64,000 nt of DNA from Fimbriimonadaceae bacterium. GTDB taxonomy: Bacteria > Armatimonadota > Fimbriimonadia > Fimbriimonadales > Fimbriimonadaceae. Shown in pieces: positions 1-64,000 of the stretch. The position numbers and the translations under genes are program-made. Location of the stretch: NCBI GenBank assembly GCA_019454145.1, contig CP075366.1:1963564-2027563 (forward strand), given 5' to 3'. Every line of letters begins with the position of its first letter. Within the stretch, counting starts at the first letter, position 1. Below the pieces are notes generated by a model. The model searched no databases. It saw only the letters and a list, made by a program, of their open reading frames with translations, and was not told the origin of the DNA.

Positions 1-296
1 CAATAAAAGTCGAATCCGATCTCGCCAATGGCAACTATTTTTGGATGAGCGGCGAGATCACGGATGATGGCTAATTCTTCGCGGTTATATTTCGCCGCTG
101 AGGTTGGGTGCCAACCGACCACGGCATAAACTTCTGCGTGCGCTTCTGCAAGGGCTACCGCTTTTTCGCTCCAATCTCGATCAATACCAACGACGACGAT
201 CTTCTCTACTCCTGCTTCCACCGCTCGCCTAATGGCGATGGCTGGATCAGGAAATCCTTTGCGGTCATTTAAGTGGCAATGAGTGTCGATCATCAT
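1..296 (-). CDS. tatD: TatD family metal-dependent hydrolase (N-terminal part only)
   Basis: This is the N-terminal 98 residues of a TatD-type deoxyribonuclease; the rest lies beyond the left edge. The protein opens MMIDTHCH, giving the HxH metal-binding pair (H6, H8) that starts the TIM-barrel amidohydrolase fold. It reaches GEIGFDF, whose Glu (about residue 92) is a further metal ligand. Family members are Mg-dependent nucleases linked to DNA repair or RNA quality control. Two adjacent ATG codons (296 and 293) could start it. It is transcribed away from the NfeD-like gene to its right. The family call is firm; the exact substrate is not known from sequence. Confidence 0.9.
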   Translation of the reverse strand, partial: MMIDTHCHLNDRKGFPDPAIAIRRAVEAGVEKIVVVGIDRDWSEKAVALAEAHAEVYAVVGWHPTSAAKYNREELAIIRDLAAHPKIVAIGEIGFDFY

Positions 297-342
297 GACG
301 TTAATGCGTTAGACTGATGATGGTTCTTTTGGAGGATATTGG

Positions 343-390
343 ATGAGACCAATCTCAACCCAAATTCACAAAGATCCGTATCAGTTGTAG
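343..390 (+). CDS. possible 15-residue leader peptide
   Basis: A 16-codon frame (ATG at 343, TAG ending at 390) is preceded by a strong Shine-Dalgarno-like GGAGG at 331-335 with a 7-nt spacer. It ends 12 nt before the ATG of the NfeD-like gene. The ribosome site is better than that of the gene behind it, so it could couple or regulate translation. The peptide resembles nothing I recognise and may be chance. Confidence 0.3.
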   Translation: MRPISTQIHKDPYQL

Positions 391-402
391 GAACGATCAG
401 AC

Positions 403-1020
403 ATGCTTGCGCTTTATGTTGTCACGGGGATTATTGGCCTGGGGCTCATTATTGTTTCGGCGATAGGCGGCCTAGGTCACGATTTAGATGTTGACCACAA
501 CATTGACATTGACCACAGTGTGGATATTGATCACGATGTAGACGTAGATCACGGTTTTGATGCCGACCACGCGCATGAAATTGCCCACTCGGTCTCTGAT
601 GTATGGCTTCCGTTCTTTAGCCTTCGATTTTGGACTTACCTGTTAGGTGGTTTCGGAGGATTTGGAGTTCTTCTCACCCTGCTAGGAGCGGGGCAAGAAC
701 CGACCCGCATGATCGCTTCTTCCGTCGTCGGCTTGATCGTTGGCACGGGTGCGGCATCCCTTTACCGTTGGATGAACCGCAATCAACTCAACAGTTCGGT
801 AGGAGAACGCGACTTCGTTGGTCTCGTAGCAAAAGTTTTGGTGGCGCCGCAAGGCAATGACCCGGGCAAAGTCCGGGTTGAAGTCAAGGGCGACATCATC
901 GACATGCACGCTTTTCCGTTGGAAGGGCATGCAATCTCTCAAGGTGACGAGGTGGTCGTCGTGTCTATTGATGGCACACGCCTCACCGTCGCTGAATCCG
1001 AGAGATATCTCAATTCATAA
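403..1020 (+). CDS. NfeD/YqiJ-like membrane protein with Asp/His repeat loop
   Basis: This 205-residue membrane protein has a hydrophobic segment at about 2-24. A very acidic loop follows (about 26-62) made of repeated DHxxDxDH units. Two more membrane segments lie at about 75-97 and 102-122, and a C-terminal soluble domain at about 130-200 has the look of the NfeD/YqiJ OB-fold. Proteins of this class are usually encoded beside flotillins and are thought to work with them in membrane microdomains; here two flotillin-family genes follow at once (5-bp gap). The regularly spaced His and Asp could bind divalent metal, which is inference. Fold assignment is from architecture and context rather than strong motif identity. 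Confidence 0.7.
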   Translation: MLALYVVTGIIGLGLIIVSAIGGLGHDLDVDHNIDIDHSVDIDHDVDVDHGFDADHAHEIAHSVSDVWLPFFSLRFWTYLLGGFGGFGVLLTLLGAGQEPTRMIASSVVGLIVGTGAASLYRWMNRNQLNSSVGERDFVGLVAKVLVAPQGNDPGKVRVEVKGDIIDMHAFPLEGHAISQGDEVVVVSIDGTRLTVAESERYLNS

Positions 1021-1025
1021 AAGCA

Positions 1026-2282
1026 ATGGAACAATTCTCAAGTGCAGTAGTTGGCATGGGGATAGGAGCGGGAGCATTACTGTTCCTTCTGATCTTCCTC
1101 GCCTGGCTTGTGCGGTCTTTTCTCCGCATCGCCCCACCAAATGAAGTTTTGGTGATTACCGGTAAAGGCAAAGGCTATCAAGCCTTCTTTGGCGGTAAAG
1201 CGTGGTCGGTGCCTATTTTTCAAGATGTTAGAAAAATGAGCCTCAACACAATGGAGGTGCCGATTGCAGTAAGAAACGCTTACTCGCAAGGTGGCATCGC
1301 CATGAACGTTGATGCCATCGCGAACGTGAAAATCAGCAGTGATCAAAAACACATCACTAACGCGATCGAACGATTTCTTGACCGGGATATTAACGAAATC
1401 CGACGCGTAAGCAAGGAAACGCTAGAAGGTCATCTCCGTGGCGTTGTTGCAACCCTCACTCCGGAGCAGGTCAACGAAGACCGACTCACCTTCGCTGACA
1501 AGCTAACCCAAGAAACCGAGCACGATTTGGTCAAGCTCGGGTTGCATCTGGATACCTTCAAAATCCTACATGTCAGCGACGAAGTGGGCTACTTAGACGC
1601 AACTGGCCGCAAGGCAATTGCGAATATCGTGCGATCAGCCGAAATTTCGGAATCGGACGCCCGTCGCGCGGCGGAACAATCCGAAGCAGAAAACAAGGGT
1701 CGAGCCAAAGTTGTTCAGGCGAACGTTGATTCCAAACTCGTGCGCCTCACCAACGATTTGCGAAAGATTCAAGCTGATCTTGACGCAAAAGTCAAGGCGG
1801 AAGAAGAACGCACACAAGCCGCGGCACGAGAAGCCCGCGCCAAGGCAGAAGTCGAACTCCAAACGATCCGGGCTGAACTGGAGGGAATCCGCTTGATGGC
1901 GGATACAGTTCTTCCTGCTGAAGCCGCCCGAACCCGCGACGAATACAAGGCACGTGGCGAAGCGGCAATCATCCGCGAACGAGGTGTGGCGGTTAGCCGT
2001 GCTCTGGAATTGATGTACGCGGCGTGGCAAGAAGCAGGCCCACAAGCGAAGCAAATCACATTAATTGAAAACTTAGAAACAATTCTCGGCATCGCTGCTG
2101 AAGGTGTTCAAAAAGTCAAGATTGACGGCCTGAGCATGATTGACAGTGGCGACGGCTCGACCCTCAAAAACTACATTGCCGCTTATCCCGCGATGCTGGA
2201 TTCTGTATTCGATGCAGTGGATAAAACAGTGGGGATCAACATTCCCCAAAGTGTTTCGGGAACGGAGGAGGTGACGAAATGA
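1026..2282 (+). CDS. flotillin-like SPFH-domain protein (first copy)
   Basis: This 418-residue SPFH/band-7 protein has one N-terminal membrane segment (about 8-34), then the SPFH core starting near PNEVLVITGKG. A long Ala/Glu/Lys/Arg-rich coiled coil follows (about 200-320) with a short C-terminal domain, which is flotillin architecture. Flotillins form large membrane-bound scaffold oligomers. The gene overlaps the next by ATGA (2279-2282), so the two products are probably made together and may co-assemble. It shares the motif ATLTPEQ(V/L)NEDR with its neighbour, showing an old duplication. Start chosen at the ATG 5 bp after the NfeD-like stop. Confidence 0.85.
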   Translation: MEQFSSAVVGMGIGAGALLFLLIFLAWLVRSFLRIAPPNEVLVITGKGKGYQAFFGGKAWSVPIFQDVRKMSLNTMEVPIAVRNAYSQGGIAMNVDAIANVKISSDQKHITNAIERFLDRDINEIRRVSKETLEGHLRGVVATLTPEQVNEDRLTFADKLTQETEHDLVKLGLHLDTFKILHVSDEVGYLDATGRKAIANIVRSAEISESDARRAAEQSEAENKGRAKVVQANVDSKLVRLTNDLRKIQADLDAKVKAEEERTQAAAREARAKAEVELQTIRAELEGIRLMADTVLPAEAARTRDEYKARGEAAIIRERGVAVSRALELMYAAWQEAGPQAKQITLIENLETILGIAAEGVQKVKIDGLSMIDSGDGSTLKNYIAAYPAMLDSVFDAVDKTVGINIPQSVSGTEEVTK

Positions 2283-3598
2283 TGCTGATCGTTGGTGCCG
2301 CAATCGGGTTCTTTGGATTACTCGGATTGCTTCTGCTCATGAGTGTGAGATCACTCATCTACATCTGCCAGCCAAACGAGGTACTGATCTTCAGCGGTAA
2401 GAAACGGGTCTCTGGCGGTCGAGTATTGCCTTACCGGATCATCAAGGGTGGACGAGGGATGCGCACTCCATTTTTGGAAAGAGTGGATCGCGTTGACCTA
2501 ACCAACATGATTATTGAACTCGAAGCCCGTGGTGCTTACACCAAGGGCGGGATTCCGATCCATGTGAACGGTGTCGCGAACGTCAAGGTTGCTGGACATG
2601 AGCCAATGCTCAATAATGCGATTGAGCGGTTTCTCGGCAAGGGCCGGGTGGAGATCATGGCTATCGCTAAATCTACATTGGAAGGATCGTTGCGCGGTGT
2701 GCTTGCGACGCTGACGCCGGAACAGCTTAACGAAGACCGCAGCCTGTTCGCAGAAAAGCTGGTCAGTGAAGTTGAGCAAGACCTGACTGGTCTGGGCCTC
2801 GTTGTTGACACGCTGAAGATTCAAAACATCACGGACGATGTGGATTACCTTGATTCTATCGGCCGAATCCGCAACGCCGAACTGCAGTCTTCTTCGCGAA
2901 TAGCTGAAGCAATTGCTCATGCCGATTCGGATGTCCGCGCGGCAGAAAACTACGAAAAAGAAACCGAAGCTAAAATCACCGCTCAAATCGCGGTTGCGAA
3001 AGCCGAAGCCGAAAAACTTTTGGCTGATGCTACTTCGCGAAGGGCCGCAGTTGTAGCTGAACAAGAAGCCCAGGTCGCGCAAATGGTTGCTAAAGCCCGT
3101 GCGGAACTTGAAGTTCAGCGCGCCCGGGTCGAACAAACCCGACTGCAATTGGAAGCCGATATCGTTCAACCAGCGAAAGCAAACTGCGAAGCGGAAGAAC
3201 AACGCGCCAAGGCATTGGTCGCGCCTATCGTGGAAGATGGCAAGGCTCGGGCCGACGCGCTTCGACAACTCAGCAAGAGTTGGACAGATGCGGGTGATCA
3301 AGCGCGGGAAATCTTCGTGTTGCAAAAAATCGAACCGATTATTCGCCAACTCACGGCGACGATCAGCGATACGCATATCGAAAAGGTCACAGTAATTGAT
3401 TCTGGTAAAGCCGGAAGCGGTAGCTACGATCCAAAACGATTAGTTGCATTGAACGAGCAAGTCAAAGAGATATTCGGCATTGACATTGTCGAAAAACTCG
3501 GCGGCATTGGGCCAGCCAAGGAAGCTATTTCGAAAATGGTCGAAACAACAGCTTCAGCCCCACCTGAGCCGCCTGCGGCTCCTCCGATGCCAAACTAG
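2279..3598 (+). CDS. flotillin-like SPFH-domain protein (second copy)
   Basis: A 439-residue paralogue of the preceding flotillin-like protein: N-terminal membrane segment (about 4-28), the same PNEVLI(F)SGK entry to the SPFH domain, a coiled coil rich in Glu/Ala, and a short Pro/Ala-rich tail (SAPPEPPAAPP). Its ATG lies inside the stop of the first copy (ATGA overlap), a sign of translational coupling. A palindromic terminator follows 4 bp after the stop, closing a three-gene unit with the NfeD-like gene. Two non-identical flotillins with an NfeD-type partner suggest a hetero-oligomeric membrane scaffold (inference). Confidence 0.85.
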   Translation: MMLIVGAAIGFFGLLGLLLLMSVRSLIYICQPNEVLIFSGKKRVSGGRVLPYRIIKGGRGMRTPFLERVDRVDLTNMIIELEARGAYTKGGIPIHVNGVANVKVAGHEPMLNNAIERFLGKGRVEIMAIAKSTLEGSLRGVLATLTPEQLNEDRSLFAEKLVSEVEQDLTGLGLVVDTLKIQNITDDVDYLDSIGRIRNAELQSSSRIAEAIAHADSDVRAAENYEKETEAKITAQIAVAKAEAEKLLADATSRRAAVVAEQEAQVAQMVAKARAELEVQRARVEQTRLQLEADIVQPAKANCEAEEQRAKALVAPIVEDGKARADALRQLSKSWTDAGDQAREIFVLQKIEPIIRQLTATISDTHIEKVTVIDSGKAGSGSYDPKRLVALNEQVKEIFGIDIVEKLGGIGPAKEAISKMVETTASAPPEPPAAPPMPN

Positions 3599-3602
3599 CG
3601 GC

Positions 3603-3636
3603 AAGAAATCCCTCCCGTTAACGGGAGGGATTTCTT
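3603..3636. terminator. perfect palindrome, terminator of the flotillin unit
   Basis: A 34-bp perfect palindrome centred on GTTAAC, with a CCCTCCC/GGGAGGG core flanked by AAAT/ATTT. It begins 4 bp after the flotillin stop and before the next gene. The A/T outer arms give a short U-run, so it can work as an intrinsic terminator. Confidence 0.75.
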
Positions 3637-3678
3637 ATTGGTTGGCAAATAATTTTGATAATCGTTCTAAAATTGGCG

Positions 3679-4731
3679 ATGCCCGAACTGTCGCTGCGGA
3701 CATTTGCCTTGGACGTGCACAAACTTTTCGCCCTCACTATCAGCCGAGGGACAAGTGGAACCACTCGCAATTTGTTTGTGGAAGTCAGCGACGGCGTTCA
3801 TACGGGTATCGGCGAAGGCGCTCCTCCGACCGGGCTTCCTGGCGACTTCGCCGACACGGCTGACCAAGCGCTGGCTCCGCTCGTTCCTTACCTTCACCAA
3901 AGCCCACACGAAATCTGGGCTAAGGGAATGGAGCTTGGGATTGAAGTCGTTGCTCTGGCGGCACTTGACTGTGCTATCTGGGATTTGCTCGCAAAACGTG
4001 CGGGAATGCCTCTTTATCAGTTCCTTGGCCTGCCAAAACCCAAAGCGATTACCACGGTTACGATTGGTATTGAGCCTGAAGAGATCGTTCGAGAACGAGT
4101 CCCTTTGATTCTCCAAATGAACGGCGCGAAGGCACTTAAAGTCAAACTCGGTAGCCCAGCCGGGAGAGACCACGATAAAGCGATTTGGTCAACGGCTCGG
4201 GAAATGGCAGAGCCGTTCGGTGCAAAGCTCCGTGCTGATGCCAACGGCGGTTGGGCACCCGGTGAAGCGATTGATATGATGAAATGGCTCGCCGAGCGCG
4301 ATTGCGAATATGTGGAACAGCCGCTGGTTAAAGATTCGGAAGATGAGCTACCGCCAGTATTTGCTCAGCGTGCCTTGCCTATTTATCTGGACGAAAGCAT
4401 CCGAGTTAGTGCGCACGTGGCCAAATTTTACGACCGATGTGACGGTGTGAACCTCAAACTCATGAAAAGTGGCGGAATCACGGAAGGGCTACGGGTGCTT
4501 TCTATTGCGCGTGCTCATGGTCTTGGCACGATGATCGGCTGTATGTGCGAAACCCAGGTTGGCATCGCGCAAAGCGCGGCTCTCAGCGGATTGTGCGACT
4601 TCGTAGACTTGGATACGCACTTTAATCACAATCCCGAACCTGGAGCGGGCTTAGAATTTATCGATGGGGTTGTAGTGCCACGTGACGTGCCTGGTCACGG
4701 AGGCTACTTGCTTGATGAATTCCTAGTATGA
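3679..4731 (+). CDS. L-Ala-D/L-Glu (dipeptide) epimerase, enolase superfamily
   Basis: A 350-residue muconate-lactonizing subgroup enolase-superfamily protein. The barrel shows the catalytic KVK (K154, K156), metal ligands D187 (RADANGG), E213 (VEQP) and D238 (LDES), and the second catalytic Lys in NLKLMKSGG. A CxCE element and a DLD motif near the C-terminus match dipeptide epimerases, which recycle murein-derived L-Ala-D-Glu. Start placed at ATG 3679, where family similarity begins; an upstream TTG at 3655 would add eight residues. Neither has a clear ribosome site. Substrate specificity is inferred from family resemblance. Confidence 0.85.
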   Translation: MPELSLRTFALDVHKLFALTISRGTSGTTRNLFVEVSDGVHTGIGEGAPPTGLPGDFADTADQALAPLVPYLHQSPHEIWAKGMELGIEVVALAALDCAIWDLLAKRAGMPLYQFLGLPKPKAITTVTIGIEPEEIVRERVPLILQMNGAKALKVKLGSPAGRDHDKAIWSTAREMAEPFGAKLRADANGGWAPGEAIDMMKWLAERDCEYVEQPLVKDSEDELPPVFAQRALPIYLDESIRVSAHVAKFYDRCDGVNLKLMKSGGITEGLRVLSIARAHGLGTMIGCMCETQVGIAQSAALSGLCDFVDLDTHFNHNPEPGAGLEFIDGVVVPRDVPGHGGYLLDEFLV

Positions 4732-4788
4732 ATTCTGTCTATCGCAATTTAAATTCCGCCCGACGATTGCAGTAATACGGCTGGAACT

Positions 4789-6459
4789 GTGTCAGAACCG
4801 AACTGCGTCCGCATGGGGGTCGTTATTGCCTCCGCTGACCCGTACGCCCATTGGTACGGGGAAGTTTTGCGCCAGATCGGCTTTGTTTTTGAATTAGGCG
4901 GCACAGAACTTCTGGACAGGATTTCTGAGTTTGACGTGATTCTGCTCGCCGGGCGCGGATCGCTTAATTTTCCGTACCAGCAGGTTGTTCGCAAGTGGCT
5001 CAACGAACCCCAAAATCAACTGATTCTCAGTGGCGGATTTTGGAACTTCGAGCACTTTTTTGGGTTTACCGCACCCAAAGAATTCTATTCGAGAGGAAAG
5101 TTTTGCCCTCCGAAATCAAGTGCCATTTCTCCGCTCGCGGAAGATTGTTTTGGCGGAGCATTTTTCGGTGGGCAAAAAGCGTTTCACCTAACTGGCTCTG
5201 TATGGGCCGCAGATGACGAAGGCAATCCGCTGGTGAGCCGTTCGGAGCAAGTGAGCGTGTTTGTTCCGCATATAGGTCAGACCGCCGCTCTGATGCTATT
5301 GGGGCACGGAGTCAGTAACGACTTGATCGGTCCAGGTGATGGCAGTTGCTTTATGGAGGATGGCGTCCAGCGCAGCGAAGACGGTACGAATTTCCAGTGG
5401 TCAGATCGTGAAATCCTCGAACCAGGAATCGCGCCTGCGTTCTTGCGACCTCACTTCGACGAGCTTAGGGAGCAATTTGCTCGCCTGATTCTGAACGTGA
5501 TTGAATCTACAGGCAAAGAAGCGGTTGTACTTTGGCACTTGCCAGCTAATGCCGATTCTGCTTGCACGCTTTCCGTTGACTGCGACGATTCCGATCAAGA
5601 TTTGTACCGCCGGATTTCGATCTCACTCGGAAAATTTGGATACCGCCCCGCATGGATGATTCCGCCCCCTGGATTGCCGCAGGATATGTACCGAGCCTTC
5701 AAAGGCTGGGGCCACGATATTGGCCACTTGTATCGCCAGGACACGGAGCATGCAAGCGAAGATCAAGTGCGGATGCAAAACACCCAGCTCGCAAGGGGTG
5801 TTGGAGATGCACATTTAACGATTCTCAAAGGGTGGGATGGCGCCTGGTACGGTTTGACAAGAAATTACCGGCTTGCCGAAGCAAGCGGAGCCTGGCTATC
5901 ACTGTGCAAAGGTGGTCGGCAGGCGGGCACTTCCGGATTTCTGTTCGGCACTTCCCGTCCATTCATCCCACACGGAAAGAAGCGAGCTTACAAAGTCGTG
6001 GAAATTCCTAGCCTGGCGTATGCGCCTGGATTTGTGACTCACGGAAAAGTTGCATTTCGGTTACTCCAAAGTGCCAAGCGTCATCATGGAGTTTTCCAGT
6101 TTTCGTTTTTAGCTTCGCACGGGCATGACGACCGATTGGAAACTCAGTTGGGGCAGATATTCATTGCCACTAGAGATGCCGGCATGACCATCTTTCCGCC
6201 GAGTGTGATCGGGGATTACGAACGCAACCGGCGCAAGGTCTCGGTAGATATAAAGCCGCATGGTTTGCGGCTAGTGAGCGAAACGGCAATTCCTGGATTA
6301 ACCGTGATGGTGAGTGGTCAATCCAGGCTTAGCCAATTGGGCCGTAGTCTGGGAGCTTCAACCATCGATCGGTACGGCAAAACATGGCAAGTTGTAACCG
6401 TCAAGCTTGAACCGAGAATGGTGACCGAAATCGAAGTCACTCGCTCTCGTGCCGCATGA
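4789..6459 (+). CDS. uncharacterised protein, possible NodB-like deacetylase domain
   Basis: A soluble protein of up to 556 residues (GTG start at 4789; ATG at 4813 is an alternative). The first 230 residues resemble a glutamine-amidotransferase-like or Rossmann module (DVILLAGRG, LSGGFWNFEHFFGF). From about residue 255 there is a VDCDD motif (D264, D266, D267) followed by GHDIGH (H309, H313), the spacing of metal-binding Asp and HxxxH of polysaccharide deacetylases. A second His-rich stretch, SHGHDD, comes later. I do not recognise the family; the deacetylase reading is a motif-level guess. It follows the dipeptide epimerase by 57 bp on the same strand. Confidence 0.6.
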   Translation: MSEPNCVRMGVVIASADPYAHWYGEVLRQIGFVFELGGTELLDRISEFDVILLAGRGSLNFPYQQVVRKWLNEPQNQLILSGGFWNFEHFFGFTAPKEFYSRGKFCPPKSSAISPLAEDCFGGAFFGGQKAFHLTGSVWAADDEGNPLVSRSEQVSVFVPHIGQTAALMLLGHGVSNDLIGPGDGSCFMEDGVQRSEDGTNFQWSDREILEPGIAPAFLRPHFDELREQFARLILNVIESTGKEAVVLWHLPANADSACTLSVDCDDSDQDLYRRISISLGKFGYRPAWMIPPPGLPQDMYRAFKGWGHDIGHLYRQDTEHASEDQVRMQNTQLARGVGDAHLTILKGWDGAWYGLTRNYRLAEASGAWLSLCKGGRQAGTSGFLFGTSRPFIPHGKKRAYKVVEIPSLAYAPGFVTHGKVAFRLLQSAKRHHGVFQFSFLASHGHDDRLETQLGQIFIATRDAGMTIFPPSVIGDYERNRRKVSVDIKPHGLRLVSETAIPGLTVMVSGQSRLSQLGRSLGASTIDRYGKTWQVVTVKLEPRMVTEIEVTRSRAA

Positions 6460-6508
6460 TGGCCCTGCGGGCCATTAGCCACTGATCTCACTCTGTCAGA
6501 ATAGAGTT

Positions 6509-6742
6509 ATGGTCACGGTTCGCGTCAATGTTTCTCTCAAGCCATCGCTTCTCGATTCCGCCGGACGCACCGTGGCGAATTCGCTAAAATCACTTGAATT
6601 CTCCGAAGTCGAAGGAGTTCGCATCGGCAAAACCATTACGCTAGAACTCGAAAAATACGACGAGGCCCGCGTGAAGTCAATGTGCGAAAAACTCCTTGCC
6701 AACCCTGTGATCGAAGATTATGCCATCGAGGTCGTTGAGTGA
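6509..6742 (+). CDS. purS: phosphoribosylformylglycinamidine synthase, PurS subunit
   Basis: A 77-residue protein matching PurS: beta-strand opening VRVNVSLKP, then LDSAGRTV and a motif around SLEF-VRIGK, ending NPVIEDYAIEV. PurS bridges PurQ and PurL in the three-part FGAM synthase of purine synthesis. The stop overlaps the GTG start of purQ (GTGA, 6739-6742), showing coupled translation. purL is not in the window. Confidence 0.93.
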   Translation: MVTVRVNVSLKPSLLDSAGRTVANSLKSLEFSEVEGVRIGKTITLELEKYDEARVKSMCEKLLANPVIEDYAIEVVE

Positions 6743-7428
6743 AAATCGCAGTCGTCCAGTTCCCCGGTTCTAACTGCGATCAAGATGCCTTGTACAGTTT
6801 GCGAGATGATCTTGGCGTTCAAGCCGAGTATGTATGGCATCAAGAAAGTAGTCTCGCTGGGTTTGATGGTGTTTTTATTCCGGGTGGATTTACTTACGGC
6901 GACTATTTAAGATGCGGAGCTATGGCGGCCCGGTCTGCGGTGATGGGCGAAGTGATCCGCATGGTTAACGACGGTCACCCGGTGATGGGTGCTTGCAATG
7001 GATTCCAAATCCTTTGCGAAACTGGGGTACTTCCGGGTGCTTTGCTCAAAAACTCTGGTGAAAGATTTCTATGCAAATCGGTTTATTTGAAGGCAGAAAA
7101 CCGAAACACCGCCTGGACGGAACAAGTGAATGAGCCAATCGCGATTCCGATTGCCCACAACGAGGGCCGATTTGTTGCCAGCGACGATGAACTTGCCCGC
7201 ATAGAAAACGAGGGTTTGGTTGCATTCCGCTACTGCGAAGCGAATGGCGAATTGACTGAAAAATCGAATGTAAACGGCTCGCTCAACCACATCGCAGGGT
7301 TGGTGAACAAGCGCGGAAATGTCCTTGGACTCATGCCACACCCAGAACGGATGACGAAGAAAATTTTGGGTTCTGATGCAGGACTACTGATCATTTCGGG
7401 CTTTCATCGCGTCTTAGCGGGTGTTTAG
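6739..7428 (+). CDS. purQ: phosphoribosylformylglycinamidine synthase, glutaminase subunit PurQ
   Basis: A 229-residue class I glutamine amidotransferase. It starts MKIAVVQFPGSNCD, has the nucleophile Cys in GACNGFQIL (C86) and the His/Glu pair in MPHPER (H201, E203). It supplies ammonia from glutamine to PurL in purine synthesis. GTG start overlaps purS by four bases. Length is normal for PurQ of the small type. Confidence 0.96.
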   Translation: MKIAVVQFPGSNCDQDALYSLRDDLGVQAEYVWHQESSLAGFDGVFIPGGFTYGDYLRCGAMAARSAVMGEVIRMVNDGHPVMGACNGFQILCETGVLPGALLKNSGERFLCKSVYLKAENRNTAWTEQVNEPIAIPIAHNEGRFVASDDELARIENEGLVAFRYCEANGELTEKSNVNGSLNHIAGLVNKRGNVLGLMPHPERMTKKILGSDAGLLIISGFHRVLAGV

Positions 7429-7457
7429 GGGTCAATTTGATCACAAAATTGCCCATA

Positions 7458-8285
7458 ATGGAGAATATGTTGGGATTCGGCAGAAAATTGAGCGTGGGGC
7501 TACTTGTTCTCGTTGCGGGAATGAGCGGCTTTGCTATGGCTCAAACTACGGCTGATCCGAACGCTCCCGCCAAGGCAGATGTCAAGAAAATTGGTCGTCT
7601 TGGTCAATCAATGCTCGCCACCAAGATTTATCCAAAAATGGATACAAAGGCAAAAGCTTTGTGGGATCTCAAACCTTATTCATATTTAGTTATCAATAGC
7701 ACTCAGTACGACAAGTGGCTAGCGGTTCTGCTTCAAAACGGAAAAACTGGATACATCCTTAAGGAAAAAGTCGCTGAGCTGCCCTACGATGTAGAGGTTC
7801 CGAAGAACTTCACTTTGGGTACTGGTTCTCGCAACACCTCTTCCGGTGGTTCTCTTTCAAGTCGCGGTGGCAGTACCGGTCGAGAAACCGGCACCCCTAG
7901 CAACAAGCAAGAAATGCTGGAATACAGCTTCAAGTACATCGGAACGCCTTACGTTTGGGGTGGAAACTCGCTAACCGGTGGAATTGACTGCAGTGGTTTT
8001 GTAAAAGAGCTGTTTGAGATGATTGATGTCAATCTTCCTCGAACCGCCGCAGAACAAGCCAAGGTTGGCAAGCCGATTGAAAGGCTGGAAGATTTACAAC
8101 CTGGTGATCGCCTTTATTTCTGGGATAAGAAGCGCAATAAGATCGGTCATACCGGAATTTTTCTTGGTTATATGAGCGATGGTGGGGCTTACTTTATCCA
8201 CAGCAGCAGTAACAATAAAGGCGTAAATACCGACGACTTGCGGAATCAGAAATGGCGCAATATGTTGGTCGCCGCCCGTCGTTAA
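7458..8285 (+). CDS. secreted NlpC/P60 family peptidoglycan hydrolase
   Basis: A protein of about 275 residues with a signal peptide ending near FAMAQ, an SH3-like region (about 45-115), a Ser/Gly-rich linker (about 125-145) and a C-terminal NlpC/P60 domain. The catalytic triad is visible: C178 in GIDCSGF, H231 in GHTGIF, H248 in IHSSS. Such enzymes cut gamma-D-Glu to diamino acid bonds in murein peptides. ATG 7458 and ATG 7467 are both plausible; a longer TTG start at 7437 is unlikely because it would put charged residues before the signal peptide. A palindromic terminator follows directly. Confidence 0.88.
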   Translation: MENMLGFGRKLSVGLLVLVAGMSGFAMAQTTADPNAPAKADVKKIGRLGQSMLATKIYPKMDTKAKALWDLKPYSYLVINSTQYDKWLAVLLQNGKTGYILKEKVAELPYDVEVPKNFTLGTGSRNTSSGGSLSSRGGSTGRETGTPSNKQEMLEYSFKYIGTPYVWGGNSLTGGIDCSGFVKELFEMIDVNLPRTAAEQAKVGKPIERLEDLQPGDRLYFWDKKRNKIGHTGIFLGYMSDGGAYFIHSSSNNKGVNTDDLRNQKWRNMLVAARR

Positions 8286-8302
8286 ATTACAGTTCTCGTT
8301 GT

Positions 8303-8333
8303 GAAAAATCCACCACTTAGTGGTGGATTTTTC
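8303..8333. terminator. hairpin terminator after NlpC/P60 gene
   Basis: Perfect 14-bp arms (GAAAAATCCACCAC and its complement) around a TTA loop, 18 bp after the hydrolase stop, with a T-rich 3' arm. It covers the first in-frame start codons of the following ATPase gene, supporting a later start for that gene. Confidence 0.8.
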
Positions 8334-8355
8334 TATTTTGAGGTATTGTAAATTT

Positions 8356-9546
8356 ATGGATGGTTTAGTTCCGCGAAGGATTGCGGATGGGCTTCGAGAA
8401 GCCTTGCAAGATACTCCGGTTGTTGTGGTGCAAGGGCCACGGCAAAGCGGAAAAAGCACGTTGGTTCAGCAAGTTTGCGATCTGCCCTATGTGACGCTAG
8501 ATGATTCACTGGCTTTGAGTGCGGCTCTTCAATCGCCTGAAAGCTGGTTAAAATCGTTCGCCAACGGCGCGGTGATCGATGAAGTTCAACGCGCCCCAGG
8601 CCTAATGCGTAGCATTAAGGCGGTGGTTGATAAAGACCGCCGACCTGGCAGGTTTGTTCTGACGGGATCGGCGAATGTATTGCTGATTCCGAAGCTCTCC
8701 GATTCGCTGGCTGGACGCATGGAGGTGTTCACGCTTTGGCCCCTCTCTCAGCAGGAAATCAATCGCTCGCCACAAGGATTTGTGGATCGATGGTTAAGGG
8801 GTTCTTTAGGGGTCGGCACTTCTTTTAATCAGGATCAAATTCTTGCTGGCGGATTTCCTGAGCCAGTTGGTCGGGCGACCGCATCTCGCCGCAAGGCATG
8901 GTTTCAATCGTACATTCGGGCGTTGATGGATCGTGACGTTCGCGACCTTGCTCAAATCGAGGGACTGCACTCGCTCCCGAACCTGTTGCAGGTTTTGGCT
9001 AAGAACCCTTACGCGGTGCAGAACATCACCCAGCTCAGCCGCGATACAGGAATTCCCGCCACCAGTTTGACCCGCTATCTCAGTTTGCTAGAGGCCGTTT
9101 ATCTTATTCATTCTGTGCCCGCGTGGACGGCTTTGCAGAACGGCAAGGCGGCAAAGACCAGCCGGGTGGCGTTTGCTGACCTTGGGATTTGGAATTATTT
9201 GAACGGGAGCGGAAAACTGCCCTTGGCGGCTTGGGAAAATTTTGTTGCTATGGAATTGGTGAAGCAATCGGCTGCTTGCGAAAATGAATACGAAGTAATG
9301 CACTTCCGTTCGACGCGGCAATATTCTGTGCCGGTGGTTGTTGGCCTTGCCGATGGTCGCACTATGGGTATTACCGTCGTTGACCGAGAACTCGCCGAGC
9401 CAAGTGATTTTGAAGGCTTGCGCTTTTTGCGTGATGTCGCAGAGGATCAGTTTGCTAAGGGATGCGTTCTCACACTCGGAGAGCAGAGCGGGTTTGTGGA
9501 TGAACAACTCGGTTATGCACCAGTTTCGACCTTATGGTCAGTCTAG
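8356..9546 (+). CDS. AAA+ ATPase of the DUF4143 type
   Basis: A 396-residue ATPase with Walker A at G27-K33 (GPRQSGKST), Walker B around AVIDEVQRAP, a sensor motif LTGSANVLLIPK, an arginine-bearing SLAGRMEV, and a C-terminal winged-helix/nuclease-like region starting near SLPNLLQVLAKNP. This is the layout of the widespread AAA_14/DUF4143 ATPases, whose role is unsettled and which often sit in accessory DNA. The ATG at 8356 is preferred because the earlier GTG at 8320 lies inside the terminator hairpin. The 3' end overlaps the convergent gene by 9 bp. Confidence 0.88.
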   Translation: MDGLVPRRIADGLREALQDTPVVVVQGPRQSGKSTLVQQVCDLPYVTLDDSLALSAALQSPESWLKSFANGAVIDEVQRAPGLMRSIKAVVDKDRRPGRFVLTGSANVLLIPKLSDSLAGRMEVFTLWPLSQQEINRSPQGFVDRWLRGSLGVGTSFNQDQILAGGFPEPVGRATASRRKAWFQSYIRALMDRDVRDLAQIEGLHSLPNLLQVLAKNPYAVQNITQLSRDTGIPATSLTRYLSLLEAVYLIHSVPAWTALQNGKAAKTSRVAFADLGIWNYLNGSGKLPLAAWENFVAMELVKQSAACENEYEVMHFRSTRQYSVPVVVGLADGRTMGITVVDRELAEPSDFEGLRFLRDVAEDQFAKGCVLTLGEQSGFVDEQLGYAPVSTLWSV

Positions 9547-10275
9547 TGGTTCGATTGGGCCGAGTGCTTGTTCGACTTCTCGCTCCGCATCAACCAATGC
9601 TTGAATGCGGTCGCGCGTGAGTTCGAGCCGTAAATCCGATTGCGCCCCTGCCGCGATTGCCGCTTCGCTCAGGCTCAGTACTTCATCGCGAATCTGACCA
9701 ATGCTTTCGAACGCGTGTGCTCCAAACTTGGGATCCTCGCACCGTTTGTAGAACGTCATTTCTCGTTGACCTTTGCCTCGAAAAAGGTGCCGCCCTATAA
9801 AAACTGCGTCGTAGAGGGCATGATCAAGCGTGCGTTCAACATCTTGTTTAGCTTGTTTTCCTTCCGAAGTTTTGGCTCGCTCATTCCATATTTCTGAATT
9901 GAGAGCATCCAGTGTCCGTCGGCGGATTGTGGCGATATCTTCGAGCAACCCGCGTAATTTTGGATGAGTGCGTTGGTTGAGCGTTCGTTGGTGCCCCATC
10001 CAGCGGAGTAATTCCCACGTTTCCTGCACTTCAGCGGGAATTTGCTTTTGGTTCTTTTTGGCTTTCAGGTTGTGAAGATGATAAAGTGCCAGCGGGTATC
10101 CGGTCATGAATACAAAAAGTAGAGCCGCAAGCCACGGATTGAGTTTGAACAGCAAAAGCGCAAGCATAAAACCAAAACAGCCACTCGATCCAATGCTGAC
10201 AAGATGCGGATTTCGTGGTTGTTCATGCTCGATCAAAAATCTAACAAAATGGTTGAAAGCAGTGACCATTGACAC
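9538..10275 (-). CDS. uncharacterised membrane protein, coiled-coil tail
   Basis: A 245-residue protein with two adjacent hydrophobic segments (about 26-45 and 48-66) and a long, charged, mostly helical C-terminal domain (about 70-245). No family recognised. It begins right after the rimO stop (GTG at 10275; ATG at 10269 is an alternative), so it is probably the second gene of a rimO operon. The C-terminal half is rich in Arg/Glu with possible coiled coil, suggesting a peripheral scaffold facing the cytoplasm. Function unknown. Confidence 0.75.
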   Translation of the reverse strand: MSMVTAFNHFVRFLIEHEQPRNPHLVSIGSSGCFGFMLALLLFKLNPWLAALLFVFMTGYPLALYHLHNLKAKKNQKQIPAEVQETWELLRWMGHQRTLNQRTHPKLRGLLEDIATIRRRTLDALNSEIWNERAKTSEGKQAKQDVERTLDHALYDAVFIGRHLFRGKGQREMTFYKRCEDPKFGAHAFESIGQIRDEVLSLSEAAIAAGAQSDLRLELTRDRIQALVDAEREVEQALGPIEPLD

Positions 10276-11655
10276 TTACCGGGGTTCGCGAGTTACCATC
10301 TGCAGCGGAATCATGCGAGGATTTTGGGCGGGCGTAAATCCAGACAGGTGACCAACCAGGTCATGTTCTTGCGCTTCGGTGATCGTGACTTTAGCAAATG
10401 AACCTGATAGTACGTTCCCTTGAGCGTAAACCCAGCCGTCAATTTCCGGAGCATCGCGGTAGCTCCGTCCGGCCATCCATCCATCCTTTACTTCATCCAC
10501 GAGCACCGAAATCGTTTGCCCGACCAGAGCTTTGTTCTTGGCAAGAGAAATCGGAGTCTGGGCACGCATTAGGCGGTCGTACCGTTCTTTTTTGGTTCGG
10601 CTTGGAACTTGGCCCGGCATATCGTGGCTGGGTGTGCCTGGTTCTCTTGAGAACTGAAACGCACCTACGCGATCAAGCTTTGCCGCTTGAACAAAATCAA
10701 TCAAATGGTTGAATTCAGATTGCGTTTCCCCGGGGAATCCAACGATAAAAGTTGTTCTAATCGCAACATCCGGGATGGATGCACGAACTTTTTCAAATAA
10801 TTTGAGATAGCGGTCGCCATCCCATGGGCGTTTCATACGCCGGAGAGTTTCAGGATGAGCGTGCTGCAAAGGAATATCTATGTAATTGCAAACTTTGGGC
10901 TGAGTTGCAATCGCTTCTATCACTTCGTCGGTGAGGCGGTTAGGATAAAAGTACAGAATTCGTATCCACTCAATACCATCAACTTCCGCCAATTGGTGGA
11001 GGAGCTTAGGCAACGTGAACTCCTTGTAAAGGTCGTATCCATATTGAGTCACATCCTGGGCGATGAGGTTGATTTCTTTACATCCGGTTCTGGCTAATTG
11101 CCTGGCCTCTTCTAGAACGCGCTCAATCGGTTTGCTGGCGTGATTTCCCCGAAAAGAAGGAATCGTGCAAAACGTGCAACGGTGATCGCATCCTTCGCTG
11201 ACTTTGAGGTACGCACTCCACGGTCGGCCGGTACGTGCTCTGGTTGTCACATCAGCCCATTTATGGTGGGGCGGCTCAACATCAATCAACGGCTCCGTCC
11301 GCCCGAATACTGATTGAACAACTTGGTGGAAGTTGCCCATCTGCCCCACGCCGACATATCCATCGGCTCCGGGCGCGAGTCGAGCGAGTTCGGCCCCCAT
11401 CCGTTGAGCAAGGCATCCGGCAACAATCACTTTGCCTCCGCCTTTTTCGGCGACGGCTTTTTTAATCGCGGCGATGGATTCGTGTTTAGCTGATTCTAAA
11501 AACCCGCAGGTGTTGATGATGGTGACATCGGCGGATTGGGAACCATCAACGGAGTGCCCAGCCTGACGCAAAACGCCCGCGATTTCTTCGCTGTCGACTT
11601 CGTTTTTCGCACAGCCAAGCGTGATGATGCGGACATTCCCTTTGTGTTCAGACAC
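10276..11655 (-). CDS. rimO: ribosomal protein S12 methylthiotransferase RimO
   Basis: A 459-residue radical-SAM methylthiotransferase. The N-terminal domain carries the three cluster-binding Cys in TLGCAKNEVDSE, INTCGF and AGCLAQR. The radical SAM core has CDHRCTFC, and the C-terminal part fits a TRAM domain (SVLVDEVKDGWMAGRSYRDAPEIDG). The DAPEIDG element favours RimO over MiaB. It beta-methylthiolates the universally conserved Asp of ribosomal protein S12. Start at ATG 11655. Confidence 0.95.
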   Translation of the reverse strand: MSEHKGNVRIITLGCAKNEVDSEEIAGVLRQAGHSVDGSQSADVTIINTCGFLESAKHESIAAIKKAVAEKGGGKVIVAGCLAQRMGAELARLAPGADGYVGVGQMGNFHQVVQSVFGRTEPLIDVEPPHHKWADVTTRARTGRPWSAYLKVSEGCDHRCTFCTIPSFRGNHASKPIERVLEEARQLARTGCKEINLIAQDVTQYGYDLYKEFTLPKLLHQLAEVDGIEWIRILYFYPNRLTDEVIEAIATQPKVCNYIDIPLQHAHPETLRRMKRPWDGDRYLKLFEKVRASIPDVAIRTTFIVGFPGETQSEFNHLIDFVQAAKLDRVGAFQFSREPGTPSHDMPGQVPSRTKKERYDRLMRAQTPISLAKNKALVGQTISVLVDEVKDGWMAGRSYRDAPEIDGWVYAQGNVLSGSFAKVTITEAQEHDLVGHLSGFTPAQNPRMIPLQMVTREPR

Positions 11656-11749
11656 AGGTTCTATTTTGGCACTTTAAGGGGAAAATACGTTAGCACCTCA
11701 TTCCCGCCATAGGCTTGAGCAGTGAGTTGTATAAGTAGAATATTTCATT

Positions 11750-12373
11750 ATGAGTGATGAAATGGTGTCTAAACTGGGCGATAAAAAAGCTCTTTTAGAG
11801 ACCGAGCAAGAAGAAGCTATCCTTGAGTGGCACCGGGCTTTTGAGAATCTTGAAAAGGTGATGGCTAACGACTACTGTACTGCTGTGGATCAAATATTGG
11901 AGAAGGCACCCAACATTTTCTCAAAAGAAATCTCAGGTCTCGATGAAAGTACAATTCGTACTACCAAAGCGAGACTGCAGGAACTAAAATCAACTGCATT
12001 AGTTGCAGTAAAAGAGAATTTTCAAGAGTATCGCATTCATAGAGAAGCTACTTTGAGGGGTACAAGTACTCCGTATTCACCATCTCACATTCGTTCAAGC
12101 ATTTGGAATACTTTTGATGACCTGCGTAAAAGAAGTACAGAAGTTTTCGGCTCTAAAAATGCGGAATTTCCAAAATTCGAGTTTTCCACTGACTTCAAAT
12201 TACAAGAAGATAAGTACAAGAACATATATTTTAGAGATGGCTGGTCGAATGAACTCGCTGAGGCAGAATTTCAGGAACGTGCCATGTTTAGCCGGGCTTC
12301 TACCAAATTGCAAGAGCTAGTGGATACTAACAAGGCCCTACAAGATGCGATAGCGCAAAATAAGTGGAAATAG
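11750..12373 (+). CDS. uncharacterised helical protein, AT-rich orphan
   Basis: A 207-residue soluble protein, rich in Lys/Glu and probably all-helical. It has no signal peptide, membrane segment or motif that I recognise. The DNA is visibly more AT-rich than its neighbours, with many AAA, GAA and ATA-type codons. It lies between rimO and two tRNA genes, just past the tRNA-Thr 3' end, a common site for acquired DNA. A weak promoter-like pair (TTGAGC at 11715, TAGAAT at 11736) precedes it. Function unknown; transfer is suspected from composition only. Confidence 0.65.
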   Translation: MSDEMVSKLGDKKALLETEQEEAILEWHRAFENLEKVMANDYCTAVDQILEKAPNIFSKEISGLDESTIRTTKARLQELKSTALVAVKENFQEYRIHREATLRGTSTPYSPSHIRSSIWNTFDDLRKRSTEVFGSKNAEFPKFEFSTDFKLQEDKYKNIYFRDGWSNELAEAEFQERAMFSRASTKLQELVDTNKALQDAIAQNKWK

Positions 12374-12449
12374 CGAGGAAATTGATTAGCCACAATTTTT
12401 AACGCATTTGGATACTCAAAAACAAAAATTGTTTGGACATCTAAATTAC

Positions 12450-12524
12450 TGGAGCCCTCGACGAGAATTGAACTCGTGACCTCTCCCTTACCAAGGGAAC
12501 GCTCTGCCGCTGAGCTACGAGGGC
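12450..12524 (-). tRNA. tRNA-Thr (anticodon GGT)
   Basis: Read on the minus strand: acceptor GCCCTCG pairs with CGAGGGC, D arm GCTC...GAGC, anticodon loop TTGGTAA (GGT) on a TTCCC/GGGAG stem, T arm ACGAG-TTCAATT-CTCGT, discriminator T and an encoded CCA. All arms close. Confidence 0.97.
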
Positions 12525-12540
12525 GATATTATTTGTTCTC

Positions 12541-12626
12541 TGGTGGGCAGTGCAGGATTCGAACCTGCGTAGGCTTGCGCCGACAGATTTACAGTCTGTT
12601 CCCATTGGCCACTCGGGCAACTGCCC
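12541..12626 (-). tRNA. tRNA-Tyr (anticodon GTA)
   Basis: On the minus strand, acceptor GGGCAGT pairs with ACTGCCC. The anticodon loop CTGTAAA holds GTA on a CAGA/TCTG stem. A long variable arm (CGGCGCAAGCC type) makes it a class II tRNA, fitting tyrosine. CCA is encoded. It lies 16 bp upstream of tRNA-Thr in transcription direction, so the two are probably co-transcribed. Confidence 0.97.
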
Positions 12627-12771
12627 AGAGACGAAGGGGCAGGATACCAGATTGAATCCGGCCCCGAGAAGTTGTGCCAGATCAAAACCCATCAAGCAGG
12701 ACAGAGGACCCGCAACAAACGCCAATATTTCAGCAAATTTACCCTGGCTAGGGCGTAGAATAACTGCGCGC

Positions 12772-14157
12772 ATGGGCAAGACTCTGTTTGAAAAAGTGTG
12801 GGACAACCACAAGGTATCCGATCTCCCCGGGGGTGGAACGCTCCTTTACATAGACCGGCACTTGGTTCACGAAGTCACATCCCCCCAAGCGTTTGATGGT
12901 TTGCGCGAAGCCGGACGCAAAGTTCGCCGCCCCGACCTCACTTTTGCTACGGTTGACCACAACGTGCCGACCGATGGTCGCGAAATTGATGACCGCACCC
13001 TCAGCGGCAAGCAGTTGGCGGCCCTAGATCGCAACGCAAAGGAGTTTGGCGTGCCATTGTTCGGTTACGATGACCCCCGCCAGGGAATCGTGCACATCAT
13101 TGGCCCAGAACTCGGGCTCACCCTTCCTGGCCTGACCATGGTTTGCGGTGACAGCCATACCTCCACGCATGGAGCGTTTGGTGCGCTTGCTTTTGGCATC
13201 GGCACGAGCGAAGTAGAACACGTTTTAGCGACTCAAACGTTGCGGGCGGCTAAAAAGCCGATGACCCTGCGGGTTTCGGCAAATGGTAGGCTCGGCGCAG
13301 GAGTGACGGCTAAAGATATTATTCTCGCCATTATCCGCAAGCTCGGCGCGGGCGGAGCAACTGGTTACGTTGTTGAATACGCGGGCGATGCGATCACCAG
13401 TTTGCCGATGAGCGGGCGGATGACGATCTGCAATATGAGCATCGAAATGGGTGCTCGCGCCGGAATGGTCGCGCCCGATGACATTACTTTTGAATACATT
13501 GATCAGGGCAGACCCTACGCTCCGCACGGGGAAGACTTTAACCGGATGGTGGATCATGCACGAACTTTGCCAACTGATTCTGGTGCGACGTTCGACCGCG
13601 AAGAGCATCTTGATGTAAACGCGCTCAAGCCTCAGGTCAGTTGGGGAACTACTCCGGCGATGACCGTGGACATTGATCAATCTATTCCCGAACCTCACGA
13701 TGCCGCTGAAGAACGCGCTCAGATGTATATGGGTTTAAAGCCCGGCACTCCCGTGAGCGAACTCGATATCAACACTGTCTTCATTGGCAGCTGCACTAAT
13801 TCTCGCATCGAAGATCTCCGTATTGCGGCTGGTTTGATTCAGGGGCGCAAAGTCGCAGAAGGTGTTCGCGCGATGGTCGTTCCGGGTTCGGCGAGTGTTC
13901 GTGCTCTCGCCGAACAAGAAGGTTTGGACGATGTATTCAAAGATGCGGGGTTTGAATGGCACCGCGCAGGCTGCTCTATGTGTCTTGGCATGAACGGCGA
14001 TATTTTGCGACCTCAACAACGATCCGCTAGTACAAGCAACCGCCCTTACGAAGGTCGTCAAGGCCCTGGTTCTCGCACGCATTTGGTGAGCCCACTCACG
14101 GCGGCGGCAACCGCGTTGACTGGTCGGCTTACCGATCCACGAGAGTTTATGAATTAA
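12772..14157 (+). CDS. leuC: 3-isopropylmalate dehydratase large subunit LeuC
   Basis: A 461-residue aconitase-superfamily enzyme of leucine synthesis. The three 4Fe-4S ligands are C341 (GSCTNSR), C401 and C404 (CSMC). [14 protein letters not shown] and the C-terminal [20 protein letters not shown] are diagnostic of LeuC. The frame stays open upstream across the tRNA-Tyr gene, but similarity starts at [11 protein letters not shown], so ATG 12772 is the start. A TAGAAT hexamer at 12756 is only 10 bp before it, so a leaderless transcript is possible. The small subunit gene leuD is not adjacent. Confidence 0.95.
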
Positions 14158-14168
14158 AGAAAACTTCC

Positions 14169-14207
14169 CTCTCCAATTCTAGGGAGGGTGAGGGAGGGGT
14201 TAATCCA
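14169..14207. repeat. dispersed 39-bp element, copy 1
   Basis: A CTCTCCAATTCTAGGGAGG hairpin-forming half followed by GTGAGGGAGGGGTTAATCCA. A near-identical copy lies at 41191-41231. It sits between the convergent leuC and ARC-ATPase genes, where it could end both transcripts. Confidence 0.7.
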
Positions 14208-14223
14208 TCTTATACTCTGCCGA

Positions 14224-15894
14224 CTACATGATGGTCTTCCGTGCGCGATCTTTAACTTTTTCCTGACCAACTGGTCGAACGCTGACCACTGATTCCGGTT
14301 CGAAATCAAGAAGCTTCAGCCAATCCTCTACAGAATCCGATTTCGGGAAGATTTCGTTTTCCTTGAACTCGGCGTCTATCGCCAATTGCATGTCTTCCAA
14401 ATTCAAACCATGCTTCTTCTTCGGCTCGGCTATTGCACGTTTGATTGCGAAGTCCTTGGCTCGGTCGACTAATGATTTCAAAAGCGCCCCGCTGATCAGG
14501 TCGCTGAAGTAAAGGGTTTGCGAATTGCCGTCTCGCCCCAGGATTTCAAGAAACTCAGTTTCTTTGTTCTTTGTCCAAAGGCGGGCAACGGTGGCTTCGA
14601 TCAAAGCTTTGCGAGCACAAGCCGGGCCATCGTGTTCTTTGGCAAACTCGGCGTCAATGGGGATGGAATCATGTAGATAAATCCCAAGTATCTGCCGTGC
14701 CGCATCTTGGTTCGGACGTTTGATTCGGATTTTTCGGTCAATCCTTTCGGGTCGCAAAATCGCCGGATCAATGTAATCGGGCCGGTTCGAAGTGAGCACG
14801 ATCACCACATTCTCGAGTTCAACGAGGCCATCCATTTCGGCGCAGAACTGCGGCACCACCGTATTGCTGATGTTCAACCATCGGCCCGATGATCGGGTTC
14901 GCAAAACGGATTCCGCCTCGTCCAAAAAGATCACAACTATGCGCCCTTCGTTGGCCTGCTCGCGGGCGGTGGCAAAGATTTCCCGCACCATTCGCTCCGT
15001 TTCACCCAGCCACATATTCAAGATTTTCGGGCCGCTGATATGGAGGAAGCACTCTTTGGCATCCTGGTTTCCCGTGCGCTCACGATAATCCTTCGCAAGG
15101 TTGTAAGCAATTGCTTTGCCGAGCAGGGTTTTCCCGCAGCCGGGAGGGCCGTAAAGCAGAATTCCTTTTGGCGGACGCTTATCAAAAGATTTGTAAAGCT
15201 CAGGGTAGATCAGGGGTTGGGCAATAGATTCTTGGATGAGGTCAATCGCTTCTTGCTGACCGCCGACCGAGCTCCACGGAGTTTCCGGAATTTCTTCGAT
15301 AAAGTAATTTTGCGCTGATTGTTTGGGTAAGTGCTCAACCGCCACCTTCCCGCTCGGATCAAGAAGCACTTCGTCACCGGATTTGATCGAAATATCAACC
15401 AAATGGTGAGCACGGGGAATAATACGCCCTTGGTGGCCCTGGGGATCGGAACTCACGCGTAACCGACCATCTTCTAGCACCGCTGAAACCGAAATCACTT
15501 GGCCGGTGGTCGATTCAGGGGCGAGGCCAACAATCGCATAGGCTTCATTAAGTTTCACCCGGACTCCTGGGTGGAGCAGTTCTGTATCTAAACTCGGGTC
15601 AACGGTGGCAACAAACTCCTGGTCGCCTTGAAGGATTTGAACCAGACCATCATCCAGAAACCGCACGAACAAGCCGATCTTATTCGCCGGTTGGATTAGC
15701 TTTTGATATGCCTCTTCGTATTGCGCGAGCAGGGCCTCTTGGTCTTCGCTAGATTTACCGAGAGTCGTAACTTCTGTCTTTAGCGCAGAAAGATAGGCAC
15801 TGAGTTTTGCATCGGCGGATGGCAGAGCTTGTTCAATTCGGTCAGCAAGTTCTTGGATGCGGGCGAGCGACGATCCGCCGGAAGTCTGGGACAT
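14224..15894 (-). CDS. ARC/Mpa-type proteasomal AAA+ ATPase without the docking tail
   Basis: A 556-residue AAA+ ATPase of the ARC/Mpa group. It has an N-terminal coiled coil (about 5-75) and tandem OB-like domains (about 78-205). The AAA module carries Walker A GPPGCGKT at 249-256, pore loop SGPKILNMWLGE and Walker B VIFLDEAES. The C-terminal part contains LYFSDLISGALLKSLVDRAKD, as in Mpa. These rings unfold proteins for the 20S proteasome. The actinobacterial family ends in GQYL, needed for docking; this one ends RKTIM, so it lacks that tail. No proteasome, Pup, PafA or Dop gene is nearby. It may act alone or with another partner (inference). Confidence 0.88.
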   Translation of the reverse strand: MSQTSGGSSLARIQELADRIEQALPSADAKLSAYLSALKTEVTTLGKSSEDQEALLAQYEEAYQKLIQPANKIGLFVRFLDDGLVQILQGDQEFVATVDPSLDTELLHPGVRVKLNEAYAIVGLAPESTTGQVISVSAVLEDGRLRVSSDPQGHQGRIIPRAHHLVDISIKSGDEVLLDPSGKVAVEHLPKQSAQNYFIEEIPETPWSSVGGQQEAIDLIQESIAQPLIYPELYKSFDKRPPKGILLYGPPGCGKTLLGKAIAYNLAKDYRERTGNQDAKECFLHISGPKILNMWLGETERMVREIFATAREQANEGRIVVIFLDEAESVLRTRSSGRWLNISNTVVPQFCAEMDGLVELENVVIVLTSNRPDYIDPAILRPERIDRKIRIKRPNQDAARQILGIYLHDSIPIDAEFAKEHDGPACARKALIEATVARLWTKNKETEFLEILGRDGNSQTLYFSDLISGALLKSLVDRAKDFAIKRAIAEPKKKHGLNLEDMQLAIDAEFKENEIFPKSDSVEDWLKLLDFEPESVVSVRPVGQEKVKDRARKTIM

Positions 15895-15946
15895 AGTTCG
15901 TTATACGCCGAAAAGTCGGATTCGAGCAAGCGTGCCGTCTGAATTC

Positions 15947-17056
15947 CTAGCTGAGTAGGACACTTTCAAAAACCGCTTCAGTAATAGACTTGGAAATATC
16001 CTTTCCGATTGGTTTTGAAGAGCGAAATGGCTTACGTGAACCATCTTGATTTGCAAATCCCGTGACAACCACTCTTGGTTTTTCGTCTTCGTGGACAAAA
16101 TAGGTTTCAAGAACTTCGATTTCTACGCCCGAATCCGATTCACTGGCTTTCTGAGCCGCATGCTCGGCGATTTTTTGGAAATCGGGAATATGTTTTTGTA
16201 GCGGGGCTGGTTCTTGCTCAGGCTCAGAGATCACAGCACGTGTAAGCGCGCCTGGTTTATTGGCCAAACATTCTTGGCTGGCGAGGGCAATGAGGTTATC
16301 AAGAGTAGCGGCCCCGTGCTCGCGCCGATTTTCTAAACTCCGCTTACCGCCGGAAATACCATAGGAAAACCCAACTGGCACACGAACATCCTCGACTTTA
16401 AATTTTTTCGAAGCAATAGGTGCAAGTAAAGCGATTCCCTCTTCACGCGTGCGAGTTGTTCCAATAGCGAATTCGTCACCGCCGTAGCGTACAAGAACAT
16501 CTTTTTTAGGGTCAATCAAGCCGTCCAGCAACTTGCCGAATCCTTTGAGCACTCGGTCGCCAACTACGTGCCCGTATCGCTTGTTGTAGACGCCAAAATC
16601 GTTGAGGTCAAAAAAGATCACACAGATTTCTTGCCCGGCTTCCAGTTGCTCAACACCCCAGTCTCGCAGGCGATCACTCCAGCTCAGTCCGGTGAGGGGA
16701 TCGTAGCTGCGTCCGAGTTCGTCAATCAGCATCAACGCACTAAGAAGACCAGCATATTGATCTTCAAAAAACACGGCGAGGTAATCAGCTTGCTGGCCCA
16801 CAAAGTATTTTGCGGCTTGGCGAACCGGTTCTGTAAGTTGCAGAGCGGTAGATGTACCGCGCATGACCTCTGTCACGAGAACATCTGGTTCCGAGAGCAC
16901 AGCTGATTCAATCGTAACAAAACCTATGAATTCGCCATCGCGAATAACGGCAGCCGCCCCCGCATGCTCTTTTTGCATGAGAAGGAGTGCCGTACCCAGA
17001 TCAGCGTCAGGGGGAACGGTTAGACGGTTCAACTTAATGTCCGCTATTGTTCTCAA
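15947..17056 (-). CDS. CBS-pair plus GGDEF diguanylate cyclase
   Basis: A 369-residue cytoplasmic protein with a CBS pair (about 1-115), then a GGDEF domain (about 118-250) starting at YDPLTGLSW, with an intact RYGGDEF active site at about 190-196. This predicts cyclic di-GMP synthesis. The inhibitory I-site, normally RxxD five residues before GGDEF, reads PKKD here, so product inhibition may be lost. A C-terminal region of about 110 residues (about 260-369) is Glu-rich and unassigned. CBS pairs bind adenosyl nucleotides, so the cyclase may sense energy state (inference). It lies 52 bp upstream of the ARC-type ATPase gene on the same strand. Confidence 0.85.
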   Translation of the reverse strand: MRTIADIKLNRLTVPPDADLGTALLLMQKEHAGAAAVIRDGEFIGFVTIESAVLSEPDVLVTEVMRGTSTALQLTEPVRQAAKYFVGQQADYLAVFFEDQYAGLLSALMLIDELGRSYDPLTGLSWSDRLRDWGVEQLEAGQEICVIFFDLNDFGVYNKRYGHVVGDRVLKGFGKLLDGLIDPKKDVLVRYGGDEFAIGTTRTREEGIALLAPIASKKFKVEDVRVPVGFSYGISGGKRSLENRREHGAATLDNLIALASQECLANKPGALTRAVISEPEQEPAPLQKHIPDFQKIAEHAAQKASESDSGVEIEVLETYFVHEDEKPRVVVTGFANQDGSRKPFRSSKPIGKDISKSITEAVFESVLLS

Positions 17057-17119
17057 TATTGCCTCGATGTCCCAATAGATTCAACTGCAAGAGTCGCGCC
17101 AAAACTTCCCGAGTCCTGG

Positions 17120-18130
17120 CTAATCATCAGAAAGTGCCTTCAAAACCGCGTTCTGGCAATCCGCTACTAACTGAGAGCAAGCTGGTTGATGCATAAGTGT
17201 CGCCGTTCTTTGAATCTGCCGATACACTTGCCCCGGCGTCATTCGCAAGAATGCCGCGACTTCATCTTCCCGCAATTCAATATCGTTGCGCAGGATGTAA
17301 GCACAGATTTCAGTTTCCGTGAGTCCGCACTCTGCGCAGGGCATGTATACGCTGTGAACCGCATCCCGCACGACGTCTCGTAAATCCCAGCCATTCTCCC
17401 CGATGAGGTACGGCATAAGGATTCCGCTTGCCGTACCAAGGTCAGAGAGAGCACTCCAATCGGTTTTTACGAGTCTCAGGCGAAGCAGTGCACCCCGAAT
17501 TGAACGACCATTGCCATTCATGTGCGTTGCTAAGAGGTGAGTGAGTTGCGGACTGAGCTTTATTCGCTCGGATTCTGCGATTTGCTTGACGATGAATTCC
17601 CGCTCAGGGCAAGTTGGCTCGTTGATAGACTCGATACGCCAGGAAAGCGGGCAGGCAAATATTCCTTGCGTGATCAGTTCGTGGCTTTGCCCCACCATGG
17701 TTACAAACGTTGGTCGCTTGAATCTGGCTCGCTGGTGAAGCCGCAGTTTGAGTTGGTGCTTTGCTCTCGGGTGGCGGAATACATCTTGAAGGTCATCGAG
17801 CAACAAAAACTGCTGAGCGCAAGCCTTTTCGCGCGAATTCGCCCATGTCAAAGCGTGTGCGACTGGAACGCTGATGCCGGTCGCTTCTGTGAGGCTCCGG
17901 CTGATTGACTGCAATAACTCTGATTTCCCCCATCCTGAAGGGCCGACAACCGCAGCAAATTGGTGAATTTCCTTAACAAATTGATCGGCTAATTTGATCG
18001 CTCGGCTATTGGATGGCAACGCGGCAAATTGAGATACAACCATTGCCGACGAGGCGCAAAGAACAGCACTCAAACGATTTTCACCCTGTTTTAATCCAGT
18101 GTTTTGCGTGCGAAAATCGGTGACTGCCAT
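17120..18130 (-). CDS. divergent DnaA-like AAA+ protein
   Basis: A 336-residue AAA+ protein. Walker A is GPSGWGKS at 63-70, and Walker B is LLLDDLQDVF at about 108-117, the order seen in DnaA (LLIDDIQF). A stretch WRIESINEP then matches the DnaA sensor-2 approach, and NGRSIRGALLRL mirrors the DnaA sensor-2 motif NVRELEGAL-RL. The C-terminus has two helix-turn-helix-like segments (TETEICAYIL, EDEVAAFLRMTPGQVYRQI) but lacks the DHTTV-type DNA signature of DnaA domain IV. It is either a DnaA paralogue or an Hda-like regulator. No dnaN or DnaA-box cluster is seen beside it. It lies 63 bp upstream of the CBS-GGDEF gene. Confidence 0.65.
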   Translation of the reverse strand: MAVTDFRTQNTGLKQGENRLSAVLCASSAMVVSQFAALPSNSRAIKLADQFVKEIHQFAAVVGPSGWGKSELLQSISRSLTEATGISVPVAHALTWANSREKACAQQFLLLDDLQDVFRHPRAKHQLKLRLHQRARFKRPTFVTMVGQSHELITQGIFACPLSWRIESINEPTCPEREFIVKQIAESERIKLSPQLTHLLATHMNGNGRSIRGALLRLRLVKTDWSALSDLGTASGILMPYLIGENGWDLRDVVRDAVHSVYMPCAECGLTETEICAYILRNDIELREDEVAAFLRMTPGQVYRQIQRTATLMHQPACSQLVADCQNAVLKALSDD

Positions 18131-18325
18131 TGGTTTTTCTCGAAGAAATTAGCTATCGGACAAGCACTCATTTTCCGGGATAATCCTGTCGAATGCAAGG
18201 ACCCCAAAAACGAAAATTTATGGTCATTTTGAACCTAAATTTTATGAAAAATTTATGCATTGAATTCAAATAGCAAGTCTCATAAAGATAAAAATCTTTT
18301 CCACCGATGTTTCCCCAATTTTGCG

Positions 18326-19552
18326 TTAGTGCTTGATTTTCTCCCAGTACTTGGAAAAATCAAATGTCGGGCTGTGTTGCAAGTTGTGGCACTTTGCACA
18401 AGCTTCTTTTCCGAGCGTTGGCATCTTGGCTTCTTTCGGTTTGAGGGTATGGTTTCGCCCTGCCCCGTGGCAAGATTCACAGCCGACGTCGGTGAATTGG
18501 GGAGTTTTTTCCTTAACAATAAATCCGTTGGTGCTTTCGATTCCCACAACGTGGCAACTCACGCAATCGGGGTCGGCATCATGCTTATCTGATTCAAGTG
18601 TAGCAAAGGCTTTAGCGTGCTTTGACCCTTTCCAAATCTTGTATTCGGCTTCATGGCAAGAACGGCAAGCTTCGGTGCCTGCGTATACAACATCAGACAC
18701 TTTGGGCATCATTTCAACCAGCTTTTCGCTCCGAACGCGATCAAGGTACCGGTTGTAGTAACGGGAAACATCAGCATGGTCGTGCACATCTGGCCCGAGC
18801 GAATTTATGACCGGTGATTCAAATCTTTCGCCTGAAAAAGTGATTGAAGTCACATACTGGCCTTGCGGCCCCGGCGTAAGTAACCAAGTTTCGCCTATCC
18901 GGTCTTCACCCGTTCGAGGCGCGCTTTTTGAAGCGTAGATAATCACGTCTAGCTGAGGAACTGACTCGGCGATCTGTATGGCAATGTCGCGGTCAAAGTT
19001 AGTGATGTAGATAGAGGGAACCGATCGTTCTTTGGCTGTTTGCACGAGCTCACGAACTCTGGAAATCGCGTTGAGCTGAGTGAACGAGGGGCTTGTACCG
19101 TCGGCATATACGGCGCATTTTGGGCTTACAAACACACTTGAATTCTCTGTGCCGAGAATGGAAGTGTTCGAAAGTCGCTCAACGGCGGCGATTCCTGGTT
19201 CGCCCAAAATTAAATCCTTGGAAGTGAGTGCAAGCACATCAACCTTCATTGCTTTTAGCGATTCAGCAAGGGTTTCGGCTTTGAGCTCGGATTGCCGACC
19301 AGGAACCCCTACAATTGGGCCAGTTTCAATAATAAATGACGCTTGTTGAGCTAACTCCTCGGTTTTTGTGGCTCGCCGGCGAATACCGCCCGCCATTGGC
19401 TTAGTGCAGCCGCAAGGAGAAAGATATCCGGCAGTATTGCCACCAATAATCAAAGTCCAGCTTGTCGATTCTTCTTGTTTGGCAATCGCACCCATGATGA
19501 ACGGCAACAGAGCCGTTCCCCAAAGCGCGACTTTCAGGAATCTAGGGCACAT
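18326..19552 (-). CDS. secreted tetraheme cytochrome c with nucleotidase-like N-terminal domain
   Basis: A 408-residue exported protein. A signal anchor (about 6-24) is followed by an N-terminal domain with GYLSPCGCTKPMAGGIRRR that resembles the UshA/5'-nucleotidase-like part of cytochrome c-554-type proteins. Four CxxCH haem motifs follow (CRSCH, CVSCH, CESCH, CAKCH at about residues 295, 329, 357, 384). ATG 19552 is chosen because the signal sequence begins there; it overlaps the upstream DUF1573 gene by 11 bp, so the two are coupled. It probably acts in periplasmic electron transfer; donor and acceptor are unknown. Confidence 0.85.
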   Translation of the reverse strand: MCPRFLKVALWGTALLPFIMGAIAKQEESTSWTLIIGGNTAGYLSPCGCTKPMAGGIRRRATKTEELAQQASFIIETGPIVGVPGRQSELKAETLAESLKAMKVDVLALTSKDLILGEPGIAAVERLSNTSILGTENSSVFVSPKCAVYADGTSPSFTQLNAISRVRELVQTAKERSVPSIYITNFDRDIAIQIAESVPQLDVIIYASKSAPRTGEDRIGETWLLTPGPQGQYVTSITFSGERFESPVINSLGPDVHDHADVSRYYNRYLDRVRSEKLVEMMPKVSDVVYAGTEACRSCHEAEYKIWKGSKHAKAFATLESDKHDADPDCVSCHVVGIESTNGFIVKEKTPQFTDVGCESCHGAGRNHTLKPKEAKMPTLGKEACAKCHNLQHSPTFDFSKYWEKIKH

Positions 19553-21155
19553 AACCTTGAACGGGAACAACGATTTGCGGAGAATCCGGATCGTCGGTTT
19601 TGATAAGGAGGCTCGCAATCACGGTGCCGGTTCCAGGCTTGGCATTGAGTTCAACGGAAAGCTTGTATTCACCTACACCGAGCTTCTCAGTTTTAGCAGT
19701 CAGGTAAGTTTCCGAAGACTTAATTTCCAATATTTTGAAATCTTTTCCTGTTCCATTAATTGTTGCCCAGGCTCGGGCAATTCCACCCTTCACATCACCA
19801 AAATAAATTGTTTGTGGAGAGACGGCTATTCCTCTTTGAACATAGAAATTTGCGCCAAGTAAGGGAAATATTTTGTTATCTGTTTGGATAAGCAAAGCCG
19901 CCAAAATTCGGCCCTGCACAGTACCGGGGCTAAGCAATACATCAATTTTGTAGCCTTTTCTGGGCTTAGCTGGCTCGTTCCACAATGGGTCAGCGAGGGA
20001 TCCCTCCCAAGGTGAGATACTTGTCACTCCAGTCAAACCTGAAACACTTGCCCGCAAGGGCTTCATTTCAATCGAATCTGGCATAAAGAGATAGTAGGTG
20101 AGTTTCGCACCACTTTCACCGAACATCACCGTGTCACTTTTTTCTCCAGTGATCAGGCGGTAAGCAGGGGTGATATTCCCGACGACTCCAACTCTTGTAG
20201 TCGGATGCTCAGGGTCGTTGGTGTAAATAAACAAACCTTTGTCTTGAGGCCCCTGGAAGTCGGCCGTGCTCATGTAAATATTCACTAATGTTGTGGATTC
20301 AGGCGCGACCACAGGATCGTAATTGATGATAAAACACGAGCAATCCGGTCTAATAGAAAATTGCATGGGTGCTTTCCCCCTGTTTACAATTTGAATTTGA
20401 AACTGCTGGGGTTCGCCTTGAACAACCGTATTAAAGTTAATTTGATTTTGATCAATAAAGAACGATGGAAAATTTGCTGCTAGCTTCTTTTTGTTTTTTG
20501 CTGCGGCAACAAGCTTATCTGCAATCTGGACGTTATTCTTTGCAAGCACCAAGGAAAGGCCATCTATTTTTGGCATTGAGCCTCCCACTCCATCTATCCG
20601 GAACATCGTACTGCCTGGTTTTGGCTGCCGTTCGAGTCCAAGGTAGGAACCAATAACAAAACTAATCTCGTTTTCGTAGACAGGCGCTTCAATTTCGAGC
20701 TTAAGATCAGTTCGAATAGTGGATACGACAGCTTCAATGGTCGGCTCGCTGGGATCAGGGCTTTCAAAAAGAACCAGCGTTTTTGGTACTCCGACAGCGG
20801 TTTGCTCTAATTCTTTTACGAACGTTATGAGAACGTTGGGCTTGTCGCTTTCCGTAATTTTCAACTCAGGCAGCTCATGCTTCCAGTTTGCAATAGCTTT
20901 GTCTAAAGCATTTTTTGCGATGACTTGGTTGATTTTCGAGAGTTTGCCAGTATCAATTTTGATCGTAAATTCATATTTGGGAAGAGATTTAGCCCGTTGT
21001 GTAGCTTGCGCAAATTCGCCAGCCTCAAGAAACTCGGCAACTTCGCGCACGGATTTTTGAAAAAATGGTGACGAACCCACTGGTGGAGTTGGAGCAGCCT
21101 CAATTTGAGCCGATTGGGCAACGGCAACCATCATTCCAAGTGCAAGCAAACTCAT
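19542..21155 (-). CDS. secreted DUF1573-containing protein
   Basis: A 537-residue exported protein with an Ala-rich N-terminal signal (about 1-16). An N-terminal half follows with no motif I recognise. A DUF1573-type Ig-like domain (about 245-335) holds a characteristic PDCSCF after NRGKAPMQF and closes with YTNDPEHPTT. A second similar beta domain near the C-terminus ends IKTDDPDSPQIVVP. DUF1573 proteins are common in Bacteroidetes and Planctomycetes next to cytochromes. Its stop overlaps the tetraheme cytochrome start, so the two probably work together at the periplasmic face. Biochemical role unknown. Confidence 0.8.
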   Translation of the reverse strand: MSLLALGMMVAVAQSAQIEAAPTPPVGSSPFFQKSVREVAEFLEAGEFAQATQRAKSLPKYEFTIKIDTGKLSKINQVIAKNALDKAIANWKHELPELKITESDKPNVLITFVKELEQTAVGVPKTLVLFESPDPSEPTIEAVVSTIRTDLKLEIEAPVYENEISFVIGSYLGLERQPKPGSTMFRIDGVGGSMPKIDGLSLVLAKNNVQIADKLVAAAKNKKKLAANFPSFFIDQNQINFNTVVQGEPQQFQIQIVNRGKAPMQFSIRPDCSCFIINYDPVVAPESTTLVNIYMSTADFQGPQDKGLFIYTNDPEHPTTRVGVVGNITPAYRLITGEKSDTVMFGESGAKLTYYLFMPDSIEMKPLRASVSGLTGVTSISPWEGSLADPLWNEPAKPRKGYKIDVLLSPGTVQGRILAALLIQTDNKIFPLLGANFYVQRGIAVSPQTIYFGDVKGGIARAWATINGTGKDFKILEIKSSETYLTAKTEKLGVGEYKLSVELNAKPGTGTVIASLLIKTDDPDSPQIVVPVQGYVP

Positions 21156-21204
21156 TTTGAATCTCTGTTATTTGACGTATCAAATGCGGCAAGTGGTCGG
21201 AGGA

Positions 21205-22321
21205 CTACTCAATAAACGTGTCCTCATTCGGCGGACGCTTCAAATAAGCTTCGATAAAGCTATCGATTTCTCCATCCATAACGGCTACAACGTTTCCGGT
21301 TTCATGTCCGGTTCGGTGATCCTTCACCATTGTGTATGGCTGCATCACATAGCTTCTAATCTGTCGGCCCCATTCCGCCGGGCCAATGTCTCCCTTGATG
21401 GCATTAGCTTTGGCGAGGTCGGCTTCTCGTTGCAAAACGGCTAATCGCGAGGCAAGCATTTTGTAAACCGAAGCGCGGTTTTTATGCTGACTGCGTTCGT
21501 TTTGGCATTGAACGACGATGCCAGTTGGGATGTGCGTCAGGCGGACTGCCGATTCCGTTTTGTTGACGTGCTGACCACCTGCACCCGATGCTCGAAGGGT
21601 TTCCTCCTTGACATCATCCGGATTGATCTCAACTTCTGTTTCTTCCATTTCTGGGAGAACTTCAATTCGGCAGAAAGAAGTATGCCGGCGAGCATTGGAG
21701 TCAAAGGGAGAAATCCGAACAAGTCGATGCACTCCTCCTTCCGACTTCAGATACCCGTATGCATTTGTGCCAGTGACTTCAAAAGTGACGTTGCGGTAAC
21801 CAGTGACATCGCCAGGAGTTTCTGAGACGATTTCGAGCTTAAAACCTTTAATCTGCGCCCAGCGCATGTACATACGGAAAAGGATTGAAGCCCAGTCACA
21901 TGCTTCCGAGCCGCCTGCCCCGGCACTGATTTCAACTAGCGCATTCCGGTCATCGTATTCTCCGCTGAGCAAGGTTTGGAGCTCGTACGAATCTAAATCG
22001 GCAAGAAATGAAATAGCTTGGGAATCCGCTTCTTGTTCGAGATCGGCATCCGGCTCAGCGCGGATCATCTCGTAAAAGTCGTGGATGTTGTTAAGCCGTT
22101 CATCCAATTGCAAAAATGGATGAATGATTCCTTTGGTTCGGGAGAGTTTCCGCAGATGAGTTTGCGCGGCTTGCGGATCGTCCCAAAAATTCGATTGTGC
22201 TGCGGCTGCTTCTAGTTCACCGAGCTGCTGTTGTAGTCGAGGCAGGTCAAAGATGCCCCCGAATAGCGTCCAGGCGAGCGCGAGCCTCGGACAGCGCTTG
22301 ATGCTGCTCATGAGTCAACAT
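21205..22321 (-). CDS. prfB: peptide chain release factor 2, with programmed +1 frameshift
   Basis: The class I release factor for UGA/UAA. The zero frame starts at ATG 22321 and runs 24 codons ([20 protein letters not shown]...) to an in-frame TGA at 22249-22247. After a +1 shift it continues DLPRLQQQ to the end. The body carries the catalytic [16 protein letters not shown] and [11 protein letters not shown] motifs. Total length is 371 residues, normal for RF2. The single-frame reading from ATG 22311 would replace the true N-terminus with an unrelated sequence. RF2 autoregulates through this shift. Confidence 0.95.
22246..22261 (-). promoter_or_regulatory. RF2 +1 frameshift site
   Basis: On the minus strand: CGGGGG, CAT, CTT, TGA, C. 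A Shine-Dalgarno-like CGGGGG stands three bases before CTT, and UGA is followed by C (poor termination). This is the classic RF2 arrangement: slow termination when RF2 is scarce lets the ribosome slip from CUU to UUU and skip one base. Confidence 0.93.
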
Positions 22322-22444
22322 AAGATTAACTTTACCGTTGAAGTCATTTTTGTTTTCGCAAACTACCCAACCATTAGGCTATAATTCTTGCGGGTTCTTT
22401 ATGCGTCGCAATTGCTTAAATTGAACCTAATTTAAATCAAGGAA

Positions 22445-24580
22445 ATGATGATGAGCAATTATAAGCCTTTTAAAGGTGTTTCACGCTTGATTCTTGCTTT
22501 GCTGGCTGTATCTGCCGTTGGATTAGCTTTTGGTCAAAAACGACCAGTGGTGCAATCAGATACACCAATCAATCAGGAAGGAATTAAGTCTGGTGAAACA
22601 AAAACCATGCTGCCTTGGGATAAAAAGATTAAAATTTCGACAATTAATCCTAGAAACTTTTTCCCAAAAATCACAAATGCGGCTCAAGCCCGCGGTATTC
22701 GACCCTCTAACCCAGATATCAAACTAACTAAGTCTGGCTACCAACTAGACCGTTCCCAAGATGGACTTGGGCTTCCCACCGTTGGTGGCAACACAGGCAA
22801 CTCGACCGCTGTTCTTGGTGCGCGGTTCCCAGGCGTTAGTTTTACTGGCTGGTTCCCGCCTGATGTTTCTATGGCGGTTGGTAGCACTCATGTTGTTCAA
22901 GTCACCAATACGACGGTCGGCTTCTTTAACAAGAGCACTGGCACACTAGAATTCTCTCAAGTCCTTGATGGAACAGGATTTTTCTCGGGCCAAAATGTTG
23001 GATCGTTTACATTTGACCCTCGCGTAATTTACGACCCAGATACCAACCGTTTTATCATGGTTGTTTTGGATGTAGATTTCGACGCAGCGGTATCCCGAGT
23101 TCAAATCGCAATTTCAACCGATGCAGATCCATTTAATCCATGGACTCTCGTAACTTTAGACAACACGATCACAATTGGTGGCGCTCCACTTTGGGGTGAC
23201 TATCCAACGGTCTCAACAAATGAAGACTACATCGTGATGACCTTCAACCACTTTGGTTTCTTTACAAACAATGTATTGGGAACCATGTTTGCGTTGTCGA
23301 AGGATCTGTCTCGAGTTCAGTTTTTCAACACTGGCCAATTTTCAACTTCAATGGCTAAGCGCTCGGTACCAGGAACAACTGGTCCAGCTTACGGCGTAGG
23401 AATCGTCCACCCATTCTTGGGTGCTCCTCCAGCGGCAAATGTTTTTGCAGTGAAGAAGTCTGGAGTTAACGCGACGATTTCTAATATGCAGGTTCAACTG
23501 CCAATCTACATGCCGCAAGATGGTGGTGCCTCCATGCGGGGAATCTTTATTGATACCCTCGGAGGCCGAATGATGGATGCTTCGGTGAACCAAAACAGCC
23601 TTGTATTTGCGCTCACCGTCAATGCCGGCCCTGATAATCTCGGATTCCAATATCCTTTTGCTGCCGCCCCGAATCCAGGACGGAGCAAAGTTCGGTGGGG
23701 TGAAATTTCGCTCAACACTTTCCCGAATGGAAGGCCAGCTTTATTCCAATCGGGTGACATGGGTTACGCAAACACCTTTGCGACCTGTCTTCCCGCGATT
23801 ATCAAGAACAATGCTGGAGAAATTGCCGTAGTTGCAACCCGATCCTCTGCCGGGGAGACGCCTAAGGTAATTGCGGCCACTCGCCGATCAATTGATGTTA
23901 AAGGCACACTTGGCCCGATCGCCATATTTGGCTCATCGGCTAACTTTAACATCACTGGTGGGGGAACTTCGCGTTGGGGCGACTATGCGGGAATTGCAAT
24001 TGATCCACTTGATCCAACTCGGTTCTGGGGTTCGCATGAAATCTTCAGCAACTCAAGCCTCGAATGGGGAACAGAAATCTTCTCGTTCGTTATTGGTTCA
24101 CCGACTGCGGTTACAACTGAGCCGACTGGCGTAACTCCGGTGTTTGGAAGTGTGGCTGGTGGAAACGTTGATAGCTTTGACACCCTTGGTGACTCTGATG
24201 TCTACTCGCTAAACACGGAATACATTTCTGGACGCGGTAACTACGCAGGTTACGATCTCACCTTTAACCCTGGTGGAACCGTAAACAACGTTGATATCAC
24301 GCTCAACATGGTCTCGACCGTAGATGGAGTCACTGGCTTCATTTACATGTTCAATGTGACCACTAATGATTGGGATTTGGTTTGGAATACACGATTAAAG
24401 GCAACTCCACAAGAGATTGTGATAGTCATTGATTCCGCGAGAATGTCCAAATACATTAACGGAAGCGGCAACATCGTTACTCGGGTGGTCGCGCTTAACG
24501 CAGAACGACGCCGCGGCGTTGCGCCAGCTTCATTCGCACTTAATTCAGACTTTGGTGCGATCATGAAGAACCGCAACTAA
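22445..24580 (+). CDS. large secreted protein, likely surface-exposed
   Basis: A 711-residue exported protein with a signal peptide ending at about LAFGQ (residue 31). The mature protein is rich in Asn, Thr, Gly and aromatic residues. It contains a region (about 120-560) resembling exported beta-propeller-like proteins (PPDVSMAVGSTHVVQVTN, DPRVIYDPDTNRFIMV, GDYPTVSTNEDYIVMTFN). The C-terminal 130 residues form a separate beta-rich domain. No catalytic motif seen. A TATAAT at 22380-22385 and AAGGA before the three ATGs support expression. A perfect palindrome follows. Role unknown, perhaps adhesion or glycan binding. Confidence 0.75.
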   Translation: MMMSNYKPFKGVSRLILALLAVSAVGLAFGQKRPVVQSDTPINQEGIKSGETKTMLPWDKKIKISTINPRNFFPKITNAAQARGIRPSNPDIKLTKSGYQLDRSQDGLGLPTVGGNTGNSTAVLGARFPGVSFTGWFPPDVSMAVGSTHVVQVTNTTVGFFNKSTGTLEFSQVLDGTGFFSGQNVGSFTFDPRVIYDPDTNRFIMVVLDVDFDAAVSRVQIAISTDADPFNPWTLVTLDNTITIGGAPLWGDYPTVSTNEDYIVMTFNHFGFFTNNVLGTMFALSKDLSRVQFFNTGQFSTSMAKRSVPGTTGPAYGVGIVHPFLGAPPAANVFAVKKSGVNATISNMQVQLPIYMPQDGGASMRGIFIDTLGGRMMDASVNQNSLVFALTVNAGPDNLGFQYPFAAAPNPGRSKVRWGEISLNTFPNGRPALFQSGDMGYANTFATCLPAIIKNNAGEIAVVATRSSAGETPKVIAATRRSIDVKGTLGPIAIFGSSANFNITGGGTSRWGDYAGIAIDPLDPTRFWGSHEIFSNSSLEWGTEIFSFVIGSPTAVTTEPTGVTPVFGSVAGGNVDSFDTLGDSDVYSLNTEYISGRGNYAGYDLTFNPGGTVNNVDITLNMVSTVDGVTGFIYMFNVTTNDWDLVWNTRLKATPQEIVIVIDSARMSKYINGSGNIVTRVVALNAERRRGVAPASFALNSDFGAIMKNRN

Positions 24581-24603
24581 ACTAAATAGTCGCTCATCAT
24601 CAA

Positions 24604-24641
24604 AAATAGAGCCCCGATTCAATTGAATCGGGGCTCTATTT
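24604..24641. terminator. 38-bp perfect palindrome terminator
   Basis: AAATAGAGCCCCGATTCAA and its exact complement, no loop, 23 bp after the large secreted-protein gene and 12 bp before the end of the convergent fliT-like gene. Probably a bidirectional terminator. Confidence 0.8.
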
Positions 24642-24652
24642 GCTAAGAGTGC

Positions 24653-24994
24653 TTAACCTGTAAGTTCGTAAGTTTTTGTACTTCCCGCCCAGTATGCTTG
24701 CCGACCGTTACGCTGGCGGCTATGATTTTCGAACTCCGTTCTAAGGGTCGAACGCACTTGGTTCATTTTCGACATTGCGGCACCTTCTGCCCTAGACAGC
24801 TTTTGTCTTTGTTCCAGAGTTAATTGCGCGCCCTTTGTGATGAGATCTTGTATGGCGTCGAGCGCATCACCTCGTTCATTCAATATTGAATTGAGCTCGT
24901 GAGTTTCTAGCTCATCAATTTCTTGCGCCAATAGGTACGAAAGCGCAGCAAACTTCTCAATCGGTTGATCGAGCAAATCAAGCTGCGTTGGCAT
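24653..24994 (-). CDS. probable FliT/FlgN-type flagellar export chaperone
   Basis: A 113-residue helical protein with no membrane segment. It has two helices, one with LAQEIDELETHELNSILNERGDALDAI, a pattern typical of small flagellar chaperones (FlgN/FliT: ERxxLLxxI). Start at ATG 24994 overlaps the fliS stop by 17 bp, so it is coupled to FliS, where FliT commonly sits. The family is sequence-diverse, so the call rests on position and helical pattern. A longer frame from 25027 would overlap fliS further. Confidence 0.6.
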   Translation of the reverse strand: MPTQLDLLDQPIEKFAALSYLLAQEIDELETHELNSILNERGDALDAIQDLITKGAQLTLEQRQKLSRAEGAAMSKMNQVRSTLRTEFENHSRQRNGRQAYWAGSTKTYELTG

Positions 24995-25388
24995 GCTGAA
25001 TTCCTTGCCGCGAAGTCTGCTTTTCAATTTGTGCCCAGCTTTCTCGAAGGTCGCTTAAAACTTTGGTCGCCTGATCCAAATAAATCGGTGTGTCTTCTAT
25101 GTTCGCTTGTACGATTCTGTCGAAAGCAAATGTATAGAGTGCGAACAGGTTGCCAGCAATCTCTCCGCCTTGCTTGACATCCAAGCAAGAAATTAGTTCA
25201 GTGATGATGTCTTGCGCGCGAATGCACATTTCATTCTGCTTATGTAGATTGCCTTCTTCCATGGCTACCTTGGCCGCGTTAATAAACCTCATTGCACCGT
25301 CGTACAGCATGATAACTAGCTGTAAAGGGCTCGCGCCATCAATTGCGCTCTTTCTATATTGTTGAACGGATGAATTTGGGTAGGCCAC
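24978..25388 (-). CDS. fliS: flagellar secretion chaperone FliS
   Basis: A 136-residue protein with the FliS signature: YRKSAIDGASPLQLVIMLYDGAMRFI, then IRAQDIITELISCLD and a final helix with LYTFAFDRIVQAN. FliS caps unpolymerised flagellin and delivers it to the export gate. No flagellin gene is in the window. It is followed, overlapping, by the FliT-like gene. It indicates a flagellated organism. Confidence 0.93.
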   Translation of the reverse strand: MAYPNSSVQQYRKSAIDGASPLQLVIMLYDGAMRFINAAKVAMEEGNLHKQNEMCIRAQDIITELISCLDVKQGGEIAGNLFALYTFAFDRIVQANIEDTPIYLDQATKVLSDLRESWAQIEKQTSRQGIQHANAA

Positions 25389-25438
25389 GCCTGTTTCTCT
25401 CCAAGAAGCTCTGGGATTAATTTTCGGTTGATTTGAGC

Positions 25439-25903
25439 CTAACCCTCAGATAAATTTGTGCCTTTGGGCAAAACAATAAAAAGTACGGTTAATCCGGCGA
25501 GGAGCCAGGCGATTGGAACCAGCCATTTCCACTCGGGCGGATATTCTGGCTGATCGAGCATCGGGTTAAACCTGGCGGTGAGCACGGTTTCCAGGCGAAG
25601 ATACAAAAAAACCGCTCCAACAAACAACCCGCCGGTAAATCCCGCCGCACCCGCTAACTTTCCGAGCCGGACAAACACGGCCCCAACAATAAATGTAGGA
25701 ATTGTTGCAAAGGCGAGAGCAGTGTAAAGCTGGGCAGACGTGCGATGCTCGAAAACCAAAAACGGCCACATTGCAAGCAAATAAACCAAAAAGCTGGAAA
25801 CAAGAATAACAGAGCATCCAGTCATCAATTGCCCCTCGAACGATTTCGGTCGAGGGGCAGACTCCTCTAGGGGTTCATCGGTTCCTAGAGGTTCAAACGG
25901 CAT
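25439..25903 (-). CDS. uncharacterised four-helix membrane protein
   Basis: A 154-residue protein with a charged N-terminus (about 1-24) and four hydrophobic segments (about 27-47, 57-77, 82-103, 128-147). No motif recognised. It begins 5 bp after the gap stop on the same strand, so it is probably co-transcribed with glyceraldehyde-3-phosphate dehydrogenase. Function unknown. Confidence 0.75.
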   Translation of the reverse strand: MPFEPLGTDEPLEESAPRPKSFEGQLMTGCSVILVSSFLVYLLAMWPFLVFEHRTSAQLYTALAFATIPTFIVGAVFVRLGKLAGAAGFTGGLFVGAVFLYLRLETVLTARFNPMLDQPEYPPEWKWLVPIAWLLAGLTVLFIVLPKGTNLSEG

Positions 25904-25908
25904 TGTTT

Positions 25909-26919
25909 CTACAGTCCTTTATCGGCTATGAATTTAGTGAGGTCAGCGATTCGACAGCTGTATCCCCATTCGTTATCATACCAAGCAACGACTTTCACCA
26001 TTTCATCTAAGGTGACAGTGTCAACCGCGCTGAAAATGGAACTGTAAGTGTTTCCTTTGAGATCGCTACTTACAAGCTCTTCGTCGGAATACTGCAGGAT
26101 TCCTTTCATTGGGCCATCGGCATATTCTTTCATCGCAGCGTTGATTTCTGTGACGCTTGCGACTTTGCTGAGGGTCGCGGTGAAGTCAACTACGCTGACG
26201 GTTGGAACTGGAACTCGGAACGCCATTCCCGTGAACTTGCCAACTAATTCTGGAATGACTAATCCGACAGCCTTCGCCGCGCCAGTGCTACTTGGAACTA
26301 CATTCTCTGCTGCGGCTCGGCTATCGCGGAGACCTTTCCGTGCTGTATCAACCGTTGCTTGACTGTTGGTGTAAGCATGAACGGTGGTCAACAATCCTTT
26401 TTCGATGCCGAATCTCTCGTGCAGAACCTTAGCAACTGGAGCAAGACCGTTGGTAGTACAGCTAGCGTTGCTAATCACGTGGTGCTTAGCAGGATCGTAC
26501 ATATTATCGTTGACCCCGAGAACCAAAGTGACATCTTCATTCTTTGCTGGAGCGCTGATGATGACTTTTTTTGCACCTGCTGTAATGTGAGCGGAAGCTT
26601 TAGTTGCATCGGTAAAGAACCCGGTGCTTTCAATAACAATGTCTGCACCCAAGTCACCCCAAGGAATGTTGGCTGGATCTTTTTCCGCAAATACCTTAAA
26701 GCGGTCGCCGTCAACTGTGATGCTGTCTGCATCGTGGCTGACCGTTCCGTTAAACGGCCCGTAAACCGTATCGTATTTGAATAGGTGAGCGTTCGTTTCC
26801 GTATCTACCAGGTCGTTGATGCCAACCACATCTATGTCCCCTTTGTATCGTGCGAGAAGTGTTCGCAATGAAAGCCGCCCTATGCGACCAAATCCGTTAA
26901 TCCCAACTTTGACTGCCAT
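25909..26919 (-). CDS. gap: glyceraldehyde-3-phosphate dehydrogenase
   Basis: A 336-residue NAD-dependent GAPDH. It opens [12 protein letters not shown] (nucleotide-binding glycine loop), has the catalytic Cys in SNASCTTN, the catalytic His in [10 protein letters not shown], and [20 protein letters not shown]. It interconverts glyceraldehyde-3-phosphate and 1,3-bisphosphoglycerate in glycolysis. Complete length. The minus-strand upstream region has a TAGAAT hexamer that could be its -10. Confidence 0.97.
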
Positions 26920-26969
26920 TTTCTTCCTACTGTTTGATTCTACTTTGATGCACGGTTACTACATAGGAA

Positions 26970-26998
26970 AGCCGCCCAACACTATTTGCTGGGCGGCT
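26970..26998 (-). terminator. hairpin terminator after the pilB-like gene
   Basis: AGCCGCCCA and TGGGCGGCT arms around an 11-nt loop, 18 bp after the ATPase stop; on the minus strand the stem is followed by TTTCC. Confidence 0.75.
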
Positions 26999-27016
26999 AT
27001 ATCCATAGTCTCTGGG

Positions 27017-30000
27017 TTAGCTTGCTTGATCAAGCTTACGCGCGAGTTCTCGTTTTTCAAATGTATCGAATGCGATATTTCGCTGCGCTTCTTCGAGAGA
27101 AATTTGTCCCGCAACAATTCGGCTAAGAGCATCGAATTGGATCGGCAGATAACCGTAATAACCAGCCAATTCTTTGATTTCTTCGCAGGTTGCTTGCTCA
27201 GCAATTAGTCGGGCGACTTCTGGAGTAATAGGCAAGATTTCGTGAGCCGCACAACGTCCAATGTAACCATCAGAATCTTCGCTTGCGGTTGCTCGCCAAA
27301 GTTCTTCAATGTTGGAAACACCAAAGGCGACTCGTAGAAGTTCTTTTTCTTCCGAAGTTGCTGGTGATTGCGCTTTAGTTTCTGAATCCAAAGTTCTCAG
27401 CAGTCGCTGGCTCATGATTCCATTGAGTGCAGTCGCAAGAATCGCGGGCTCGACGCCCAGTTCGATGAGTCTTGGCACAGCACCCGCTGCATCATTTGTA
27501 TCCAGAGTTGCGAAGACCTTCTTACCACTGATTGCGGCTCGGACTGCGACCTCGGCGGTTTCGCGGTCGCGAATTTCGCCAACCAGAATCACGTCCGGAT
27601 CTTGCTCAAGAATCGCTTTGAGTTGCGTCGCGTACGTCAACCCTTGCGAGCGATCAACCTCGGTTTGGTTAATTCCAACCAGGTCGAATTCGATCGGGTC
27701 TTCGCAGGTCATGATGTTCAACCCGGAATCTTGTAATTCGCCAAGTGCGGAGTACAAGGTTGTGGTTTTTCCGTTCCCGGTTGGGCCAGCGATTACAAAT
27801 AGACCGTATGGTCTATTGATGAGGTCACGGAACATTTTGAGGTTTTCTGACTCGAAACCAAGTTCATCTAAGGTTTTTAGACCAAGCGATCTGTCAAGTA
27901 GCCGCAACACGATTCGTGAACCATGAGGATTTGGTAATACGCTGATTTTAAAGTCAACTGCGTGGTTTGCAAAGTCTGCGGAAACACGTCCACTTTGAGG
28001 AACGAGTGTTTGATTCACATCAAGATGACCGATGAACTTTAAACGAGCAACGACCAATTCACTGAGTTCTAGAGGAAGTTCTCGCACCGTTCGCAGGCGT
28101 CCGCTGATGCGGTATCGAACTTCGACTTTGTTGTGGCTAGGTTCAAGGTGGACGTCGCTGGCCCCAGCGTGGATCGCATCGAGCACAATTTGATCAACCA
28201 GAGCATTCACTGGCACTGTGTTGGGGCCATTGAAGTTTGGTTCCAAATCGATTTCATCTTCGGATTTCTGGGCGATAGTTTCCAGCGCGTTTTGGACAAT
28301 CTCGTCAACCGCAATCGCATTCCGTTGAGCCGCAACGCCAAACGCACGGTCAATGTGGAAAGCCAATCGTGCTTCGTCGGCCAAGACTGGCTCTACGCGC
28401 TTTTTCGTGTGTAGTCGCACGGCTTCGATTGCTTCTGCATCACTTGTGTCTCGCATTGCCAGCAATAGCAAGTCTCCGCGAACTGCGACAGGAAGCATTT
28501 GGAATACTCGGCACATTTCCTGAGGAAGCAACCGAATCGCATCTTGAGATGGACGATCTTCTTCGAGGTGCCAAGGGCTGACGCCTTTCTGCGCGGCCAA
28601 TACTTGTAGCAAGCGTCGCTCGGTCATGATTCCCATAGAAATCAAAATCTGACCCAGTTTTTCGTTCGTTTCTTGCTGACGCTTGATCGCGCGTTCAATT
28701 TGACCCTGGCTGACAAGCTTGTGATTCACTAATAGCTCGCCGATGCGGCTATCTTTGGCGACTTCTTCCTGTTTCTTATCTTCTGAAATATGCGTGTATT
28801 CATCAGGCAAATCTGAACGAACCGGCGTAGAATTCTGGACAGGCTGATCTTCTGGCTCACTTTCAGGTACTTCTTCGGTAGCAGGGGCAGAGCCTAGAAT
28901 TGCATCCCAGAAGTTGCCTTCAGTTGATGTTACAGGCCCTGCAGAAGCAGTTGGTTCAAGCGAAGGAGGAACGGCTAGATACTGTTCATACTCCTCAGAA
29001 CTTTCAGTTTCCGCGAGGGGTGCCGCTTCAGTTTCTTCGACGACTGTCGCATCAGTTTCTGTGAGCTGCTCTTCAACTAATTCGGGTTCAACCGTAACGG
29101 GATCCGACTCAGCGATTGGCTCTTCAATAATGGGCTGAGGAGCAATGATCGCTTCAGGCTCAGTATCCTCAGGTTCATCCGTAACAGGAGAGGGAACAAA
29201 TCCAGCAACTGGGTCGGCTTCATCCGCAGATTCCCATGGATTTTGAATTTGGAATCCGTTTTCTTCTGGCACTAGAGGCGGGCAAACGAACTCACTCACC
29301 AATTCGGTAGGGTGCTCTTCCGTTGGCTCAAAATTCTCGTTAATTGGCTGCCCGATTTCATTCCAAGTGGTCGCATCTTGGCTGGATGTAAGCGTTGGAT
29401 CTTCAGTAATGACCGGCCATTCAAAAACTTCCGCAACTGGTGCGAATGAATTTTGAACTTCTTGAACAGGCTCCTCGACGATAGGCGCACTCTCGGCAAC
29501 TGGGGGTTCTTCAATTGGTGGTTGGGAAACGATCGGATCTTCGACATAGGCTTCCTGTTCTTCTGCAATTGGTGCCGCTTGATGGAAAGCAACCGGAATT
29601 TCTGGCGCTACAAGCTCAGTTGAAACTGCTTCAACTGGCGGGGTTGAATCCGTTGACTCTCCCCAAGTGGGTGCATTCGGATCAACGTAAGGGTGGAAAG
29701 CATCCGCTGCTGGTTGCTCAGGCGGAGAAACCACTGGGGCTTCTTCTACCGGTGGAGCTTGGAAAACAGTTGGAAACTCTGCTGGTGGCGCAGGAGCTTC
29801 GCTGACAGTTGGTGGAACTTCGAGGGATGCTGGAGGCTGGGTCGGAGCAGTTGCTTCGGCATCGGCGTCTTCCCACGCTGAACTCTGAGATATGGACTGA
29901 ATTGCTTGTTCGATTTCTTTCGGATCCCGCGGGGTGTACTCGGGTACAGAAATAGAATTCGTAACTGGGTCGGCAACGGATTTTTCACTTGGTGTGAGGT

Positions 30001-30490
30001 CAACGTCGTCCCATCCTGCAATTTGAGGCTTAGGCGTTAAAGCTTCGGCTCGACGCATAGCGACGGTTGGATTGCCGAATGCTTCCGTCGTTTCGGAGTT
30101 GAGTTTTTCCCAGAATCCTTCTTTTGCTGGGTCATTGATCTCGGCCACCGGAGCAACTTCAGCTGGAGTTGGTGGTGCAACCGGGGTTTCCATATTAGGA
30201 ACCTCAATCGGAGGAAGAGTGGCTTCAGGAGCATCAGCTGGAGCGTTTGCCTCAAGCTGTTGGTACTCACTCCAATCAATCACTAGCGGCGCACGATCCT
30301 TATCGGCAACCGGGGGAGCGGTCATTTGCGGTGGTGCCAATTGCGGTTTCGGAGCAGGTTTGCTCGCTCCTAGTGGAGCAACCGGGCCTAACCCCGCCGG
30401 AGCTTCCTGAACAATTTCAATAGTGTTATCTTCGCTGGCACTATCTTTGCCACGCTTGAGTAACCGATCCCAACTAAACTTTTCACCCAT
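27017..30490 (-). CDS. PilB/GspE-type secretion ATPase with long disordered N-terminus
   Basis: A 1157-residue protein. Residues 1 to about 575 are low-complexity, rich in Pro/Glu/Ala/Thr, and predicted disordered. An MshEN-like domain follows (RIGELLVNHKLVSQGQIERAI...). The ATPase core has Walker A GPTGNGKTTTLYSAL (about 900), the Asp box TCEDPIEFDLVGINQTEVD, Walker B VILVGEIRD and a His box. PilB ATPases drive extension of type IV pili. The tetra-Cys zinc finger of typical PilB is missing (only one Cys near GRCAAHEI). Neighbouring pilus genes are not in the window. Confidence 0.88.
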   Translation of the reverse strand: MGEKFSWDRLLKRGKDSASEDNTIEIVQEAPAGLGPVAPLGASKPAPKPQLAPPQMTAPPVADKDRAPLVIDWSEYQQLEANAPADAPEATLPPIEVPNMETPVAPPTPAEVAPVAEINDPAKEGFWEKLNSETTEAFGNPTVAMRRAEALTPKPQIAGWDDVDLTPSEKSVADPVTNSISVPEYTPRDPKEIEQAIQSISQSSAWEDADAEATAPTQPPASLEVPPTVSEAPAPPAEFPTVFQAPPVEEAPVVSPPEQPAADAFHPYVDPNAPTWGESTDSTPPVEAVSTELVAPEIPVAFHQAAPIAEEQEAYVEDPIVSQPPIEEPPVAESAPIVEEPVQEVQNSFAPVAEVFEWPVITEDPTLTSSQDATTWNEIGQPINENFEPTEEHPTELVSEFVCPPLVPEENGFQIQNPWESADEADPVAGFVPSPVTDEPEDTEPEAIIAPQPIIEEPIAESDPVTVEPELVEEQLTETDATVVEETEAAPLAETESSEEYEQYLAVPPSLEPTASAGPVTSTEGNFWDAILGSAPATEEVPESEPEDQPVQNSTPVRSDLPDEYTHISEDKKQEEVAKDSRIGELLVNHKLVSQGQIERAIKRQQETNEKLGQILISMGIMTERRLLQVLAAQKGVSPWHLEEDRPSQDAIRLLPQEMCRVFQMLPVAVRGDLLLLAMRDTSDAEAIEAVRLHTKKRVEPVLADEARLAFHIDRAFGVAAQRNAIAVDEIVQNALETIAQKSEDEIDLEPNFNGPNTVPVNALVDQIVLDAIHAGASDVHLEPSHNKVEVRYRISGRLRTVRELPLELSELVVARLKFIGHLDVNQTLVPQSGRVSADFANHAVDFKISVLPNPHGSRIVLRLLDRSLGLKTLDELGFESENLKMFRDLINRPYGLFVIAGPTGNGKTTTLYSALGELQDSGLNIMTCEDPIEFDLVGINQTEVDRSQGLTYATQLKAILEQDPDVILVGEIRDRETAEVAVRAAISGKKVFATLDTNDAAGAVPRLIELGVEPAILATALNGIMSQRLLRTLDSETKAQSPATSEEKELLRVAFGVSNIEELWRATASEDSDGYIGRCAAHEILPITPEVARLIAEQATCEEIKELAGYYGYLPIQFDALSRIVAGQISLEEAQRNIAFDTFEKRELARKLDQAS

Positions 30491-30553
30491 TGTGTTTCAG
30501 TCCTTCTCCGAATCAAAACGTGATTTCGAAGAACTGGCCCCCGCAAAAATACG

Positions 30554-30584
30554 GAAACCTCCGGGTTTTATCCTCGGAGGTTTC
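30554..30584 (-). terminator. hairpin terminator after the tricorn-like gene
   Basis: GAAACCTCCG and CGGAGGTTTC, ten paired bases around an 11-nt loop, 24 bp after the protease stop, followed by a T-run on the minus strand. Confidence 0.75.
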
Positions 30585-30607
30585 TGTTAACTTTTTAGGG
30601 TGAAAAG

Positions 30608-33600
30608 TTAATTTCCGCCAACTTTTGGTTTGTCAGGAGTTTTGTAAGTTTTCGATCCCTTTTTCAGCTCGTTTTGTAGATATTCCACTGCCTTACTTAG
30701 CTGAGGGTCTTGACCCTTTGCCGCGAGAGCAGGGTCATCTTCGACTTCAATGTCTGGAGATACGCCGGTGTTTTCAGCGATCCACTTGCCAGTATCTGGA
30801 TCGTAGATTCCAAACGCAGGTGAAGTAACTCCACCGCCGCCGACCAGACCGTAAGTGCCTTGGATACCAACCAAGCCACCCCAAGTTCGCTTACCGATCA
30901 GTGGACCGACTCCTGCTTTCTTGAACAGATAAGGGAAAAGGTCTCCACCTGAACCAGCATGTTCGTTAATTAGCATCGCTTTCGGGCCGTTGAGAGATGG
31001 CTGAAGGCCGACATCTGCACCATGTCGTGGCGCGATTACGTTGGTGACCTGAGCTTGCAGGTAGTTGATGAAGAAGGTTGGAATCCAACCGCCTCCGTTG
31101 TACCGCTCGTCAATCACCCAAGCTTGTTTATCCATTTGCGCCATGTAGCCACGAATGAACATGATCATTCCTTGAACGTTGGTATCGGGAACGTGAATGT
31201 AACCGATCTTGCCACCGCTCATTTGATCAACCATTTGGCGTCGCTCTTCCACCCAGGTTTCGTAACGAAGGTTTGATTCGTCAATCGCTGGGTAAACGGA
31301 GACTTTGCGAGCTCCGACGCTTGATGGCGAATCGTTGACGGTGAGTTCAACTTTTCGTCCCACCTTACCGATCAGGTGCTCGGTCACACCAGTTTTAGCG
31401 GTGACTTGCTTGCCGTCAACTGCAAGCAGGTATTCGCCATCTTTGATATCGACGCCAATAGCTCCGAGAGGGCCAACCGAGTTAGGAACGTAGTTCACTC
31501 CTCGGTAGATTTTCGCAAATTTGACGTTGTTGCCAACAACTGCGTAGTCGGCACCGAGCAAACCAGCAGCTGGGCTCATCGGATCTGCTCCGGCTGGGCC
31601 AGGGGTGACGTAGGAGTGACCGGTTCCAAGCTCACCAATCAATTGACCGATGATGTAGTCGAGGTCACTGCGGTCGCCAACGTAAGGAAGCATCTTAGCG
31701 TATCGGTCGCCGATGGCTTTCCAGTTCAGGCCGAGCATTTGAGGATCGTAGAACTGATCTCGTTCGTATCGCCATACATCCCAGAACATCTGCTTGTTCT
31801 CAACGCTTGGGTCAACCATTTTGCCAACTCGGCTGAGGTTAACTGCGCCCGCTCCAACCTGGACTCCCGGCCGAACATCGGTAATCGCGATTGTATTACC
31901 GATCTTGTACGCCATCTTGGTCAAGTCTTTGTTGAATGCCAAACCTTGCGGCATAGGCATCATCGGTGCCGGTTGGCGTGATCTGATGTTGTAGATGCTG
32001 ATTCCTTCTGGGGATAGAACCATCGCACTGTTACGCAGGCCGATGATTCCAAAGAAACTGCCGGGAGCGTAAGGTAATGCGAGCATTCGTCCTTCGATTC
32101 CGTCAATATCGACAACCATATCTCCAGCCGGAGCATTTGCACCAGAATCTTGACCTTCGATTGGCTCTTCATCCTCATCTGGTCGCATCGGGTTTGGAGT
32201 TGATTTAGCAAGGGTCACCAGGTAAGCGCGTTGAATTCCGCTTTGTTCGAGGTGAGGCCCGAGTACGCCTTGATTCGGCGCATAATCTCGTCCGGAGATG
32301 AAGTACAAGTACTTGCCGTTTTGGTCAAATGAAGGTGAAGCATCGCCAAAGAATCCGCGGGTGACCGCGTGTTCTTTTCCAGTTGCCAGTTCATACAAAC
32401 AAATTGATGTTTGTAGGTTCGGCATATTTTTCGCGTAGGTAAGCCATTTTCCATCGGCAGACCAGTTAGCGGATGGAGGTGAAGCCATATCTTTGTAAAC
32501 AAGCTTCGGAGTTCCACCAGTGATATCCATGACGAACAGCTCAAAATCAACTGTGGTGTAGTACAGTTTTTGTGAACCGGGTGCCAACGAATAACTGGCG
32601 ATTTTGTGGCTAGAAGGAGTGGAAATGACTTCCTCGTCTCCACCCATTTGGTTTTGGCGGACGATTTGTTGCTCGCCGCTTTTATCCGTCATGTAGTAGA
32701 TGTACTTGCCATCATCGCTCCAGCTTGCGTTTTGCTCACGGGCGTTGTCGGATTCGGTGAGATTCCGAGTTTCACCGGAGGTAGCGGGTACGGAGAAGAT
32801 ATCTCCTCTTGCTTCAACAATCAACCGTTTCGCCGTTGGCGAAAGAGCGTAGTTGCTCACTTGATTACTGAGGTTCATGTATCGGGGACGCATCGAAATG
32901 TTGTCGCCCGTTACCCGTGGATCTAGAGTTTTAATTTGCTTGGTTGCAAGGTCGAACGTATGAAGTCTCAGATTGCGTTCAAAAACGATGGTCTTGCCAT
33001 CTGTGCTTGGCCAGCGAACATCTCCATCGGTGAACTGAGTGAGTTGCTCAGTTCGTTTATTGCTGGTGTTGTAAACGTACAAGTTAATGTTGGATTGGTT
33101 TTTATCGCTCAGGAAGTAAACATTGTCGCCAACCCACATCGGGAAGTAATTGTTCTCAAGTCCGATAGGGAGTTCGCTATAGCTTTTCGTCTTGAAATCC
33201 CAGAAAGAAACTTTTCCTTGAGTACCACCGCGATACCGCCGCCAGTTAAATAAGTGGCTGACCTTACGGTTATAAGCCATTTTTGAACCGTCGGAATTGA
33301 ATGAAATATCATAAGCTTCGGCAATTTCAGTTCGTTCAGCTATGCCGCCCTCAACTGAAACAAACCAGAGTCTGGGCATCCGGGTTGTGAAGTTGCCGTA
33401 ACTGGAAACGTAAGCAATCTTTTTCCCGTCGGGCGTCCACTCTTTAACGATCTCGCTGGTTGGCTCGTAAGTGAGACGCCGTGGCTCTCCACCAGTGGAT
33501 GGAATGACAAAAACATCATTGCTTCCGTCGTACGCTGCATTAAAAGCGATCCACTTGCCGTCGGGTGAAAACTTTGGATTGGACTCCAAGCCAGCGTGGG

Positions 33601-33763
33601 ATGTCAGCCGCCTGGCTGCTCCACCCGAAGTGCTTGAAATCCAGAGATCGGATGCGTAAACGAAAACAACTTGGTCACCGTGAACGTCCGGATACCGCAG
33701 AAGTCTCACTTCGTCGGTAAGCGATTGTCCTAGTGCCATGGCTGCGATGGTTGATATCAACAT
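30608..33763 (-). CDS. tricorn protease homologue, exported
   Basis: A 1051-residue protein with a short N-terminal hydrophobic stretch (about 1-13). It carries WD/beta-propeller-like repeats (SPDGKWIAFN, TPDGKKIAYV, SADGKWLTYA) over about 25-650. A core domain has GELGTGHSYV, a PDZ-like region around GVDIKDGEYLLAVDG, and a C-terminal S41 peptidase domain with HAGSGGDLFP (nucleophile Ser near 936) and GKRTWGGLVG. This matches tricorn, which trims peptides downstream of proteolysis. An upstream non-ATG extension of the signal peptide cannot be excluded. A terminator follows its stop. Confidence 0.88.
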   Translation of the reverse strand: MLISTIAAMALGQSLTDEVRLLRYPDVHGDQVVFVYASDLWISSTSGGAARRLTSHAGLESNPKFSPDGKWIAFNAAYDGSNDVFVIPSTGGEPRRLTYEPTSEIVKEWTPDGKKIAYVSSYGNFTTRMPRLWFVSVEGGIAERTEIAEAYDISFNSDGSKMAYNRKVSHLFNWRRYRGGTQGKVSFWDFKTKSYSELPIGLENNYFPMWVGDNVYFLSDKNQSNINLYVYNTSNKRTEQLTQFTDGDVRWPSTDGKTIVFERNLRLHTFDLATKQIKTLDPRVTGDNISMRPRYMNLSNQVSNYALSPTAKRLIVEARGDIFSVPATSGETRNLTESDNAREQNASWSDDGKYIYYMTDKSGEQQIVRQNQMGGDEEVISTPSSHKIASYSLAPGSQKLYYTTVDFELFVMDITGGTPKLVYKDMASPPSANWSADGKWLTYAKNMPNLQTSICLYELATGKEHAVTRGFFGDASPSFDQNGKYLYFISGRDYAPNQGVLGPHLEQSGIQRAYLVTLAKSTPNPMRPDEDEEPIEGQDSGANAPAGDMVVDIDGIEGRMLALPYAPGSFFGIIGLRNSAMVLSPEGISIYNIRSRQPAPMMPMPQGLAFNKDLTKMAYKIGNTIAITDVRPGVQVGAGAVNLSRVGKMVDPSVENKQMFWDVWRYERDQFYDPQMLGLNWKAIGDRYAKMLPYVGDRSDLDYIIGQLIGELGTGHSYVTPGPAGADPMSPAAGLLGADYAVVGNNVKFAKIYRGVNYVPNSVGPLGAIGVDIKDGEYLLAVDGKQVTAKTGVTEHLIGKVGRKVELTVNDSPSSVGARKVSVYPAIDESNLRYETWVEERRQMVDQMSGGKIGYIHVPDTNVQGMIMFIRGYMAQMDKQAWVIDERYNGGGWIPTFFINYLQAQVTNVIAPRHGADVGLQPSLNGPKAMLINEHAGSGGDLFPYLFKKAGVGPLIGKRTWGGLVGIQGTYGLVGGGGVTSPAFGIYDPDTGKWIAENTGVSPDIEVEDDPALAAKGQDPQLSKAVEYLQNELKKGSKTYKTPDKPKVGGN

Positions 33764-33847
33764 GGCTTCTTTAGTTATGGCACGAATGCCTCTTCCCGTA
33801 TTAACTACTGGGATAAAGGGTTACGGTTTCAACCTAAATTCAAATTA

Positions 33848-35356
33848 TTAACCGTTAGACTTAGGCGGCGGAGTTGTTCCTCGTGCTTTTACATCGATTT
33901 GAACTGAAATAACAGATCCTTTTATCCAGGCTGAGATCACAGCCGGGCCAGCTGTCAATGCGCGCAAGACGCCAGATTGGTCAATCCACGCAGAACCCTG
34001 AGCGGCCCAAATCACGTCGTTCAGTGGAACCCGCTCGCCTAGCTGGTTGATGACTGCATACGTTGCACTTTGGCCCTCTTCGATATTAGGAACACCCTTA
34101 ATCACGTAAATCGCGTTAGGATCGGGGACTGGCATCTCTCCGAAGAGAAGAACACTGTTGCAGATCGCTCGTTCAACTCCGCTATCACTTGGCCGGTTAA
34201 GAGGGATCGAGCCGAGAGCAAGGGTAGAGCTTCCGCCTCCATCAAGATTGATTGCCTCTTGGCAACCAAGCCTCTGCATCACACGAGCAAGTTCATCTAG
34301 GCTAGAGCCTCGGCTCATTGGCTGTCGCCCATCGATAACGACGAGCCAAAGATCACCTTCTTTGGTGGCACCAATCGCAGTCCGTGGGTGCATCGTCAAG
34401 CTGAATGAGTCAGAAAAATTCTCCCTTTTGGCATTCATAACCACATTGCCTTTACTCACCAGCAACGGGCCGCCGCCGACTGCATGAACCGCTTTCTCGC
34501 TCAACTGGGTGGATTTGGAAGTAATTGTGATTGTGTCGCCGGGCTTTAGAGCCGCAATATCGCCTTTTTTGTTGCCCGTACCGGCAAGAATCATCTGACC
34601 AGGCTTGATATCCGCAACTGTTAGGTCGGGTGTAACGAGTTCAACCCGCCCGGTTACTTTTCCATTGAACTTGAGCGTTTGGTCGGTCGCGATCAGAGCG
34701 TAGTTACCAATCACGCTAGACTTCGCCATCAGCGCAGAAGAAGTAAACAAGCCGATTTGATTATCGCCAAGGTCTTGGTTTAGGTTTGGAATCGGTTTAG
34801 CAGCCACGCCAGAGCTATATGTAAGAGTGGTTGTTACTGGCCCGGCGTACGTGTAATTGGCTCCCCATGCAAACGATGCACGGTTGGGATATGGAAGGCT
34901 GAGCATCTCGCCACTTCGAATCATAAGCCCGATCGGATCACCCGACCAAGGGAAAAAGTCAGCGTTAATTCCAGCAAGTGCGCCTGTTTCTCGAATCGTA
35001 GTTGTAATCGGTTGCCGGCCTTTGGTGACATCGTTAGGGCCGTAGATGGATTGTCCAGCCAGCTCTGGACGGGAATAAACTTTGCCCGACCCGGGCGTGT
35101 ATCGGTAAGCATGAATGACCCGTGGCAAACCAAGATCAATCTCCATGCGGTAAGTCAGGCCCGGAGTAATCAATTTTTCCCAAGATTGAGACTGTGCGGT
35201 CAAAATACCGGGGAAGGTGAAAGCCGCGAGGAGAATTACGCCTTTCAAGTTGATTCTATTTTTTTGTTTTGCCACCGATTTTGCTCCGCCAAAGAACTGA
35301 CGATTGAGGGTACCTGACGCTCCATTTTGATGGTGCGCGGTAATCTGGGGATTCAT
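33848..35356 (-). CDS. exported phosphodiester glycosidase (NAGPA-type) protein
   Basis: A protein of up to 502 residues. The N-terminal ~33 residues are followed by a signal-like hydrophobic stretch (GVILLAAFTFPGILTAQ, about 39-55), so the real start may be an internal GTG/TTG nearer to it. The core has the NAGPA/phosphodiester-glycosidase signature: VVIDGRQPMSRG, ELARVMQRLGCQEAINLDGGGSST, and PSDSGVERAICNSVL. The C-terminal ~80 residues are Ig-like. Such enzymes uncap sugar phosphodiesters; the bacterial substrate is unknown. Its ATG overlaps the selD ATG on the opposite strand. Confidence 0.8.
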   Translation of the reverse strand: MNPQITAHHQNGASGTLNRQFFGGAKSVAKQKNRINLKGVILLAAFTFPGILTAQSQSWEKLITPGLTYRMEIDLGLPRVIHAYRYTPGSGKVYSRPELAGQSIYGPNDVTKGRQPITTTIRETGALAGINADFFPWSGDPIGLMIRSGEMLSLPYPNRASFAWGANYTYAGPVTTTLTYSSGVAAKPIPNLNQDLGDNQIGLFTSSALMAKSSVIGNYALIATDQTLKFNGKVTGRVELVTPDLTVADIKPGQMILAGTGNKKGDIAALKPGDTITITSKSTQLSEKAVHAVGGGPLLVSKGNVVMNAKRENFSDSFSLTMHPRTAIGATKEGDLWLVVIDGRQPMSRGSSLDELARVMQRLGCQEAINLDGGGSSTLALGSIPLNRPSDSGVERAICNSVLLFGEMPVPDPNAIYVIKGVPNIEEGQSATYAVINQLGERVPLNDVIWAAQGSAWIDQSGVLRALTAGPAVISAWIKGSVISVQIDVKARGTTPPPKSNG

Positions 35357-36353
35357 GAGATTGACTCATCTAGTGAACTGCGCCGGTTGAGCGAGCAAGC
35401 TGGGCCCGACCCAGTTGGCGGAGGTTCTCCGCCTTTTGCCGCCGCAAACGCATCCTGACTTGCTGATCGGATTTTCGACGCGCGACGATGCGGGGGTCAT
35501 TCGTGTGCCAAGCATGCCGGGCAAAGGGCTTGTTCAGACTATGGATTTCTTCACTCCGGTGGTGGACGATCCGTATGCTTATGGTCAGATCGCGGCGGCA
35601 AATGCTTTAAGCGACATCTATGCAATGGGTGGAACACCCATCTCGGTGATGAACATCGCTTGTTTTGACCCTTCCGCCGCGCCGGCTGAGGTCTGGGCGG
35701 CAATTCTGCAAGGCATGGCAGATAAAACGGCTGAAGCCGGAGCTGTTGTTGTAGGCGGCCACAGCGTAGAGGATGATGAACCTAAATTTGGCATGAGTGT
35801 TACCGGATGGGTGGATTTAGACCGAATGTTCACTAATTCTGCCGCTGAGCCGGGTCAGAAAGTTTGGTTATCAAAACCGCTCGGAACCGGAATCGTCACG
35901 ACAGCGGCAAAATTTGATAAAGCTTCGGATGAGCAAATCGCTGAAGCAATCAAATATATGTCGGCACTGAATCGCGATGCGATGTTAGCCGCGCAGGCAG
36001 TCAATGCCCGATGTGCAACTGATATCACAGGTTTTGGACTGGTTGGTCATTTGTGGAATATCGCCCGTGAAAGTAGAGTTCAAATTGAGATTGATGTCAA
36101 GTCGTTATCGCTTATTACAGGGGTCGAAGAGCTCATCGCTCAAAGATGCATCACTGGAGGAGCGGCAAAAAACCGTGCCGCCCTAGGGGATTCTCTAGAA
36201 ATAGACCAAACCGTTCCAGAGTGGCTCGTGCAAGTCGCTATCGATCCGCAAACCAGTGGTGGTCTCGCTGTTTGCTCAACTGAGGCAATTGAAGGCTCCG
36301 TGAAGATAGGCACGGTTCAACAAGGTGAACAGTGCATTCGGCTAGTTAATTGA
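35355..36353 (+). CDS. selD: selenide, water dikinase, itself a selenoprotein (UGA = Sec12)
   Basis: SelD makes selenophosphate from selenide and ATP. The ATG at 35355 begins MRLTHLVNCAGUASKLGP, with U an in-frame TGA at 35388-35390, exactly the catalytic Cys/Sec position of SelD (CAGC-type loop, next to catalytic Lys15). Beyond it the frame is SelD throughout: GKGLVQTMDFFTPVVDDPYAYG, AANALSDIYAMGG, DITGFGLVGH. Taken from its first plain start, TTG 35415, the frame would give 312 residues and lack the active-site loop. Length with Sec is 332 residues. It overlaps the divergent phosphodiester glycosidase ATG at the 5' end and the DUF885 gene by 12 bp at the 3' end. Confidence 0.93.
35417..35433 (+). 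promoter_or_regulatory. candidate bacterial SECIS hairpin in selD
   Basis: GGCGGAG and CTCCGCC form seven pairs around a GTT loop, whose first G lies 34 nt after the UGA. Bacterial SECIS hairpins put a loop G (often GU) about 16-37 nt past the UGA to recruit SelB. Confidence 0.7.
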
Positions 36354-38063
36354 GCCGCTGTAAAACTTCCAAGGCTTGAGTTCCTCAGTGATTTCTTCAC
36401 CACTCAGCAGTTTACGAACAACTGCCCAAGGCATATTTCCAAGCTTAAGAATTTCATCGTGAAACTGCTTTTCTGGCATCTTGCCGGTTTCGACTAATTC
36501 TCTGCGGATTTGCCATAACTGAAATGCCCCGAGCATATAAGCAGCTTGGTATAGCGGCGGATAGGATCCACCAAATGAACGGCGGACTTCGCCCTCAGCC
36601 GTGCTCTTTTCGTGCCCGACTTGGTTGATCAGCATATCAATGCACTCCTGTGCGGTCATCTGACCAAGATGGAACTTGAGCGAGAAGATAATTCGAGCGC
36701 ATCGGTGTTTCCGCCAGAACAAAAAGCCGATCTTGTCTTCCGGAGTAGCCGCAAATCCTCGTTTGTAAAGCAAAAACTCCCAGTAGAGTGCCCAGCCTTC
36801 TGTCCAGAATGGCGTGTAAGAAATTCCGCTTCTGTGCGTGTTGTAGCGCGAAGTCATAAACTGTTGCATGTGATGACCTGGGATGAGCTCGTGATGAACC
36901 GTAGCCTTGGCAAAGTATCGGTTATTCGCACGCAAGCTCATAAGCTTTTGCTCGTGCGTCATTTCGTCGGTCGGGAAAGATATGAGAATGCTTTCTCCAC
37001 CTAAAAAGAACGGGCTGACCAGTTGCCGCTCGGGTGACATCATATCCATGCGCCACACATCTTTTGCGAGTGGCGGAATAGTGAGAAGATCATTCTTTTC
37101 CAAGTAATCAATTGCTTCTTCTGCGAGTTCACGGATAAGTTTTGGCTGGTCGCCGGGCTTTTCGTGGAGAGTTTTCACGTGCTCCAGTGCCGCACGCCAA
37201 TCATCGCCGTATCCGAGTTGATTTGCCGCCTTCTTAAACTCAGCATCAACCCACGCCATTTCTTTTTCGGCGATTGCAATCAGTTCTTCCGGCGTGTAGT
37301 CAATCATTTCCCGTCGGAGAGCGGCGACAAGTGCCTCTCGTCCGACTGGATCGCCAACGATGCGGTTCGGATCAGCATCTCGACCGGTAAGTTCAGATCG
37401 CAAGAACGAACTGTAAGAGTCCAGCGCTTTGACTACGTCCTCGTAAGGGCGCTTTGTCCACCAAGTAAACATCGGATCGTAACCAGCAAAGTGCTCGTGC
37501 CAGCTTTCTAACGCGCTTTTTGAATTTCTAAGCGTGCTCACCGTTCGCAATACAACGTGCTCAGGAGCGACCTCGCCGGGTTTCTTCGTTTTCAGCTGAT
37601 CTTTTATTGAGCCATGCGCTGCTTTGATCGAGGATTCGAGATGTGCGAGGTCAGCCGCGAACTGCTCAGAGTTCGGAAGCGTGCGAGAAATGCGATGGTC
37701 ATGAAACTTAACTATCTCTGACATAAATGGAACGAGAAAACTACTTTCCGCGAGATTCTTTTTCAATTCAGAAAGCTCAAATCGTTGTTCATCCAGTTCA
37801 ATTTTCATCAAATGCCAATCTGCGCGCTCGGATGGAGAAAGGTTTTTGAAGTTCTTCGCGTTCAGTTCCGCTTCTGTTGAATCTATATACTTTGAAAACG
37901 CAGTTATTTTAGAGCTTGATTCCGGAAAGTTGTGGAGTCGGTTTAAGGCAGAAAGATCGGCTGAGTAACGCTCCATTAGTTGAATCATTGTTGAACTCGA
38001 GGATGGATTTTGCCCACTGGTTCTGAGGATCATTGCAATGGCCAAACCAGTCAGTGAGGGCAT
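36342..38063 (-). CDS. DUF885 family exported protein, metal-site motif HELIPGHH
   Basis: A 573-residue protein with an N-terminal hydrophobic stretch (about 3-13), long helical content and VHHELIPGHHMQQF near residue 390, the conserved motif of DUF885 proteins. That motif, HExxxGHH, resembles a zinc site, and members are thought to be peptidases. A SYPPLYQAAYMLG motif near the C-terminus is also typical. The last 12 bp overlap the convergent selD. Biological substrate unknown. Confidence 0.85.
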   Translation of the reverse strand: MPSLTGLAIAMILRTSGQNPSSSSTMIQLMERYSADLSALNRLHNFPESSSKITAFSKYIDSTEAELNAKNFKNLSPSERADWHLMKIELDEQRFELSELKKNLAESSFLVPFMSEIVKFHDHRISRTLPNSEQFAADLAHLESSIKAAHGSIKDQLKTKKPGEVAPEHVVLRTVSTLRNSKSALESWHEHFAGYDPMFTWWTKRPYEDVVKALDSYSSFLRSELTGRDADPNRIVGDPVGREALVAALRREMIDYTPEELIAIAEKEMAWVDAEFKKAANQLGYGDDWRAALEHVKTLHEKPGDQPKLIRELAEEAIDYLEKNDLLTIPPLAKDVWRMDMMSPERQLVSPFFLGGESILISFPTDEMTHEQKLMSLRANNRYFAKATVHHELIPGHHMQQFMTSRYNTHRSGISYTPFWTEGWALYWEFLLYKRGFAATPEDKIGFLFWRKHRCARIIFSLKFHLGQMTAQECIDMLINQVGHEKSTAEGEVRRSFGGSYPPLYQAAYMLGAFQLWQIRRELVETGKMPEKQFHDEILKLGNMPWAVVRKLLSGEEITEELKPWKFYSGSIN

Positions 38064-38210
38064 AATTTATGAGTATAGCGACTTACTGGCAAAAAGTTCC
38101 GTTAGCCAGAAGGCCCGCTTGAGCCTAGTTGGTTCGTCCGCTTCCCCTTGCGCGAGGTATATTCCGTGCTCAGATTTAATTGATTCGATTTGAGTCAAGG
38201 ACCTTAGGAA

Positions 38211-38345
38211 ATGAAACGTACATTTCAACCGAACAACCGCAAGCGGCATAAGAAGCATGGCTTTCGCGTTCGTATGCGAACCACAGATGGTCGCAACGTG
38301 CTTAAGCGACGTCGAACAAAGGGTCGACAAAGATTGGGAGCCTAA
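38211..38345 (+). CDS. rpmH: 50S ribosomal protein L34
   Basis: A 44-residue, very basic protein beginning [12 protein letters not shown] and ending KGRQRLGA, an exact L34 pattern. TTAGGAA supplies a ribosome site. It is followed by rnpA in an overlapping frame, then yidD, yidC and jag, the usual neighbourhood of a bacterial origin region, though no dnaA lies beside it. Confidence 0.97.
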
Positions 38346-38674
38346 AAGGCCCCTCTAAGGGTCGTTTTCAGCAAATTTTTTCTGACGGGTTCCGGGCCAA
38401 CCGACCACTTCTGAGACTATATGTTCTCCCCGGAAATGGCGCAATAGGCATTGCAACATCGCAATCTATCGGCTCCAAACCCCAAAGAAACCGAGTGAAG
38501 CGCCGAATCCGCGAGGCCATCCGACCTTTTCTCCCACGATTAATGAGTTGGGACATGGTTGTTCTTGCAAAAGGCCCTACCTCTCTTGCTGAGTTTGGGG
38601 AAATCTGCAACCAGTTGGGCGAACTAATCGATGAAATGGAACAGAGATGGGAAAAGCAATCGGAGTTTTCTTAA
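38333..38674 (+). CDS. rnpA: RNase P protein component, apparent ATT start inside rpmH
   Basis: A 113-residue frame carrying the RNase P protein signature [16 protein letters not shown]. It contains LKGRSxF-like opening [13 protein letters not shown] and the DMVVLAKG strand before the last helix. It has no ATG, GTG or TTG between the last in-frame stop (within rpmH) and the conserved region. ATT at 38333 is the best start, with AAAGGG 9 nt upstream, giving a 13-nt overlap with rpmH. rpmH-rnpA overlap is known in some bacteria, and ATT is a rare but real initiator (as in infC). The protein identity is sure; the start codon is inference. Confidence 0.82.
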
Positions 38675-38856
38675 TTCGGCTTTACCAAAAATCAACGAAA
38701 TGGGTTCCACCAACTTGTCGCTACACTCCTTCCTGCTCTCAATACACCCTCGAAGCAGTGGAGAAATATGGCCTGATCAAAGGCTCATGGCTGGGGTTGA
38801 AACGAATCAGCCGTTGCCATCCGTTCCGGCCTGGCGGACACGACCCGGTTCCATAA
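38647..38856 (+). CDS. yidD: membrane protein insertion efficiency factor YidD
   Basis: A 69-residue protein with the YidD signature: [44 protein letters not shown]. It assists YidC-mediated insertion. It overlaps rnpA by 28 bp and is followed 22 bp later by yidC. Complete length. Confidence 0.96.
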
Positions 38857-38878
38857 GTCAGTTTACAAAATAAAAGTA

Positions 38879-40297
38879 ATGAGCAAGCCCGCACCACAAC
38901 GCAATCAGTTCATGAACATCTTGCTGCTTGGCACGATGGTCTTCTTGGGCATCCAGCTCATCATGGGGCCGCAAAAAGCCAACCAAGATGCTCGGACTTC
39001 AACTGAAATTTGGGCGAGTATGGTGGAAATGAATCGAGATCTAAAAGATGTCTCGATTCAACAAGAACTACGTAAGTACGAAAACAAATACAACGCCGAA
39101 GCAAAATCCAAGGGGATCAAAAACGACGAGAGAGATCGTCAGATCCTTCGCGCTTATCTGCTCGTTGCCGACACAATGCATAAAAGCGGTTTGTACCGGC
39201 ACGAGTTGTTCAAAAATGGAAAGGTCGCAGAAGATTACGGCTACCGCAAGCTGGATAAAGCGTATACATTTCTCAAGCCGAAATTCGAATCGTACATCCG
39301 CACTCCACTCTGGGCAACCACTTCCGTTACGGTAACCCCAACCGACCTTGTTCCCGGTACTGAGCACACAGCAAAAGAGGTGTACGACACAATCGTCACT
39401 GACCTTAGCCCACTGGCAAAGGCAGAGCCAGTCTTCGGATTTATTCCCGGCTACCAACTTATCGAAGTTCTGGTGAACCTCACGGGTGCGGTTCCTGGCT
39501 TCAGTTATTGGTTCGCGGCACTCTTGCTTGCCTTGGTTGTCCGTGCAATCATTTGGCCGCTTGCGCAGAAGCAGATCATGTTTGGTCGGCAAATGGCAAA
39601 ACTTCAGCCATTGATTAAGGAAATCCAAGCGAAGCACACTGACAAAAAGACCAAGCAGATCAAAGATCCCGCGGCCTATCAAGCGGAATCCATGGGGCTT
39701 TACAAAGAATACGGAATCAATCCGGCGGCTGGTTGTTTGCCAGCACTTATTCAGATGCCGTTCTTCTTGGCGGTTTACCAATCTATGCACCATTACAAGT
39801 TCGAGTTCGTCAAGGGCACGTTCTTGTGGGTGAACCCAGCTTCCGACCGATTCTTAGGGATTCCTCTCGCGCCAAACCTCGGTGAGCGCGACTACATTCT
39901 GGTTGTGTTCTATATGATCTCTATGGTCGCAAGCACACTTTTGATGCCGGTTTCCGACCCCAATAATGCTAAACAGCAGCGTCTGATTGGGGTGGGGATG
40001 GCAGTGCTGTTCTCCGTATTTATGTTCTTCTACACGCTTCCATCAGCGTTCGTCCTTTACTGGATATTTACAAACGTTTTATCGACAGCTCAATCGTTGC
40101 TGAGCTATCGGTTACCCGTGCCTGAACTTCAAAAAGTTCAGTCGGTAACGGGGGGCAAAGTAGTTGATACTACTTCGTCAAAAAATGGGCACACAAACGG
40201 AAAATCGAATGGCAAAACCAATGGAGAAATCTCAACTGATTTCTTTGGCAAAACCGATGAATCCAAAGTGAAAAAGCAGCGAAAGCGGAAAAAATAA
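38879..40297 (+). CDS. yidC: membrane protein insertase YidC
   Basis: A 472-residue insertase. An N-terminal membrane segment (about 11-29) precedes a periplasmic domain of about 170 residues. The Oxa1-type core has SYWFAALLLALVVRAIIWPLAQKQ, then EYGINPAAGCLPALIQMPFFLAVYQS, and three further membrane segments. A basic tail rich in Gly/Asn/Lys (SKNGHTNGKSNGKTNG) ends in KKQRKRKK, which can bind ribosomes. The periplasmic domain is unlike the large E. coli one in length and sequence. The tail is followed by jag after 30 bp. Confidence 0.93.
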   Translation: MSKPAPQRNQFMNILLLGTMVFLGIQLIMGPQKANQDARTSTEIWASMVEMNRDLKDVSIQQELRKYENKYNAEAKSKGIKNDERDRQILRAYLLVADTMHKSGLYRHELFKNGKVAEDYGYRKLDKAYTFLKPKFESYIRTPLWATTSVTVTPTDLVPGTEHTAKEVYDTIVTDLSPLAKAEPVFGFIPGYQLIEVLVNLTGAVPGFSYWFAALLLALVVRAIIWPLAQKQIMFGRQMAKLQPLIKEIQAKHTDKKTKQIKDPAAYQAESMGLYKEYGINPAAGCLPALIQMPFFLAVYQSMHHYKFEFVKGTFLWVNPASDRFLGIPLAPNLGERDYILVVFYMISMVASTLLMPVSDPNNAKQQRLIGVGMAVLFSVFMFFYTLPSAFVLYWIFTNVLSTAQSLLSYRLPVPELQKVQSVTGGKVVDTTSSKNGHTNGKSNGKTNGEISTDFFGKTDESKVKKQRKRKK

Positions 40298-40327
40298 CCG
40301 TAACCAGCTTCGATTTGAGATAAGAAA

Positions 40328-41161
40328 ATGGAAACAATAGAAATTGTTGCAGCAAATGTAAATGAGGCGCTCGAAAAAGGAGCGGCTCAGCTAGGCGTTT
40401 CAGTAAGCGATTTGGGCTCTGAGGTCACCGACGAAACCAAGGGTCTTTTCGGCAAGCCTGGCAAGGTCACTGTCAAGATTTGGTCAAAGGCTAAGCCAAA
40501 AGCTGAACCGAAAGCAGCCAAAAAAGAAAAAGCTGAAGCGGCTCCTAAGGAAGCAGTTGTCGAAACAGAAGCTCCTGCAGAAGAGCCAAAGAAGCGACCT
40601 TCCCGCCGCACCAAAAAAGATGTTGCGCCTGCAGCTGAATCCAACGGTGAAGCAACCAAGGCCGAAGCAAGTGAAGAAGAAGTTCAACCAGAAGTCGTTG
40701 CAAGTCAGGAAGATGCAGACAAGTTGCTAGGAATTCTCAATCACTTGCTCAAAGTTAGCGAACTGGATGCCGAAGCTAAGATCACTGCGCTAAACGGCCG
40801 CTATGTTCACATTGATATTGATGGTCAAGAAGTTGGCTACCTCGTTGGTCGTCGCGGCGAAGTATTGAACTCAATTCAGTACCTCATGAACGTCATTTCT
40901 GCTCGCCAACTCAACAACGGCGTGCGCGTTGTTGTTGAAGGCGATAACTACCGAGAACGACGAGCCAACGCTCTTGGCGACATGGCTAAGCGAATCGCGG
41001 CTCAAGTTATCGAACGAGGCGAAGAAGCAGTTCTCGACGCGCTCCCAGCGTTTGAGCGACGCATTATTCACCAAGCATTGGTCGAAATTGATGGTATCAG
41101 CACGTACAGCGAAGGCGAAGAGCCGAATCGCTGTGTGGTGATTGCTCCGGCTGGTGACTAA
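40328..41161 (+). CDS. jag: Jag/KhpB-type RNA-binding protein (Jag-N, KH, R3H)
   Basis: A 277-residue protein with an N-terminal Jag-N domain (about 1-52, with GLFGKPGKVTVK). A Lys/Ala/Glu-rich linker (about 53-130) follows. Next comes a KH-like domain (about 140-210) with GRRGEVLNSIQYLMNVI in place of the GxxG loop (VGRRGE). A C-terminal R3H domain holds RRANALGDMAKRIA and ALPAFERRIIHQAL. KhpB partners KhpA in small-RNA-linked regulation and cell division in other bacteria. It is fourth after rpmH, the usual place. Confidence 0.93.
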   Translation: METIEIVAANVNEALEKGAAQLGVSVSDLGSEVTDETKGLFGKPGKVTVKIWSKAKPKAEPKAAKKEKAEAAPKEAVVETEAPAEEPKKRPSRRTKKDVAPAAESNGEATKAEASEEEVQPEVVASQEDADKLLGILNHLLKVSELDAEAKITALNGRYVHIDIDGQEVGYLVGRRGEVLNSIQYLMNVISARQLNNGVRVVVEGDNYRERRANALGDMAKRIAAQVIERGEEAVLDALPAFERRIIHQALVEIDGISTYSEGEEPNRCVVIAPAGD

Positions 41162-41190
41162 CGCGTCAAAGTAAAGAACTTCAAAATATC

Positions 41191-41231
41191 CTCCCCAATT
41201 CTGGGGAGGAATGGAAGGAGGGGTTAATCCA
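41191..41231. repeat. dispersed 41-bp element, copy 2
   Basis: CTCCCCAATTCTGGGGAGG then AATGGAAGGAGGGGTTAATCCA, nearly the same as 14169-14207 apart from a 2-bp length difference and a few substitutions. It begins 30 bp after the jag stop and may serve as a transcription end. Confidence 0.7.
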
Positions 41232-41243
41232 GTTAGCTACTCA

Positions 41244-41261
41244 CACTGGCTAAAGCCAGTG
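41244..41261. repeat. short inverted repeat before ldcA
   Basis: CACTGGCT, AA, AGCCAGTG: eight paired bases around two, 13 bp past the dispersed element and 40 bp before the ldcA start. It may extend the repeat element or act on ldcA; nothing more can be said. Confidence 0.45.
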
Positions 41262-41300
41262 CCACCCGCGAAATTCAAATATCTAGGTAATGTTTTGTTC

Positions 41301-42227
41301 ATGCCCGAGAAGATCAAGCCGCGTGCGCTCAAGCCCGGTTCTCACGTTCGTGTTGTCACGCCCGCTTCTGCCCTTACGATGGAACAGATCGAAGACGGCA
41401 TTAAATTTCTAGAAGCAGAAGGGTATCGCGTGAGCTTAGGTGATCACGTATTTGATCGCAAATACTATCTCGCGGGCGATGACGAAACCCGCGCATCAGA
41501 CTTTATGGCGGCAGTGAATGACGACGATGTGGATTGCGTGATGTGCTCGCGTGGTGGCTATGGTTGTGCTCGATTGATGCCGTACTTAGATTTAGACCGG
41601 ATTGTGAACGCTGGCAAACAGATTTGCGGTTTTAGCGATGTGACCACCCTACACCTTGCGCTTAACAAGCGAGGCTTGATCACCCTGCATACGCCGATGA
41701 TGATTACCCTGAGCTTGGAACGAGTGGACTGGGTTTACGATTCGTTCCGAGAGATTTTAAAGGGAGGTAATCCATTTCCGGCCAACAGCAAAGCAGCTGA
41801 AACTCTGGTTTCTGGAACAGCCGAAGGCGAAATCACTGGTGGATGCCTTTGCTTGATGACCGACAGCTTTGGCACAGATTATGAGCTTGATTGCCGAGAC
41901 AAAATAGTTGTAATTGAGGATGTGGATGAAGACCCTCACCGTGTAGATGCCATGCTCACCAACCTGATCAATAATGGTCAACTGCCGCAAGCGGCAGGGA
42001 TTGTCGTTGGGGAGATGACAGGTACCGACGAGCGGGCTGACCCGAAAATCGGAACCTGGCCCTGGCGTGAAATTGTGGAAGATCGCATCAAGCCACTAGG
42101 AATTCCCAGTGTGGTCAACTTCCCGTTTGGGCACATGAAAACGATGCTCAGCCTTCCCATGGGAGTGGCGGCAAGGTTAGATGCCGACGCTGGTCGATTG
42201 AGTTTGCTAGAGAGCTACACAAGCTAG
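41301..42227 (+). CDS. ldcA: LD-carboxypeptidase (peptidase S66)
   Basis: A 308-residue S66 peptidase with the triad visible: Ser83 in SRGGYG, Glu206 in VIEDVDE, His278 in PFGHM. LdcA removes the last D-Ala from murein tetrapeptide, so it fits wall recycling, as does the dipeptide epimerase 37 kb to the left. An upstream ATG (41211) in the same frame lies inside the dispersed repeat and is not the start; ATG 41301 begins MPEKIKPRALKPG where family similarity begins. It is followed directly by the RNase P RNA gene. Confidence 0.92.
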   Translation: MPEKIKPRALKPGSHVRVVTPASALTMEQIEDGIKFLEAEGYRVSLGDHVFDRKYYLAGDDETRASDFMAAVNDDDVDCVMCSRGGYGCARLMPYLDLDRIVNAGKQICGFSDVTTLHLALNKRGLITLHTPMMITLSLERVDWVYDSFREILKGGNPFPANSKAAETLVSGTAEGEITGGCLCLMTDSFGTDYELDCRDKIVVIEDVDEDPHRVDAMLTNLINNGQLPQAAGIVVGEMTGTDERADPKIGTWPWREIVEDRIKPLGIPSVVNFPFGHMKTMLSLPMGVAARLDADAGRLSLLESYTS

Positions 42228-42243
42228 CGGTACAATTTGCTTC

Positions 42244-42553
<310 letters not shown>

Positions 42554-42566
42554 AGGCCAGCTCACT

Positions 42567-44552
42567 CTAGTATTTGATCGCGATGGGCACCACTGCTTTC
42601 AGAACTAATCGGTTTTGAAACACGTTTGCTCTGGGATCACCGATGAGAAGGAAATACTCGGCCCCTCGCTTTCCGCTCAGCCGGTAGGAGAGGTACCAGT
42701 TAATATCGCCATCTTGCAGCACCAGCCGTCCGCCAACCGATTCATAACGACCAATATCATAACGGGCCGCCAAAATGTGCTGAGTCATGTGACCATCGAA
42801 GTCTACGAATTCGCTGGAGCCATTGATTTGAATCCGGTTAGCTGGTTTATATCGCCAGCTCAACGAAATGTTATCGTATGAAATCCCCGAAAATTCGCCA
42901 AAGGAATAATTGAGATTTATTCCACGGTAGGGATCAGGGCCGTAACCAATGCCGGAGTTGATTACGCGGTCTGAAGATCCCTCAAAGTTAGAAAAAGAAA
43001 ATCCGATGCCTCCCCCAATGTGACTGCGGGTAGAAGCATCAAAAAAGCCTTCTATGGCATTTCGGTAAAACGAGCCATCGAGGCGATCATATGTGAGACC
43101 AACGAGGCCGATGCTATAGCTATTAAGCGGCCCATAAGCAGGAGTGACTTCTTGGTTAGCGGAGGCGATATACCCCTGCAAATCTCGTTCCGGAGCGAAT
43201 CCCAGTCGCGGAAAGTAGTCCGCGCTGATATTCAAATATTCGACCCCAGTGGAAAAACCTCCATCTTGATAACCCCCGCCCCAGTTAGTTCGCCAGCCGC
43301 TGCCTTGAACTTGGTCGTTGGTGAACTGGTTTGTGGAATACCAATTAAACTTCCCTGTGTTTTGAAGGAAGTTCAGCATTCCCGCTTGGTTGTTGCGACC
43401 AGATTCATCATTTTCGACATACGCAATTTCCCAGCGATCATTTGGCACGGGATTGATCACGGTAGAGATCGCGGTCGCCCTGCGATTTCCAAAATCAACT
43501 GTGGTCAAAGCTCCTATCGTTGCGGTTGGCGCAATTTGCCCGTAAACGTTGATACCCGCATCAAAAGTCGGAATTCTTTGCGATGCAAAAAGGCGGTTTG
43601 AAAATCCAGTGCGTAAAAAGTTCGCGCCTTCCTGGAAGAACGGACGGTTTTCATTAGCCAACCGCTCAAAGTAAGAAAAGTCTAATGAGAGAATAGAGCT
43701 TTCTACATTCCGGAAATCTGGATTGATCGTGCCAACCAAGTTAAGTTGATTCGTGAGGCCAGTTTTGAAATCCAGTCCAGCATTAGCCAGCAATCCAGAC
43801 CCCTCTTGAACCCCGGCAAAGCCGTATGGCAAAAGGTTAAGTGTTCTTGACTGAACGACGGCCGGAACTTGGACATTCTTCCAAGTCGGGAAGAGCGTGG
43901 AGTCATTGCGCGAATACTTAAACGTGTATGTGTTTTGCTTGTTGGTTCTAAACCAGTAAACGTTAAATCTCAAATCGCGAACGCCAGGCGAAGATACGTT
44001 CATGATCGCCCAAGGGATCTGCATTTCGCATTCCCAGCCGGTATCAGTTAACCGTCCGTTTGCGACGATTTCACCAAGCCATTCGGTTTTCGCAGCGCGC
44101 CCACCGGCTAAGCCGATTGCAGTTGCACCGTTGGAGTTTGTGCTGAATCCGTTAAAGTTGTTTGGTTGCCCGGTGGTGCTGACTTGGAACGTAAAGTTAT
44201 CGTTGCCGCCAACGCTCACATTCTGGCGGTATTCATCGCGAATCACCTTACGAGGATCAGTTTTGACGCGACCTGCAAAGTAGATGTAGGTTTCGTCGTA
44301 AGTGATCCAGAATTCGGCGAACTCGTCAGAAGTCAGGTTGGTATCTGCATCAACAAAGCCGATTCGTCTGGCTTCTTCGGGCCATTCTTCTGGCGTGACT
44401 TTGCCGTCAATCGTTGGTTTTGTTTTGGCTAGGACTGCTGGAAAGTTCGGGGAGGTTAGATCGGAACTAGATTGCGTGCCCTGAGCGTTAGTAAATGTGG
44501 CAGCCACTAAGAATAGTGTGGCTAAGGGCAATCGTCTCCAAAGTGGCATCAT
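42567..44552 (-). CDS. DUF5916-type outer-membrane protein with CBM9-like domain
   Basis: A protein of about 660 residues with a signal peptide ending near TFTNAQ. A CBM9-like beta-sandwich follows (about 45-230: PTIDGKVTPEEW...IYFAGRVKTDP...). A C-terminal half with alternating aromatic strands (FSYFERLANENRPFF-EGANFL, ISLSWRYKPAN) looks like an outer-membrane barrel, as in DUF5916 proteins. ATG 44552 or 44549 starts just before PLWRRLPLATLFLVAA; the longer start at 44591 adds hydrophilic residues before the signal. It converges on the RNase P RNA with a 13-bp gap. Role unknown. Confidence 0.8.
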   Translation of the reverse strand: MMPLWRRLPLATLFLVAATFTNAQGTQSSSDLTSPNFPAVLAKTKPTIDGKVTPEEWPEEARRIGFVDADTNLTSDEFAEFWITYDETYIYFAGRVKTDPRKVIRDEYRQNVSVGGNDNFTFQVSTTGQPNNFNGFSTNSNGATAIGLAGGRAAKTEWLGEIVANGRLTDTGWECEMQIPWAIMNVSSPGVRDLRFNVYWFRTNKQNTYTFKYSRNDSTLFPTWKNVQVPAVVQSRTLNLLPYGFAGVQEGSGLLANAGLDFKTGLTNQLNLVGTINPDFRNVESSILSLDFSYFERLANENRPFFQEGANFLRTGFSNRLFASQRIPTFDAGINVYGQIAPTATIGALTTVDFGNRRATAISTVINPVPNDRWEIAYVENDESGRNNQAGMLNFLQNTGKFNWYSTNQFTNDQVQGSGWRTNWGGGYQDGGFSTGVEYLNISADYFPRLGFAPERDLQGYIASANQEVTPAYGPLNSYSIGLVGLTYDRLDGSFYRNAIEGFFDASTRSHIGGGIGFSFSNFEGSSDRVINSGIGYGPDPYRGINLNYSFGEFSGISYDNISLSWRYKPANRIQINGSSEFVDFDGHMTQHILAARYDIGRYESVGGRLVLQDGDINWYLSYRLSGKRGAEYFLLIGDPRANVFQNRLVLKAVVPIAIKY

Positions 44553-44632
44553 AAACGTACGGCTATTGTCCTGAAAAAAGTTGCGCCCCAAATGTATCGT
44601 GGGCCTGACGACTATAATAGGAGTACAGCTCT

Positions 44633-44926
44633 ATGCTGAATTGGTTACCCGCATTCATTATTTTGTTGGCGCACAGCACAACTGGGCCAACGGGAACGGT
44701 GCATCCGCATGCGATGCTCCGAGCCCTCAATAGTGTTGTTTGTTGGGAAGAACCAGGTTCAATAAGCCGGACTTCCGTATTTGTTGCCGAAGAAGATTCC
44801 GCGACAGACGACGCGGAAGCAACCTGGGAATTCCGCACAGAATTTGAAATTGCGACTACTGGTGAGCGCGGTGCTCGCTGGGGATTCGGACGCACTCTTC
44901 GAGCAAGAGATGGCCCGCAGGCCTAA
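44633..44926 (+). CDS. small protein of unknown function
   Basis: A 97-residue frame between a divergent DUF5916 gene and secA. A hydrophobic stretch (MLNWLPAFIILLAH) suggests a membrane or signal segment. The rest is polar and Glu/Arg-rich. AGGAG (44619-44623) precedes the ATG by 9 nt and TATAAT (44613-44618) overlaps that region. A competing antisense frame exists on the minus strand (44563-44895), so which, if either, is real is uncertain. If this gene is not real, 44592-45009 is a 418-bp gap holding only promoter-like sequence. Confidence 0.4.
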   Translation: MLNWLPAFIILLAHSTTGPTGTVHPHAMLRALNSVVCWEEPGSISRTSVFVAEEDSATDDAEATWEFRTEFEIATTGERGARWGFGRTLRARDGPQA

Positions 44927-45009
44927 CTTTGATCACTACTTATTGATCGCCTGACTGCGCCATCTTGGGCTTTATCCTGCCCCATTCCGAACCAAATTGA
45001 CCAAAACTC

Positions 45010-48000
45010 ATGCTGACATTTTTACGAAAACTGCTCGATACGAGCAACAAAGACATTGCTTCATTGCAACCGATAATTGAAGACATCAACGCCCTTGAAC
45101 CCAAGTACGAGGTAATGAGCGAAGAGGAACTCCGCGAACAAGGGCCAAAGTTCCGCCAACAACTCATTGATGGCGAGACGATGGAAAAAATCCTTCCTGA
45201 CGTATTCGCCTGTGTTAGAGAGATTTCTCGCCGAACGCTTGGCATGCGCCAGTTCGACGTTCAGTTCATCGGGGGGATTGTTCTCCACCAAGGCCGAATC
45301 GCTGAAATGCGAACCGGGGAAGGAAAAACCCTTGTTGCGGTTGCCCCGCTTGTGCTGAACGCACTTGGCGGCAAAGGCGCATGCTTGGTCACGGTAAACG
45401 ACTACCTTGCTCGACGTGACGCAGTTTGGATGGGCCCGATTTATCACATGATGGGCTTAAGCCTGGGCATCGTCCAGGGCCAGAGCGAATCTGATGAACT
45501 TGGCGGAAGCTTTATCTACGATCCAAAATTCCGGCACGACGACCCGCGCTACACCCACTTGCGACCATGTAGTCGCCGTGAAGCCTATCTCTGCGACGTT
45601 ACTTACGGCACCAACCACGAATTCGGCTTCGACTACCTTCGCGACAACATGGCGTTCGAAAAAGAGCAGCTCAGCATGCGCGAACTCAATTACGCGTTAA
45701 TTGACGAAGTTGACTCGATTTTGATTGACGAAGCGCGAACCCCGCACATCATCAGCGGTGCAAGTAGCGAAGACGTTTCGGTTTACAAGCACGTTGACGC
45801 GATCGTCAAAACGATGACTCCGGAAGAGCACTACACCTTCGATAAAAAGAGCCACAGTGCAAGCTTTACCGAAGAAGGAATGGACTTCCTTGAGCAAGCG
45901 CTTGGAATTGACAACATCGCTGAAGAACCGTTGCTGTTCCACCATGCAGGTGCGGCGATCAAGGCTTACAGCTTGTTTGAAAAAGACGTGAACTATGTTG
46001 TTCGTAATGGTGAAGTCGTTATAGTTGACGAAAACACTGGTCGGATGATGTTCGGTCGCCGATACAGCGACGGTCTTCACCAAGCTCTTGAAGCTAAAGA
46101 AGGCGTCACCGTTCAGCGTGAAAGCCAAACCGTTGCAGTTATCACGTTCCAAAACTTGTTCCGTATGTACAACAAGCTGGCGGGGATGACTGGTACTGCG
46201 AAGACCGAAGAAGACGAATTCCGCAAAATCTACGGCTTGGACGTAGTTGCAATCCCAACCCACCGTCCGATGATTCGAAAAGATCAAGAAGACATTGTCT
46301 TCAAATCAATGGACGCTAAGTTCAGAGGGGTTGCTCGCGAAATCCTGCGTCTCTACACCAAGCAGCAACCAACGTTGGTCGGTACGCGATCTATCGAAAT
46401 GACTGAAACCGTTTCTGAGCGGTTGAAGCCAGAAGCACTTCAAAAACTGATTCTTACCGATTACGTGTTGGATAAGGTGACGAACGAAAAGTCCTCTGGT
46501 AGTTTGAAAAAGGAATCGGAAGTTTTATTCAAAACTCCTTTGCCAGAATTGAAGATGCAAACCATCAAGAGCGTGATGTCCAGCGCAGGTTTGCCAAGTG
46601 ATCCGCTAGGTAAAGAAATCTCGGACTGGTTCCTCAGTAAGAACGGCTTGCCGAAGAGTGCAGAGCATTTGGAAGAAGCCCTCAAACACGGGGTTCCACA
46701 CAACGTTTTGAACGCAAAATTTCACGAAAAGGAAGCGTTGATCATCAGCGAAGCTGGCCGGAAAGGTGCGGTGACCATCGCCACAAACATGGCTGGTCGG
46801 GGTGTTGACATTCTGCTCGGGGGACGAGTTCAAGATGACGAAGTCGCCCAAGCTCGCGAAAAAGATGCTGCTGATGGCGGAATGATCAACGATTACGACG
46901 ACACATTCCTCAGCTACCGACGTGGTGGGCAGGAACGAGCGGCTCCTCCGCTCCCTCTCGACGATACAGAACGACGGGCCGCGGCGGAAGAAATCCGCGA
47001 ACTGGGTGGATTGTTTATTCTCGGTACGGAACGACACGAAAGCCGCCGAATTGATAACCAACTTCGGGGTCGGGCAGGTCGTCAAGGCGATCCAGGGGAA
47101 AGCCGTTTCTTCGTTTCGCTGGAAGACGAACTGTGGCGAATCTTCAATAAAAACATGATGGAGAACCCAGTGCTCAAAGCCTGGCCAGAAATGGAAGAAG
47201 TTCGCGCTAAGTTCATTAGCGGAATGATCTTGAAGACTCAAGAACGGATTGAAAACCACTTCTTCGAAGCTCGAAAGAACATTCTTGAATACGACGACGT
47301 TCTCAACGCTCAGCGCGAGCACATTTACGCTATGCGACGGGAAGTTCTCCTTGGCAAATCTTGCCGCGAGGACATCACTAAGGGAATCAGTGAGTTCATC
47401 ACTGAAACCGTTGAGTCTGGTCGAACTTTCGATCCAGAAACGGGCGAGCGTAAGTTCGACAGCGAAAAGGTTTACGAGCGACTGAATGAAATGATGCCGC
47501 TTATTGACCATATCAGCCCGTCTGAGTTCGCTGAGTTGCCTTATGGTCAAGAAATGATCAACGAATTAGCTACTATCGCAAGCGGAGAGTACGAGGCGAA
47601 GCGCGAACGGCACGGCGATGAAGTCTTTGCTGAGCTTGAGCGCCAGGTGATGCTGCGTGCGGTCAATGACTCCTGGATGGAGCACCTGAAGATGATTGAC
47701 TACATCCGAGAAGGCATTGGCCTCCGTGGGTACGGTCAAACTGATCCGCTAGTTGCCTATAAGAAGGAAACATTTGATCTGTTCCAGCACACTCTGAAAC
47801 AGATTCGCGATACTGCCGTAAAGATGGTGTTCTACGCTCAAATCCGAGTTGAACAGCCACAAGCCGAGTATCCAGAAGGTCAAAGCGCGGAGCCTGAAAT
47901 GGCAATGATTGCCCTAGATGAAGAAACTCCCAAAGAGATTGACCTCGATTCAGTTGATTGGAAGCGTGTGGGACGAAACGAAAACTGCCCATGCGGAAGC

Positions 48001-48057
48001 GGCAAAAAGTTTAAGGCTTGCCACTATCCCCTGCTTAGGGCTGAAGGGAAGCTGTAA
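45010..48057 (+). CDS. secA: protein translocase ATPase SecA
   Basis: A 1015-residue SecA. Walker A is GEGKTLVAV (about 103), DEVDSILIDEART is the DEAD box, and helicase motifs include TNMAGRGVDILLGG and RGRAGRQGDPGESRFF. The C-terminus has the zinc motif CPCGSGKKFKACH, which binds SecB/ribosome. An insertion of about 85 residues (about 470-560) lies between VGTRSIE and HNVLNAKFHEKEA of NBD2. SecA pushes unfolded preproteins through SecYEG. A palindrome follows the stop. Confidence 0.97.
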   Translation: MLTFLRKLLDTSNKDIASLQPIIEDINALEPKYEVMSEEELREQGPKFRQQLIDGETMEKILPDVFACVREISRRTLGMRQFDVQFIGGIVLHQGRIAEMRTGEGKTLVAVAPLVLNALGGKGACLVTVNDYLARRDAVWMGPIYHMMGLSLGIVQGQSESDELGGSFIYDPKFRHDDPRYTHLRPCSRREAYLCDVTYGTNHEFGFDYLRDNMAFEKEQLSMRELNYALIDEVDSILIDEARTPHIISGASSEDVSVYKHVDAIVKTMTPEEHYTFDKKSHSASFTEEGMDFLEQALGIDNIAEEPLLFHHAGAAIKAYSLFEKDVNYVVRNGEVVIVDENTGRMMFGRRYSDGLHQALEAKEGVTVQRESQTVAVITFQNLFRMYNKLAGMTGTAKTEEDEFRKIYGLDVVAIPTHRPMIRKDQEDIVFKSMDAKFRGVAREILRLYTKQQPTLVGTRSIEMTETVSERLKPEALQKLILTDYVLDKVTNEKSSGSLKKESEVLFKTPLPELKMQTIKSVMSSAGLPSDPLGKEISDWFLSKNGLPKSAEHLEEALKHGVPHNVLNAKFHEKEALIISEAGRKGAVTIATNMAGRGVDILLGGRVQDDEVAQAREKDAADGGMINDYDDTFLSYRRGGQERAAPPLPLDDTERRAAAEEIRELGGLFILGTERHESRRIDNQLRGRAGRQGDPGESRFFVSLEDELWRIFNKNMMENPVLKAWPEMEEVRAKFISGMILKTQERIENHFFEARKNILEYDDVLNAQREHIYAMRREVLLGKSCREDITKGISEFITETVESGRTFDPETGERKFDSEKVYERLNEMMPLIDHISPSEFAELPYGQEMINELATIASGEYEAKRERHGDEVFAELERQVMLRAVNDSWMEHLKMIDYIREGIGLRGYGQTDPLVAYKKETFDLFQHTLKQIRDTAVKMVFYAQIRVEQPQAEYPEGQSAEPEMAMIALDEETPKEIDLDSVDWKRVGRNENCPCGSGKKFKACHYPLLRAEGKL

Positions 48058-48065
48058 GCACTTAC

Positions 48066-48098
48066 AAAAACGCCGCTCCAATTTGGAGCGGCGTTTTT
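48066..48098. terminator. bidirectional hairpin terminator after secA
   Basis: CGCCGCTCCA and TGGAGCGGCG with an ATT loop, flanked by A5 and T5 that extend the stem. It lies 8 bp past the secA stop and 14 bp before the end of the convergent TPR gene. Confidence 0.85.
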
Positions 48099-48112
48099 TA
48101 TGTCTGGCAATT

Positions 48113-48733
48113 TTAATAGAGCCAGCCACGGTCGCGATGCTTGACCAAACCCAACTTCATCGCTAAGTCATTGATTGCCGGATGATCAGGCTTGGATTCC
48201 GAGAGAATCCGGAAATTATGCTTCGCCGCTTCATAGTTCGACATCTGAACATCAAACTCAACACTGAGGGCCAATGCGTCAGCGCATTTGGGATCATTTT
48301 CTAGCTGGCGATTAATCATTTCTTCCGCCCAGATGAAGTTTCCTTGCGCGAATAGTTCTTTTGTGTGCTGAGCCAGAGCGGTCTGCAAGTACTTCTTTGC
48401 CGTTGTGTGATTAGGATTCAGCTTCAAAACGGTTTCAAATTCATGAATCGCTTTGAGTGACTCTCCCAGGGTTTGCAAAGCGATAGCTTTGCCAAAGTGG
48501 AGTTCAGCGTCGTCGCGCGATATTTGAATCCCCCGATCAAATACATTTGCGGCTTCGCTGGGTTTGCCAGTGGCATGCAAAGAGAATCCTAGTCCTCGGA
48601 ATGCCTCTGGATTTGGGTTTGGCCCGGACACCAGCTTTTGAAACAAAGGAATAGCTTCTTCAAATTGCCCTTTGAGATACGATATTTTGGCTTGATTGAG
48701 TAAATCAGCCGTTTGCAGAGATTGCGATTGCAT
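48113..48733 (-). CDS. TPR repeat protein (third paralogue)
   Basis: A 206-residue soluble protein of tandem TPR helices. It contains AFRGLGFSLHATGKPSEAANVFDRGIQ, AELHFGKAIALQTLGESLKAIHEFETVLKLNPNHTTAKK. Closely related to the two genes upstream (GLGF, SxxELxFG, NHTAAK repeats), but it has no zinc ribbon or membrane segments. It ends 14 bp before the secA terminator. Function unknown. Confidence 0.8.
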   Translation of the reverse strand: MQSQSLQTADLLNQAKISYLKGQFEEAIPLFQKLVSGPNPNPEAFRGLGFSLHATGKPSEAANVFDRGIQISRDDAELHFGKAIALQTLGESLKAIHEFETVLKLNPNHTTAKKYLQTALAQHTKELFAQGNFIWAEEMINRQLENDPKCADALALSVEFDVQMSNYEAAKHNFRILSESKPDHPAINDLAMKLGLVKHRDRGWLY

Positions 48734-48803
48734 CTATATCTTCCCCTATCTGCAGTAACGTTCAAGCAAGGCTGAGGGTTTTGTTTCTAGGCTTAATGTA
48801 TGG

Positions 48804-49694
48804 TTAAGCTCCGTAATCGGAGAGTTTGGAAATGCTCCACATGGTTAAACCATGCACAGTCAGAGCAATCAAATCAAACGGAACCCCGGCGTAGTTGCCG
48901 ATAGTGAATGCATTGAATAGGCTCATGCAGTTGCCGAGCGCGGCTAACAAACTTCCCCAATAGGTGATGAATTGAACCCAACCGACTTCCATAAGCAAGC
49001 CGATACCAGTAAATAAAAACCACGACCCGATGATGCTAAGGAGAACCCCCACAAACGGAATCGGGATCAAAAAGCCCACGATAATCCAAAGGGCTCCGAA
49101 TCCAATTCTTAGCCAAGAGACAACCTTGTAAACCTTTTCGGCGGGAGTGTCCGCGATCAGCTCAGCCCGTCCGCTGAGGATTTGTCCGGCAATTGGGTCA
49201 ACCATCACGCCACAGTGGGGGCAAAGCCGAGATCGCGCTGGCATCGGCTGTTTGCACTTGGGGCACGGAAGCATGGCAGGAATCGCTGATGCCGCCTGAT
49301 TCGCCGCATTGCTCTGTGCAGAAGTGAGTGCCTGATTCGAAGCATCGCGATGCTGTTTCGCCGCCGTGTGGTTGGGAGATTGTTTGAGAGCGAAATCAAA
49401 CGCAGTAATGGCCTCTGAATGTCGGCCAAGTGACTGCAAGGCAAGCCCGTGACCAAAGGCAAGGTCAGGGTCGTTAGGAAATCGGCTAATGGCAGAATGA
49501 AACATATCTGCCGCTTCCACATGGCTACATGTTGCTTGTAGGCAGAAACCCAGCCCTTTCAAGCCCTCGCTTTCCAACTGATGATCTGTGAGCAGTTGGC
49601 GGTACATCACCATTGCCTGCGGGTAGAGGCCTTGTGAATAAGCGATTTTCGCTTTACTCAAAATATCTGAGGGGGTTTGCCCTTGTGTACTCAT
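48804..49694 (-). CDS. TPR, zinc ribbon and membrane helices protein
   Basis: A 296-residue protein. TPR repeats (about 10-115) resemble the next gene (GLKGLGFCLQATCSHVEAADMF). A zinc ribbon (about 142-165) with CPKCKQPMPARSRLCPHC follows. The C-terminal half has hydrophobic segments near 200-224, 226-245, 248-268 and 270-290. The arrangement suggests a zinc-ribbon adaptor tied to the membrane. No catalytic motif. Related to the gene at 49827 by the shared TPR/zinc-ribbon joint. Confidence 0.75.
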   Translation of the reverse strand: MSTQGQTPSDILSKAKIAYSQGLYPQAMVMYRQLLTDHQLESEGLKGLGFCLQATCSHVEAADMFHSAISRFPNDPDLAFGHGLALQSLGRHSEAITAFDFALKQSPNHTAAKQHRDASNQALTSAQSNAANQAASAIPAMLPCPKCKQPMPARSRLCPHCGVMVDPIAGQILSGRAELIADTPAEKVYKVVSWLRIGFGALWIIVGFLIPIPFVGVLLSIIGSWFLFTGIGLLMEVGWVQFITYWGSLLAALGNCMSLFNAFTIGNYAGVPFDLIALTVHGLTMWSISKLSDYGA

Positions 49695-49772
49695 ATTTTT
49701 CGTCCGAATATATAGTTCAAATTCTGCCGGATTCTACACCTGTCCGCCGGTAATCATGTTGTAAAAATTAAT

Positions 49773-49802
49773 GCCCCAATCAGCGGCACTGCTGAAAGGG
49801 GC
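49773..49802 (-). terminator. hairpin after the long TPR gene
   Basis: GCCCC...GGGGC with an inner CAGC/GCTG pair, in the gap between the 49827-51803 gene and the next. It is 24 bp past that gene's stop. The minus-strand downstream run is TTAATTTTTAC. Confidence 0.6.
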
Positions 49803-49826
49803 TGGGAGGTTCACTAGGAAGAAAAA

Positions 49827-51803
49827 TTAGTCTTTGCGCTTGAAAATGCCGAACAGTTTCTTTTCAGATTTTTCCGCTGTTTGCGCTTTTCCGCCGATCA
49901 CTACCCCGCGCGCCAAGTCAACCACGGCCCCGCAATGAGGGCAAAGGCGTGATGTACCTGGCATAAACTGCTTGCAGCCTGGGCATCGCGCCATGGGAAC
50001 CTGAACAGTTTGCGCAGGTGGCGAAACATCTTCTGTGTTCGTATAACCCTGGTTAGGCAATAGATCTCCGCTACCGTAGTTGGCTTGCTCATGTTGCGTA
50101 GCCTGCTCTTCTTGATAAGTTGTTGTGATGACTAAATCATCACTGTTGGATGAACTGTAGTCAGTGGGAGTTTGTTCTTCTGCACCATAACCTAAGTCAT
50201 TTGCCAACTTAGAAGCCTTGTTGCCTTGACCAGTTTCTTTGTAGTAATCGAACAAGCTCTTTGCGACATCCATATCGGTGAGATCGCACTTGTAAGCTTT
50301 TTCAAGGAATTGCTCAACCGCAAGGAGGTTGCCGATTTGCTTCATGTGGTCGCTGTAGGCAAGCAAGCTTGTTTTCAGCGCGTTCTTAGCGTCTTCATGA
50401 CGCGGATTGTGGTTGAGTGCTTCCTCAAACGGGTGAATTGCATGAGCGTGGTCACCCAACTTTTGGTGGGCGAGCCCAAGCCCGTATTGACTTTCTGCAT
50501 CGTCAAAACGAATTACCGTGGCACGCTTGAACGAATCTGCCGCGCTTTGGGCATCACCGTCTTTGATTTGCGCAAATCCCAAGGCTCGCCAGGCTTGCCA
50601 GTTCTCCCCGTTTTCCGAAAGTTTCGCTTTAAGGTCGCTTACGCTAAGCGAGTCAAGGCTGACTTCTTCTTCCTTGTGGGTTGCGCCGACTTCTGCCCCG
50701 ACTTCTGGAACATCTTCTACTACCGGAACGGCTAATCCGTGCCGTGCAAGTTCAGCTCCTACGAGTTGACTCTTACCTGCCTGTCCCGTTTGTGAGTAGT
50801 AACGAAGCAACCGCTTCGTAATAGATTCGTCGGTGATGTCGTTTTTGTGGGCTTTTTCCAGATACTGTTCAACCGCCAGGAGGTTTCTAATTTCCTCCAT
50901 GTGGTCAACGTAGGCGAGTAACGAAACGTTGAGCGCGGTTTTTGTTGCTCGGTGAGTACGATCATGAGCAAGGCCCGCTTCAAAAGCATGGATAGCATGG
51001 TTATGGTCACCTTGCATTTGAAGGGCAAGCCCTAAACCAAGCTGGGATTCAACATCATCCGACCGAATAACAGTGGCTTTTTTGAAAGCTTCTTCCGCAC
51101 TCTTCGCATCGCCTTCGTCGAGTAGGTTTTGCCCAAGTGCCCGCCAGGCTCGCCAATTTTCGCGCTGATCGGCGACAAGTGCTTTCAAGTCATCAGTGGA
51201 TGTAGGCAGAACATCTTGCTGGACAACTGCCTGCGATTCCAATCCGTACTTAGATCGGTCAGGAATAGGATGCCCGTGGCGTTTCAGGTCAATGAGGACA
51301 TTCTGAAGCTTCGTTGCTTGTCCCGTTTTTTCATAATAACCGAGCAAAGTGACCGTCGTGTCTTCGTTTTCTGGGTCAAAGCGGTGGGCTTTTTCCAAAT
51401 ACTCTTCGACTGCGATCAAGTTGCCGATTTCCTTCATGTGGTCAACTTGAGCGAGGAGCGAAACCGCGATCGCTCGCTTGGAATCTGCATGTTTGTGGTC
51501 GTGCCGTAGCGATTCTTCAAACGCCCGGATTGCCGAACCGTGATCTCCGGTGTTTTGAAGAGCGATTCCGTAGCCGTATTGGCTCATCACGTCATCGGAT
51601 CGGATAACCCTGGCTTTTTGGAATGCTTTGACTGCATCCTCGTCGCGCTTATCGTTCAAATAGACAAAGCCCAGTCCCCTCCAGGCCATCCATTTCTCGC
51701 CGTTTTCATCCAAAACTTCTTGGAAAAGTTTCCCTGCGGCTGAGTGATCCCCCTGATCAAGAGCGTGCTGTGCCTGCTCGATCTTTTCTTCTAGTGTTTG
51801 CAT
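49827..51803 (-). CDS. triplicated TPR protein with C-terminal zinc ribbon
   Basis: A 658-residue protein made of three near-equal modules of about 190 residues each. Every module repeats NGE(K/N)W(M/R/Q)AWR(G/A)LG, a (V)IR(S/F)DD(V/A)xSQ stretch, GDHxxAI, and a late (N)L(I/L)AVE(Q/E)(Y/F)LEKA element. The ends carry a Cys4 zinc ribbon (CPGCKQFMPGTSRLCPHC, about 618-635) also seen in the next gene. No signal peptide. Likely a scaffold for protein interactions; the function is unknown. A hairpin terminator lies downstream. Confidence 0.78.
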   Translation of the reverse strand: MQTLEEKIEQAQHALDQGDHSAAGKLFQEVLDENGEKWMAWRGLGFVYLNDKRDEDAVKAFQKARVIRSDDVMSQYGYGIALQNTGDHGSAIRAFEESLRHDHKHADSKRAIAVSLLAQVDHMKEIGNLIAVEEYLEKAHRFDPENEDTTVTLLGYYEKTGQATKLQNVLIDLKRHGHPIPDRSKYGLESQAVVQQDVLPTSTDDLKALVADQRENWRAWRALGQNLLDEGDAKSAEEAFKKATVIRSDDVESQLGLGLALQMQGDHNHAIHAFEAGLAHDRTHRATKTALNVSLLAYVDHMEEIRNLLAVEQYLEKAHKNDITDESITKRLLRYYSQTGQAGKSQLVGAELARHGLAVPVVEDVPEVGAEVGATHKEEEVSLDSLSVSDLKAKLSENGENWQAWRALGFAQIKDGDAQSAADSFKRATVIRFDDAESQYGLGLAHQKLGDHAHAIHPFEEALNHNPRHEDAKNALKTSLLAYSDHMKQIGNLLAVEQFLEKAYKCDLTDMDVAKSLFDYYKETGQGNKASKLANDLGYGAEEQTPTDYSSSNSDDLVITTTYQEEQATQHEQANYGSGDLLPNQGYTNTEDVSPPAQTVQVPMARCPGCKQFMPGTSRLCPHCGAVVDLARGVVIGGKAQTAEKSEKKLFGIFKRKD

Positions 51804-51908
51804 CCCATTAACATTGTAAAGGAAACAGAGGTCCTAAACAAGCAAGAAATAAAGAGGTTTTTGCAAGGTTTTGCCGGGACCCCTTACTCAGTTCAAATGC
51901 AGGTCCGT

Positions 51909-51935
51909 TTGAATTGAGGTTTGGGGTGGTACTAT
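51909..51935 (+). promoter_or_regulatory. candidate promoter of the rpsN-rpsI cluster
   Basis: TTGAAT at 51909 and TACTAT at 51930, spacer 15 bp. It is the best -35/-10 pair in the 252-bp gap before rpsN, and the cluster must have a promoter here because the gene upstream is on the opposite strand. Spacing is short, so confidence is limited. Confidence 0.45.
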
Positions 51936-51941
51936 CGTTAG

Positions 51942-52055
51942 CTGTCTATCTTGCGCTTAAGCGCTTGATCGGCAACTACAACTGAGCCACAGGCTAGGTG
52001 TGAGGGAGCAATAAGGCCACCCAAGCAAACCGGTCTGGGAACGGTGGGAGAAACA
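51942..52055 (+). promoter_or_regulatory. leader before rpsN, possible autoregulatory structure
   Basis: About 114 nt from the candidate start to rpsN. It holds a GCGCTTAAGCGC palindrome near 51954 and GC-rich stretches able to pair (GGTCTGGGAACGGTGGG). r-protein leaders often bind a product of the operon; no known family is recognised here. Confidence 0.35.
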
Positions 52056-52358
52056 ATGGCCAAAGAATGTTTGAAAGTCAAGCATCAGAAGCTCGAAGCC
52101 CGTTGGGCGGAATATGAGCGGAAGGTTGCTGAAGTTATGGCGAACTCAAATCTCTCTAAGGAGAAGCGAGCAGAAGCCCTTGAAGAATTAGAGCAACAGC
52201 GAATCAAGAATCGCTTGTTCAAAGCTCAGCGATACAATCGCTGCGCAGAAACCGGTCGAGCAAAAGGTTACTACCGCTATTTCGGCGTTTGCCGCCAAGT
52301 ATTGCGAGAAAAAGCTCACCTCGGATTGCTTCCAGGAGTGAAGAAATCTAGCTGGTAA
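52056..52358 (+). CDS. rpsN: 30S ribosomal protein S14
   Basis: A 100-residue S14 of the long, non-zinc type, with [27 protein letters not shown] and the C-terminus [11 protein letters not shown]. The start at MAKECLK (ATG 52056, with GGGAG before it) is preferred over the upstream MGET frame. It opens the ribosomal cluster here, where rplE and earlier genes would normally precede it; those are absent. Confidence 0.95.
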
Positions 52359-52375
52359 GGCTAGGGAGATAACTC

Positions 52376-52771
52376 ATGCACAGCGATCCTATTGCTGACC
52401 TCTTGACGCGGATTCGGAACGGTCTCCATGCGCACCAAATGCATATTGACTGCCCGATGAGCAAGATCAAGGTCGAGGTTGTAAAAGTCCTCGAAAAAGA
52501 AGGTTTTGTTAAAGGTCACGAAATCATCACGGAAGGCAAATTCCCAATGATTCGTGTTCATTTGAAGTACGACTCACGACGCAAATCAGTGATTCACAGC
52601 ATCAAGCGTGTGAGCACTCCTGGTTTGCGCGTTTACCGAGCGGCTAACGAACTGCGACCAATTCGCAGTGGTTTGGCTACACAGGTTCTGACCACCAGTC
52701 AGGGAGTCATGTCCGACCGGGAGGCCCGTCGCCGACGAATCGGTGGCGAAGTGCTGTGCCTGGTGCACTAA
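52376..52771 (+). CDS. rpsH: 30S ribosomal protein S8
   Basis: A 131-residue S8: DPIADLLTRIRNG, then RVSTPGLRVYRAANELRP and TSQGVMSDREARRRRIGGEVLCLVH, the standard C-terminus. It binds 16S rRNA near helix 21 and often represses the spc operon. The gap to rpsN is 17 bp. Confidence 0.97.
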   Translation: MHSDPIADLLTRIRNGLHAHQMHIDCPMSKIKVEVVKVLEKEGFVKGHEIITEGKFPMIRVHLKYDSRRKSVIHSIKRVSTPGLRVYRAANELRPIRSGLATQVLTTSQGVMSDREARRRRIGGEVLCLVH

Positions 52772-52784
52772 GGAGACCAAGACA

Positions 52785-53339
52785 ATGTCAAGAATTGGAC
52801 TAAAGCCCATTCCGGTTCCCGACAAGGTGTCGGTGGAAGTTGAAAACTCCATCGTGGCCGTCAAGGGTCCGAAAGGCGAATTAAAACAACACATTCACCC
52901 AAATCTTAATTTGGTGAAGGAAGAAGGCGGTCTCCGAGTAGAGCGACCAAACAACGAACGCGAAAACCGAAGTCAACATGGCTTGGCCCGCACCCTCATC
53001 CATAACATGGTGGTGGGTGTGACCGAAGGCCACGTAAAGGCGCTCGAAGTTCACGGCGTTGGTTACCGTGCTCAAGTACAAGGCAATAAGCTTGTCATGG
53101 CACTTGGATACAGCCACCCTGTCGAAATCGTAGCCCCAGACGGAATCACTTTTGATGTTCCACAACCTGAAAAGGGTCAAGCTCTGACCATTTGGGTGCG
53201 CGGGATTGATAAAGCGTTGGTTGGCCAAGTAGCCGCTGACATCCGCAAGAGCCGCAAGCCAGATCCGTACAAGGGTAAAGGCGTGCGATACAAAGGCGAA
53301 GTTGTTCGAACCCGACCTGGTAAGAGGGCCGGTAAGTAA
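52785..53339 (+). CDS. rplF: 50S ribosomal protein L6
   Basis: A 184-residue L6 starting MSRIGLKPIPVPDKV with AGGAG before the ATG. Conserved GKGVRYKGEVVRTRPGKRAGK ends it, and HGLARTLIHNMVVGV with GVGYRAQ lies inside. Part of the large-subunit GTPase-centre base. The longer frame from 52743 runs into rpsH and is not the gene. Confidence 0.97.
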   Translation: MSRIGLKPIPVPDKVSVEVENSIVAVKGPKGELKQHIHPNLNLVKEEGGLRVERPNNERENRSQHGLARTLIHNMVVGVTEGHVKALEVHGVGYRAQVQGNKLVMALGYSHPVEIVAPDGITFDVPQPEKGQALTIWVRGIDKALVGQVAADIRKSRKPDPYKGKGVRYKGEVVRTRPGKRAGK

Positions 53340-53351
53340 TAGGAGCACACC

Positions 53352-53705
53352 ATGGCAGTAAAAACACGAAGCGAAATGCGAAAAGCGCGCCATGTGCGCA
53401 TCCGAAAGAATCTTGCTGGCACAACGGAACGACCACGACTTGCGGTTTTCCGAAGTCAAAAGCACATCTCTGCGCAAATCATTGATGATTCAAAGGGTGT
53501 GACCTTGGCTGCGGCAAGCACGATGGAAAAAGATTTGAAGGCGACAGATAACATCGAAGGTGCGACAAAGGTCGGGGAAGCTCTGGCTAAACGCGCAATC
53601 GAAAAGGGTGTTAAGGCAGTGGTCTTTGATCGAGGAGGCTTCCAGTACCACGGTACGGTAGCTGGCCTCGCAGACGGCGCCCGAAAGGGAGGCCTGGAGT
53701 TCTAA
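53352..53705 (+). CDS. rplR: 50S ribosomal protein L18
   Basis: A 117-residue L18 with [28 protein letters not shown] and the C-terminal [19 protein letters not shown]. It binds 5S rRNA with L5. The gap to rpsE is one base, so coupling is likely. Confidence 0.97.
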
Positions 53706-53706
53706 T

Positions 53707-54282
53707 ATGGCAAGAGGACCACGAATTGTAGGCCGACGACAGTCGGCAATGCGAACCACTGACGGGCCGCAATACGACGTACGGGTTATCCGATCCAACA
53801 AGGTTTTCAAGACTCACAAGGGTGGGAAAACCGCATCCTGGTCAATTGTTGTTGTCGTAGGCGATAACAAAGGCTTGGTTGGTTTGGGTATCGGTAAAGC
53901 TCGGGGAATCCCCGATGCAATCCGCAAGGCAGAAGAAGCAGCGCGAAAGAACATGTTCAAGGTGCAGTTGATTGGGGACACGATTCCTCACGAAATCACT
54001 TCGAACCACGGTTCCGCACGCATCATTCTTCGCCCGGCATCACCAGGTACCGGTGTTAAAGCTGGTTCTGCGGTTCGGCAATGCTTGGAAGCCGCTGGCG
54101 TCCACAACGTTCTTGCAAAGTGCTTAGGTTCACGCAACAGCGTTAACTTGGCTTACGCTACCATCAATGCATTCAAGGAAATGCAAGCTCCAGAAGATGT
54201 CGCAACCAAGCGAGGTTCTGATGTGAATGAGCTTGTGCCTTGGTTGGCAAAGGCTCGAAAAGAGGAAGTGGATCATGCTTAA
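53707..54282 (+). CDS. rpsE: 30S ribosomal protein S5
   Basis: A 191-residue S5 with KGGKTASWSIVVVVGDNKGLVGLGIGKA, the S5 dsRBD-like fold, and GSARIILRPASPGTGVKAGSAVRQ-LEAAGVHNV. The N-terminal 35 residues before the dsRBD are normal. The stop overlaps the rpmD start by 8 bp. Confidence 0.97.
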   Translation: MARGPRIVGRRQSAMRTTDGPQYDVRVIRSNKVFKTHKGGKTASWSIVVVVGDNKGLVGLGIGKARGIPDAIRKAEEAARKNMFKVQLIGDTIPHEITSNHGSARIILRPASPGTGVKAGSAVRQCLEAAGVHNVLAKCLGSRNSVNLAYATINAFKEMQAPEDVATKRGSDVNELVPWLAKARKEEVDHA

Positions 54283-54691
54283 AGTCACCTTGGTGAAAAG
54301 CAAAATTGCGAACACTCCGGCTAACCGCGCAACTGTGAAGGCTTTGGGTTTGAACAAAATCGGTTCCAGTAACACGTTCGACGATTCCGCTTCAATTCGC
54401 GGGATGATTCACAAAGTGAAGCATCTTCTGAAGGTTGAAGAAATCGAAGGGGGCGAAGTTGTCCGACGCCGACGCGATGGCAAAGCTTTGGCAGAAAAGC
54501 GAGCAGCAAAATCTGCGGCTCGACCTGCACCAGCTAAAAAGGCCGTAGCTTCTGCGGTGACTGCCCCAAAGGCAAAGGCACCGAAGAAAGAAGCTGCAGC
54601 GAAGGCTCCAGCCAAAGCAGCCGCTAAGAAAACCACTTCCGCAGAGGCAAAGCCAAAGCGCACGACTAAAAAGAAATCTGAAGAGGCTTAA
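54275..54691 (+). CDS. rpmD: 50S ribosomal protein L30 with a Lys/Ala-rich tail
   Basis: L30 proper covers residues 1-57 ([25 protein letters not shown], then [18 protein letters not shown]). A tail of about 80 residues, almost all Ala, Lys and Pro, takes it to 138 residues; normal bacterial L30 is about 60. The ATG at 54275 overlaps rpsE by 8 bp. The tail is basic and disordered and may bind rRNA (inference). The longer frame from 54227 lies inside rpsE. Confidence 0.9.
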
Positions 54692-54693
54692 AC

Positions 54694-55134
54694 ATGAATC
54701 TTAACGATCTCAAGCCAAATACTGGCTCAACCAAACGCAAGCGCAGAATCGCTCGCGGTATTGGTAGCGGTATGGGTAAGACTGCAACCAGAGGAACCAA
54801 AGGGCAAAAGGCTCGACGCCAAGTGCCAAATTGGTTTGAAGGTGGTCAAACCCCTATTCACCGCCGACTGCCAGTAAAGAAAGGCTTCCGTAACATCAAT
54901 CACAAAGAATTCGCTATCGTGAACCTGGATGACTTGGAAAAGTTCTTCAAGTCTGGCGAAACCGTTACTCCCGAACTCGTTGTCGAGCGAGGCGTAATGA
55001 GCGACTTGAAAGATGGATTGAAGGTTCTAGCCTTTGGTGAACTCAATAAGAAACTCACCGTGAAAGCTCATAAGTTCAGCAAGACAGCAGCCGCAGCTAT
55101 TGAAAAAGCTGGTGGTGAGGTCGTAACTCTGTGA
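54694..55134 (+). CDS. rplO: 50S ribosomal protein L15
   Basis: A 146-residue L15 with the conserved [26 protein letters not shown] and the [13 protein letters not shown] core. Part of early large-subunit assembly. The stop overlaps the secY GTG start (GTGA). Confidence 0.97.
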
Positions 55135-56483
55135 GCCAAATAGGCATGGGTGGGCCTCCGAGAGGGGCGAGTGATAAGGGTTTAAGCAAATCCCTTTTTG
55201 AACTGCTGCGATTGGCGTGGGCGGATGAAGATCTTCGCGCGCGCCTGCGGTTCATTATGTTTATCCTCGGCGTTTACGTTTTAGGCGTAAACGTGCCCGT
55301 TCCCGTGCCTGGAATCAACCCCGAAGATTTGCGACATCTCTTAGAGACTAACCAGTTCTTCATGCTGATGAACACAATCGGCGGTGGCGCGTTCAAAAAA
55401 GTTTCTATTTTTGCCTTGGGCCTTGGCCCTTACATCGTTGCTTCAATCATCCTGCAAGTTTTCACAATGGGTCATCCAAAGTGGAAGGAAGAGATGAAAG
55501 AAGGCGGCGAATATGCACGTCGTCAACAAAATCGGCGAACGAGAATTCTCGCTATCGGTCTCTGTTTGTTCCAAGGCTTCGGGCTTCTGAAGTTAATGGG
55601 AACTGCTACGGTAGGACTTCAATGGTTTGAACAGCTCTGGATTGTCCTCTTCTGGATGGCGGGGTCAATGCTCTTGCTTTGGTTAGGCGAACAAGTCAGT
55701 GAACGCGGTATCGGAAACGGTATTTCCGTGATGATTTTCGCTGGGATCATTATTTCGATTCCGAGCATTATCGAGCTGATTGGAGCGAATATCCGAAACG
55801 GTCAAATCGAAATTTGGCGAGTGGTTGTTCTGGCCGCTGTTTTCCTTATAACAACTTGGCTCATCGTCATGTTTACCGTGGCGCAGCGCAGAATTCCCGT
55901 TCAGCACATGAGGCGGAATTTCGGTACGAAAGCCGTTGGTGGTCAAGTCAGCTACCTGCCGATTGCAGTTGCAATGGCTGGTGTTATTCCAATTATCTTC
56001 GCGATCACACTCATCTACCTGCCAGCTCAGTTTCAGGCGGCTTTCCCGGCGACAAGCCCAATTCACACAATTTTGGGTGAGATTGCTAAGTTCCTTTCCC
56101 CCAACTTTACAGAATGGAAAGGTTGGATTGGTGCCTTGTTCTACATGGCCCTCATCTTCTTCTTCACCTATTTCTGGACTGCTATGCAGTACAACGTTGA
56201 CGACATTGCCGACAACTTGAAGCGAGGTGGAAGCTATATTCAAGGTATTCGGCCTGGTCGCCAAACCCGAGACTTCTTGAACGGAGTAATTTCGCGGATT
56301 ACATTTATTGGTGCGTTGTTCTTGGCTATTGCCGCAATGACCCAATTCTTGCTTCCGCTGGTTGTTCCAATTCCAAGTATCGGGCTTATTGCTGGTACTT
56401 CGTTGATGATCATGGTTAGCGTTGCGCTCGAAACCATGCGTCAGATCGAAGCCAACCTCATCACCAAGCAGTACGAGGGTTAA
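55131..56483 (+). CDS. secY: preprotein translocase subunit SecY
   Basis: A 450-residue, ten-helix SecY with the plug region ([26 protein letters not shown]), [16 protein letters not shown], and the cytoplasmic loop [12 protein letters not shown]. It forms the channel that SecA (encoded at 45 kb) feeds. GTG start overlaps rplO by 4 bases. Confidence 0.97.
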
Positions 56484-56487
56484 GCTC

Positions 56488-57141
56488 GTGCCCATCCGCA
56501 CCATTCTCGTCGGGCCTCCCGGGGTTGGGAAAGGAACCCAATCTGCAATGATGGAGGAACGGCTTGGTGCAAAACCACTCAGCTCGGGAATGATTTTCCG
56601 AGCTGAGATTGAAGCCGAAACCGATCTCGGCGAACTCGCGAAAAGCTACATTGACCGCGGTGAGCTTGTGCCGAACGGCGTCACGATTCAAATGATGCTC
56701 AAGCGGTTGCGTTCGGCTGAAGTCCAACAAAAGGGCTTCATTCTCGACGGATTTCCGCGAACAGTGAGACAAGCAGAGGCTCTTGACGAGGAACTTGCAA
56801 AAGCCAAGATTGAACTCGACGCGGTGATTTCGCTTGAAGTTGACGAAAGTGTGATCGTCGAACGTCTTTCGGGCCGGATCGGCTGTACTAAATGCGGCGA
56901 AATCTACCATCGCATAAACAAGCCTCCAAAAAGAGAAGGATTTTGCGATAAGTGCAATAGTCCACTGTTCGTTCGTGAGGATGACCAACCGAGCACGATT
57001 CTGGAGCGTTTGAAAGTATTCCGTGCGAACACTGCTCCGGTAATTTCTTACTACGAAGCCAAAGGCAAGCTCATAAAAGTGGACGCGAGCCAAGACCCAG
57101 ATGTCGTTTTTGCCGAAATAGTGGAGAAGCTTGGACTTTGA
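56488..57141 (+). CDS. adk: adenylate kinase, zinc-binding LID type
   Basis: A 217-residue Adk starting MPIRTILVGPPGVGKGTQ at GTG 56488 (4 bp after the secY stop). The P-loop is GPPGVGKGT. The LID domain carries a Cys4 zinc site (C133, C136, C153, C156). DGFPRTVRQAEAL and the C-terminal SYYEAKGKLIKVDASQ follow. The frame open upstream (56422) lies inside secY. Confidence 0.95.
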   Translation: MPIRTILVGPPGVGKGTQSAMMEERLGAKPLSSGMIFRAEIEAETDLGELAKSYIDRGELVPNGVTIQMMLKRLRSAEVQQKGFILDGFPRTVRQAEALDEELAKAKIELDAVISLEVDESVIVERLSGRIGCTKCGEIYHRINKPPKREGFCDKCNSPLFVREDDQPSTILERLKVFRANTAPVISYYEAKGKLIKVDASQDPDVVFAEIVEKLGL

Positions 57142-57893
57142 TTTACATCAAAAACGAATCTGAAATCGCAAAAATGCGTCAGGCTGGACGGATCATCGCC
57201 AAAACGATGCGCGAAGTTAGCGAATCCATGGAAGCAGGCAAAACATCTCTTCTGAATCTTGACTCCATGGCGGAAAAAATTATTTTGGCTGAGGGTGGAG
57301 TTCCTAGCTTCAAAGGCTACAAAGGATTCCCCGCAACCGCCTGCATTGCCGTGAATGATGGCGTTGTCCACGGGATTCCCACCGATTACATCATTCAAAT
57401 CGGAGATATTGTCACTTTGGACTTCGGAGTGATTTGGAAGGGCTGGCATGCTGATTCAGCCTGGACATTTGCAGTTGGCGAAATCGCCCCCAACGCCCAA
57501 CGTTTGATGAATGTCACCAAAGAATCGCTGTACCAAGGAATTGGTAAAGCGAAAGTTGGTAACAAGATCGGCGATATTTCTTTTGCGGTTCAAAACTACG
57601 TTGAGCGTAACGGATACTCCATCGTCCGTGATCTGGTCGGACATGGCATCGGCCAGAACTTACACGAAGAGCCATCTGTGCCGAATTTTGGTAAAGCTCG
57701 CAAAGGCGTTCCCCTCCGCGCAGGCATGACGTTTTGTATTGAGCCAATGGTGAATGAAGGCACTTACCGAGTTAAGACTTTAAGCGATGGCTGGACAGTT
57801 GTGACGGCGGACGGTAAACTATCTGCTCATTATGAGCATACGGTGGTCGTAACTTCGGATGGCCCGCTCATTTTGACATCTGAAGAAGATTAA
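57138..57893 (+). CDS. map: methionine aminopeptidase, type I
   Basis: A 251-residue type Ia MAP, TTG start overlapping the adk stop (TTGA). Metal-binding residues show in LDFGVIWKGWHADSAWTF (two Asp), GHGIGQNLHEEP, FCIEPMV and HYEHTVVV. Removes N-terminal Met. Adk, map and infA sit together between secY and rpmJ as in many bacteria. Confidence 0.95.
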   Translation: MIYIKNESEIAKMRQAGRIIAKTMREVSESMEAGKTSLLNLDSMAEKIILAEGGVPSFKGYKGFPATACIAVNDGVVHGIPTDYIIQIGDIVTLDFGVIWKGWHADSAWTFAVGEIAPNAQRLMNVTKESLYQGIGKAKVGNKIGDISFAVQNYVERNGYSIVRDLVGHGIGQNLHEEPSVPNFGKARKGVPLRAGMTFCIEPMVNEGTYRVKTLSDGWTVVTADGKLSAHYEHTVVVTSDGPLILTSEED

Positions 57894-57899
57894 CAATTT

Positions 57900-58181
57900 A
57901 TGGCAAGAAAGTACAGCAGAAATCGTTACAACGACCAAAAAAAGAAGTCGGAAGAAAACACCAAAGAAGAGGGAATTGAACTCGAAGGTGTGGTCGTTGA
58001 GAATCTGCCCAACGCTTTGTTCCGCGTCAAATTAGACGAAACTGAGCAAGAAGTTTTGGCCTACGTCAGCGGGAAAATGCGCCGACACTGGATCAAAATT
58101 ATGGCGGGCGATAAGGTTCGCGTCGCTTTCTCTCCGTACGACATGGAACGTTGCCGAATCGTGTATCGGCACCGCACCTAG
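57900..58181 (+). CDS. infA: translation initiation factor IF-1 with N-terminal extension
   Basis: A 93-residue IF-1. The S1-type fold is clear: [58 protein letters not shown]. The typical factor is about 72 residues; here a polar Lys/Arg/Asn-rich extension of about 22 residues precedes it. No alternative ATG lies near the usual start, so the extension seems real. Confidence 0.93.
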
Positions 58182-58402
58182 GTCATTTTCCGGCTGTCGC
58201 GGCTGTTCAAAGAAGGAATCCGGGCGTACCGGCACAAAAATACGGGTCCTTCATCCCGATATTCAAACGAACCCGACGAATAACCCCGGCGATTGGTATA
58301 ATTTTCTCTTGCGTTTAGGCATTTGTTTGAACGTGTACCTACCCGCTTGCATTTCAGGACGCAACCGTCAGTGAAAACGATTCAGTGGAAGGGTGAGCAA
58401 TT

Positions 58403-58516
58403 ATGAAAGTTCGGGCCAGTGTAAAAAAAATGTGCGACAAGTGCAAGATCATTAAACGCAAAGGCGTTGTTAGGGTCATTTGTATCAACCCCAAGCACAA
58501 ACAGCGGCAGGGCTAA
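58403..58516 (+). CDS. rpmJ: 50S ribosomal protein L36
   Basis: A 37-residue zinc-type L36: [21 protein letters not shown], then [11 protein letters not shown]. The C-x2-C and C...H zinc ligands are complete. The 221-bp gap before it has no gene and probably carries a promoter for rpmJ-rpsI. Confidence 0.97.
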
Positions 58517-58548
58517 ACAAGGTTTCGGAGAACAAAGAGTAAAGAAGT

Positions 58549-58926
58549 ATGGCGCGTATTGCTGGTGTAGACCTTCCTCGAGATAAGGGCGTTTATTACG
58601 GCCTTCAGAGCATTTTCGGCATTGGCCCGGCTAAGGCTGAGGAAATCATCGAAAAGTCTGGGCTTGATCCTCGGGTCAAGGTTCGAGATTTGAGTGAAGA
58701 AGATGTTGCAAAACTTCGCAACATTATTGATTCCGATTACCAAGTAGAGGGTGATCTTCGCCGAGAAATCTTCTCGAACATTCGACGACTGATGGAAATT
58801 GGTTGCTACCGCGGTTTGCGCCACCGACGGGGTCTGCCAGTTCACGGTCAACGAACTCGTTCCAATGCACGAACCCGAAAAGGTAAGGCCAAGACCGTTG
58901 CCGGTAAGAAGAAGGCCAAGAAGTAA
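58549..58926 (+). CDS. rpsM: 30S ribosomal protein S13
   Basis: A 125-residue S13: [26 protein letters not shown], then [28 protein letters not shown], and a Lys-rich end. It contacts the tRNA head and L5. A 32-bp gap follows rpmJ. Confidence 0.97.
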
Positions 58927-58942
58927 GAGGATTTAAGAAGAA

Positions 58943-59335
58943 ATGGCAAGAAAACAAACTTCGCGCGGTAAGGCAAAAGAAAAGCGACAGGTCGCTCATG
59001 GTCAAGCCTATATTCACGCAACTTTTAACAACACCATCGTTACTATCACTGATCCTCAAGGCAATGCGCTTTGCTGGGCAAGTGCAGGTCACGTTGGGTT
59101 CAAGGGAAGCCGAAAAGGCACCCCGTTTGCCGCTCAACTTGCTGCAGAAAGCGCAGCGAAGAAAGCGCAAGCACACGGAATGCAATCCATTGACGTTTTT
59201 GTTTCTGGTCCTGGTGGCGGTCGCGAAACCGCAATCCGGTCGCTGAACCAAAACGGCCTCGACGTAAAAACTCTCCGAGACGTCACGGCTGTTCCACACA
59301 ACGGTTGCCGACCACCGAAAAAGCGCCGCGTTTAA
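58943..59335 (+). CDS. rpsK: 30S ribosomal protein S11
   Basis: A 130-residue S11 with [36 protein letters not shown], and the C-terminal [18 protein letters not shown]. No rpsD follows, unlike the usual rpsM-rpsK-rpsD-rpoA order. Confidence 0.97.
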
Positions 59336-59359
59336 TTTTTGGAGAACTGAAGAACCCTT

Positions 59360-60343
59360 ATGCCTTACATCCAGACCCTGGAACTTGAAAACGATTACGC
59401 GAAGTTTGTGCTTGAGCCGCTAGAGCGCGGTTACGGTCAAACCATCGGTAACGCTCTTCGCCGTGTATTGCTCAGCTCCATCCAAGGTGCAGCAATCAAC
59501 GCGGTGCGTATCGAAAAGGTGTTCCACGAGTTCGCGGAAATTCCTGGACTCAAAGAAGATACAACCGAGCTACTGCTGAACCTGAAAGATTTGGCGATTC
59601 GAGTTGATCCGGACATGACGATTCCTGATGAAATCGTCTTGAAAGTCGATGTGAAAGGACCTGGTCGCGTAACCGGTGCAGATATCCAGTGCCCAGAAGG
59701 CGTTGTGATCATCAACCCAGATTGCTACTTGGCAACCATCAGCGAAAAGGGAGCAACCCTGACCGCTGAATTCTATGCCAGCTTTGGTGCAGGCTACATC
59801 CTCCCAGAAAAGCAAGAAAAGTACAAGGGCATGATCGGAATTTTGACGACGGGTAGCCAGCACACTCCGGTTACCAAGGTCAACTACATGGTCGAAGCCA
59901 CCCGGGTTGGTCAACGAACTGACTACGAACGACTCGTATTGGAAGTTTGGACGAACGGAGCTTTGACTCCAAATGACGCCGTTACTCAAGGCGCACAAAT
60001 TTTGGATCGATACTTCCGAATGTTCTTTGACCTTGGCCGAGCCAGCGTTGAAGATGTAATGGAAGAAGGCGTGAGCATTTCGGAAGAAGTGAGCAGCGTG
60101 CCTGATCTTAAGATCGAAGAGCTTGACTTTAGTCAACGCACTTTCAACTGCCTGCGACGAGCAGGAATTTTGAACCTTCGCCAGCTGGCGTTGGTGACAG
60201 AGATGGATCTGAACGGGATTCGTGGTTTCGGTCGAAAGTCGCTCACAGAAGTGCGAGATCGACTTGCCGAACACGGAGTTGATCTCAAGCCGAGCAAGGG
60301 CGGCTACATTAATCTCGATGCCCTTGAGGATGAGGACTTTTAA
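59360..60343 (+). CDS. rpoA: RNA polymerase alpha subunit
   Basis: A 327-residue RpoA. N-terminal dimer domain: PLERGYGQTIGNALRRVLLSSIQGAA. C-terminal domain: IEELDFSQRTFNCLRRAGI and GFGRKSLTEVRDRLAEHGVDL, which contacts UP elements and activators. Complete. Confidence 0.97.
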   Translation: MPYIQTLELENDYAKFVLEPLERGYGQTIGNALRRVLLSSIQGAAINAVRIEKVFHEFAEIPGLKEDTTELLLNLKDLAIRVDPDMTIPDEIVLKVDVKGPGRVTGADIQCPEGVVIINPDCYLATISEKGATLTAEFYASFGAGYILPEKQEKYKGMIGILTTGSQHTPVTKVNYMVEATRVGQRTDYERLVLEVWTNGALTPNDAVTQGAQILDRYFRMFFDLGRASVEDVMEEGVSISEEVSSVPDLKIEELDFSQRTFNCLRRAGILNLRQLALVTEMDLNGIRGFGRKSLTEVRDRLAEHGVDLKPSKGGYINLDALEDEDF

Positions 60344-60354
60344 GGAGCTAAAGC

Positions 60355-60810
60355 ATGCGACATAAGATTGACCGACGTAAACTTGGACTGCCGAGCGATC
60401 AGCGCCGCGCACTCTTGACCAACCTCGCTCGTCAGTTCGTGCGACATGGTTATGTTCACACTTCACTGGGCCGAGCAAAGGATTTGCGCCGGATCGTAGA
60501 AAAGCTAATCACTTTGGGCAAAACTGATACTATCCAAGCTCGCCGCGAAGCTCGCAAAATCCTCGTTGGCCACTCCGCCAGCATGGATATTAAGGAAAAG
60601 AAGAAGAAACTCGCTGGCAAAACCGCGGCTGAAAAGACTGAAATCTTGATCGAATCTTCTCAGCTGAAAGGTGAAGACCTTGTGCAGCACCTCTTTGACA
60701 ACGTGGCTCCACGTTATTCAAAGCGACCAGGTGGCTACACTCGGTTAACCCGAACCGGCCAACGCCGAGGAGATGCGGCCGAAACTGCAGTCCTCGAGCT
60801 TGTTGACTAA
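60355..60810 (+). CDS. rplQ: 50S ribosomal protein L17
   Basis: A 151-residue L17 beginning MRHKIDRRKLGLPSDQRRALLTNL and ending RPGGYTRLTRTGQRRGDAAETAVLEL. Its middle part carries about 25 extra residues rich in Lys (KEKKKKLAGKTAAEK) compared with the ~120-residue form. The truA start lies inside its last codons. Confidence 0.96.
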   Translation: MRHKIDRRKLGLPSDQRRALLTNLARQFVRHGYVHTSLGRAKDLRRIVEKLITLGKTDTIQARREARKILVGHSASMDIKEKKKKLAGKTAAEKTEILIESSQLKGEDLVQHLFDNVAPRYSKRPGGYTRLTRTGQRRGDAAETAVLELVD

Positions 60811-61630
60811 ACATCGAATTAAACTCACCGTCGCTTATGACGGTACTGACTTTTGCGGCTGGGCGTCGCAAGCGGAACAGAGAACTGTTCACGGCACATT
60901 GACAGAAGGACTTCGTCAGGTTTTAGGCGAAGATGTTGAGCTTTGGGGCGCGAGTCGTACCGATAGTGGAGCGCATGCAAAAGGGCAGGTTTGCCATTTT
61001 GACTGTATGCACCCGGTTCCGGTAGAACGATGGCCCCGTATCCTAAACAAAATCCTACCGAAAGATATTTCGGTTCTTGATGCAAAGCTGGTTTCAAACG
61101 ACTTCAATAGTCGGTTTATGGCTAAGCATCGCGAATATCACTACCGGATTTTGATGGGAGAACGCGATCCGCATCGTATGAGGTTTGCTCATTACTACGG
61201 GCGACCGCTAGATGTAAATGCGATGAAGCAAGCCGCGACTCACTTACTTGGTGAGCACGATTTTCTGGCGTATAGCCAGCAACTTGAAGGACACGAGAAC
61301 ACAGTTCGTATTTTGTTCAAAGTGAAACTCAGCCAAGTGCGTGATGAAGTGGTTCTGCAAGTGATCGGAACCGCATTTGTCCGCGGAATGATGCGGCGCA
61401 TCGCCGGAAGTTTGCTTGAAGTCGGGCGAGGAGCCCGCAAGCCCGAATACACAGCTCAACTCTTTACTGAAACATTTCGGAGTGGGATGGATTGGCCGCC
61501 GGTTCTACCGGCAAATGGATTGACACTGATTAAAGTCACCTACGGCAGGCATCCCTCTGATCATAGGAAAGAGATTTTGGATTCGGACTTGACCAGTGCG
61601 AATTTAGAAAAAGGAAAGGTAAATGAATAG
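60803..61630 (+). CDS. truA: tRNA pseudouridine synthase A (38-40)
   Basis: A 275-residue TruA. TTG 60803 starts MTKHRIKLTVAYDGTDFCGW and overlaps rplQ by 8 bp; the catalytic Asp54 is in ASRTDSGAHA. KHREYHYRI and RGMMRRIAGSLLEVGRG are family motifs. It modifies tRNA positions 38-40. The ATG at 60773 in the same frame lies inside rplQ. The 3' end overlaps rplM by 8 bp. Confidence 0.93.
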   Translation: MTKHRIKLTVAYDGTDFCGWASQAEQRTVHGTLTEGLRQVLGEDVELWGASRTDSGAHAKGQVCHFDCMHPVPVERWPRILNKILPKDISVLDAKLVSNDFNSRFMAKHREYHYRILMGERDPHRMRFAHYYGRPLDVNAMKQAATHLLGEHDFLAYSQQLEGHENTVRILFKVKLSQVRDEVVLQVIGTAFVRGMMRRIAGSLLEVGRGARKPEYTAQLFTETFRSGMDWPPVLPANGLTLIKVTYGRHPSDHRKEILDSDLTSANLEKGKVNE

Positions 61631-62057
61631 AACAACAACCCCAAAGCCAGATACTTTGGATCGACAGTGGCACGTTATTGATGCTGCTGGCGTTCCTGTC
61701 GGGCGATTGGCTGCTAAGGTAGCTCAAGTGCTTCGCGGAAAGCACAAACCAACATTTTCGTATCACATCGATACAGGCGACTTTGTTATCGTGATCAACG
61801 CTGAACAAGCACTGCTCACCGGTAGCAAAGGCAAAGAACTTCTGTACTGGCACACTGGATGGCCAGGCGGAATCCGCAACATCAGCAAAGCTGACCTCCT
61901 TGAAAACAATCCTGTCCGACTGATCGAAAAATCTGTTTGGGGCATGTTGCCTAAGGGCCGCCTCGGACGACAGATTGTCAAGAAGCTTAAAGTTTATGCA
62001 GGTAGCGAGCATCCCCATGCCGCACAAAATCCGGCGACATTGGAGATGGATAAATAA
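61623..62057 (+). CDS. rplM: 50S ribosomal protein L13
   Basis: A 144-residue L13 with [34 protein letters not shown]-type center, and [14 protein letters not shown]-like [32 protein letters not shown] supplies the ribosome site inside the truA end. It is followed 2 bp later by rpsI. Confidence 0.97.
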
Positions 62058-62059
62058 TC

Positions 62060-62464
62060 ATGCGACGCAAAGCAAACCCGAATCAATCTTACGGCACCGG
62101 TCGACGCAAGAGCGCAATCGCTCGTGTTTGGCTTGAACCAGGTGACGGCAGCATCAACATCAACGGTCGAGATTTCAAGGCTTACCTCTGCCGACCAGTT
62201 CTCGAAATCTTGGTCAAGAGTCCACTCGTTGCCCTTGATATTGATGGCAGCTACAGCGTTCGCGCTCTCGTTAAGGGTGGTGGCGTTGTTGGTCAAGCTG
62301 GTGCAATTAAGCTTGGCATTGCTCGCGCTTTGGTAGAACGCGATGAAAATCTGCGAAAGGGTCTCCGCGCAGGTGGGTTCCTTACCCGCGATGCTCGCGT
62401 AAAAGAACGAAAGAAGTACGGTCGAAAGAAAGCACGACGCGGCTTCCAGTTCGTCAAACGCTAA
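62060..62464 (+). CDS. rpsI: 30S ribosomal protein S9
   Basis: A 134-residue S9 with [39 protein letters not shown] and the ending [16 protein letters not shown]. The final Arg reaches the P-site tRNA. A strong palindrome follows, ending the cluster. Confidence 0.97.
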
Positions 62465-62490
62465 GCGTTTATTTTCCTTTCCAATGCAGA

Positions 62491-62524
62491 ACGCAGGTTG
62501 ACCATTTAAATGGTCAACCTGCGT
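62491..62524 (+). terminator. perfect palindrome ending the ribosomal cluster
   Basis: A 34-bp perfect palindrome (ACGCAGGTTGACCATTT and its complement), then CTTATTTTTTT: stem plus U-run, a classic intrinsic terminator 26 bp after rpsI. Confidence 0.93.
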
Positions 62525-62535
62525 CTTATTTTTTT

Positions 62536-62631
62536 ATGGATCGGTTTACTCGGCGAACCCTCTGGGTGCTTTTTGCGCTAATGATATTGGGCTATTTTGT
62601 TGTCAGAAACAGTTTCGTCACTAACTCTTAG
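62536..62631 (+). CDS. possible 31-residue single-span membrane peptide
   Basis: An ATG frame starting in the U-run of the terminator encodes a basic N-terminus (MDRFTRR) and one hydrophobic helix (LWVLFALMILGYFVV). It ends 2 bp before the convergent PEP-CTERM gene end. No promoter or ribosome site is evident, so it may not be expressed. Confidence 0.25.
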   Translation: MDRFTRRTLWVLFALMILGYFVVRNSFVTNS

Positions 62632-62632
62632 C

Positions 62633-63250
62633 TTATTTCTTTCGTCGTTTTGCCAGCCCAAACAAGCTTAAACCAAGAACTCCCAAAGTAAACGGTTCAG
62701 GCACAGCTTCCGTATCGAAGGCAACTTCTGCAACGCCCGTATAGGAGTTGTTTGTAGGTTGACCGTTTGCCAGAATAGAAAATTCAACGGTTCTCACTCC
62801 GGAAACGGGTACAAATCCAAACGATTGTGCTGTGTGCACATTGGGCAAAGCACTCTGATTCAGCATGGAATAAAGAACATTGTTCCCACTGTCTTTCAGC
62901 ACTAAATCAAATCGGGTCACCGCGTAGAGACCATTACTAGCGATGCCGTTGGACAAGTGGTTCCACATATAATAGGTGCCAATGGTGACATCACTGTTGA
63001 ACACGAACGTTGCTTTTGCAGTGCCATTATTAATGGCATTAGAAGCTGTTGTCCAATGGTTTCCTGACGCATAAGTCGCATGAACAGAGCTTGGAGTGAA
63101 GCCTGATGGTAAGCCCGAGCCATCAATCGCGTTTCCAATATCGTATCCACTGCTGAACTGGCTAAGCGCAGTTGCCGAGTCTGGTCGTATCATGATTGCT
63201 TGGGAGGCCGCAGCACAAACAAGCAATGGGAGTAAAGCCAAGAATTTCAT
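62633..63250 (-). CDS. PEP-CTERM sorted exported protein
   Basis: A 205-residue exported protein with a signal peptide (about 1-19), a beta-rich middle part and a C-terminal PEP-CTERM signal: VPEP, a hydrophobic helix (FTLGVLGLSLFGL) and a basic end AKRRKK. Such proteins are cut by exosortase and usually anchored with exopolysaccharide, so the genome should also contain an exosortase. Function of the middle part unknown. Confidence 0.85.
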   Translation of the reverse strand: MKFLALLPLLVCAAASQAIMIRPDSATALSQFSSGYDIGNAIDGSGLPSGFTPSSVHATYASGNHWTTASNAINNGTAKATFVFNSDVTIGTYYMWNHLSNGIASNGLYAVTRFDLVLKDSGNNVLYSMLNQSALPNVHTAQSFGFVPVSGVRTVEFSILANGQPTNNSYTGVAEVAFDTEAVPEPFTLGVLGLSLFGLAKRRKK

Positions 63251-63343
63251 AAGTCCTCGAAGTTGCCCATTGGCAACCCATTCAAAAATTTTATCAAAGG
63301 CTCCATTACACGAGCATTACACCAGTTCACTAAAACATATTTT

Positions 63344-64000
63344 CTAGCTCGGCTTTCGCCCTTTCCGCCGATCCACTATTTTTGCCTCGTAACCATGAGT
63401 AGAAGGCTCGTAATAAGGAACCGACAAGTCAGCTTCTGGCAGATAGTCCACGTCTACCCATCCGCTTGGATCATCGTGCGGATATAGGTAGCCTTCTCCA
63501 TGCCCGAGTTGTTTCATCCCCGAATGTGGTGCATTTCGCAAATGCATAGGGATCGGTTCAATTAACCCCGCATCAACATCGGCTTGCGCTTTGTTAATGG
63601 CGAGGTAGGAACGATTACTTTTGGGGGCCTCAGCCAGAAATGTGACGCACTGAGCCAGGATAATTCGACTCTCTGGCATTCCTACAATTTCGACCGCCCG
63701 CAAAGTTGAACTGGCAATCACAAGAGCTTGAGGTTCTGCGTTTCCAACATCCTCACTAGCCAGGATCACCAACCGACGAGCGATAAATCGAGGATCTTCG
63801 CCAGCTTTGATCATGCGCGCAAGATAGTGGAGGGCCGCATCGCTGTTCGAGCCGCGGATGGACTTGATAAACGCGCTGATCGTATCGTAATGGTTGTCGC
63901 CTTTTTTGTCGTAGCGGATTTGGTTCTTTTGAAGAATTTGCTCCAAGAGTCCAACTTGGATTTCCGACCCAGCCGGTGACATCAAAACTGCGGTTTCAAG
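63344..64000 (-). CDS. rarA: replication-associated recombination protein A, C-terminal part
   Basis: A partial gene: its 3' end is at 63344 and it runs off the right edge, so only the last 218 residues are here. They match the RarA/MgsA C-terminal clamp-loader-like part: SDAALHYLARMIKAGEDPRFIARRL, ASEDVGNA, AQCVTFLAEAPKSN, and IPMHLRNAPHSGM. The AAA+ module is beyond the edge. RarA acts at stalled forks. Confidence 0.92.
   Translation of the reverse strand, partial: LETAVLMSPAGSEIQVGLLEQILQKNQIRYDKKGDNHYDTISAFIKSIRGSNSDAALHYLARMIKAGEDPRFIARRLVILASEDVGNAEPQALVIASSTLRAVEIVGMPESRIILAQCVTFLAEAPKSNRSYLAINKAQADVDAGLIEPIPMHLRNAPHSGMKQLGHGEGYLYPHDDPSGWVDVDYLPEADLSVPYYEPSTHGYEAKIVDRRKGRKPS

Follow-up and report, generated by a model that had tools for sequence, protein, structure and literature searches.

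Results

The gene at 17120-18130 of the window, by which we mean the whole 64,000-nucleotide stretch of DNA analysed here, is a real gene and, as its family relationships indicate, a DnaA-derived paralogue. DnaA is the protein that starts bacterial DNA replication, and the gene is assigned as a paralogue because an ordinary dnaA is present 165 kb away in the same genome, the window being part of a complete 2.76 Mb chromosome. A first-pass annotation of the letters had suggested a regulatory DnaA-like paralogue, and this suggestion gained support from the DnaA matches of all 38 orthologues analysed and from the canonical dnaA elsewhere in the genome. In our best explanation, which taken as a whole falls a little short of an even chance, the gene is a single-copy, vertically inherited descendant of DnaA domains III and IV that belongs to the order around Fimbriimonadaceae (Armatimonadota) and has turned regulator, and its product would be a regulatory ATPase of the DnaA family whose gene is expressed together with that of a predicted diguanylate cyclase. 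The features of the gene and its neighbours are collected in Table 1.

Table 1. Positions (in the window) of the paralogue gene, its predicted elements and the adjoining genes.
Feature	Position	Strand	Basis or remark
DnaA-paralogue gene	17120..18130	-	336 aa, ATG start; ORF list
N-terminal RLSAVL, one form of the recurring RLSxVL(F) motif	18059..18076	-	motif in 13/38 members
DnaA-type AAA+ domain, residues about 33-232	17435..18034	-	NCBIfam DnaA and Hda matches, best PDB match to DnaA, hhalign (values in text)
Walker A GPSGWGKS (63-70)	17921..17944	-	Lys in 37/38 members, Arg in the remaining one
Walker B LLLDD (109-113)	17792..17806	-	38/38 acidic at the first position (D in 35, E in 3); 30/38 with D at the second
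IFACPLSWR (157-165), place of DnaA box VII and arginine finger	17636..17662	-	joint alignment
Sensor 2 GNGRSIRGAL (206-215)	17486..17515	-	R209 aligns with E. coli R334; Arg in 30/38
C-terminal domain, putative DnaA domain IV remnant	17123..17407	-	full-length profile alignments; DHTT and basic loop lost
CBS + GGDEF protein, intact RYGGDEF, downstream partner	15947..17056	-	Pfam
Mpa/ARC-type proteasome ATPase, often next in the gene run	14224..15894	-	TIGR03689, 460.9 bits, just below the cutoff of 504.75
UshA-like (seleno)protein with cytochrome c554-type haem motifs, conserved upstream gene	18326-19618	-	
DUF1573/OS_HP2 protein, conserved upstream gene	19542-21155	-	
prfB, conserved upstream gene	21205-22311	-	

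Profile comparisons with DnaA and related ATPases

Taken alone, the window protein scored below the cutoffs of the curated models for both DnaA (28.1 bits; cutoff 343.9) and Hda (29.8 bits; cutoff 194.8). A profile drawn from an alignment of 38 orthologues found its best PDB match in T. maritima DnaA 2z4r (E = 6.5e-18), spanning profile positions 22-325 and chain residues 101-436, i.e., domain III and domain IV. Behind 2z4r came further DnaA structures and Hda. Upon aligning the same profile by hhalign with one built from 23 canonical DnaAs from the paralogue's order, we obtained 305 collinear columns at a probability of 99.6%. The NCBIfam DnaA family (TIGR00362) was matched by 38/38 members, Hda by 35/38 and IstB by 9/38, with a best E among members of 1.1e-15 for DnaA vs 5.4e-6 for IstB, and no MoxR family was among the matches listed for the 38 members. 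An IstB or MoxR identity, raised early on as the competing assignment, was rejected, the DnaA matches being far stronger. Structure prediction from an alignment of the window protein and one 98% identical copy gave a pLDDT of 38 and no meaningful model.

DnaC and DnaI are close relatives of DnaA, and they share with IstB and the paralogue an initiator/loader clade of AAA+ ATPases. Weak matches of the paralogue to DnaI, to DnaC-like structures and to phrogs could point to a role in helicase loading or replication restart like that of DnaC/DnaI, which we nonetheless consider very unlikely. No loader is missing, as DciA occurs in each of the 16 genomes tested; matches to DnaC/DnaI and IstB were much weaker than those to DnaA, and these families have no domain IV; and the gene is missing from family f2 and from reduced genomes, which still must load their helicase.

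A MuB-like transposition ATPase (phrog_296), likewise an AAA+ protein, showed weak similarity in 16/38 members, but its best E of 1.4e-7 falls behind that of DnaA, and the paralogue is a stable chromosomal gene. A mobile or phage origin was rejected because viral contigs and plasmids held no relatives of the gene and the order of its neighbourhood is kept. A defence system was likewise discarded, as PADLOC gave weak ATPase matches only.

Retained and lost elements of DnaA

We counted conserved elements in a joint alignment of the 38 members with canonical DnaA, E. coli DnaA and E. coli Hda, taking the roles of R285, R281, AID, the H and B motifs and sensor 2 from PMC5742627. The Walker B and sensor-2 stretches that had first drawn attention as DnaA-like are both present and align to their DnaA counterparts (LLLDDLQDV, residues 109-117, and NGRSIRGALLRL, residues 207-218), and the B-motif Arg/Lys is kept in 38/38 members. 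On sequence grounds, the paralogue retains the nucleotide-binding site of the DnaA AAA+ core (Walker A, Walker B and sensor 2) and an alignment that runs through domain IV, but domain I, the H-motif helices for ssDNA binding, AID-1, AID-2, the DnaA-type (SRF) arginine-finger motif, the basic loop and DHTT are gone. These losses take in the parts with which DnaA recruits helicase, binds ssDNA and reads DnaA boxes. About 30 residues (~30) lie ahead of the AAA+ domain in the window protein, and the DnaA alignment begins at domain III. In the paralogues, 36-45 residues (mode 43) separate Walker A from Walker B, compared with 46 in E. coli Hda and a constant 57 across the canonical DnaAs checked; the H-motif (ssDNA) segment between them is shortened, and the H-motif position is not conserved.

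The column of the arginine finger (R285, SRF motif) is a gap in 38/38 members, hhalign likewise sets a 4-residue gap opposite RSRF, and the window protein has no Arg or Lys among the six residues preceding the invariant Trp164. Read from these alignments, the arginine finger has been lost in the paralogue family; an Arg that stands two residues ahead of the invariant Trp in 21/38 members, and is absent in the window protein, might be a shifted finger. A diverged initiator, the other possibility put forward in the first-pass annotation, found no support: the paralogue is without domain I, the ssDNA-binding insert, the arginine finger and the residues that recognise DnaA boxes. It also differs from DnaA in not being the initiator of its genome.

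The best known DnaA paralogues that regulate initiation are the Hda proteins of proteobacteria, and the same features bear on whether the paralogue is a true functional Hda, which with the sliding clamp would stimulate DnaA ATP hydrolysis after initiation (RIDA). Hda is the second-best family, and its role would be unfilled in the 61 genomes of the class, which have no other Hda above cutoff. Like Hda and HdaA, the paralogue would be a DnaA-derived regulator without domain I and with a short Walker A-B segment. It also has, in 2/38 members (G005 and G006), a rare QLSLPI at the aligned place of the N-terminal motif, which is that of the Hda clamp motif, resembling the QLSLPL near the N-terminus of E. 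coli Hda (LNTPAQLSLPLYLP). The other members have RLSxVL or no motif at this place, and the RLSxVL(F) count in Table 1 compares with 0.27 expected from shuffles (maximum 3). We nevertheless regard a functional Hda as quite unlikely, given the score far below the Hda cutoff (29.8 vs 194.8 bits), with 0/61 class genomes having an Hda match above it, and given that Hda keeps both its clamp motif and its arginine finger (R153, aligned with DnaA R285). The finger is absent from the window protein, and the clamp motif appears to be missing from most members, among them G003 and G007 of the window's own genus; the paralogue moreover has a remnant of domain IV, a domain not found in Hda. The earlier label "Hda-like" can hence be kept in a loose sense, for the shortened Walker A-B segment and the absence of domain I, and fails for the domain IV remnant, the arginine finger and, apparently, in most members the clamp motif. 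Hda itself is listed in alpha-, beta- and gammaproteobacteria only (PMC3290774).

An acidic C-terminal domain

The two C-terminal helix-turn-helix segments singled out in the original reading of the sequence make up the last ~100 residues, which are in register with DnaA domain IV in the whole-protein comparison and weakly similar to it alone. By itself, the C-terminal domain aligned with DnaA domain IV at an hhalign probability of 32%, in the expected register, and gave no credible PDB match; its descent from domain IV therefore rests on collinearity. The D-H of the DHTT signature was found at the aligned positions in 0/38 members, which agrees with the absence of DHTTV noted at the outset, and the basic-loop R399 column has Arg in 5/38. 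The last 95 residues of the window protein have a net charge of -7 and a pI of 4.6, in contrast to canonical DnaA, where the C-terminal domain has a median pI of 9.4 and a positive net charge in 23/23. Net charge is zero or negative in 35/38 paralogues, and the three with a basic domain, all from family f5, could still bind DNA.

Such members, together with HTH_23 and Sigma70_r4_2 matches (2 members each) and the conserved neighbourhood, would fit a local transcription regulator, whose C-terminal helix-turn-helix would sit on DNA and whose AAA+ domain would act as a nucleotide-dependent switch on the genes nearby. We judge this unlikely, as the C-terminal domain is acidic in the window protein and in nearly all f1 members and has lost the residues with which domain IV contacts DNA.

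Distribution and selection

Across 291 Armatimonadota genomes, we found orthologues in 88, with strong matches confined to one order. By family, the gene was present in 80/85 genomes of f1, 7/8 of f5 and 1/1 of f3, and was not found in f2 (0/18 genomes) or f4 (0/1). Within f1, its absence in G010 is a matter of a contig end, where the C-terminal piece is still there, and two more of the f1 genomes that lack it measure 1.5 Mb. As far as checked, the best matches beyond this order lay in open frames of canonical DnaA length. A proposed f2 relative in G051 turned out to be an ABC-transporter ATPase. As f1 and f5 form one group in the DnaA tree, separate from f2 and f3 (97/97), and the paralogue is present in f3, its absence from f2 may reflect either loss in f2 or an independent history. 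dN/dS in close pairs was 0.012 (G000/G004) and 0.045, and that of dnaA 0.014, indicating that the paralogue is under purifying selection about as strong as that on dnaA; such low values argue that the gene is functional.

Gene neighbourhood and the CBS-GGDEF partner

In 20 larger loci, the recurring gene order was prfB, the DUF1573 protein, the UshA-like/cytochrome protein, the paralogue, the CBS-GGDEF protein and the Mpa/ARC ATPase. The order of the upstream genes (18326..22311) was conserved in 14-15/20 of these loci, and the Mpa/ARC ATPase (gene-order cluster c5) occurred in 13/20. The paralogue and the GGDEF gene form the tightest pair of the neighbourhood: among the 76 genomes having both, 71 carry the GGDEF gene immediately downstream of the paralogue in the same orientation, at a median gap of 91 bp as measured between profile edges, and the pair is kept in f5 and f3 despite different upstream genes. 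Because CBS and GGDEF domains occur in all 17 GGDEF-protein members (Pfam) and the window copy has RYGGDEF, the partner is predicted to be an active diguanylate cyclase, and the 11 GGDEF and 4 PilZ matches found genome-wide make c-di-GMP signalling plausible. The two proteins are not mutually required everywhere, since 12 genomes, 11 of them from one genus, hold the paralogue without a match to the CBS-GGDEF family, and nearly all 18 f2 genomes have the GGDEF gene and no paralogue.

The same adjacency, to the GGDEF gene and often also to the Mpa/ARC ATPase, would suit an AAA+ protein that assists the products of the nearby c-di-GMP, redox or proteasome genes and has lost its link to replication. 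We hold this to be rather unlikely, as it is drawn from the neighbourhood alone and one genus retains the paralogue without the GGDEF gene.

Two further observations concern the neighbouring genes. Many CBS-GGDEF members have a long, variable C-terminal part without a Pfam match, and the family is conserved through the order. At prfB (22240-22320, reverse strand), a short frame runs from an ATG at 22320 to ...CGG GGG CAT CTT TGA C, after which the long ORF continues in a shifted frame, apparently the programmed +1 frameshift that is classic for RF2.

Canonical dnaA and the origin

A search for a canonical dnaA in the same genome, also advised in the first-pass annotation, located it outside the window at G000:C1 about 2146805-2147740, on the basis of a single Bac_DnaA match (204.5 bits) sharing its frame with a single Bac_DnaA_C match. 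The window itself holds no dnaA, which bears out the remark that the rpmH group has none beside it. Canonical dnaA was found in 28/28 genomes checked, and its distance from the paralogue on a shared contig varies from about 27 kb to about 1 Mb.

DnaA-box searches of the window, of the 10 kb around dnaA and of the whole genome did not locate oriC: near-matches in the window were close to expectation (15 vs 10.3 expected), no box with up to 1 mismatch was found around dnaA (G000:C1:2142000-2152000), and closely spaced same-orientation pairs of exact boxes were absent genome-wide. The location of oriC or its box sequence may be unusual. Fimbriimonas ginsengisoli, of the same class, likewise has a scattered dnaA cluster and very few DnaA boxes (PMC4072686).

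In the genus-mate G006, a second Bac_DnaA_C match (G006:C1:595155-595325; 32.1 bits, just above cutoff) lies in a 172-aa frame, possibly a stand-alone DnaA domain IV protein.

Discussion

If the paralogue is a regulatory DnaA-family ATPase, it would bind ATP but could not build a DnaA-type filament or open an origin. Its most likely action would be to dock on DnaA, or on itself, via the retained ATP face, which could accept the arginine finger of DnaA while giving none back. An intact ATP face without an arginine finger suggests a one-sided partner able to end a head-to-tail DnaA filament, and DnaA would then be capped or sequestered in a nucleotide-dependent manner. We favour such capping or sequestration as the putative mechanism. 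The co-expressed CBS-GGDEF protein would couple this control of DnaA to energy charge and c-di-GMP. The more specific proposal of an undescribed class of anti-initiators, which would cap DnaA filaments and be tied to c-di-GMP via the operon partner, as a brake in Armatimonadota that is neither Hda nor YabA nor SirA, strikes us as somewhat unlikely.

Replication control has, to our knowledge, been little studied in Armatimonadota, and our searches of the open-access literature turned up no DnaA paralogue described for the phylum. The setting is one in which dnaA is unlinked from rpmH. A conserved single-copy offshoot of DnaA that keeps the ATP site and has lost the filament-forming and DNA-reading parts suggests that replication control may have evolved independently here, and its steady pairing with a predicted diguanylate cyclase makes a connection between a second messenger and an ATPase of the initiator family open to direct testing.
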